This document shows, one piece after another, positions 1 through 64,000 of a stretch of DNA of 64,000 nucleotides. The notes under the pieces were generated by a model that saw only the letters and a program-made list of their open reading frames with translations, made no database searches and was not told the origin of the DNA. The position numbers were made by a program, and so were the translations under genes. The stretch comes from Corallium rubrum (lineage: Eukaryota > Cnidaria > Anthozoa > Scleralcyonacea > Coralliidae): positions 38,522,559-38,586,558 of the forward strand of contig OZ035998.1 in NCBI GenBank assembly GCA_964035015.1. The letters are read 5' to 3'. The first letter of the stretch is position 1, and each line of letters starts with the position of its first letter.

Positions 1-189
1 TATTTTATTTTATTTAACTTTACCTTGACTAAATAAATAAATACAAGGATAGGAACACCGCAACAGCTGAGGCCGATTACTGCGGGTCCTGATTGTCTAC
101 GATTTACATTAAATAATATGTGATATAAATATAATTATATGATATAAACATAACAAGTAAAAACGTTTAATATGAAGCTAGCTGAAGGT

Positions 190-3100
190 CTAAAAACAAC
201 AAGTAGGGGAAATACATAGACTACGGACAGAGTTACATTTAATACAAATTGATTTCCAGGTGCGTGGGTCTTCAGAATGGTATATAGAGAGAATAGCAGA
301 GTGGTAGTATTCTTTTAGTTTGTTTTTGAAATATGAAAGATTGGTAGTCCGGGTTATTTCTTGAGGCAGCACGTTCCATATTCTTGGAGCTCTTATTAGG
401 TATGATTTACCGTACGTAGATGTTCTATATGATCGCTGTTTGAAAGCGCTGCCATCTGTTTTAATCTGAGATCTTGTAGGTATGTTGGTAGGTTTGAATT
501 TTTCAGGAATTGTAGTTTTGTCAAATGAAATATATTGATTGATTATTTTGAAAAAGAATACCATGTCCAGATATTCGTGCCAGTAGGTTAGAGGAAGTAG
601 GTTTGTTTCGATTAGTCTGTTCTCGTAAGTAATTTCACATTGGAAAGGTAGATTAAGAATATATTTTGTTGCGCGTCGTTGAACTCGTTCGACATTTTTT
701 ATCCGCTCAATTGTTTGTGGGCTCCAAACCTGAGACGCGTATCCAAGGTGGCAACGGACAATTGCCAGATAGATGGTACGTCTGGTGCTGATGGCGTTAA
801 TGTTTTTTGTGGTTCTTCTAGCGTACCCCAGGATCTTGTTGGCCTTAGCTGTTTGTGAATGAACCTGTTTCTTCCACAATAAGTCAGAGGAAATCCATAC
901 TCCAAGGTCTCGTTCATGTGAACAGTGTTTCAGTTCGATATTGTCCATGGAGTATGGAATCATGATGCGTTTCTTCTTTCTTGTTATGGTCTGAACTTTG
1001 CATTTTGTTTGGTTAAAAGCAAGGTTTGAAGATAGTGACCATTCATTGATGTTATTCAGGTCCTGTTGCAGAAGAGTGTTGTCTGCTTCAGTAGATATGC
1101 GCTTGAATAGTTTTGTATCATCGGCGAAGGTCGCTATTGTGGACGATAATACTGCGTCGGGAAGATCGTTGACGTAAAGAAGGAATAGCAATGGTCCAAG
1201 GATCGATCCTTGAGGCACACCAGAAGTTACGGGTAGAGGAGAAGAAGTTTCACCAAGTACTGTGACTTGCTGCCGACGGTCTGTGAGGTACGACTGAAAC
1301 CAAGAGAGCAGGCTGCCGCGGAATCCAAAGCGATAAAGTTTGTCAATGATTTTTTTATGACTTACTTTATCGAATGCTTTGGACATATCAAGGTAAATAA
1401 CATCGATCTGTTTTCCTTGGTCGAGATCACTTCCAATTGCATCTAGAATTTGGATGAGTTGAGTTGTACAGGATTTTCCTGGAACAAAGCCGTGCTGACA
1501 TTCATTGATGGTGTTTTTCAAGAAGTCCCTAATATGGTTGAGTACACAACGTTCCAACAATTTTGAAACAATGCAAAGGAGGGAAATAGGCCTATAGTTT
1601 TCTACTTGTTGTTTTGGTCCTCTTTTGTGTACTGGAACAACGTTGGCCAGTTTCCACTCGTCTGGAATCATACCAATACGGAGAGATTTGTTGAATAGGC
1701 AGCAGAGTGATGGGGCAATCTGGTAAGCTGTTGCAGTGAGAATTCGGCCAGGGATTTCATCCGGTCCTATTGCTTTATCTGGATCTAAGGATTTCAGCGC
1801 GATAAGAACATCAGTTTCCGACAAGGTCAATTCGTTGATGGTTTGTAACGGCGTGTTAGAGGTGCCTTGAGAGGTAGTATTAGTGTAGTCGTAGTTTGAT
1901 GGTGTTGGGTCCATGTCTGGATCCTGGTTAAACACTGATGCGAAATAATTGTTAAACATATGAGCGATATCATTTGGGTTGTTGGCCACTTGAGGATAAT
2001 TTTCCATGGAACGAGGAATACTAATTGTTTTTACTTTTAACTTAAACAAACTCCAAAAGCGTTTTGGACTGAAGTGTAGACTTTGACCAAGAGTATTAAG
2101 ATAGTTTTCGCGACCTTCTTTCATAAGACGTTTAACTGTAGTTCTAAGTTTCTTGAACTTTTCATGCAGATAATTTGTGGGAGATCGAGCAAGTTTGCGA
2201 CGGACAGTCTCTTTCTTGTTTAATAAATGCTGGATTTCGCTGTTAAACCAAGGGATGTTTTTCTTACCTTTCACTTTCTTCATTGGAATGTAGTCCTTAA
2301 CCGCTGTGAGAAATGCGTTTTTCCAAGACGACCAATCGTTATTGATGTTACCGTTAGCTGATATTACGTTAGATAAGTTTAATGATTCAAGACTAGAACG
2401 AAGTCCGTTGATATCTGCACGTTTGTAGTCGTAAACTACTCTATTCATTTTCACTGGTCGTTGAGGACAAGTTAGTATCTCAAACGTAATGGCGCTGTGA
2501 TCAGTCACTACTCCGGACATTTCTGGCGAGAGGATTTCACATATTTTAATTTGGTCGGGTATGCTTGTTATTAAAAGGTCTAGAATGTTATTTCCTCTTG
2601 TAGGAGAAGTGTTTATTTGAGAAAGGAAAAAATCTTTTAGAAGTTCAGAAAATGCTTTTCCGGTTGAAATTTCAATTGTCTCGTCGTCAGTATTCTGCCA
2701 ATTAGTGTTCGGAAAATTAAAATCACCCGCAATGATGATGTCATCATACTGGTCACGAATCATACCAAGAAAATCGTTAAGTTCGTTTAGCCAGTTTTCG
2801 TCTGAATTTGGAGGTCTATAGCACGAACACACCAAAAAATGTGAATTTGAATCCGTAGTTACATCAACTGCTACAATTTCAATATTGCAATTTGTTTGAA
2901 TTTCACGCACGCATTTAAACGACTCACTTTTAATTGCCAGAAGTACTCCACCACCTCTGTTATCTCTGTCTTTTCGAAAAATTTCATAATGTTGACCAAG
3001 AATCTCGCAGCTTAATACGTTGTTGTTTAACCACGTTTCGTTAACACATACAATGTCACTGTCCTCGGAATAAACCAAATCCTGAAAGTTGTGAATGTTA

Positions 3101-3609
3101 CTGGTAACTTTCATACCTTGCTTGTGTTGGCTTTTCAAACTTCGAGCGTTTAAAAGAAGACATTTTAACGGTGTTTTGCTGGAAATTTTCCCACGGGTTG
3201 GTACAGTTGACTTGAAGTTAGGTCCGGGATTAGTTTCTATGTCTCCAGACAATTTGATTAAAATAGTAGCAAACATTGCGTGCTTCAAAAGGCGAACTCC
3301 AAGAATTGCAACAGTCGAATAATTTAACGGTCTCGATTTGTCCGTTACATGGCTATTGTAAAAACGGCGTCGTAAATTGAATGTTGAGATTTCTCCTGAC
3401 AAATGGAGTAGTTCACTTGATTTATTGAAACTTTTATGATCTAGTATGTCTCCCAAAACCAGGTTTAAGTAAATAATTAGGCATAAGCTGCGGGAGCTCG
3501 AAAGAACCCAACCAGCTGCCATGATGGCGCACGCAAGGTGCAGGAAATGCAGCCCAGGCTCATTTGAAATAATTTGAAAGTTAATTTTGTTTTGTTTTTT
3601 TGTCTGCAT
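190..3609 (-). CDS. Endonuclease/reverse transcriptase polyprotein of a CR1-like retrotransposon with 2A motif
   Basis: A 1139-residue protein that nicks target DNA and copies the element RNA into the cut. Residues 1-118 have no recognised domain but contain two hydrophobic stretches (about 21-53 and 101-118). Residues 120-130 form a 2A-like motif ending NPGP. Residues about 150-378 are an exonuclease/endonuclease/phosphatase (APE-like) domain: NARSL at 154, NETWL with Glu191, GDFNFPNTNW at 295, and the SGVVTDHSAITF block with Asp370-His371. Residues about 640-900 are reverse transcriptase: NYRPISLL, YLDMSKAFDK near 739, GVPQGSILGPLLF near 797 and the catalytic FADD at 828-831. The remaining 240 residues are a basic C-terminal region. 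The first ATG lies in a tandem repeat that also supplies upstream out-of-frame ATGs; Met30 (MAAGW) is an alternative start. Confidence 0.93.
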   Translation of the reverse strand: MQTKKQNKINFQIISNEPGLHFLHLACAIMAAGWVLSSSRSLCLIIYLNLVLGDILDHKSFNKSSELLHLSGEISTFNLRRRFYNSHVTDKSRPLNYSTVAILGVRLLKHAMFATILIKLSGDIETNPGPNFKSTVPTRGKISSKTPLKCLLLNARSLKSQHKQGMKVTSNIHNFQDLVYSEDSDIVCVNETWLNNNVLSCEILGQHYEIFRKDRDNRGGGVLLAIKSESFKCVREIQTNCNIEIVAVDVTTDSNSHFLVCSCYRPPNSDENWLNELNDFLGMIRDQYDDIIIAGDFNFPNTNWQNTDDETIEISTGKAFSELLKDFFLSQINTSPTRGNNILDLLITSIPDQIKICEILSPEMSGVVTDHSAITFEILTCPQRPVKMNRVVYDYKRADINGLRSSLESLNLSNVISANGNINNDWSSWKNAFLTAVKDYIPMKKVKGKKNIPWFNSEIQHLLNKKETVRRKLARSPTNYLHEKFKKLRTTVKRLMKEGRENYLNTLGQSLHFSPKRFWSLFKLKVKTISIPRSMENYPQVANNPNDIAHMFNNYFASVFNQDPDMDPTPSNYDYTNTTSQGTSNTPLQTINELTLSETDVLIALKSLDPDKAIGPDEIPGRILTATAYQIAPSLCCLFNKSLRIGMIPDEWKLANVVPVHKRGPKQQVENYRPISLLCIVSKLLERCVLNHIRDFLKNTINECQHGFVPGKSCTTQLIQILDAIGSDLDQGKQIDVIYLDMSKAFDKVSHKKIIDKLYRFGFRGSLLSWFQSYLTDRRQQVTVLGETSSPLPVTSGVPQGSILGPLLFLLYVNDLPDAVLSSTIATFADDTKLFKRISTEADNTLLQQDLNNINEWSLSSNLAFNQTKCKVQTITRKKKRIMIPYSMDNIELKHCSHERDLGVWISSDLLWKKQVHSQTAKANKILGYARRTTKNINAISTRRTIYLAIVRCHLGYASQVWSPQTIERIKNVERVQRRATKYILNLPFQCEITYENRLIETNLLPLTYWHEYLDMVFFFKIINQYISFDKTTIPEKFKPTNIPTRSQIKTDGSAFKQRSYRTSTYGKSYLIRAPRIWNVLPQEITRTTNLSYFKNKLKEYYHSAILSIYHSEDPRTWKSICIKCNSVRSLCISPTCCF
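3220..3255 (-). other. 2A-like ribosome-skipping motif in the retrotransposon frame
   Basis: The frame reads LIKLSGDIETNPGP, matching the 2A consensus D-V/I-E-x-N-P-G-P. In known 2A sequences the ribosome fails to form the Gly-Pro bond, releasing the upstream peptide and continuing from the proline. Here that would separate an N-terminal piece of 129 residues from the endonuclease/reverse transcriptase. APE-type non-LTR elements with 2A motifs have been described in several invertebrates. Activity of this copy is inferred from the consensus only. Confidence 0.85.
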
Positions 3610-3646
3610 TTTGTCTGCATTTTTGTCTGCATTTTTGTCTGCATTT
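3599..3646 (-). repeat. Short tandem repeat at the retrotransposon 5' end
   Basis: Four copies of an 11-12 base unit (minus strand ATGCAGACAAAA). Each copy contributes an ATG. Only the innermost (at 3609) is in frame with the long protein; the other three are out of frame, so they could act as upstream starts. Confidence 0.8.
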
Positions 3647-3650
3647 TTTG

Positions 3651-5118
3651 TCTATATTTATGAGAAGTTCAATAATTATTGTGTTGCTCAATTTAATTTT
3701 AACATTGTTTTACCTTTTCTGTATTTTCAAATTCTCTTAATTCTAACTACCTTTCGAGAGGAAAAAAATGAGGCTACTGCACGTGAGCTGTGTATTAGAA
3801 ATAAAAATAGAACGAACTATTTATATCTCTATTTTAGGCTGAAAGGTCTCCGCGAGCTGGAAGAGATGCAGGGCTAAATTATTGTAAAGGAATGAATGAA
3901 TGGTAATTTGGCTAAAATTATCGTTGCCAGAATATCTGGGGACAAGTTGAATTGGTTATAGTTTTGATTTTTAGTTGATTGCTGTTTATATCCTATAATT
4001 TTTGTTGAATGATTTGTCCGACAATGTAAATTACACAAATTTAATATATCATTTAATTTGTGTAATTTAAGTCTGTGAACAGGCTATACTGATAATACAG
4101 TCAGGTATTTTACGAGTTTCTGATGTATTTTTCCGCACCCTGAAAGGACGACGCAGGGAAAAAAGTGACAAACGAATTAAATGGTCGGCCATGATTGTAT
4201 AGGCTCGATTCCACCCTTTGTGAGCCCGCGTTCCTGCACCCACATATCACGCTGGCTCACAACGGCTGGAATCGAACTTATATATATATATACATGGAAT
4301 CCGGGGTTTTTCATGCTGTATCGTGTCATATTCACTGTATTTTTTGCCAATATGTTAATAAGAATAATTACAGTACGGCACTGTCATATAATAACTGTTT
4401 ATATTCCGTTCCATCATCCTGTATGCATGGTGCCAGTATTTCATGTGCACAATTTGTTATTTATTGTTCTTAGCATGGTCTACATACACTGTAGGCCTTA
4501 CTCTTTGAATTCTAAAGCTTGTATGTAATAGAACATGACACATCCTCTCGGAGTTAGAGCTCCAGATAGGGAGAATGAAGTCGATTGGTTGGGTCAATAT
4601 ATGATGGGAAAAGCAGTTACTGCTAGTTATTTTCATGCTCTTGGTTCCAAAGTAATTGTATAAAAAAGTATAAAGTAATGTAGAAGGTCCTTCCTACATG
4701 CTAAAATGCGTAAAATGGCAAAGATCTCTATATGTTGGTAAATGATTTGTCTTGGTACCAATAAAACAGTTTCTTAAGGTACACACGTAAAAACGCAAGC
4801 TCTGTTACAGCATCCAACAGCACTGATATCATGTCTGTTAACAGTCTGTGAATGGACGTCAACAGCCTGTAACAGCTATGCTATCATACCTGTATATATA
4901 AGGCCTGAAGCTGTAACATGTCTGTGGCGTTTTTACGTGTGTACTGCATCATGCTTCGTATGTTTAATTTTAAAGTACAAATATTACAGCTGAGCGAGGC
5001 AATGCTTGAGTTACAAGGCAGGCCGATTGTATTGTGACCATGAAAAAAACAAAACTGAAAATCCAACTCTGACTTTGTAAGGTTTCCTTTGCTTTCTCTT
5101 TGTTTTGCTTCTTTTTAT
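3651..5118. other. Intron sequence, no exon recognised
   Basis: About 1.5 kb between the retrotransposon and the first inverted-repeat element before the visible TTC21B exons. Short open frames here have no recognisable family or splice-site support. It contains one inverted-repeat element (4779-4944) and is otherwise unremarkable AT-rich sequence. Confidence 0.6.
4779..4944. mobile_element. Small inverted-repeat element (166 bp)
   Basis: Ends are exact inverted copies of an 18-base sequence starting GTACACACGTAAAAACG (4779-4796 and 4927-4944). The interior has several TGTAACAG-like words. Non-coding and MITE-like; class unknown. Confidence 0.75.
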
Positions 5119-5591
5119 CATAGTCAATCGAGATATGGTCTGGAAACTCGGCAAACTTCAAAGCGCCTATAATGAGCTGGGATTTTATGTTGAACCGTAC
5201 CTTAAGGCGGATTTCCATTCAACTTTTTTTGTCGAGCTAGCGACTTTTTGCGATCGCTTTCTTTGTCTCATGAGCCCTCGGGTGGAACGGATCCAGTCGA
5301 GAGCCCACAATTCCAAAGAAAGCGATCGCAAATCGTCGATCGCGCGACAAAAAGCACTGAATGGAAATCCACCTTTACACCGTGCACAACCTTTGTTTTA
5401 GGTTTATTATAATATTTAAATAGCACGGTTGAGTGATTGAACTGAAACGTTGCTATTGGACAATTCGTTCATTATACCAAAATACAATGTGTTCAGTGAC
5501 TGTGCACCGTGCACAAAAATGCATAAAGGCGAACAAAAAGATAGACCAAAGACTTTAGCTGAGTTTCCAGACCATATCTCGATTGACTATG
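5119..5591. mobile_element. Inverted-repeat element with a second hairpin nested inside
   Basis: Outer ends at 5119 and 5591 are inverted copies of about 34 bases starting CATAGTCAATCGAG. Inside, 5202-5376 is another hairpin whose arms begin GGCGGATTTCCATTCA and end in TTTA, apparently a later insertion. A relative of the outer element lies at 10400-10679 and a relative of the nested one at 10713-10899. The right end lies about 60 bases before the first visible TTC21B exon. Confidence 0.75.
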
Positions 5592-5653
5592 TTTTTATCA
5601 AGGATATGATACGAGAACTCACATAATCTAGCATTTGCCTTCTTCCTTTCAAG

Positions 5654-8600
5654 GTACAAAAACAACCCAACTCAAGCCTTGAAATACTTCAACTTAGCAA
5701 GGAAAGATTCAGATTGGTTGGTATTTTAACTCGAATGAGTGTTTAATCAATATCTGTAAATCGCATACAGATTCGTCCTGATTTACATAAACTTTCTCCT
5801 CAATTTACTTAGCTAAAATCACTCCAACTTGGAAAATAGTTTGAGAACAGGCTATTTAGACGCGTCCATTTGATAAGTACGATAAAGCATTCGCAGCCGA
5901 TCTGTATGTGATTTACTACGGCTCGCTTGCATGCAGTGCGTCTTGTAAATCAGATGCAGATCGGCTGCTCAGTTTTAACTTACTTATCAAATTCTAAGTG
6001 TACATGATGAATACATTATTTAAGAGTTGTACGAAACGTTAGATAAGATCATTTTAACTCAGAAAAAACTGAATTTGAGCCGCTAGCGTCTAATAACTTT
6101 GATAAAACATTGATGTTTTATTAATCAATGTTTTAACAGTATTTACAAACACCTGATTAAACATTAATTTCTTTTGAATTTTCCTTATGAATTATTAATG
6201 AATTTGATAACTGTTACTTAAACTGTCGCTCATAAATAAGGTTTATGCAGATATGTCGAACCTGATAAGCGAGTCGAACACGTAATCTTTTGCGTGGTTA
6301 GCGGTGAGCGCTCTCACGCCCTTGAAGTACTACTATATCTACTCTGACTTATGTGAGAGAACTTAAGTTATGTAATAAAATAACAGTACTCTAACATTAG
6401 GGTATATTTTTAATTGGTTTAAAGTGACATATTGTTTCTCATAAATATGAACTCGTAAATACTAATATTTGTTCCACTGCCGTTTTAGGGGTGAACGAGC
6501 TACATACAATATGATCGAGATTTGTTTAAATCCGGACAACGAAACGTTAGGTAATAGCGGTGGTATATAGTTTTTGTAATGTTTATGCATGTTTTATTAA
6601 CTTTAAAAAATTGAGCGCAAGAATTTTTAGACTGGATAAAACACGCTATGTGAGTGTTTTGAACAGCTTCAAAAACTATTATTATTATTATTATTCATTA
6701 TTAGTAGTTTTTTGCTTTCTCGTTCAATTGCTAATTAGGATGACGATTTTATTTAAAGTTCTATGTGCATTAGTATTCATTATATAAAATTTCTTGTTTA
6801 TTTGGCCTTACACGTGATCAAATCCGTGCATCTAATTGGAAAATCTACATTGAATATTAATGAGTTTTGAAGTTTTAATTAACCCAGACAATTTTTATAG
6901 AATAGTTGTAAAAGAGAAAAGCTTGCATGTGTCCACGTGAAAGAAGAGTGTTTTATCCTGAGCGAAGGAGTCCGTCCAGCTATAGTCCGCAAACCAAAAA
7001 AGAACAACACATTGCGTGATAATGACCGAGTGGCTCAATTAACTTGTATTTTAATCTACTCAATTGCATTCACAAGGATGGAAAATTGACCTGATTTTAA
7101 AAGCAGTGTATAATTTTTCGTATTGGCTTAGTTTGTTCTAAACCGCAATTTCCATTGTATGTATATAGGTGGAGAGACATTCGAAGGAATGGATACCGAT
7201 GTTAGGTAAGTATATAAACGTGTGTCTTCAGTTTATAATGTATACAGTTACAGTGTTTACACTTTTATAGTAATAATAATAAAATCTTTATTTAAATTGT
7301 TGAAGGTCCTATCAGCATAAATGCTGATATTAACAGGAGAACAGTGCTTAATTATAGTTAGTATAAATACACAGGTGATTTTTGAAAACCACGCGCGCTG
7401 ATTGGACGAGCTACTTCGGATTAATTCTCGATAATCACCTACAGCGTTTATTCAAAATGGCCGCCAGCCAAAGTTGTCAATGCGACAGACAAGGAAATTA
7501 ACAATTTTAAAGAAAATGCTCTTCCTAAAAGTACGAAAATGTGTATTTATACTAAAACAATTATTAACCTCAGGCTCAGTGAATATCGATGCATAATAAC
7601 CTCGACTTCGTCTCGGTTATTATACACCGATAGTCACCTCGCCTTCGGCGAATAATTGTTAAATAATAACTAAATCATTAATACAAAGCGAACAAAAAAA
7701 AGGAAAATAACAGTTATATAGGAAATTTATAAACTAAAAATGTGAGTATTATAATACTATCTTGTGTTTGTGTCTAAGGTTTGCACCCATATACTGCATG
7801 CTACCTCGCACGTGCGTGTGTCTTCGACGTATTCTTGGTAGACGCTAGTTAGAATACGCGTAAAAGAAACTGAGCATTTTCCGTTCGTTTTCTTACACAA
7901 TTTGTCACTATGTAATACTGTTGGAATATTATTGCAAGTTTATATTAATGAACAAAATTGACTCATTGTCAGTGGCGTAGCCAAGGGGGGGCATGGGTGG
8001 GGTGGGAGGGGGTGGTTGTCCTCCCCCCCCCCCCCAATGATCTCCAAGACCGTTCTCGTGAAAAGTTTAAATCCATGGAGAAACCTGTAAGGGGGGGGGG
8101 GGGGGTACAGTTATTTTAAGGCCAAGTGAGTAGACTAGTAATGTGTTATATATTGCAGGCATGCATATGCTCTAAATTACAATACTAAGGGTCTATACAA
8201 GATGCCTTGTCTTGTAAAAGATGATTTACAACTTGTCTATACATAAATCTAAAGATATTCTGACGTGTATCATTCTGGTTTTATAACAACAAAATTATGT
8301 AATTTATAAGGCTTTCAGATTACTCTTAAATACTTCCCTCAAAATGCAGGGAATAGTAGAAAAGATATAAGAACCGCGATCAGGTTTAAACATACTTAAA
8401 TAGTAATAGACAAGACGTTCTCTGATCAATAATACTATTAAATTTTTGATCTGAGAAGGTCTTATCTATTACTATTTAAGCAGGAAATAGTGTTTCAGAG
8501 ACCCTAGAAATCCAAACATTTTCCGGGGGGCATGCCCCCGGATCCCCCTAGGAGGTCGAGGTTCTTGCCCCCCCCCCCCCCACCCACCAACCCGAGACTC

Positions 8601-11600
8601 TGGCTACGCCACTGCTCATTGTTGCATTCAGTGATGGTATTATTGCGTGTTCTTGTTGTAGTAATCAAGCAGAAAAAAAAGACTCTCAAATGGCGGCTGT
8701 AAAAACAGCAGAAAAATTGTTAAAGGTAATTTTTTTGTAGTCGTCTTAATCATGTTGTTGTTTTATCCGTCGAGGAAGGGTGTAGTGTTAGCAAACTGGA
8801 AAGATCCCGGTTTCAAGAGAAGGCAATGTGGCAAAGAATGGCTTTGGCGCTCTTCTACAATCTCAGAATCTATCTAATTCTAACCGTTCGCGAGGATTGA
8901 TCTCTGTGTCAATTATATATGCATGGGTCAGCGGTTGAGTACATAACAACGTTTTTCTAATGCATATATCAGTATGGTTCAACCCATGTGTGTGGTCACG
9001 TGTTTACGGTTATTTAAAATGCGGTTTTGTTTTCAGGAGATCAAGCCGAAAGGAGCTTTAAAACATCGCATTTTAGAAAACTACGCGCTAATGGCAAACA
9101 AAAATAAATCAACTATTGAAAAATCCTTGTCAGATTTTATGGAGATTGCTACGGCTGAGGTAAGGAAAATGGTTTACCATATAAATAGTGTGGTATGAAG
9201 TGTCGTGAAAACAGCTCCCGTATGATTTTCGTGCTAAAGTGGGTTTCTAGATGTCACGCTATCAGAAAATGATAGGGTTCAAATTTTCGACCTTTCGACA
9301 GGGGGTCGAGAGGTCGGAAAATTTGAAGTGCATTTTTTGATAGTTTGACGCCTAGTCATCTAAAAAAAAAACTGAAAAAAGAAACAAAAATCAACTTTAG
9401 CATGCAAATCCTACGAAAGCTGTTTTGATAACACTTCATGCCACACTATTAGGGCTAGGATCAGGGTCAGGAAAGGTCTTCGAGTCACTCCTATTAGCCA
9501 TGTCTCCGACCCCTCGACCCCCCTCTATATATATATATATCGAAACATCGAAAATTTGAACTCCATCATTCTCCGATTTGACATCTAGTCAACTCAAAAA
9601 AGAAAAAAAATCAACTTTAGCGCGAAAATCCTACGAGATTACACTTTATAGCGCACTTTTATGATTGAACAGCAGTGTTTTATTAGATTTAAAGCACGAG
9701 GCGATAGTTGAGTGTTTATATCTCACAAAACAGATACTGCGAATGTTTGGAGTAGCTTTAAAAACGATCTACTTGGTAAGTTCATTGGCGTAGTAATTTT
9801 GAAAAACAACGTTGCCTAAGCCGAGAAAATCAAAGCTAAAGTTTCTGTAAGTCATGAGGATGTTTTATCAAACATATCATATAGAGTTTTTTTATAGACA
9901 CTCGTTAAACAAGGATTTTCTTTGTGTTTTCCTCGTAAATTATTAATGAGGATTTGAAGAATAAAAACTAATAAAGATACGGAATATAAACTTTTTGGGA
10001 GTATGGTGGCTATTAATTCAATGAGTTATTCAATTTAATGATTTTGAGAAGATTGGGAAAGGATGATTTGGTTTGACGTTATCGTTTTTATGTGCGCTTT
10101 GTTTTGCTGCATGTATCCATGATAAAGAATCTTATTAAATTCATTAAAAATTCATGAAGAAAATTCAAAAAGAAATGAATATTTAATCAATATCTGCAAT
10201 TCGCATACGGATTCGTCCTGCATGATTTACGTAAACTTTTTTCTCAATTTACTTAGCTAAAATCACTCCAACTTGAAAAATAGTTTGAAAACATGGCTAT
10301 TTAAATGCGTCCATTTGATAAGTAGGGTAAAGCATTCGCAGCCGATCTGTATCTGATTTACTACGGCTCGCTTGCAGCTCACCTTGTAATTAGTCAGATC
10401 ATAGTCCCTAGAATCATATGTCTGGAGATGCGGTGAATATCAAAGCGGTTGACAATGAGCTACAACTTAGGTTGAGGGTGGCAACTAAGGTGCACAATCT
10501 TTTGTTTTACGTTCATTAATATTTATAAAGCAACGCTGCTATTGGTTGATTGCTTCATTATACCAAAAATACAATGTGTTCAGCAAGCGTTAAGGTGATA
10601 TAAGGTGCACAAACGTGAACAAAAACCTAGAACAAAGACTTTGGCCGGGTTTCCAGACAATTTATTCCTAGGGACTATGGTCAGATACAGATCGCTGTTC
10701 ATGCTTTATCTATTAAGGTGGATTTCCATTCAGTGCATTTTATCGCGCGATCGACTTTTTGCGATCGCTTTCTTTTGAATTGTGAGTTGTCAAGCGGAAC
10801 GCATTTCATTAGCTTTGGTTGAATACACACATTTCAAAAGAAAGCGATCGAGAAAAGTCGATCGCGCGATAAAATGCACTGAATGGAAATCCAGCTTTAC
10901 ATACAGGCGCAATAGACCCTTTTAATAAGTGCGCGTCATTTTCCACACTTCATTTTCCACACTTGACGTCATTTTCAGCCTTTTGAATTATTTTGAAAAT
11001 ATGCAAAAGCTAAGACAATAACCGAAATTGAAAAGAATTCAAAAGAAAAACTGAAAAGGACTTGACTTCATAGGGTGGACATTACGTCTTCTATACTTAT
11101 TAAAAAGTCTATAGCCCGCACGTATGGTCGTAAGGAGGTTTGTCCCGTAGCTTTTTTAACCCTCCTTGGCTACGTGGCTGAAGTGCTTTTTCCCGTTACA
11201 ATTTGTTTGTTGTTAACTATTTTAATAATTAATCATTGAAGCCTATTTCCGTTTCTGATTGACCCAATCTCCTTTATTTATTTTGCACAATAAACTTAAG
11301 CTGTCCATATTTGGTAAAGTGAAAACAGAAAAATATTGAACCAATGACGTCACTCGTTCAATAATTAATACGTATTCGATGCTTGACGTCCCGAAAGCCC
11401 GAATTAATGGCTACTGGTAATTCTCAGTGCCTAAATGTGTTATGAACGCTGACCTTGGTTTAAATATAATCCTTGATTACAATTGGTTGCTGCTGTGGGG
11501 AGCCGCCGGCCAACCCCCGCGTAAGCGGGGAAAACGGCCGTAGAACGATTGTTGTTGTTTGTTTTGATTACAATTGGTCAGAAAGTTTCATGGAATTCTT

Positions 11601-14600
11601 GATATCTACATTTTCTGTCGTATTTGCCGCTGTGAGATTGTCAGATTTTTACCCCACAATGCTATTATCTGTTTTTGGAGGTGACGTGAACCTGTCCAAC
11701 TAGGCAAGCTGAAGAAAAACGCGGGAAAGAAGCTACTCTCTTTGAATTGCGTTCTTTAAACGTCTTTTTTATTCTGAGAGAGTGATTTTCTTTACATTTT
11801 ACTGTCGTGGTAATAGAAGCTAGAATATCGTTGCAACATATTCCTCAAGTTGACCAATTCATTTGATGAAAGTTATTGCTAACTTGAATTTGATTGGCTT
11901 CTGGTTTTTAAACAACCAATAAGAAACAGGATTATTTGCCAAACACCAATCAAATTTAAAACAGAATTCAAAACGGGAAGTTGACAACGAATCTTATAAA
12001 ATGGAATATATTGCAACAATATTTTACGGAACGCTTCTGTTGCCACGACGGTAATGTATTTTACATTTATAACGTGTAATGAAACAGTTATTTTCGATAT
12101 CAAGAATTGTCAAGATCTTAGACCGCTTGATTAGCCCTAACCTTCGGTTTCGGCAGATAACACAGACTTCGACTTTGATAATTCTCAAAAAAGTCTCATG
12201 CAATAATTGTTTTTTATTTACCTTATCGCAGTGCGCACATGTCTGCTGTGAACGGGATCTGTTTGTTTAAAGATATGAGCTCAAACCTCGTTTTTTTAAA
12301 GATTGTTTGCTCCAATTTGCGCAGCTATTTCTTTCTAACTATTATGATACCAGAGTTATCTAAATGTTGTATAAAAGTTGTCATTTTTACTTCAGCGTGA
12401 CCACATTCCTTCTCTTCTGGGTATGGCAACAGCTTATATGTACCTAAAACAAACACCACGAGCCCGCAATCAGCTCAAACGTATTGCCAAAATGAACTGG
12501 ACGATGGAGGTAAGCCACTGCAGTTATGATGACCTAAATTATTATTTAACTTAGTCAAAACATACACTGTATGCATTAATCGAAATATAGTAAGGTTTGA
12601 CAGATAACGTAGGAGACTACCGTATTTACTCGATTACACGCCGCGGCCTTTATTAAATTTTTAGCGTTTCCGATGCGGCGTTTATTCAAGGGCGGCGTTT
12701 ATTCGAGGGCGGCATTTATTTCAAAATCATATTTCTTAAATCACTGACAATATATTATGCAAAAGTATGGCCCCTTCGAACTTAGACACATTGTTATACA
12801 GGAAAATAAATTTCCAAGAATGGTGTAGATTACCGAATAAACGCCGCATTCTTCTGATTGGGTGCGGCGTTTATTCGAGGGCGGCGTTTATTGGTAATTT
12901 TGCTTCCATCTGCGGCGTTTAATCGAGGGCGCCGTTTATTCGAGCGCGGCGTTTAATCGAGTAAATAAGGTATAGGAGTCTAACGCTTCGAGCGAAGGTT
13001 CACGTTTCTCTCTGACGAAGGGCCTTCACTCGAAACGTTAGACTCCTATGTTCTCTGTTTCTGCAGTATGTCAAGCCTTACTATATTTCGATTGTTTCGA
13101 TTGTTGTTTCAACACTGCCTACGCCGCACACTATTTTGATTTAGTTCACTGCATTATGCATAAAGAATGGCCGATATAAGCATTTAAATTACCCTTCCCG
13201 CCTCGTTCTCGTGTTTAAGTCTGTTCAGTTATAACTCAAAAACGAGACTGGAAAGGCTAATTTAAATGTTTCTAAAAGAATATAAACTGGCGGCCATCTT
13301 CATAAATACGGTGTATACCATGTTTTGCCCATCGACGGTGGGAATAGCAAATGTCTTTCGCATCTCATTACTTTTTTATTGTTATTTTTCTCTGATTGGC
13401 TAAGTTTTTCGCATCTCATTAAGTTGTTATTGTTATTTTTATCTGATTGGCTAATTTTTGGTCACATGATTATCCTTCTTATATATAAGCTCGTTGTTTG
13501 TAGGCTTGTTACGTTTCTCTCTGATGAAGGGCCTTCGTTCGAAACGTTAGAAACTATATACGTTCAGAGTTCAATATAATCCTGAAAACTTGGTCTGACA
13601 TTATGTCAGACCAACCCACGTTTTGGTCGGACATGATCGGACACTAATTATTTCTAGAACTCAAAAGAGAAAAGTTGTACAATACATTGTATTGTAACAA
13701 CCACAACCGTATGCATAATGGTCAACACAATATCAACAGAACAACAACTCAGTCACAGTATAATATAACAACTGAAATAAAATTTCTTTTTGTTAAGCAG
13801 TTATTAATAGACGCGGCGATGTCACGCGTGTATTAACTTGATATATTATTATTCATGTCTAAGACCTAATTGTTGTAAACATTAAAAGATACTAAACAAA
13901 ATTAAAAACTCTGCGTTGTCGTGAAGCAGCGCATTAAGTCGAGCATTAGCTACATATTGATTTGCGAAAAAACATCTTTCTTTGTATGTGTAACAAATTA
14001 GTAAGAGATTGCGTTTTGGTTTTGCGAGAATGAGGGAGAAATTATTCAAATTAATGCGGCAAAATGGTCGGCCATAATGTCCGTGCAGAGCAATCAGTAG
14101 ACGGCCATATCAGCGTTTTGCTCGGAAAATGGCCGATGGCCGACTGTTATATTGCACACTGTATACGTTCAATATTTTCGGCAGTACTCAAACCTGGATA
14201 CTTGGTTCGGTATTTTGGTCTTTAAGGTTACAGGATACCCTAGGAAGTGACGGACACTATCGTATTATACAGTAAATAAGAAATAAAATGTTGTTGCAGA
14301 TATACCCATCAGTTTAAAATTACAGTACCTTCGCGCCGCGGTTTAAGGCGGCCTTTGGTTTTACCAAAAAGCTCTTGAGACAAATGGGGAAAAAATTGAG
14401 CGAGCGGTAACAAATTTCTTGAAATGGCTTCCTAGGGTATCCTGTAACCTTAAGATGAACTGCTGACACAGAACTCTACTTGTTTATGTATTTTTGTATA
14501 CAGCATAATGTTGTGTTTTTTATCTTATATTTTTTGTCAGGAGGCAGACGAGTTTGAAAGAAGCTGGTTACTGTTAGCAGACGTTTATATTCAGGTATAT

Positions 14601-17600
14601 GACATGTCTATTCGATGTGCATGGAAACATTGCAAGAAAAATATATTCTTGCGTGCCACCAAAGGTTTGCGACTATTGTGTGAAAACGTCCCGTTAATTT
14701 TGATTCACATTTGTGCAGACAATTACAAGCCCACAAAACTATAATTATATACATAGTCAGAGCAAAACGAACACCATGCAGCACAAAAACATCTTCCAAA
14801 CACATGCATTTAATAGTCGTGATTGTATGCCTGATCATTAATAAAAGCCAACCCCGCCCCCCAATTTACATGTCGGCTGTTTCTGTATTGGTTGTGTAAC
14901 GTTGGTTGTGTAACGTTGGTTGTGTAACGTTGGTTGTGTAACGTTGGTTGTGTAACGTTGGTTGTGTAACGTTGGTTGTGTAACGTTGGTTGTGTAACGT
15001 TGGTTGTGTAACGTTGGTTGTGTAACGTTGGTTGTGTAACGTGGTTTTAGAATTGTGTATATAATGGATATAAACAGGCTAAATACGCTCGGAATAACTT
15101 TCATCTTTTTTTACATTTTTCAGAGTGGAAAATATGACATGGCTGGAGACTTGTTAAAGAAATGTTTAGATCAGAATAAGGTAAAGAGGTGTTCTATAAT
15201 ATTTGTGATGTAATATTTGAACGAGAGTGTTCACAAGGAAACAATGGAGTGTTGCTGTCCATTGTTCTAGTTTCAATAGAGTTCAATAACCTTAATAGAC
15301 CTTTTCGCATGAAGTGCGTGGATAACGCAACGCATTGAGAGATTTTAGTTGCTCTCGCAAAACTTCGGACGTCCAAAACTTTGGGAAAATATTGGACATT
15401 AGCCAATCAGATTTGTCAAAAAAAGATCACGTGATCCATTCACTTCATGCGGAAAAGTCTATTGGATGTCTTTCTAAAATAAGACTACAGTAAGAGAATG
15501 TATAATAGATACTATACCTGCATACCTAACTATAGTTAGTGATCTTCAAATATGGTAATTAAATATATGCAGCAAGTAGAATCTACTGAGGCTTTGTTCC
15601 CCCCTGTTCACATGAGGCAAGCTATTTCATGTTAGTTTATTTCTATGTTTGAAAAGTAAACCGTTCACATGAGACCGAGATAACTCTGGTTCTGTCGTAT
15701 AAACGGCCCTAATTAGGCTAACGAATAAGATTTCTCTGAACAACTTTTTTCTGTGTTTAGTCTTGTTGCAAAGCATGGGAATATTTGGGATTTATTATGG
15801 AAAAAGAACAGGCTTATAAAGATGCTGCAAAAAACTACGAGAATGCTTGGAAATTTGGAAATCAAAATAATCCAGCGATTGGTGAGTAGTATTTTTTCAA
15901 CTTCATGTACTGTTTATGTCCTATTTATTGGAAGGGAAGTCTCAAAAGGATTGAGCGTCGTATACGGATATACTGTGGAGAGAAAAACAAACCGCGGTAA
16001 GAAATCATTTTTTATCTTTCCAACACAGTCTTTCGTTATTTCTCGTACATCTAGTTTGTTTGTTTCAGAAGCATTTGGGTAATTAGTTAAAGATGAAATG
16101 AAATAAAAATTAAGTTTGCTGAAAGTGATAAACAATGACTTTTACAGTTTTTCTATTTCTCACTTCGTTCTTAAATTATTTAGAATTGTTTGATATGTAA
16201 ATGATATAAACTATATGATGTAAATCATGTATATCTCAGACATTATTAATCGCCCAGAAAATACGATAAATCAGATAAACTATGACGTAGAGTTATATTG
16301 AGATTATTGGAAATTTATTTGAAAACGATGTATACTTTTAGGATTATTGAACCAAATTACTTAAAACTTTGCAAATACATGCATCTCATGCAACACACTA
16401 AATATCACAAGACCAAATTTCGTTCAATAATGTCTGAGATATACATGATTTTCCATATAACTTACAATGATCTACACATAACCTTACACATGATAGTTTA
16501 TCTCATATCAAATAAATCTAAATAATATTTTTTGTACATTATTAGTGTTGGTGTATGTTTTTGCTGTACAAGCTGTTGTATAAGTAAAACTCAGTAAAAC
16601 TCAGTCCTCGGTGTATACCATCTGAGTTTCAGTGGCTCAATAGTGAGAGCTGCGTCCGGCTGGCATCCAGCACGGATGGCGTGTGCTGTTAGGGCGCTGC
16701 CTCTCACCAATAGTTAAGCCCTGTTAGACGGGGTTAGTACTTGGATGGATGACCATCTGGGACAACCCTGTTCTCGAGCTTGGGATTCATGTGAGTAGAG
16801 TTTAGTTGGTCTCTCCTGTGCTCCGAGGATTTTTCGCCGGGTTCTCCGGTTTTCCTCCCTCCGTAAAATCGACACCTAGGGCTTAGTTGGGATCCGTATA
16901 GTGGAGAATAACCTTGTGAGGGACCTAGAGTCCTATTGTATACTTCTCCCGTTACCGCCAGGTACAAATGTTGATAAATAAATATTAAAAAAAATGGGTT
17001 TGAGCCCCGTCTGCAGCTCAGAGTTTTTCTCTGAGTTCAACTTGCGACGGCTTGTACAGCAAAAACATACGAAAAAACCTAAATAACTTGTGAACGAAGT
17101 GACATATAGAAAAACTGTAAAAGTCATTCTTTATCACTTTTAGCTGATCTTGAAGTTGAAACGTTTGGAGGGACAAATGTCAGATGTGGAAAAAAGAACA
17201 CGTTATGTCTCTCTAAATAATCTAAAGAATACTAGCCATCTTACCTCGTCACCAATCTTTAATTTGTTTTATTAGTGAAAAATTTGTAGAAATATTTTAA
17301 GAACTTCACGCGTATTTAAATATATTATTTTTTCTTTAATACAAAGGTTACAAGCTTGCGTTTAATTATCTGAAGGCAAAGCGGTTCGCTGATGCAATTG
17401 ATGTCTGTCACCAGGTAGGAGATAAAACGGCTTGCTGAATAGCGGGTGTATAGTCTGTGCAGACTGTATTTTTTGCCCACACATACCTTGAGGGGGACAA
17501 GAATCGATATATACAACTTTCTCCTATTTTGCTTAAAATTTCATTGTTTGAAGACTTTTACTACAGTGGATTTGTGCATGGCGAATCTCTTTTCTTATAT

Positions 17601-17736
17601 TCCATAACGCTATTAGGAAATTATTAACATTAAGTTTTTTGGTTTATTTTTGTGTTAGGTGTTGAGCCAACATCCTAGATACCCACGAATAAAAAGAGAG
17701 ATTCTCGAGAAGGCTCGCTCTTCTATTCGCACTTAA
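5654..17736 (+). CDS. TTC21B: IFT139 / TTC21B, C-terminal 11 exons (5' part outside window)
   Basis: IFT139 is a TPR-rich subunit of IFT-A, the complex that works with dynein-2 in retrograde transport along cilia. Exons: 5654-5716, 6489-6550, 7169-7205, 8662-8725, 9037-9159, 12396-12509, 14541-14594, 15124-15180, 15761-15881, 17347-17414 and 17659-17736 (TAA stop). Together they give 279 residues with all phases closing. Family blocks are plain: [96 protein letters not shown] and the C-terminal EKARSSIRT, all helical TPR-type sequence. The first donor (5717) is GTTGGT, weaker than the others, but the alternative GT at 5721 gives an immediate stop. No upstream exon was found between 1 and 5653. 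Vertebrates have the paralogue TTC21A; invertebrates usually have one TTC21. Introns carry many repeats. Confidence 0.93.
5735..5945. repeat. Dispersed repeat, copy 1
   Basis: The stretch from AATATCTGTAAATCGCATAC through CGCAGCCGATCTGTATG and GGCTCGCTTGCA is repeated nearly base for base at 10180-10385, also inside TTC21B. Both copies are non-coding; class unknown. Confidence 0.65.
7360..7662. mobile_element. Dispersed 300-bp repeat, copy A
   Basis: Begins AGTATAAATACACAGGTGAT and ends CCTTCGGCGAATAATTGTTA. A copy in the same orientation, over 90% identical by eye, lies at 61041-61341 in an intron of DYNC2I1. The right part is a hairpin around CTCGACTTCGTCTCGG. No coding capacity. Confidence 0.8.
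7970..8614. mobile_element. hAT-type non-autonomous transposon (645 bp) with 8-bp target duplication
   Basis: Ends are inverted CAGTGGCGTAGCCA / TGGCTACGCCACTG. The element is flanked on both sides by the identical 8-mer CTCATTGT (7962-7969 and 8615-8622), the target duplication length of hAT transposons. It contains poly-G/poly-C runs near both ends and no transposase. It ends 47 bases before the TTC21B exon at 8662. A relative lies at 34309-34793. Confidence 0.9.
9187..9452. mobile_element. Inverted-repeat element after a TTC21B exon
   Basis: The arms AGTGTGGTATGAAGTGT...GCTAAAG and CTTTAG...ACACTTCATGCCACACT pair over about 55 bases, with an inner hairpin around AATTTTCGACCTTTCGAC. A degenerate partial copy follows at about 9535-9660. 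The left end is about 28 bases after the exon ending at 9159. Confidence 0.7.
10180..10385. repeat. Dispersed repeat, copy 2
   Basis: Close copy of 5735-5945, same orientation; it shares the CGCAGCCGATCTGTAT and ACTACGGCTCGCTTGCA words. It runs directly into the inverted-repeat element starting at 10400. Confidence 0.65.
10400..10679. mobile_element. Inverted-repeat element, relative of 5119-5591
   Basis: Ends CATAGTCCCTAG / CTAGGGACTATG. The interior shares ATTATACCAAAA(A)TACAATGTG and CAAAGACTTT words with the 5119-5591 element, but lacks the nested hairpin, so it shows the state without that insertion. Confidence 0.7.
10713..10899. mobile_element. Hairpin element of the TTAAGG(C/T)GGATTTCC type
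   Basis: Arms GGTGGATTTCCATTCAGTGC and the inverted GCACTGAATGGAAATCCAGC pair closely; GCGATCGCTTTCTTTTGA is matched by the inverted word inside. Related to the nested hairpin at 5202-5376 and more distantly to the TTTTCCACTAGGCGA hairpins further right. Confidence 0.72.
10907..11115. mobile_element. Inverted-repeat element (AATAGACCCTTTTAATAAGT ends)
   Basis: The left end AATAGACCCTTTTAATAAGT is matched by the inverted ACTTATTAAAAAGTCTAT on the right. Non-coding. The gene-free stretch to 12395 that follows is TTC21B intron with no further exon seen. Confidence 0.65.
12580..13096. mobile_element. Composite palindromic element with a nested hairpin
   Basis: The outer arms AATCGAAATATAGTAAGG / CCTTACTATATTTCGATT are inverted. 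Inside is a second unit (about 12619-12972) with inverted ends ACCGTATTTACTCGATTA / TAATCGAGTAAATA and repeated words GCGGCGTTTATTCGAGG. To its right, 12978-13048 carries an inverted pair of the AACG(C/T)TTCGAGCGAAGG motif, which also occurs at 13521-13550 and 23712-23745. Confidence 0.7.
13500..13570 (+). repeat. Copy of the GAAGGGCCTTCG...CGAAACGTTAG dispersed motif
   Basis: Reads CTGATGAAGGGCCTTCG then TTCGAAACGTTAGAAAC, followed by CGTTCAGAGTTCAATAT. The same block occurs at 12978-13048, 23712-23745 (inverted) and, degenerate, at 32905-32965. It looks like a conserved piece of a repeat family. Confidence 0.6.
14222..14454. mobile_element. TTAA-ended hairpin element
   Basis: The ends TTAAGGTTACAGGATACCC and the inverted GGGTATCCTGTAACCTTAA are an exact pair; both include TTAA, the target of piggyBac-type transposons. 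No coding capacity. Confidence 0.75.
14888..15042 (+). repeat. 14-bp tandem repeat, about 11 copies
   Basis: Unit GTTGGTTGTGTAAC repeated head to tail almost without change, in the TTC21B intron between the exons at 14541-14594 and 15124-15180. It ends about 80 bases before the next exon. Confidence 0.95.
15290..15466. mobile_element. Inverted-repeat element (AATAGACCTTTTCGCATG ends)
   Basis: AATAGACCTTTTCGCATGAA at the left is paired by TTCATGCGGAAAAGTCTATT at the right. It lies just after the TTC21B exon ending at 15180. Confidence 0.7.
16119..17147. mobile_element. 1-kb inverted-repeat element carrying nested SINE-like DNA
   Basis: The left arm (about 16119-16185, AAAGTGATAAACAATGACTT...) pairs with the right arm (about 17083-17147, ...AAGTCATTCTTTATCACTTT). 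A second pair, TGTATGTTTTTGCTGTACAAG near 16551 and its inverse near 17055, lies inside. Between them sit a tRNA-like segment and a 5S-like SINE (16690-16990). The whole lies in the TTC21B intron before the exon at 17347. Confidence 0.65.
16690..16990 (+). mobile_element. 5S rRNA-derived SINE (SINE3-like)
   Basis: Positions 16712-16770 read AGTTAAGCCCTGTTAGAC, GGGGTTAGTACTTGGATGG and ATGACCATCTGGGA. This matches the internal control region of 5S rRNA (box A, intermediate element, box C), where TTAGTACTTGGATGGGAGACC is nearly universal. The 3' body is unrelated and ends in an AT-rich tail (GATAAATAAATATTAAAAAA), as in retroposons. The intact 5S 5' end is missing, so this is a SINE, not a working 5S gene. 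Just upstream (16625-16680), GTGGCTCAATAGTGAGAGC resembles a tRNA box A, and GGGTTTGAGCCCC resembles a box B just after the tail. Confidence 0.72.
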
Positions 17737-17859
17737 ATAAGATTAATAAGACTTCACTTAACACTGTTTATATATTTATATTTAAGCTGAATATGTTCTT
17801 AATTCTTTTCATATATACTGTAATATATACATGTGATTACATCAATATTGTCACTGAAT

Positions 17860-18170
17860 CACAGAATAATAATACAACCGGAAGTCCAACTCGAGTGAAA
17901 ACTTGTCCGCATTTCTTCAATGCGCATGCACGATATTTTACGCCATCCTACGCGATCCTACGCAATGTCCTACGCCATGTCCTACGCCATCCTACGCAAT
18001 CTGGCAAGTCCCCCCGGCAGTTTTAACCTTCTTTTGAAGGTCCAAACTGCCGGGGGAACTTGCCAGGATTGCGTAGGATGGCGAGGAATCAAGATGCCGC
18101 GAGACGACATGGACAAGGACATAAACTTCAAAGGTTCCGACGCGAGTTGGACTTCTGGTTGTATTCTGTG
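17860..18170. mobile_element. Inverted-repeat element, copy 1 (ACAACCGGAAGTCC ends)
   Basis: CACAGAATAATAATACAACC and the inverted GGTTGTATTCTGTG bound it, with a long hairpin centre around GGCAAGTCCCCCCGGCAGTT and AACTGCCGGGGGAACTTGCC. A close relative, inverted overall, is at 20333-20645. It starts about 120 bases after the TTC21B stop and may lie in or near its 3' untranslated region. Confidence 0.75.
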
Positions 18171-18232
18171 ACTGATTAGTGATTAGCAAACAAAAATAAT
18201 AAAGCCAATAAGAAAATACGATCGGAATTTGT

Positions 18233-18375
18233 TTAACCCTTTCACGCATAGCTTTGCGAGACTTCTCCCCTTGACGAGTAACATCGTCTGGCGTTAGACA
18301 GAGTAAAACAGTCTGGCGTTAGACAGAGTAAAACAGTCTGGCGTTAGACAGAGTAAAACAGTCTGGCGTTAGACA

Positions 18376-18408
<33 letters not shown>

Positions 18409-18451
18409 AGAGAAAGTTGTTCCACTACAACGATGCGCATGAAAGGGTTAA
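18233..18451. mobile_element. TTAACCCTTT-ended element with amplified 25-bp core
   Basis: Ends TTAACCCTTTCACGCAT / ATGCGCATGAAAGGGTTAA. The TTAA target plus CCC(T)-type start suggests a piggyBac-like MITE. At 18286-18410 a 25-bp unit (GTCTGGCGTTAGACAGAG + TAAAACA) is repeated five times in exact register. Single copies of the same core are found at 31570, 55250, 55908, 58452, 58571 and 58693, mostly between similar TTAACCCTTT ends. Confidence 0.8.
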
Positions 18452-18505
18452 GGTGAGTCCGTGAATGACTTGGGAGAAAGAGGATGAATAGAGATAATAA
18501 TTGAT

Positions 18506-18830
18506 TTAAAGTGCCTATCTCACCTGTGGAGATTTTACATATTCGTAATCTTTGGGTTCTCCTGAGCAAAATTGCAATATATCTTGTCAGCCGAAAATTT
18601 CATCTTCGTGAGTTTTCCGCTGTCAAAGTTAGCGGATGTGATGTCACAAGAGGCATTCCAAACCAGTTTTTCAAAAATGCCTCTTGTGACATCACATCCA
18701 GTAAATTTGACAGCGGAAAACTCCATGAAGATGACATTTTCGGCTAACAAGATATATTGCAATTTTGCTCAGGAGAACCCAAAGATTACGAATATATGTA
18801 AAATCCCCACGGTGAGATAAGGCACTTTAA
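18506..18830. mobile_element. TTAAAGTGCC palindromic element, copy 1
   Basis: The two halves are inverted copies of each other over about 150 bases, from TTAAAGTGCCTATCTCACC to GGTGAGATAAGGCACTTTAA. A second complete copy is at 57189-57527, and two separated halves are at 52436 and 54442. The hairpin has no long coding frame. Confidence 0.82.
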
Positions 18831-19164
18831 GACAGTCGCTATAGTACCAGCCATTCAAACCATGCAACACCCAAAATATATTGACTGGATAGCAGTCTGA
18901 GTTACAAGTATAATGTGGTGGGTTGTGAATTACGTCAAGTGTGCTGTGTCTACCTCCTACCCAGGGTCTTCTTCTTCGCCGCCAAGAAAAAGACCCTGGG
19001 TACGAGGTTAACCGAGACCATCCAACTTTTACTACGACTTTATCCCAGAATGCACCAGGCTGTCTAATCGCAGTTTCGCGTGGGAGATTGAGGCGCGCGA
19101 TTTTTATGAGATCGATGTATGCATTCAGAAACTTTTAAAACTAGGTCATTCTCATTATAAAAGT

Positions 19165-19170
19165 TTTATT
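19165..19170 (-). terminator. Candidate poly(A) signal for the lysozyme gene
   Basis: AATAAA on the minus strand, about 225 bases after the lysozyme stop codon. It is the only canonical signal noticed in that stretch. Confidence 0.45.
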
Positions 19171-19395
19171 ACGATTACAGCACTATTTGAGATGAGAAAC
19201 CTATTGCTTTGCTTCATTTTAGTTAGTCTTAATTTTCACTGATAACCTTTAACTTTGTCTCTGTTTATCCATCTGATACACAATCATTAAAGTTTCTTAT
19301 CAAAGTCTATCAGATTAAACGTATTCTAAACGCAAATTCTGTAAATTGCTTTTTGTGCTATGATGCACATGTCAAGATATTACTTCTTCACCTGT

Positions 19396-19899
19396 TTACT
19401 TCTTCACCTGTTGAGCGTACTGACGAAATATATTAGCATTATAATCCATGCGAGTTTTAATTCCTCGACATTTACTTCCTTGTTTGGATGCTTCACGATA
19501 ATCACTGCGATCAAGGTACTCGTCAGCCACCTTGCTCCATTCGTCATTGTTAATTAGCCTCACTGTCTTGTGAGTTGCCTTCAGCTCTCCTCTAAACACA
19601 GCATTGACAAGAGCAGTCTGGACATTTCCAGGAAAATTATCATAATTGGCGAAGAGGCCTTTTGTTGTCTGGACCTTATCTTCCAACGTTTTACTAAAAA
19701 GCTTCATCACTTGTTTCTCTGTCAAGCTTGTCTTTCCTGAAAGAACATCGTCATAAGAGACATCAGGCAGAAAACTTTTGAAAATTTGTTTCCCGTTTGA
19801 TTGTTCCAAGTTAAAACCAACGCCAACAGTCTTCAGACCATTAGTGTCAGTGTAAACTTTCTTTTCCATTCCTTCGAATCCTGCAATAATCTTGTCCAT
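19396..19899 (-). CDS. Phage-type (GH24, T4-like) lysozyme
   Basis: A 167-residue enzyme that would cleave the N-acetylmuramic acid to N-acetylglucosamine bond of bacterial cell walls. It covers the full single-domain length of T4-type lysozymes. The active-site block is intact: GFEG with Glu9, then YTDTNGLKTVGVGF with Asp18 and Thr24. The spacings Glu+9=Asp and Asp+6=Thr are those of the T4 enzyme triad. A later block, NFPGNVQTALVNAVFRGEL, matches the helical core. The start is taken at the ATG at 19899, because the frame further upstream has no ATG. A good 3' splice site (TTTAATTTCATAG) ends 2 bases before that ATG, so an upstream exon, perhaps with a secretion signal, is possible; no signal peptide is present otherwise. 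The stop codon lies on a perfect 16-bp tandem duplication. Bacterial or phage origin by transfer is inferred. The AATAAA downstream and splice site argue against contamination. Confidence 0.88.
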   Translation of the reverse strand: MDKIIAGFEGMEKKVYTDTNGLKTVGVGFNLEQSNGKQIFKSFLPDVSYDDVLSGKTSLTEKQVMKLFSKTLEDKVQTTKGLFANYDNFPGNVQTALVNAVFRGELKATHKTVRLINNDEWSKVADEYLDRSDYREASKQGSKCRGIKTRMDYNANIFRQYAQQVKK

Positions 19900-19901
19900 T
19901 T

Positions 19902-19915
19902 CTATGAAATTAAAC
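19902..19915 (-). promoter_or_regulatory. Possible 3' splice site just before the lysozyme ATG
   Basis: The minus strand reads TTGTTTAATTTCATAG followed by AAATGG. The pyrimidine-rich run ending in AG is a plausible intron (or spliced-leader) acceptor. No matching upstream exon was identified. Confidence 0.4.
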
Positions 19916-20332
19916 AAGATGCGTTAACGTTTTTGAAAATATGTGTAAAGTTTTGTTGTAACATATGCAGTGCCCACATTAGGGCGGTAGGACCAGAGTT
20001 CCAGTCCTAGCACGAAGCAACTTGCAGCTCGCTGCGAGTATTTTAGCGCTCGTGGCAGGTAGTTGAAAATTTTGAATTTTTTTTTACCCGCTGCAAGTGC
20101 TCACAGTAAATTAAACAATCAAAACAAATTATGTCAACATTTCAAACTCGTTAGTAATTCATGAGGAAAACTGCACAAAGGAAATCATTACCGTGTCGAT
20201 GGTTAATTTGTATGGATATTGAAGGAAGAAATTACATAAATGAATCGAACTTTCACGTCGATTTTCTCTTAAAATACCGATTTGTTTGAGATGCGCATGC
20301 TATATCAAACACTCAGAAGAATGCTTCATCAG

Positions 20333-20645
20333 GACACAAAATAGTAAGACAACCAGAAGTCCGACTCACGTCGGAACCTTTGAAGTTTATGTCCTCGTGC
20401 ATGTCGCCTCGCGCATCTTGATTCATCGCCATCCCACGCAATCCTGGCAAGTTCCCCCGGCAGTTTGGACCTTCAAAAGAAGGTTAACACTGCCGGGGGA
20501 ACTTGCCAGGATTGCGTAAGATGGCGTGGGACATTGCGTAGAATCGCGTCAGATGGCGTAAAGTATCGCGCATGCGCATTGAAGAAATGCGGACAAGTTT
20601 TCACTCGAGTCGGACTTCTGGTTGTCTTACTATTCTGTGATCAGG
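20333..20645. mobile_element. Inverted-repeat element, copy 2 of 17860-18170
   Basis: Ends AATAGTAAGACAACCAGAAG and the inverted CTTCTGGTTGTCTTACTATT. The centre again is GGCAAGTTCCCCCGGCAGTT with its inverse. Orientation is reversed relative to the copy at 17860. Confidence 0.75.
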
Positions 20646-22650
20646 ATATCCAAACACCTCGAAGTTTGTTCGAAAAACTTGGCTATCGCTTCATCAGCCG
20701 TGAGTTATGCACGAGTCAATTCCAGACATGACCCCCCCCCCCCCCGAGACTCCGAGACATTTGCCTTGCACTGTGTTCCCAGGGGACGGGAATTTTCCTA
20801 CTAAGCTGGGCACAGGGGCCGGACATACTAGCGCTCTAAAACCCCCGGGGATTTGATCCAAGCATAAGCATGTGGGTGCGAATGTGTCCTCGTGGTTTGC
20901 AACTTTGCGTTCAATATACACTGAATTATGGATGAGTTTAAAGGGGGAAACGATGAATTTGTAAAAGATTGATTGGTAGAGAATAACCTGACAAAGCTTG
21001 TGGACGTTTTTGAAGCGAGTGATATATTGATATATTTTAATAGAGATTGATTTTAATGAACTCGATCCATGACGTGCTCCCGGGAGTGGGGAATTTGTCA
21101 CCTTTTCACAGCCCAAGGGTGGGGAATTTGCCCATCAGTTTTTGCCCTGTGGCGGGGAATTAGCACTATAATTTTAAAAAAATCAAATGCCCAGGTCGTT
21201 TCCGGGGTGGGTGGGCATGTTTGGAATTTACTCGTGCATTATCGCAACGAACTGCGTTTGGTGGAAATATAACCGTGCGAGTACTCGCAGCGAGCTGCTT
21301 AGTGCGAGGACTAGAAATCTGCCTTAGTTTATAAGAACCTGACCTGTCAGAGACTACGGCCATGCTCCTATAATCAGTGGCTTTTCCGCCTAGTCCTCCT
21401 ACTTCCAAACACGCGTACGTTCCACCGCCACTGCGCAGTGCACTTAAAACTTTCAATTCGAATCAGTTAACTGTACATTTGTACGAATAATTTTGTTTTC
21501 GTTTTAACGTTATCTATTAAAATCATACATTTCAGTTTCGTAAACGTTCAGTTTAGGACGGAGGATTGTATAGCACTTTCATTTTCATAATTTGCCGCCT
21601 CGTATAAAAAATACTATGTATACTAGATGGTTTTCGGTGGAATTTCAGTTCGTTAAACAGAAAGCAATATATAGACATGACGTCAATATCATTCCAAAGG
21701 CAAAAAAGAACAGTTCTGTCTTCAAGTGTATTATGCCATCCAAACGCATCACACGTGTCTTCATTCTCAAATAATTACTCGGGTTACTGTGGTAGGCCCG
21801 AATCTAGGTTTCGGCTCGGGGTTTTTTTTCGCTTTTTTTTTGGTGTCACGATTTTGCATTTTTGCACATTTTACTTCCGCTACTATTCATACTTCCGGTG
21901 AGTTGTTTGCCTTGTGACGGATTGAGTCCGTCAGGGCATGTAAGTTCTGGTAAGTTCTTTGCTCCTTTCGCTTTTGATCAAGGTGTTCTTGCTTGTTGCT
22001 AGTAGATTTCGAAACTGACTAACTGACTTTGTAGTTTATGTAACAGCGATGTGGCTGACAGTTTCTTGATCGTATAAAATATGTTCACCTCTGTGAGGCT
22101 AGTGTGCACCACATTCAATCCTTCGATCTGATCTTCCTCGGCCCATTCCCACCTTTGCTCGATCGCGCGGTATATGAGCCCCTGCGGAAGAGATCTCTAC
22201 TTTGCCAGTAGCCCAAGTGAACACCTGACCCAGGTGTCTTGTTATCTATTAGGTTCTTCTTGAGCACGACTGTTGTGCGTGGGCATACAATTATTTAAAA
22301 CTAGAATTGAGGTTTCGATCTTGGAACGACGATTCTCAGAAAAAACTCTGCTTTCAGGAAGGAAGTGCGATTGTGTTCTGAGTTAATACAACTTGATTAA
22401 TTTCATAATCACAAGTATAATCTGCAATTTCCTTGAAACTTTGTTAAAGTATATATAGTTCTTCATTATCACCACACGTCATGTAAAACCATCCTCGGTT
22501 TAATTGCTTTCTGTACATCACAATTGTTGCGAAATTGAAAGTGCCGGCGAAATTAGTGAAGTGTAAAATGGTATATATAGCAGTTTATTCACCTCTGGGA
22601 AAGCCCTCGGACAGGAATGAGTTAATCCGATCGCGGTTCTTGGTTCTTTT
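20646..22650. other. Intergenic, no gene recognised
   Basis: About 2 kb with several short open frames, none with a recognisable domain or splice support. A low-complexity C/G-rich stretch (20729-20850) and GTGGGGAATTTG repeats (21089-21170) are present. Nothing else could be supported. Confidence 0.5.
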
Positions 22651-22651
22651 A

Positions 22652-22760
22652 GACCCCATTTACACGGTAGCGGACGAATCCGAGACCGATCTCGAATTTG
22701 TCCTCGAGACCGGTCTCGAATTCGTCCTATTTCGCCGTGTAAACAGGCGGAACTGTACTA
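22652..22760. mobile_element. Small hairpin with ...TTTACAC-type ends
   Basis: GACCCCATTTACACGG and the inverted CCGTGTAAACAGG bound a palindrome built from GAGACCG(A/G)TCTCGAATT(T/C)GTCC words. Terminal wording resembles the hairpins at 31381 and 32314. Confidence 0.55.
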
Positions 22761-23373
22761 ATTCGAGAACGGTTCCAAATTCGTCCGGTATTTAGTGAAC
22801 GCATACACGGGAAATGATGAATTGTCTACAATTACTGCACTACTATAGCCGTGTTAAAATCAGTCTTGCCTATGTCTAAACCAATTTACGCTCATTCATT
22901 TTCACAACGCTCCTTCTCTCTTCGTTCAACAAACGTCGTTCTTATTGGCTAGTTCATGTCGTTTGTCATTTACAAAAATCGCATTATAGGTCAGCACAAT
23001 GACTATCATTACGTATCATTACGATAAATAACAATTTACCTTTTTACTGTTGAGAACAAACCAGAGCAATTGGAAGCCAATTGTATATACGTCGTCCTTC
23101 TTAACCAACCTCTAACTTGTGTGTGTTTGACTGTGATAATGAGATAATCATGTCATGGGTAACCATGATTACGTCACATAAGTAATTATGATGTTGACGA
23201 TTCCAAGAAATGCATTGTAAAAAAGTACTAAACAAAGTACTAGATTTATAAGATTTTTAAAAGCTATAAACTTTTTAATCCTATCCTAATGTAACTGTCT
23301 TGTTACTTGATTGTCTGGAACCTTGATTTTAAGCCTTGCGAGTAGTACCCCGGCACTGCTTTTTAGCCAACCA

Positions 23374-23644
23374 CAGTGGAACCTCAAATTAGCGGACACA
23401 CTATCCAGCAGAAACACCTCTAATTAACGGACACTTGGTGAAGTTCCCAAACGACAATTACTGTACTATATTCCCCCAACCTCCATCCCGCAGACACCTC
23501 TAATTAACGGACACTTGGTGAAGTTCCCAAACGACAATTACTGTACTATATTCCCCCAACCTCCATCCAGTGGACACTGGACACCTCTAATTAACGGACG
23601 TATGAAATGTTCCCGTCGGTGTCCGCTACTTAGAGGTTCCACTG
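23374..23644. mobile_element. Mariner/pogo-type MITE with internal 80-bp direct repeat
   Basis: Ends CAGTGGAACCTCAAATTAGC / GCTACTTAGAGGTTCCACTG are inverted; the right end is followed by TA. Inside, an 80-base block starting ACACCTCTAATTAACGGACA occurs at 23414 and 23494, and partly at 23581. Confidence 0.7.
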
Positions 23645-24126
23645 TACTAGGAAAAACCGGAAGAGACTTTTAACAATCGAAGTTTTACTGCCGAAAGAGA
23701 GAACGTAGGAGTGAGTCTAACGTTTCGAGCGAAGGCCCTTCGTTGCTTTTGAAAGAACACCAAAGAATCTTGGTGTTCCGGTTTGGATTCTCCCATAGCC
23801 TTTTCCGCGCGCCAGCACGGGAGAGGCTCTGGGGACAAGAATGAATTTTGGAATATTTTGAATTTTTGATACAGTCAGTGATAAACAGGTATATATAGTT
23901 GGTTTGTTACCAAGAATAGCAAAAAATGTACAAATAACAAGACATTCTCTTAACAAATTTATAAAATCAGTTAATGACCATCTTTAGTAAGAAGCGTCTA
24001 CACTACAACATATTTGCTTATTATGCAACTGAAAGAAGTGTTTAATATTTCGGTTTCTGGACTTTCCGAATCTAATTTTAAAAGTTTAGAAATATACAAA
24101 GCCAAAGTCTTCAGTGCTAATCTATA

Positions 24127-24303
24127 ATGTTCGTCAATCGTAGTATTGTTGTTGATCGAATATTTGTATTAAAGTACAACCTCAAAGTCAACGAGGACAG
24201 CAGATTCGAATATGCTGTTAAGCTGTTTGACTGTATAAATCGACAGATACAACAATTAGATTTCCACAAATCCCAACGTGAAACGTGTAGACAAGAAATA
24301 TAA
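24127..24303 (+). CDS. Small open frame of 58 residues, unrecognised
   Basis: ATG to TAA with a polar, protein-like stretch (EDSRFEYAVKLFDCINRQIQ) and an AATAAA about 20 bases after the stop. No family was recognised and no splice partners were identified. It could be a single-exon micro-gene, the last exon of something larger, or chance. Confidence 0.2.
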   Translation: MFVNRSIVVDRIFVLKYNLKVNEDSRFEYAVKLFDCINRQIQQLDFHKSQRETCRQEI

Positions 24304-24671
24304 ATGTCCTATACTGGACGGTAAATAAACTTCAACAATCAACAGCATTCGAATATTTTAAGTGTTTGTAGCAGTACCTGTGTTAAACCGCAGTAGTTCT
24401 ATTGAAAGCGGGTTTCTGTTTACAGTTTATGATCGTTCGTCACCTTCGGCTTCATTTCTGGCGATTGACGGCAACAAATATGAATTATCCAGCAAATGTC
24501 GTAAATTTTGAAATATATCTAATTTATTTATCGCTTGAATTTAACGTTACAGGACTTGCAACGACCTTCTACATTTATGAGAACCGAATCAACCTCTTCC
24601 CCAGGACGGGCGAAGCTCAAATTATACAAGAATTCTTGGACTATTTTGGAATCACGTGACCAGCGTTTGCC

Positions 24672-25604
24672 AGGGTACTCCATAGATATAGGAGACCTAG
24701 ATTGCTGACTGTAATATAATTTATAGCGCACGCGCGCGCCAACATGAGTAATCCAAGATGGCGGCTCAACCGGTCAAAAATCATAGGCAGTGCATAGGAA
24801 AAACGATGTTTTTCGCATTTTACGTCCGCCCACTGTTTCCAATCCCGTTCGACCACCTTTTTTTGAGAAGGACTACCTATTGTGAAGGTCTTGGATGAAA
24901 ATCGTACAATTTGAGTGGAATTAACAACAAAATAATCGATCGTTAAATGTTGCCGAAACAGTCACATGGTCGGTTCAAGACGTTCGTATAGTATAATATG
25001 CTTTAGAAAGCTAATTTTGGGTTAAATGTACTTGTTGAAGTAAAATTCTGTCTTTTAACGCAAAAGATGTATATAATACTTCGTGTTTAAAAGAAGCTAA
25101 TTAGATAGTAAAATGTTCACTGGAGTTAATGCGTAGTGTATAACTATATTCTATAAAATAGTGAAAATTGCTGAGGACAGATCGCTATCTGTTTGTCCAC
25201 TAACACGTAAGCTTTCCATCTCGTATCTTACACAGAACGTTCTAGAATCTTCCAACACCTCAAAACTAACCAAAACCTTTATTTTCGGCCAGAAATGTCT
25301 CAAACCGACCAAGTGACCGCAAGTGACTGTTTCGGCAACATTTAACGATCGATTATTTCGTTGTTAATTCCACTCAAATTGTACGATTTTCATCCAAGAC
25401 CTTCACAATAGGTAGTTCTTCCCAAAAAAAGGTGGTCGGACGGGATCGGAAACAGTGGGCCGACGTAAAATGCAAAAAACATCGTTTTTCCTATGCACTG
25501 TCTATGATTTTTGACCGGTTGAGCCGCCATCTTGGATTTTCAAATTTGGCGCGCCTCTTCAGCCGAGTCAGCAATCTAGGTCTCCTATATCTATGGGGTA
25601 CTCT
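24672..25604. mobile_element. Foldback element with about 300-bp inverted arms
   Basis: The left arm (24672-24975) and right arm (25301-25604) are inverted copies over their whole length. Both contain CCAAGATGGCGGCTCAACCG, AATCATAG(G/A)CAGTGCATAGG, TGAAGGTCTTGGATGAAAAT and TAAATGTTGCCGAAACAGTC or their reverse. A unique spacer of about 325 bases lies between. There is no coding frame of note. The right arm has a small TGACCGCAAG insertion. Confidence 0.85.
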
Positions 25605-25758
25605 CATCTCGCCATTTTGAAAGCAGAGAAAACCCTGGGTACGAGATTGCAATATGGCCGCCGTGATGTCAGACGAAAACGATCGATACTATACACGTTA
25701 TGACGCTTCCTGTACTCGCAACTAAACAGACAACGGTGGAACTATTTGTTCTACACTA

Positions 25759-26008
25759 CAGTGTGTATCAAAAAACCTGAACCCTTAGAAAACAACCTCG
25801 CTGAACCCACAGATCGTAAAACACACGGTCTTATACACCTGGGAAATTAAGATCACTTGAAGTGTATGCATGGTGAAAGTATTTAAAAGCTTTTTCTCTT
25901 CCTGTTTAACTTATGTGCTGATTAATTTATAACGCAGCGCTTTTAGGGCTTTCAAACTACTACATTAGGTTGTTTTCTAAGGGTTCAGGGTTTTTTTGAT
26001 ACACACTG
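25759..26008. mobile_element. Mariner-type MITE with TA target duplication
   Basis: Inverted ends CAGTGTGTATCAAAAAACC / TTTTTTTGATACACACTG, extended by the CTGAACCCTTAGAAAACAAC word and its inverse. Flanked by TA on both sides, as for Tc1/mariner insertions. Confidence 0.82.
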
Positions 26009-27993
26009 TATACAATAAAAATTTAACATGTTAAATCCGTTGCCAAATTTTTGGGCATGAAAGAAGGAAACAGCAAGTCAGCTTAAGTGTGCTGACGTGA
26101 TGTTTCTTCTCTGTCCTCGCCTCTATAAATAGGTACATTACTTACAAACCGGGAATTGGATGTTAAAATGTACCATTAATAATGTCAATGGTTGCAGTAG
26201 GTTCTCTGGAAAGAAAATTCTCTTGATTGTGTAAATGTTCTTCAAGGTGTAATTATAATCGTGTGTCATGATTCCGTTCAGAACGATAAATAAGTTAACC
26301 TTGGCATGAAATAGAATATGTTGGCGCCCAAGGGCAAGGAAATACGTTGTTGAGTTTATATAAATCCTAAACAAAAAGGTATATTAAACTGAACATTTCT
26401 GCGCAGTAGATTCTTAGGACATACGTTAGTTTATCAGTTATAGTTAGGCTATCATACAGTTAGATGTGAGTTGTGTTGCCTTGTTCTGTTTTTTAACTTT
26501 ATAATCCACATATTTCAATAATAATAATATATAGCTGTTTGTATTTAAATCGTTTTGCATGTTTTCAGCTGGTTGACTTGTATGATAGTGGATTGTGTGA
26601 ATCCAATCAAAGATATTTATTTGTGTGTGTGGTCTTTCTGAATATTTTACTTGACAAATTATTGTCTGATATATTGCAGCAGAGCTAACAAGTGCACCAA
26701 TTAAGGGCATTTGATATTCGCTTCAAGTGTTCTTGTAATATTGGTAAGTCGGATTTCATGTAGCAAAGCAAATAACGTCATCAACGTATTTGGTTTCAAA
26801 ATAACCAACTTTCTATAGTTAACAAAGTACGAACTTTTTGTCTGCACATTTTTTCTCAATTTTAAGACACTTTCTGCAAGTCAAACAAACTTGACGCTGG
26901 ACGATTTTCAAAAAAAAAATTCAGAAAAAAAAATCTACTTAACTATAATAGTCTTTCTCATTCCAAATATAGAAAACCAGAATTCTTTTAGCAGAATCTC
27001 TCAAGGTAATCTCTTTCAAGCAGTGGCCCTTGATTGAGTTCCTGAAAGCAAATTGATTCGTTTTGCAAGAATTTGGTTTTCTTCAAGTTGGTGTTAATAT
27101 TAGATACACCGATTGGCTGGCTACATGTTGTTGCTGTCTCCGCTTTGGCATCTATCTATCTTGCTAAACTATTATTATGATATATAGATTGATCATTAGA
27201 CCTGTTGTAATGACCTGCTGTCCAAATAATTTATGGTCATGATTGTAGTTACTTATACTGATTTATCTTACTGATCATTTTATAAATCTTTATATCATAA
27301 TGCACTCAAGATAAATATTAAAATATTTAATATTACATCTATCTCCAGTATGTCGTAGCTAGGCATGAAGCAGTCAAATTTGCAGGTTTGCGGGTTAAAT
27401 TTTATACTTGAAAGCCTCATAAATTGTACTTTTGCAACTTGTCTCAATAGGGTCTTCTTACACTTTGTTTGTTTGTTTCTTTTTACAAAGATGCAACATT
27501 TCAGCATCCAATTACATTATTTATCAGTTGTGCATAAATTTAAGAAGTTTTGAAAAGTTATAGTAGTTTTTTGACATTTAAAACTAAGGCCATGTCCACG
27601 CGTATGCGTTTTCACAGCGTTTTTAAATTGCTCTCGGTTCTCAGGGGAGCAGAAAACAATGATCTCATTACCTGAAACAATATGAAATCGCTATAGGAAG
27701 ACGTACACGTGTGGATGGGGTCTGAAGAACACACAAAAAGGAATTTCTCGGTACATCAAAATGTTTGTAGAAAAGTCGTTATAATTTGGTCTATATCTGG
27801 AACACGTATTTCAAAAATAACATTAGTGCATTACTTTTACGGCAATCAATAATTTTTACTTAATATTTAAAACACGAGTAGGAGTGTTTTATCAGATTTA
27901 AAACGAGGGCGCAGGCCGAGTGTTTTAGATCTGATAAAACACGTGATGCGAGTGTCATTTGAATGGCTTCTAAAACGATTCGTTATTGGATGT

Positions 27994-28106
27994 TATGTTC
28001 ATTAGTATTCTTTATATGAAATTGTATGTTCATTAGTATTCTTTATATAAAATTGTATGTTCATTAGTATTCTTTATATAAAATTGTATGTTCATTAGTA
28101 TTCTTT
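27994..28106 (+). repeat. 31-bp tandem repeat, almost 4 copies
   Basis: The unit TATGTTCATTAGTATTCTTT plus ATATAAAATTG is repeated head to tail with one or two differences. Confidence 0.9.
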
Positions 28107-28521
28107 CTGACGTCAAGAAGTTTTATCAAGTACAAAACCACGGACATGGTACTGATTTCCTTTGTGTTTTCCTCGTGAATTATTATCATTAATATTAATT
28201 AGATTAATAATTCAATTAGAATTCTTTTTTCCCATGCATTTCCGTCTCTTTTTTCCTCTCCAATTTTCCTCTATCTTACCCTTTCCCTCTCCTCCTCCTC
28301 CTCTATCCAGTTTTTTACCCAAAGGGTAGGTGTCATTACAAAAGGAAATCATGTTATAAAATTATGTAGGTCATATATATATATAAAAAAAGTTTATTGC
28401 TTAATATGACTTATAAAACTACTCTATTTAACATAAATGTGATTAATTTATACTGTCTTTTTTATTGCTTCCTCTTACGTTTCTATTTAGAAAGAAAGGG
28501 CGTTATTTGTATACGTACTAG

Positions 28522-28673
28522 CATGGTTTCGAGTGCAATTTGGAAAAAAAACATGCACGAGTGAGTTTTTCAAAGACTATACAAAATTGCACGAGTCCGA
28601 AGGACGAGTGCTATTTGAGGCCTTTGAAAAACTCACGAGTGCGTGTTTTTTTCAAATTGCACGAGAAATCATG
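28522..28673. mobile_element. Hairpin element (CATGGTTTCGAGTGCAATTT ends)
   Basis: The two halves are inverted: GCACGAGTGAGTTTTTCAAAG on the left and CTTTGAAAAACTCACGAGTG on the right. The open frames across it come from the palindrome and are not genes. Confidence 0.72.
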
Positions 28674-30775
28674 GTATTACTTATTAATAATATACATGAA
28701 AATATTTATCATGAAGAGAATCTTTCTAATCAAAATGCTTTGTTCAAATAACATACATGAAAAAAAAATTAACAAGAAGAGCGTTTTTTCTAGTAGCTAA
28801 AATATGATTTTTGTGCAAATTTAAAAAATTACAAAATTTGCACCGTATTTCATTTTTCTGCACTGAAATACACTAAAATTGCACTCCTCTCAGTCAATCA
28901 GAATTTAGAAATTTTTTCATGTATATTATTAGTCCTGTAAATCGATGAATATTATAAATAGAGATGCTTCAAACTAAACCGTGTCATCAGCACTGCATGT
29001 AACACTATCTATTCATTACTGATCATGTTTAGTTTTCATACGTAGATACTATTTTTACTGGATAAGCATCAGGTAGGATTTTTTGAAAAAGTGATTTAAA
29101 AAATGGTCGGATAAGACTTTTAGAAGGCCTCCATGATTTTCACATTGTAGAAGAATTTTGCAGCAGAGACTGGCCAGAGTTAATACTCTTAAAATAATTT
29201 TTTTAGATCTCAAGGTATATACTAATACAATCGAGTTTGTGGGCTTTAAACATGAAAGAAATTACTACTATATGGTAGATTTATTCGGTTAAACTTTGAT
29301 AAAGTAGAATTTCAGTACAGTTTCTGTAATATGAACTACTTAAACCGCGCCGAGGGTTTCAATATGCCCTTGAAATATAATAATATAAGCACAAATAACC
29401 CTAGCGTCCCATGGCAGCCATGAGTACATAATCGAATGTGCAGCCCCAAGGGGTTTAAACCTCCAAAATTTTTCGTACGTATATAAAACTTTTTTTTAAA
29501 AAAACTCATTTTCGAATCCGGTCATAATGCGATCTTGTATTTGCTATCAGCGAGTATGTTTTGGTGAAAAAAACTCAACTCGTTAGATATAAAACGTGTA
29601 AGCATGCATGGATTTAGAAAGAAAAACTGATACAATACTAGACCGTGCTCTTTTTCTGTATTCCAATATTTAACTCACCATGGCAAATGCCGTAAAATTT
29701 CAAAAACTCTTCTATCAATATCAGTGTAATTAATTGAACGTAGCTAGTCACATTTTCATTTCTATTAAGATAACTTTGCAATAAAACTTAATTAACCGGT
29801 CCAAACCTTGGTTGCTGTTGTTCTTTTCAATTGCTAAGGCGATAAAGCTTTCTGTTATATATTTTAAAAACATTATGGCATAACAGTGTGATAGCTTTAT
29901 ATTTTTGGAAGCTTGTTTTAACTAAGTTATCTCGCAACTTACAACATTGTATGTAAAATATAGTATTTCTAAAAACCTCGTTACTTTAGATTGACTTTGG
30001 CTGGACTGGGAGCCGCTGAGTTCCAAGCTATCGAACGTTGACTCAGTTTTCTGGTGTGATGAATAACGAGCCTTTTTAGGAGATCGGAGAAATCAGACCC
30101 CCAAAAAATCCAAAAATTCTTCTGCCTTCAGGTATTAAGCATTTGATATATGTACATTATTGACTGGAGGAGGGGGAGAATTTTCATGTATATCGATTGT
30201 TACAAAGAATGTCAAAAAATTATAGGTTGCAAGAAATCGTGTTTTTAGAATGAAGTCGTCACATGCACGTCCAAAATGTGTTTCCGGTTTACAAATATCT
30301 TATAGTACCGCTCCGGCGGTCGTTTCTGTCACATATTTGTAGTGGTTTGATGTTTGTGCATTGCAGCGTTGTTTCAGTTCATCATATCAACTAATGTTGT
30401 ATTACTTCAATATATAGATACATCTGTTGACCTGCAAAGGCAGAACAAAGGCATAGAAACTCATTATAGAAACAAGTATTAAACGCCATCTCTGACTGTA
30501 GATTTAGAAACAAAATTTGTCACAAACCATAATTAAAACGGAAAGCCACCCTTTTGTCTCATTTCCTAAGCTCATAAACATCACGCGACTGCGGTTTCTA
30601 AGATACCAACATGACGTATAAGTGAACGTCAAGCACAATATGTTTCAGAAGTTGGTATTCCATAGTGCTGCAAAATACTGGCCACTTGTGATATCATATT
30701 TTCTTCCGATTTGGGCGTGGAAAGTCAGGCATTATTTATGCACAATTTTATATTACTATTTAAACGAATGATTCT

Positions 30776-30789
30776 TTACTTCTAAACAG
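30776..30789 (+). promoter_or_regulatory. Candidate 3' splice site upstream of the transporter ATG
   Basis: TTTACTTCTAAACAG ends 11 bases before the ATG, and an in-frame TAA lies at 30783. This looks like the acceptor of an intron in the 5' untranslated region, with a non-coding first exon further upstream. Confidence 0.45.
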
Positions 30790-30800
30790 CATTATTAGTT

Positions 30801-51758
<20,958 letters not shown>

Positions 51759-52160
51759 CGGCCGAAAATTGGATTTCAAATAGCATCCAGCTTTGATATG
51801 ACAGATTATATGATAGAATTGCAATCTTGAAGTCTTTGGAATGAAAATCGTATCAAGTATACTGCTTAGCTTAATAATAACGGCTTAGAGAACGTCAAGT
51901 TTATATATAATAAGTACAGTTTATATAGTGAACGTTCACCGTTTTTAAGTAAGTTGCATTAGACAAGGATGAATAAGCGATTAAGCTATGTCTTTTCGAG
52001 AATCTATTCTGTTCTACCATACTGGCGTGGTTCAAGTGGTTCGTTGCATATTATACAGACAACTCGTGTGTGTTTGGGTCTGCGCGCGACCTACATGTAG
52101 GTCTGCATGTGTATATATAAGCAGGCTACGACTCAAGTGGTTGACAGGCTTTATTAAACC

Positions 52161-52166
52161 AATAAA
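52161..52166 (+). terminator. Candidate poly(A) signal of the zinc transporter
   Basis: First AATAAA noticed after the stop codon, about 400 bases downstream. The untranslated stretch between shows nothing else recognisable. Confidence 0.35.
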
Positions 52167-52435
52167 TATCCATTGCTGCATGATAAAATGTTCTTTATTG
52201 TATTTATTTGCTATAAAAGCTAAGACAAGTAGTGCTAAAGTTTTGATCTTGACGAAAATCAAGACGGAGATATATACGTATTAAAAGCTTGCGTCGTGTA
52301 CAGTTTGAACTAGTTTCTTGTAGATTGCATAAGACATTCATTCACACAATGGTCCCCAAAAGCCAGGAATTTAATTTTTAGAGGTTTTTAGGAATTTCTA
52401 TAGATTTTCAACGACTTTTAGGAAGTGTTTTTTTT

Positions 52436-54442
52436 TAAAGTGCCTATCTCACCTGTGGGATTTTACATATTCGTAATCTTTGGGTTCTTCATATCTTGTC
52501 GTTCCAAAATTTCATCTGCATGGACTTTCTCAAAAACAAGAATGAGTTTGTCGAACGAAACAGTGTTTACCGAGGGGCAAATCACTCGCTAAAAAGTGTA
52601 CGAGACTTTCGGACTTTCAAAAGTCCGGGTATTTTCTCGTTGGACTTTCGGACTTTTGTGATTTTTTGCGGACTTTTGCGGACTTTTTGTGAAAATTGTT
52701 AACGATATTTTCCCATTGTTTTTCATGTTCTGGTCGGGCTATAAGTGAAACTGGGAATGAATATAAGCCCAGGAGGCGAATGGGAGAACTAGAAATTGGG
52801 CCGTTACATATTTAGGATAACAACAGTCAGCAGTAAAAAAACATTCAAAATCCCGATAATAAAAGTTGGTAATACCCCAATCCAAAATTTAAATAGCTTT
52901 GCAGCCTGTCGCCTTTAACTCAAAATTAATATTCTACGCCTACTTGATTAATTATATTTACATTTCATCCAGGTGGTTGGACTGCGACCGCAAAGCATGA
53001 CGGTTATTTTAGTAAATTTAAGCAACTGCAGTTCATATGCATTTGGCCACGGCCATTTGAGAATGCTCCATTGTGATAAATTGTATTTTGTAAATTATAT
53101 ATGACTTGTGTTTTGTAAAATGTAAAATAAAAGTAAAAAGTAAATCATAAGGTTCAGGTATTTGGATCCTGGCTGTGACTTACCATCCTTGGTGTATTGT
53201 GTTGGTGAATAGTGGTGGAAAATGGTTAATAGTTTGAGGTTTAAGGTGTTAGGGATTGAGATTGTAGAGGTTAGGTTTTATGAAGTGGATTTTAAGTTTT
53301 AAACTTTATGGGGTGGGGTGGGGGGGGGGGGAGTAGGGTAGGGTAGTATAATTTATTTTTACTTTTTATTTTAATTATAATTTATTTTAATTTATAAAAT
53401 AAATCCTTCTGGAGAAGTCAAACATGTTTTTGTTGTGGTAGGGAGTCCAAATATGGGAATCCACTGACTTGTGCTGGTGATTGTGATTAATGTCATGGGT
53501 TAGGGTTTGATTTTATGAAGTGGTTTTAAGTATTGGGGTGGGGGGTGGGGGGTTAGTGTTATAATTTATTTTTAATTTCTAAAATAAATCCTTCTGGAGA
53601 AGTCAAATATGTTTTTGTTGTGGTAGGGAGTCCAAATATGGGAATCCACTGACTTGTGCTGGTGATTGTGATTAATGTCATGGGTTAGGGTTTGATTTTA
53701 TGAAGTGGTTTTAAGTATTGGGGTGGGGGGTGGGGGGTTAGTGTTATAATTTATTTTTAATTTCTAAAGTAAATCTCTTCTGAAGAGGTGAATTCTGTTT
53801 CTGTTGTAGTAAGGAGTCCAGAATTGGGGATGCTCTGACTTGTGTTTCCTTGAGATTGGAGTACGTAGATCGACGCTGATGTCTAGTAGAATTTAGCACC
53901 GGTGGCGATGAAGCGAGCTCCAATGATGAGTTTGTTGAGTGATTCGTAAAGATTTGTGAGAGTTTCCGTATCAGGGAGAAAATTTTGGGGAGCAATTGCA
54001 TAACCCGGGTGCGGAAAAAGAGAAATGCCACGAACGAGATAAATGCCTAAGTCCGCTATCTCGACAGAGTCCCTGTTCTGAAAAAAAACATCCGAGTTTT
54101 GAAAAAAGGAGCTTTGACTTTTCGTCAAAGTGTACGAGATGTTTGGAGTGATTTGCCCCTCGGTGTTTACAACACTATGCATCTATTTCGCACTTAATTC
54201 TCTTCGTTATTGCGTAAATACAAGAAATAACGAGAAAGACGTGTAATTCTATTGTAAAAACTTTTTCTTTCCAAAAGCTCATTTTTGTTTTGACGTCACT
54301 TCCGGTAAGTAGTTGCCAAATTTGACAGCGAGAAAGTTCATGAAGATGAAATTTTAGGACGACAAGATAGATTGCAATTTTGCTGAGAAGAACCAAAAGA
54401 TTACGAATATGTAAAATCCCCACAGGTGAAACGGGCACTTTC
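52436..54442. mobile_element. 2-kb element with split TTAAAGTGCC inverted ends
   Basis: The left end TTAAAGTGCCTATCTCACC, TTTTACATATTCGTAATC is matched inverted at 54330-54442 (GATTACGAATATGTAAAATC, GGTGAAACGGGCACTTT). A second inverted pair lies inside: TTTACCGAGGGGCAAATCAC near 52567 and its inverse near 54170. The arms match the short palindromes at 18506 and 57189, so this may be a longer parent form or an element split by later insertions. No transposase frame is visible. Confidence 0.62.
53290..53840 (+). repeat. About 184-bp tandem repeat, roughly 2.5 copies
   Basis: Blocks with GGGGTGGGGGGTGGGGGGTT, AATAAATCCTTCTGGAGAAG, GGTAGGGAGTCCAAATATGG and GTCATGGGTTAGGGTTTGAT recur at about 53400, 53585 and (diverged) 53765. 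The second copy is almost identical to the first. G-rich on the plus strand. Confidence 0.85.
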
Positions 54443-54578
54443 ATTTTTAGAGATTTGGAAGATTTAGGATCTGCAGGGAGTTCCGGATTTTTTAAGGTGA
54501 ATGTGGGAGAGTTTTGCTAGTGAGACGCCCCTCGAATCAGACCAGTATGCAGTCTGCGGCGATATAGTATGTTGAGGA

Positions 54579-54933
54579 CACTGATCTCAAATAATAGACT
54601 CATTATACTGGATAGAGTATCTATCATTTCGTGCGTGGCAAAAATTGAAGTCGGAAGTGAGGCTAAAAATCTCGCGGCGGCCATATCCGGTGGGACCCAC
54701 AATATTGCTGAATCATAGTTTTCGCCTCTGGTTTTCGCTTTAAATGATCGGATTTTTAACGAAAACCAACTAAATTTTTGTGACATGTATCTGTCGCTAT
54801 GGGAGAACTTAAAAGTGGCTGTATGAAAACCAAGTGGGTCCCACCTGAAATGGCCGCTGCTAATTTATTCCGACTTCACAGCGAGCACCGGATGCTCTAT
54901 CCAGTATAATGAGTCTATTATTTGAGATCAGTG
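54579..54933. mobile_element. Inverted-repeat element with exact 39-bp ends
   Basis: CACTGATCTCAAATAATAGA through ATACTGGATAGAG is repeated inverted at the right without a mismatch. Inside, GTGGGACCCAC-type words and their inverse extend the hairpin. Confidence 0.82.
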
Positions 54934-55201
54934 GTTGAGGTTTATAGAACCCCAGCGATATGATATAAAACACTTGCGAAAGTTTGGGTGAAGTCGTCAT
55001 AGCTATGAGACGTCTCTCCCTTCGGGTTCGTAATGAGTTAGCAACGCTTTATATTCTGCCTGTGAGATCGTTCATTCATGCGGCATCAATAGACACGGCA
55101 CCGCCCTTTAGAACTGGGTCTGGACGCGGTTTTTGCTTGTTATTCCGACTTTCAATGGTGCAAAATATTTCAAAATTCATCTAACAAAGTTGTTTCGTTC
55201 T

Positions 55202-55245
55202 TTAACCCTTTCGTTGCCATCAGTGCCATTTGGCACTTTTTATTA

Positions 55246-55277
<32 letters not shown>

Positions 55278-55320
55278 ATCAAGGAAAGACTTCCTAACAT
55301 GGTGGAAGTTAAAGGGTTGA
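55202..55320. mobile_element. TTAACCCTTT element with GTCTGGCGTTA core
   Basis: TTAACCCTTTCGTTGCC at the left, AGTTAAAGGGTTGAA at the right, and CTGTCTAACGCCAGACGATT in the middle. Same family as 18233-18451 with one core copy. Confidence 0.7.
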
Positions 55321-55347
55321 AGTCGCTCGTCTAATTGAAGAGACACC

Positions 55348-55828
55348 ATAGAGATCATATAAATACTAGAGGGGCATCCTATCTTAATTTCAGTCAACCG
55401 CGGGTAACCAGCTGAACGCCGCCATCTTGGATCTTTTTGGAGGCAAACATTACGCGCGTTGGTTGGCAAGGGACTGGGTCTAGTACATTTGCCAACCAAT
55501 AGGCGAGTTTCAGGGTGTTGCGCACGCATCGGTTTGCAAAGGAATTGGCGGGCTCTTGGCAGGCTCCCCACAAAGTAAGCAATGGCAAATAGACTTGCTA
55601 GCGAGCCAAGAACAGCAGAATAACAGTGTTAAAATTTAAACATCCAGAATTGTATCTATACTTTGTTTATCTTCAACAGTATGTTTACTTTGAGGGGAGC
55701 TTGCCAGTTTTTTTGAAAAATGATGCGCGCGCAACACCCTGAAACTCGCCTATTGACTGAAATATCATAGGTAATGGCGGCTGCCATGTGGTTACCAATG
55801 CCCCCTCTAGTATTTATATGATCTCTAT
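55348..55828. mobile_element. Inverted-repeat element (ATAGAGATCATATAAATACT ends)
   Basis: The 30-base left end from ATAGAGATCATATAAATACT to AGAGGGGCAT is matched inverted by ATGCCCCCTCTAGTATTTAT to GATCTCTAT. Further inner pairs (TTGGTTGGCAA(G/T)... and GGTAACCA(G/C)...) make a complex fold. A shorter relative lies at 38227-38427. Confidence 0.82.
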
Positions 55829-55874
55829 GAGAGATACAACATATTCGTACGATTTCATCTTTAATACTTCGTGT

Positions 55875-55989
55875 TTAACCCTTTGGCACCGGAGAACTCT
55901 CCCCGAGTAAAGTCGTCTGGCGTTAGCCAGAGTAAAATACTAAAGTCTACATCGTTCCAAAAGAAACTACACAGGCGCAAAAGGATTAA
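55875..55989. mobile_element. TTAACCCTTT element with GTCTGGCGTTA core
   Basis: TTAACCCTTTGGCACCGG at the left, GCGCAAAAGGATTAA at the right, core GTCGTCTGGCGTTAGCCAGA in the middle. Confidence 0.7.
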
Positions 55990-56197
55990 ACTGTTATAAA
56001 AAAGATTCCGCGCTCACATATTTGCCTGTAAATTCTTGGTACTTTTCGAGTATTTTGCAAGGTTATTTTGGAAGGTCAAATGCTTCGGGGCCTGCTTTGA
56101 AAGAAAACAGGAGATTTTTCGCCTTCGGCCTTGACAACTCAGTCTAATATAACAACAAATAATAATCAAAACTTCCTATAAGAACAAAGGTGGTTTT

Positions 56198-56203
56198 TTT
56201 ATT
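56198..56203 (-). terminator. Candidate poly(A) signal of DYNC2I1
   Basis: AATAAA on the minus strand about 100 bases after the stop codon, a usual spacing. Confidence 0.5.
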
Positions 56204-56302
56204 TTTTACAGTAGAAACTACGCATAATTTAAATAAAAGATCAATAAATAAAAGACATCACTCTACGCTATAGTAGTATATTTATAATATCTTACACATG
56301 CA

Positions 56303-59300
56303 TTAGACAAATGAGTCCACCAGAGAAGAAAATCTATCCAGCTCATCAGCTTGGACATTGGTTAGAGTTGGTTTCAATCGATGTAGTTCAATAATGCCTC
56401 CTTCATAGTCTAAAACCTATAAAAAGATTAATAAATTAAAAAATGAATAACAAAAACACTCATAAATTAATGTACCAGCTCGGTGAGCTCACAATGTAAA
56501 ACGGTAAATTGTCAATGGGCGCGAAGACAAATTATACAGCATACCTCATATACTAAGGATCAATATGTTAACAATTTACAGGATAGTTTTAGGATACAGG
56601 ATATACAGGTACTGTATATTCTGAATAGATTATATAGAACTACAATAACTTCTCTTCCGTGTTTTGAGGGTTTCCCTCCCTCGGTTTTCCTCCCCTTAGA
56701 TCTTAGATGTGTTCTGTGATGTGACATATGTTGTATGGTGGCTGCCAGGAGCACTTTTGATATGCCTTCGACTCGCGGCCACGTTGATCTGCGTCGTTCT
56801 CCATGCATTCAATCACCGGCTGCATGCAAGTAAGGATAATTAGCAGTCCTTTCCATTGTTTTAATAATTTAAAACATACTTACTAGTTCAGACTTTCTTC
56901 CTGGAAGCCCAATGCCAAGTGATTCATAATCATTTGATATTGAAAAGGATAGTAATCTTAAAAAAAAAGAAAATAACGTGAGCCTATGAATATCGATGGT
57001 AGCACGAAAAAAGAAAAGAAAAAATCAACATACTTTCCACGCTTAAAATATTCAGTTGTGACAGGGCAGTCGTTTTTCTGCTGTAGATCCCTACAACGGA
57101 AACGGAAAACAACAATAAAATTTCAATTTGGAATTTTAGAATATTTCATAAAACATACACACATTTCAACAAAATTATAAACATAACGTTAAAGTGCCTA
57201 TCTCACGTTTGGGGATTTTACATATTCGTAATGTTTGGGTCTTCCTGAGCAAAATCATAATATATCTTGTCAGCCGAAAATTTCATCTTCATGGACTTTT
57301 TTGCTGTCAAAGTTACCGGATGTGATGTCACAAGAGGCATTTTTGTGGCAAGTAACAAACGAAAACTGGTTTGGAATGCCTCTTGTGAGATCACATCCGG
57401 TAACTTTGACAGCGAAAAACTCCATGAAAATGAAATTTTCGGCTGACAAGATATATTATGATTTTGCTCAGGAAGACCCAAATATTACGAATATGTAAAA
57501 TCCCCAAACGTGAGATAGGCACTTTAAACTATTATCTCACCAAATGTAAAGGTTTGACTTTGCATCAAGAACGTAAAAGAGACTGGGGCGACTCCTGGAC
57601 CACTTGACCTGAACTATCGGATTACCTTGAGTAGACTCCGACCAGCTCCGAATCATGAATTCTAGAAAGATATCACGTCGTTTAGCGTCACGCAGAAGAG
57701 TTTTTATTTTAAATTCTTCTGAAATAGTGTTATTTCTCTAAATATTCCCATATGATAATATTGTCTGACAAGGGAGAAATATTGATACGTGCAAAAAAGG
57801 GTTTCTAGAAGAGTACAGATAAAGAATAAGACTAACCTTTGCGAAGATCGTGTAAACGCAATGTGCCGTCAGCACAGCCAACCTGTAACCAAGATATAGA
57901 TGTAATTAATACTAATAATTTTGTTAAGAGCGAACGAAATCAGTGATTTACGGCTAAAAGGAACTCTAAGATCGTAATTCAAAAGTTGCAACACTATAAG
58001 ACTTTCTACAGTTATTTTGTCCAAATGAAGATATCGATTTAACGTTTTTAATTGTTTTTAATCCTTTCAGTACCAAGCATGTACTTGGTTGTTGATAGTG
58101 TTTTAAGCCGGTTTTCCACTAGGCGATTTTTTTCGCGCGAAGCGATTTTCTTTGTTCGAATTCAATAGATTTCTGATTAGTTCCAGCTCAGAGCTCATGA
58201 GACAAAAGAAAAAGTCGCTTCGCTTTACTCTGGCTTGGTGCTGGCTAAAGCCGGTTTTCCACTAGGTGATTTTTTTCGCGCGAAGCGACTTTCTTTTGTT
58301 CGAATTCAATAGATTTCTGATTAGTTCCAGCTCAGAGCTCATGAGACGAAAGACAAAGTCGCTTCGCGCGAAAAAAATCGCCTAGTGGAAAACCGGCTTA
58401 AGGGTTAACATATCTCTCTTCACCATGTCAGCACCAAGCACATACTTTAGTATTTTACTCGCTAACGCCAGACGATCTTACTCGTCAATAGGGAAACCGT
58501 TGGTACTCTATAACGGTTAATTGAGATAGGTAATAGTTTAACTCTTTCAACCCTAGCGGCCTCCCATGACGGGTAAAATCGTCTGGCGTTAGCCAGAGTA
58601 AAAGGGAATTCAGGGTTGAGAGGGTTAATAATTCTATCTTTCTAACATCAACGTATTGCTGCCTAGGCTGGCTGTCGTAGGGTCCCCCCTTTGGTAAGCA
58701 AAATCGTCTGGTGTTCAACAGAGTAAATTAATCTGGCGTTAGAGAGGATAAAATAATTGAAAGAGATCGTTTTTGGCGCTCAGGCAGGAACAAGTTAAAA
58801 AGATTTGCTTGATAGAAAAATTAGACGAGTTAATCGCTGTTTTCACTATTGCAAACAAGAGAAGACGAGAGAATTTTTATTTTCCAAATGCTTTGTTACA
58901 TTTATGGAAACAATCTTGGAAAGACATATTATGACAGAAAAGTAATCAAAAGTGTGTTCTTAATCATTCGGGAGAATTTCTAGGAAAAAACATCTGCAGA
59001 TTACGTTAGTGCATGTAACAATGGTATAAAATCCCTGGGCTTTCCACCGTAACTAATTGCAACGAAATTGAGGAATCTTGTTATGTATTAATACTTAACT
59101 AGCCAAACAGAGAAATTTCGTGACATAACATGGATGTTCGTCTAAAAACGTACCAACATAATCGGAATACTCCAAGGCGAGACATCAATTGCAGTAACAG
59201 CAACAAAAGCATCTATAAATTGAGCAATAAAACGATAAAAATATAAATGCAGTATTACCAAGTACTTAATGTTAGTTTTGCAAAATCCCAATTTAGAGAT

Positions 59301-62300
59301 GAACTGATCACTAAAATCACTAGCCTGTGCAGCAGCCGCGTTACTGCGGGATGAAGGTTCAGGGCGGATTGGGGAAAGAGGGGAAGAATCATTATGCAGT
59401 TAGCCGATACTATTAATCGGTGGCCAATCATGACGTATTCGAGTAATCTCCAAAGCTAGTTTATTCAAAAAGAACTAATGTCTAGTATACACACATTAAA
59501 ATTTTACGTAAAATTCACAACGATCACCCCTGAAGGAGGGTCAAGAAAGCTACGTTCAAAAAACCTTTAAGCCAGAGTAGCGTTCAACTATGTCTGATTC
59601 TTCTCCAGGCTGCGTTGTGAATTTCTATACGTACTTCTCACGGATCCTTGTAAATGTTTTACAATGATGCAAGACAGATTGATGGAAATATTTATCCTTT
59701 CACTTGGCCAGTAAATTTACACTCGTATTTCTATGTCTATATAAGCATGCTGTATTAAAATTATATGACGAAGCTATATAGAATTTACCAATTTCACTTC
59801 TGTAAGCTTTAGGTTGCGTTCTTCCTCCATAACGTGTGCAATGGACAACCCAACCCTGGCGTAAAAAACACATAACATAAGTAGTTAGCCAGGCAAAGTT
59901 ATTTTTAACCTTGAGTTATTGTGACGTCATCACTCGTAGACAACTACATCTAATTAATATACTAATCAACATATTTTGCTGTATGCCAACTGTATAACTG
60001 GCTCTAGATCATGTACAAATTAATTTAAAATAGAAAAACTAACTGATCTTATGTACCCAACAACAAAGCAAAACAAAACAAAACAAAACAAAACAAAACA
60101 AAACAAAACAAAACAAAACAAAACAAAACAAAACAAAACAAAACAAAACAAAGCAAAACAGAATTTAACAAAGGCATGTTTGCACGTGAAACTCATACGG
60201 TCAAATTCAACAGGAAACGCAGTAGTTTCCTATGAAGTTTTAATTATAAATCTAGAAACAAGTTACAACCAGACCTAGTCCTAAAAGATGGTTGTCCTGC
60301 CTACTGATTCCGCATGAACGAACAAAGGAAGGAAGGAAGGAAGGAAGGAAGGAAGGAAGGAAGGAAGGAAGGAAGGAAGGAAGGAAGGAAGGAAGGAAGG
60401 AAGGAAGGAAGGAAGGAAGGAAGGAAGGAACAAACGAGCGAACGTACGTACGAAATCTCGGGCGGAATATAAAGCTGTTAACTCGTGACTCGTTAGAGCA
60501 CCGCAATATTACACTGCTCATTGCTCAATAAATATTCAATAAGTTGACAAACACTAACCCGATCTGTGCCCACATAGAAATGATTTGAATCTTCAGTTGA
60601 AAACTGCATCACAGATGTTTGAAGGAAAGAACTGGAAAAAACTTCCCTAAAAAAGAAAACGACTTTTCAATCATAACCATAACACTATATCTGTTTACAC
60701 AATACAAAATAAACGATCTATAATTAGTATTAACTGTAAATAGATGGTTTGCAATGACGTATACCTGTATGGTGATTCGACTTTTATTGAAGTACTTTTA
60801 ATGAGTTTTACTCTACCTCCAGGGGCCAGCCCTGTTAAATGAAAAATTAAAAAAGACAATTGAAGCACAATCACTCGAACCGAGAAAAATTGAACTAAAA
60901 AAAGACACTAACCTAGATCACTTTCTGAACCAGCCTCATCTGGTTTTTCCAGTTCAATTACAACCTGCAAATGACACTTATTTAGTTTACTTTATAGTTA
61001 GTCACTCTGTGGTGGACGGAACACCCCAATAAGCTACATTAGTATAAATACACAGGTGATTATAGAAAATCGCGCGCGCTGATTGGTCGAGCTACTTCGG
61101 ACTAATTCTCGATAATCACCTGCAGCGTTTATTCTTAATGGCCGCCAGCCAAGTTGTCAATGCGACATACGAGGAAATTAACAATTTTGAAGAAAATATT
61201 ATTCCTAAAAGTACGAAAATGTGTATTTATACTAAAACAATAATTCGCCTCAGGCTCAGTGAATATCGGTGAATAATAACCTCGACTTCGTCTCGGTTAT
61301 TATTCACCGATATTCACCTCGCCTTCGGCGAATAATTGTTAATTATTATATGGCTGGGTTTGATTTCCGGTCCATACGCAAAACGACGAACGCTGATTGG
61401 TTCCCAAGAGGTCGGGATTTTACGATAAGATATTGAATTGATTTGAATACAAATAAAAGAGAAATAGGTAACTTTATTCAAATATTCTGAACAATAAAAT
61501 GTGTTGGAACATCACTGCTGGTTTTCTTTAAAGCTGTTTATCTAAATAAAATAAAAGCCGAACTGGTGTAAACAAGAAGGCCAAGAAGCGACACGAAAAA
61601 GTCAACAGGTAAGGTAAAACAACGAAGACGAAAACGCTCGAAGCTTAAAAATAAAATGAACCAATAGCCATATAATAAATTCCTTATTAACCTCGTTTGC
61701 TCGGTTTGTACTGGAAAGTATTTGCCTTCGGTTATATCGCACAAACCTCGCTCCTTCGTCGCTCGGTCTGTACGAAAACCTCAGGCAAATACTTTCCCGT
61801 ACAGACCTCGCACTCGGTTAATAAGTCTTTAATCTTGGACAATAATGAACAATGTTGTAACACCACCGCCTCCCAAATCAATGTTGTAACACCCCCGCCC
61901 CCCAATCAATGTTGGCACGAGCTTTCAAACGGCAACATTGAATCGGGGGTGGGGGATTGAGTGTTACAACTACTTTTGTCGAAGAATGTAGCAACACAAT
62001 TGATAATGGTTCCGAGTCATTATCCAGGAAGACTAAAAATTGAGATCGATGAAATATACAAAATCCAGAAACCAAAATACTTAATGTCTTTATTCGTGCA
62101 ATAAGAATGTTTTCATAGGTAAAAGATAAAATGCTCCATTCAACACGGCTGTCGCATCGTATTGTCGCATCGTCGAATAAAACATCACATCTTAAAAAAT
62201 ATTCTTACTATTCCACAATGATAATCATTCACTATTTGAAGACAACTTCGTCGTTAACTATCACCTCAATAAATGTCGAGCTTCATGTTCATAGTAGTAT

Positions 62301-63481
62301 TGTTTTAAATAAACATAACATTACGTAAAGCCATATACCCAAATATTGACGACCCCATTTTCCTCCAGTGACGCTAGTTGAAAAGCAATTCCTCCAGGTT
62401 CGTCTACAATAAAGAAAGATATACATTTTTTAAATAACTGGTCACAACTGAAATGGAGAATTCCAAAGTTTAATATGTAAACGCAAGACGTAAAAGGATT
62501 TAGTAAAGTACTTTTGTCTCCTCTAAAACTTAATGAAGTGTTTGCATCTGGTTAAATTTATAAACACAGTGTTCATTTTCTATTTAATTCTTCAAAAACT
62601 CATTAATAATTCATGAGGAAAACACAAAAGAAAATCATGACCTCCTGATTTACATAAACGTTAGCTTTGAATTTCCCGGCTTAGACAAGGTTATTTTTCA
62701 AACTTACCACGCCAATGAACTTACCAAGTGGTTCGTTTTTGAAGCCGTTCAATAAACTCGCAGTTCGTGTTTTATCAGATATAAAAACACTCGGCTTCGC
62801 CTCGTGTCTTTATATCTGATAAAACACTTCTACTCGTTTATTAAACAGCACATAAAATAAGACTAAGATGGTAATGGTCGGAGTGCTGCAAGTGGCTACG
62901 TCAATCGTGACAGATCAAATTGAACACTCAAGATAAATTCCATATCTTCACGCGACCATGTACTATTATCTATATATTCAGCATTTCAGCACACGCATGT
63001 AAAGTTTAATATCTACACTGGACCTTATAGCAGCTTACTTGTTTATTGTAAATAATAGTTATATAACAGTTTTAACCAACCTTGTACGAATGATGTTCGC
63101 AACGAGGCTTGAGCACTAAAAAGATAAAAACTAATATGACACAAATGATGAAAACACAAACTATGCATGGCACAAAACTTGACAGAAATGTGTAAAGTAA
63201 AAAAAAATCAAAATTTGAACAATTCGTTTAAACCAAATGTTTTTTCATTTTGACATGTAAAATGTTTTCCTTTAACATGTAAAGTTTTCACTTTTAAATT
63301 TGAATTTATATAGGTATTTCATATGTGAAATGTACGAATTTCATATTTTGACAAGCACTTAATTAGAAATGACAGAGAAAAGCTTAATATAATATTATAA
63401 GATTGTACCTTTCTTTTGTAAGAGAAATTGGAAGAATATTCAGCACTGGGCTGAGATGATTTTCATTAGAAAATACGCCAG
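56303..63481 (-). CDS. DYNC2I1: Dynein-2 intermediate chain WDR60, C-terminal 13 exons (5' part outside window)
   Basis: WDR60 is a WD40 intermediate chain of dynein-2, the motor for retrograde intraflagellar transport. Minus-strand exons in coding order: 63481-63409, 63115-63081, 62403-62339, 60964-60913, 60831-60765, 60646-60559, 59855-59789, 59212-59154, 57882-57837, 57661-57541, 57090-57034, 56956-56884 and 56416-56303 (TAA). They code for about 305 residues with all phases closing. Family blocks: GGIAFQLASLEENGVVNIW, SESDLGLAPGGRVKLIKS, HFYVGTDRGWVVHCTRYGG, VTAIDVSPWSIPIML, VGCADGTLRLHDL and WSRSRPSLFYVLDAKSNLYI. These are WD40 propeller strands with the spacing expected of WDR60. The acceptor at 57662-57663 was chosen over one at 57719, which is also in frame, because it gives the family spacing before the last strand. 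The first visible exon starts in the middle of the propeller; the N-terminal half lies beyond 64000. Confidence 0.9.
57189..57527. mobile_element. TTAAAGTGCC palindromic element, copy 2, next to a splice donor
   Basis: Full hairpin from TTAAAGTGCCTATCTCACG to CGTGAGATAGGCACTTTAA, arms about 150 bases, TTAA at both ends. On the DYNC2I1 strand it begins 13 bases after the exon ending at 57541. Closely related to 18506-18830. Confidence 0.85.
58102..58402. mobile_element. Two TTTTCCACTAGGCGA hairpins in tandem
   Basis: Two units (about 58102-58250 and 58245-58402) with GCCGGTTTTCCACTAGG arms and almost identical wording (TTCGAATTCAATAGATTTCT, GATTAGTTCCAGCTCAGAG), closest to the second unit of the chain at 47065-47659. 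The first unit lacks its own right end. DYNC2I1 intron. Confidence 0.8.
58405..58790. mobile_element. Cluster of GTCTGGCGTTA-core elements
   Basis: Three neighbouring elements carry the core: 58452-58475 (inverted), 58571-58600 within TTAACTCTTT / GAGGGTTAA ends (58538-58628), and 58690-58750 with one and a half copies (GTCTGGTGTTCAACAGAG and ATCTGGCGTTAGAG). Confidence 0.65.
60064..60158 (+). repeat. (AAAAC)n array, about 18 copies
   Basis: Regular pentanucleotide with AAAGC variants at both edges, in the DYNC2I1 intron between the exons at 59789-59855 and 60559-60646. Confidence 0.97.
60325..60430 (+). repeat. (GGAA)n array, about 26 copies
   Basis: Perfect tetranucleotide, purine on the plus strand, flanked by AACAAA on both sides. 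It ends 129 bases from the DYNC2I1 exon at 60559. Open frames across it are artefacts. Confidence 0.97.
61041..61341. mobile_element. Dispersed 300-bp repeat, copy B
   Basis: Same as 7360-7662, same orientation, with few differences. It lies in the DYNC2I1 intron between 60964 and 62339 and directly abuts the element at 61343. Confidence 0.8.
61343..61677. mobile_element. TTATTATATGG element, copy 2
   Basis: ATTATTATATGGCTGGG at the left, TAGCCATATAATAAA at the right; GAACGCTGATTGGTTCCCAA lies inside. Relative of 36806-37139. Confidence 0.65.
61682..61830. repeat. Hairpin around CTCGCT(C)...TTCGTC
   Basis: TTATTAACCTCG, TGTACTGGAAAGTATTTGCC on the left and GGCAAATACTTTCCCGTACA, CGGTTAATAAG on the right form an inverted pair. 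Adjacent 61845-61975 is a second small hairpin around AATGTTGTAACACCCCC. Confidence 0.65.
62742..62850. repeat. Hairpin of the TATCTGATAAAACAC type
   Basis: AATAAACTCG, GTGTTTTATCAGATATAAA on the left and the inverse on the right, around TCGGCTTCGCCTCG. Similar words occur near 9672-9780 and 27868-27955, so it is a dispersed family. Confidence 0.7.
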
Positions 63482-64000
63482 CTAAATAAAAAGAAATTAA
63501 TCTGAACTCAAGTTGTTGTATAATTTCCGGGGTGACTTTAGTCAAAAAGACGTATTAAGTCCGCATTAGTATTTCTTTTATTTTTTGCCATCATGAGGGA
63601 AGCTTATGGGAGAGCGTAAGCAAAAAACTGAAATCTGAAAGTAGCTGTGACCGATTTTCTATATTGATGGTTTTATTATAGACAAAAATCTTTTTTTTTA
63701 CTTGGGGTGGGGTCTTATTAGAGGTGTATATATTTTATTTTTCACTTAATAGGGCAGCTTTATTATTAGAGGGGAGCTTTATAGTTGAGGGACGGGGCTT
63801 AATAGAGGAAATACTATAGAAAATACTAGAGAGAAAATACTAATATCAAATTAATGCAGCTTAGATTAGCTACATGAATATAGTAATAATTTGGGATATA
63901 TACGATTCTAATGAAGTGACAAGTTTTTTCGATTCTTTACATGGATGTCGCAATAACGCATACAAAATAAATTTTAAAAGTGAAATCAAGTCTTTAAACC
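63482..64000. other. DYNC2I1 intron at the window edge
   Basis: Upstream of the first visible exon on the minus strand. No further exon or repeat could be supported. Confidence 0.5.

Follow-up and report, generated by a model that had tools for sequence, protein, structure and literature searches.

A phage-type GH24 lysozyme gene integrated in the genome of the octocoral Corallium rubrum

The stretch of DNA analyzed here (the window, 64,000 nucleotides, C8:38522559-38586558 of an assembly with 312 contigs and 474 Mb in all) carries an integrated and structurally complete phage-type GH24 lysozyme gene of an octocoral. The open frame, its integration in the assembly, its predicted fold and its intact triad were all observed, and the nearest relatives found are in phages. 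We consider it probable that this is a host gene descended from the lysozyme of a marine tailed phage, long nuclear, and encoding a T4-fold enzyme that probably acts within cells; its age, expression, activity, site of action and benefit are what we infer.

Frame, predicted fold and catalytic triad

The frame at 19396..19917 that the sequence-only reading had singled out is real. It lies on the minus strand and runs without an in-frame stop to the TAA at 19398-19396, and the plus strand of the same interval has three stops. The mechanically called ORF starts at a TTG (19917) and has 173 aa, while the first ATG, at 19899 in the context GAAATGG, gives a basic protein of 167 aa and 19 kDa. A search of the whole assembly found this DNA in single copy. 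The features of the gene are as follows.

19396..19899, minus strand: GH24 (T4-type) lysozyme CDS, 167 aa, single exon from ATG to TAA (Pfam, PHROGs and PDB sequence matches; AlphaFold2 model with structural match to T4L; single copy in the genome)
19873..19875, minus strand: codon of the predicted general acid Glu9 (translation and alignments with T4-type lysozymes)
19846..19848, minus strand: codon of the predicted catalytic Asp18 (alignments with T4-type lysozymes)
19828..19830, minus strand: codon of the predicted catalytic Thr24 (alignments with T4-type lysozymes)
19902..19917, minus strand: putative 3' splice site (TTGTTTAATTTCATAG) that stops 2 nt short of the ATG and would permit a 5' exon (sequence reading and script)
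19165..19170, minus strand: AATAAA, possible polyadenylation signal ca. 226 nt past the stop, which may be a chance match (script)

Frame length is a weak argument by itself because Markov-1 sequences reach similar lengths (the longest ATG frame in 60 such sequences of 64 kb had a mean of 125 aa and a maximum of 179) and, since length carries so little weight, the identification rests on homology. The Pfam family PF00959 (Phage_lysozyme) matched with 31.7 bits (cut-off 22.3; E 2.1e-7) over residues 13-156, in the numbering of the 173-aa frame that starts at the TTG. Further matches were to a PHROG endolysin (E 1.5e-9) and, with phmmer, to a T4 lysozyme (E 4.9e-6); the sole NCBIfam match was far below threshold. 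In alignments with T4-type lysozymes the predicted triad is E9, D18 and T24, spaced +9 and +6 as in T4, which agrees with the Glu/Asp/Thr triad proposed earlier. The T4 triad itself is E11/D20/T26, and the roles given to the coral residues follow the T4 literature. The AlphaFold2 model has a high-confidence fold and a structural match to T4L, that is, a T4 lysozyme fold. The phage T4 endolysin (gene e) and the window gene are alike in fold, triad and triad spacing, although the proteins are only ca. 18 to 26% identical over several alignments and fall in different branches of GH24 in the trees.

By fold and triad, Glu9 would act as the general acid, with Asp18 and Thr24 assisting, in hydrolysis of the MurNAc-GlcNAc bond of peptidoglycan, and the enzyme is probably used against bacteria; as an antibacterial effector, the role named in the sequence-only reading, it is a candidate. 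The frame holds no signal peptide upstream of the ATG, and in the 6 kb upstream a crude scan that asked for a hydrophobic start together with a strict GTRAG donor gave no suitable signal-peptide exon. Because no signal peptide is visible, action inside cells is most likely, on bacteria in phagosomes or in digestion or digestive cells. Alternatively, an undetected 5' exon at the acceptor-like site just 5' of the ATG (TTTAATTTCATAG) might supply a secretion signal. As the CDS is one exon, the gene is without a proven intron. A perfect 16-bp tandem duplication (19380-19411) spans the stop, and the last codons and the stop are repeated immediately after it.

Genomic setting

The lysozyme gene lies between a spliced animal gene and a host repeat on one side and a second copy of that repeat on the other.

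9037..17736, plus strand: TTC21B/IFT139, last seven predicted exons (9037-9159, 12396-12509, 14541-14594, 15124-15180, 15761-15881, 17347-17414, 17659-17736), in phase and with AG/GT borders
17858..18165, plus strand: MITE copy 1, a high-copy host repeat, 1.2 kb 3' of the lysozyme gene, with inverted repeats and flanks ACTGAAT/ACTGATT (6/7 duplication)
20335..20641, minus strand: MITE copy 2, 436 bp upstream of the lysozyme ATG, in opposite orientation, with inverted repeats and a perfect 7-bp target duplication, ATCAGGA

The exons of this ciliary gene matched TTC21B of PDB entry 8fgw with 343 bits over its last 199 residues, and the stop falls at 17736, so that TTC21B and the lysozyme stand tail to tail, 1.66 kb apart. 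At the level of the assembly the two are joined on one contig of at least 38.5 Mb, as had been assumed. Of the flanking animal genes proposed from the letters, TTC21B was thus borne out, while the "transporter" corresponds to an exon at 44243 that resembles ZIP with 25 bits, short of the cut-off of 35.1; at ca. 24 kb from the lysozyme it is not an immediate neighbor. "Animal gene cluster" was therefore a loose description, TTC21B being the sole nearby gene verified. Elsewhere in the window, positions 190-3609 (minus strand) hold a long non-LTR retrotransposon frame with endonuclease and reverse transcriptase, in which a stretch GDIETNPGP resembles a 2A peptide. A long simple repeat at 39238-41142 leaves both strands open over hundreds of codons.

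A first look yielded 1274 candidates for the family of MITE copy 1. Scores were taken for 40: the copy in the window itself and 39 more at 90 to 93%, which match over almost the full length and are spread across many contigs. The two window MITEs are inverted copies of each other. We set aside the view that together they form a single element, since each copy is bounded by termini and a flanking duplication of its own. Their framing of the gene might suggest that a mobile element or endogenous virus carries the lysozyme as cargo. We regard this as very improbable: the MITEs are separately bounded, the gene is single copy against the 1274 candidates, and at 15-24 kb the list of frames of at least 100 aa has only two other entries, 20694-21116 and, overlying a TTC21B exon, 15753-16082.

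Corals harbor many microbes and phages, and a contaminant or an assembly chimera from a phage, bacterium or symbiont was also considered; it is the least probable of the explanations weighed. GC at third positions is 0.389 in the lysozyme and 0.387 in the TTC21B exons, whereas two related phage genes have 0.245 and 0.350. Contamination is very unlikely because TTC21B and host MITEs adjoin the lysozyme (spliced gene and repeats within 0.4-1.7 kb, on both sides, in a contig of the size given above) and its GC3 is host-like. Nor was a near-identical bacterial or phage source found, the point that the sequence-only reading had raised against itself: the best matches reach 40% over part and 36% over nearly the whole length, with bacterial genomes covered by one narrow scan.

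Other parts of the assembly gave side observations on the host. A 97-kb contig (G000:C129, L041-L047) has mitochondrial genes, among them several COX1 pieces, some with stops, and to the eye frames resembling cox2, atp6 and cox3 follow cob; the contig is perhaps a concatemer or a rearranged mitochondrial genome. Frames on the COX1-bearing contig, read by eye, are presumably mtMutS. This gene is regarded as peculiar to octocorals, and the abstract of PMC3166940 also ties it to them. For a GFP-like exon in the genome, the nearest PDB matches were fluorescent proteins of coral type. Together these features mark the host as an octocoral.

Phage relatives and the number of captures

Among 50,697 phage records, the best matches were lysozyme domains of Vibrio phage virion proteins (28% over 92%), some of them annotated as virion RNA polymerase. 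Plasmid matches were weak (12 records, at most 27.2%). Scans of IMG/VR gave closer relatives. Among the best 80 of 92 matches, L048 had 36% identity over residues 4-165 of the coral lysozyme, L052 35% over residues 1-167, and L054 40% over residues 59-164. The marine phage contigs L048, L054 and L055 resemble the coral protein in the C-terminal half, with up to 40% identity and a common pattern, RGELK..HKTV...W.KVADEYLD...RM.YNA..FR.Y, whereas their N-lobe is shorter and altered and that of the coral protein is full. A long N-lobe segment is common to the coral protein and L058 (30% over 161 columns). The phage frames (L048/L054/L055 and the L134-L153 group) measure ca. 260 to 336 aa between stops and carry additional C-terminal parts (in one of the three examined, LysM), while the coral protein is a bare domain. 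Several different frames of L137, lysozyme included, start with MKI(I/L)IT-like residues, as do the L134 and L135 lysozymes; those of L137 are perhaps a shared packaging or targeting tag.

A single-protein scan of viral contigs gave no relatives among 10 pattern matches. In 84,980 prokaryote genomes, an alignment of the window gene with three phage proteins gave none among 37 pattern matches, in a scan that used two short patterns and is a weak test of bacterial relatives; the C25 protein described below, scanned alone with very narrow and poorly chosen patterns, gave none among 45.

Since marine phage sequences are the nearest relatives found, an origin by transfer is indicated, and the coral gene was most likely gained in this way, in keeping with the earlier claim of an acquired GH24 lysozyme inside an animal genome, which the adjoining TTC21B and host MITEs also favor. 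The ancestor would have been the lysozyme of a marine tailed phage, passed directly or via a bacterium, and the gene would have resided in the nuclear genome for long. It is unlikely that the transferred gene merely survives, integrated and not, or no longer, expressed or useful. The missing signal peptide, a CDS without proven intron or promoter, the single copy and an ORF length that alone is within chance for 64 kb would fit mere survival, yet the frame and the full triad are intact at only ca. 36% identity to the nearest phage proteins, the GC3 equals that of the neighboring host gene, the fold is of high confidence, and long free drift would be expected to leave stops.

The genome holds two other GH24-derived genes, whose exon joins and signal peptides were read by eye and are putative.

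L007 3973-4388, 6075-6358 and beyond (G000:C25:10845973-10848358): C25, secreted-looking GH24 gene with granulin-like tail, at least two exons
L036 1441-2217 (G000:C1:44853451-44853744 and flanks), minus strand: C1, secreted-looking protein with granulin-like tail

The C25 protein, predicted from two exons, opens with a signal-peptide-like stretch, continues with a GH24 domain that retains E/D/T, and runs into the first part of a cysteine-rich tail; the first exon of the gene had a sub-threshold Pfam score (14.5 bits). The C1 protein retains none of the three triad residues in the alignment, each being replaced or missing, and it is perhaps a binding protein without activity. Cysteine-rich, granulin-like exons come after both domains; against Pfam granulin the C1 tail scored 17.8 bits, below the cut-off of 20.9, and the C25 tail had no match.

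A tree of 46 rows (3 coral, 43 phage or viral contig) was built from 137 HMM hits using score and length limits, with near-duplicates removed and the C1 row added by hand. Most rows had been found with the window protein as bait, and the set is phage-heavy, unevenly sampled, with odd composition in the C25 and C1 rows and no bivalve, fungal, protist or bacterial GH24 rows. The window gene grouped with L048/54/55, L057 and L134-153 at 92/80, and C25 and C1 with T4-type phages at 98/96. No grouping was rejected in the four AU tests, be it one coral clade (p 0.149), the three coral genes plus four T4-side phages (0.166), the window gene plus L058 (p 0.131) or the window gene plus L048/54/55 (p 0.343), the phage group tested with the window gene having been named after the similarity had been seen. 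With three T4-side contigs added (49 rows), the window gene and the C25/C1 genes stood on opposite sides of a 100/99 branch. A single coral clade was then rejected in 4/4 runs (p 0.0011, and p 0.0121, 0.0023 and 0.0013 when the alignment was changed twice and the column filter once), and only once these contigs had been added. The window gene was nested among phage sequences in the 46-row and 49-row trees and in two of the three alternative runs, all phage-heavy and with no bacterial or bivalve rows; in the third (globalpair alignment) it was in no starred set.

From these sequence comparisons, a phage origin of the window gene appears likely, and two captures seem more likely than one. One old acquisition, or an ancestral eukaryotic GH24 gene, would make the window gene a diverged paralogue of the secreted genes. 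The 32% identity between the window and C25 proteins over 91 residues, with similar N-lobes, speaks for this, as do the two coral groupings left standing with 46 rows. We judge it rather improbable given the rejection in every 49-row run, the placement of the two coral sets across the 100/99 branch and the phage-like C-terminal half of the window protein. The fuller proposal is evenly balanced in our estimate: the octocoral lineage may have captured GH24 at least twice, from different branches, once as the bare intracellular-type window gene and once as the secreted C25 with its granulin-like tail, which would then have been duplicated to give C1 without the triad.

Lysozymes of other animals and significance

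Phage-type lysozyme genes with introns, fusions and antibacterial activity are described for two bivalve subclasses in the excerpted text of Ren et al. 2017 (PMC5303276). As presented there, the bivalve genes are like the coral gene in being GH24 lysozymes in an animal genome, with animal flanks and marine phages as nearest relatives. They differ in that they contain one or more introns, have been duplicated and in three instances are fused; the coral CDS is one exon and belongs to another phylum. Ren et al. demonstrated bacteriolytic activity for one of the bivalve enzymes, HcLyso1. Co-option of a phage lysozyme by an animal is thus already known; as far as our searches reach, the phylum is new. 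Phage-lysozyme domains also occur in 26/124 proteins in which cysteine-rich repeats accompany a conserved domain (PMC7379824, excerpt).

PMC12855814 describes Cnidaria as apparently without bona fide lysozymes, yet later counts g-type genes among them. The g-type and i-type animal lysozymes have the same proposed job and belong to families different from GH24. In the excerpt of PMC11576321, g-type genes are reported in two soft corals and absent from the other cnidarians searched. Because that excerpt also mentions unpublished "non-conventional" lysozymes of cnidarians, others may know of cnidarian GH24 genes; among the matches listed, whose scope left aside subscription papers, preprints and database annotations, there was no report of a GH24 lysozyme in cnidarians. 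Our searches of the genome with PF05497 (which had no working control) and PF01464 gave no match, and neither result shows absence of i- or g-type genes.

Lysozyme-like enzyme activity has been reported for octocorals (PMC5880021, excerpt), for which the octocoral GH24 gene set is a concrete candidate. The coral gene would extend phage-to-animal lysozyme transfer beyond bivalves. If repeated capture is true, cnidarians would have drawn repeatedly on phage lysozymes for antibacterial or digestive enzymes, and this recurrence would fall in a phylum described as mostly without the usual animal lysozymes.
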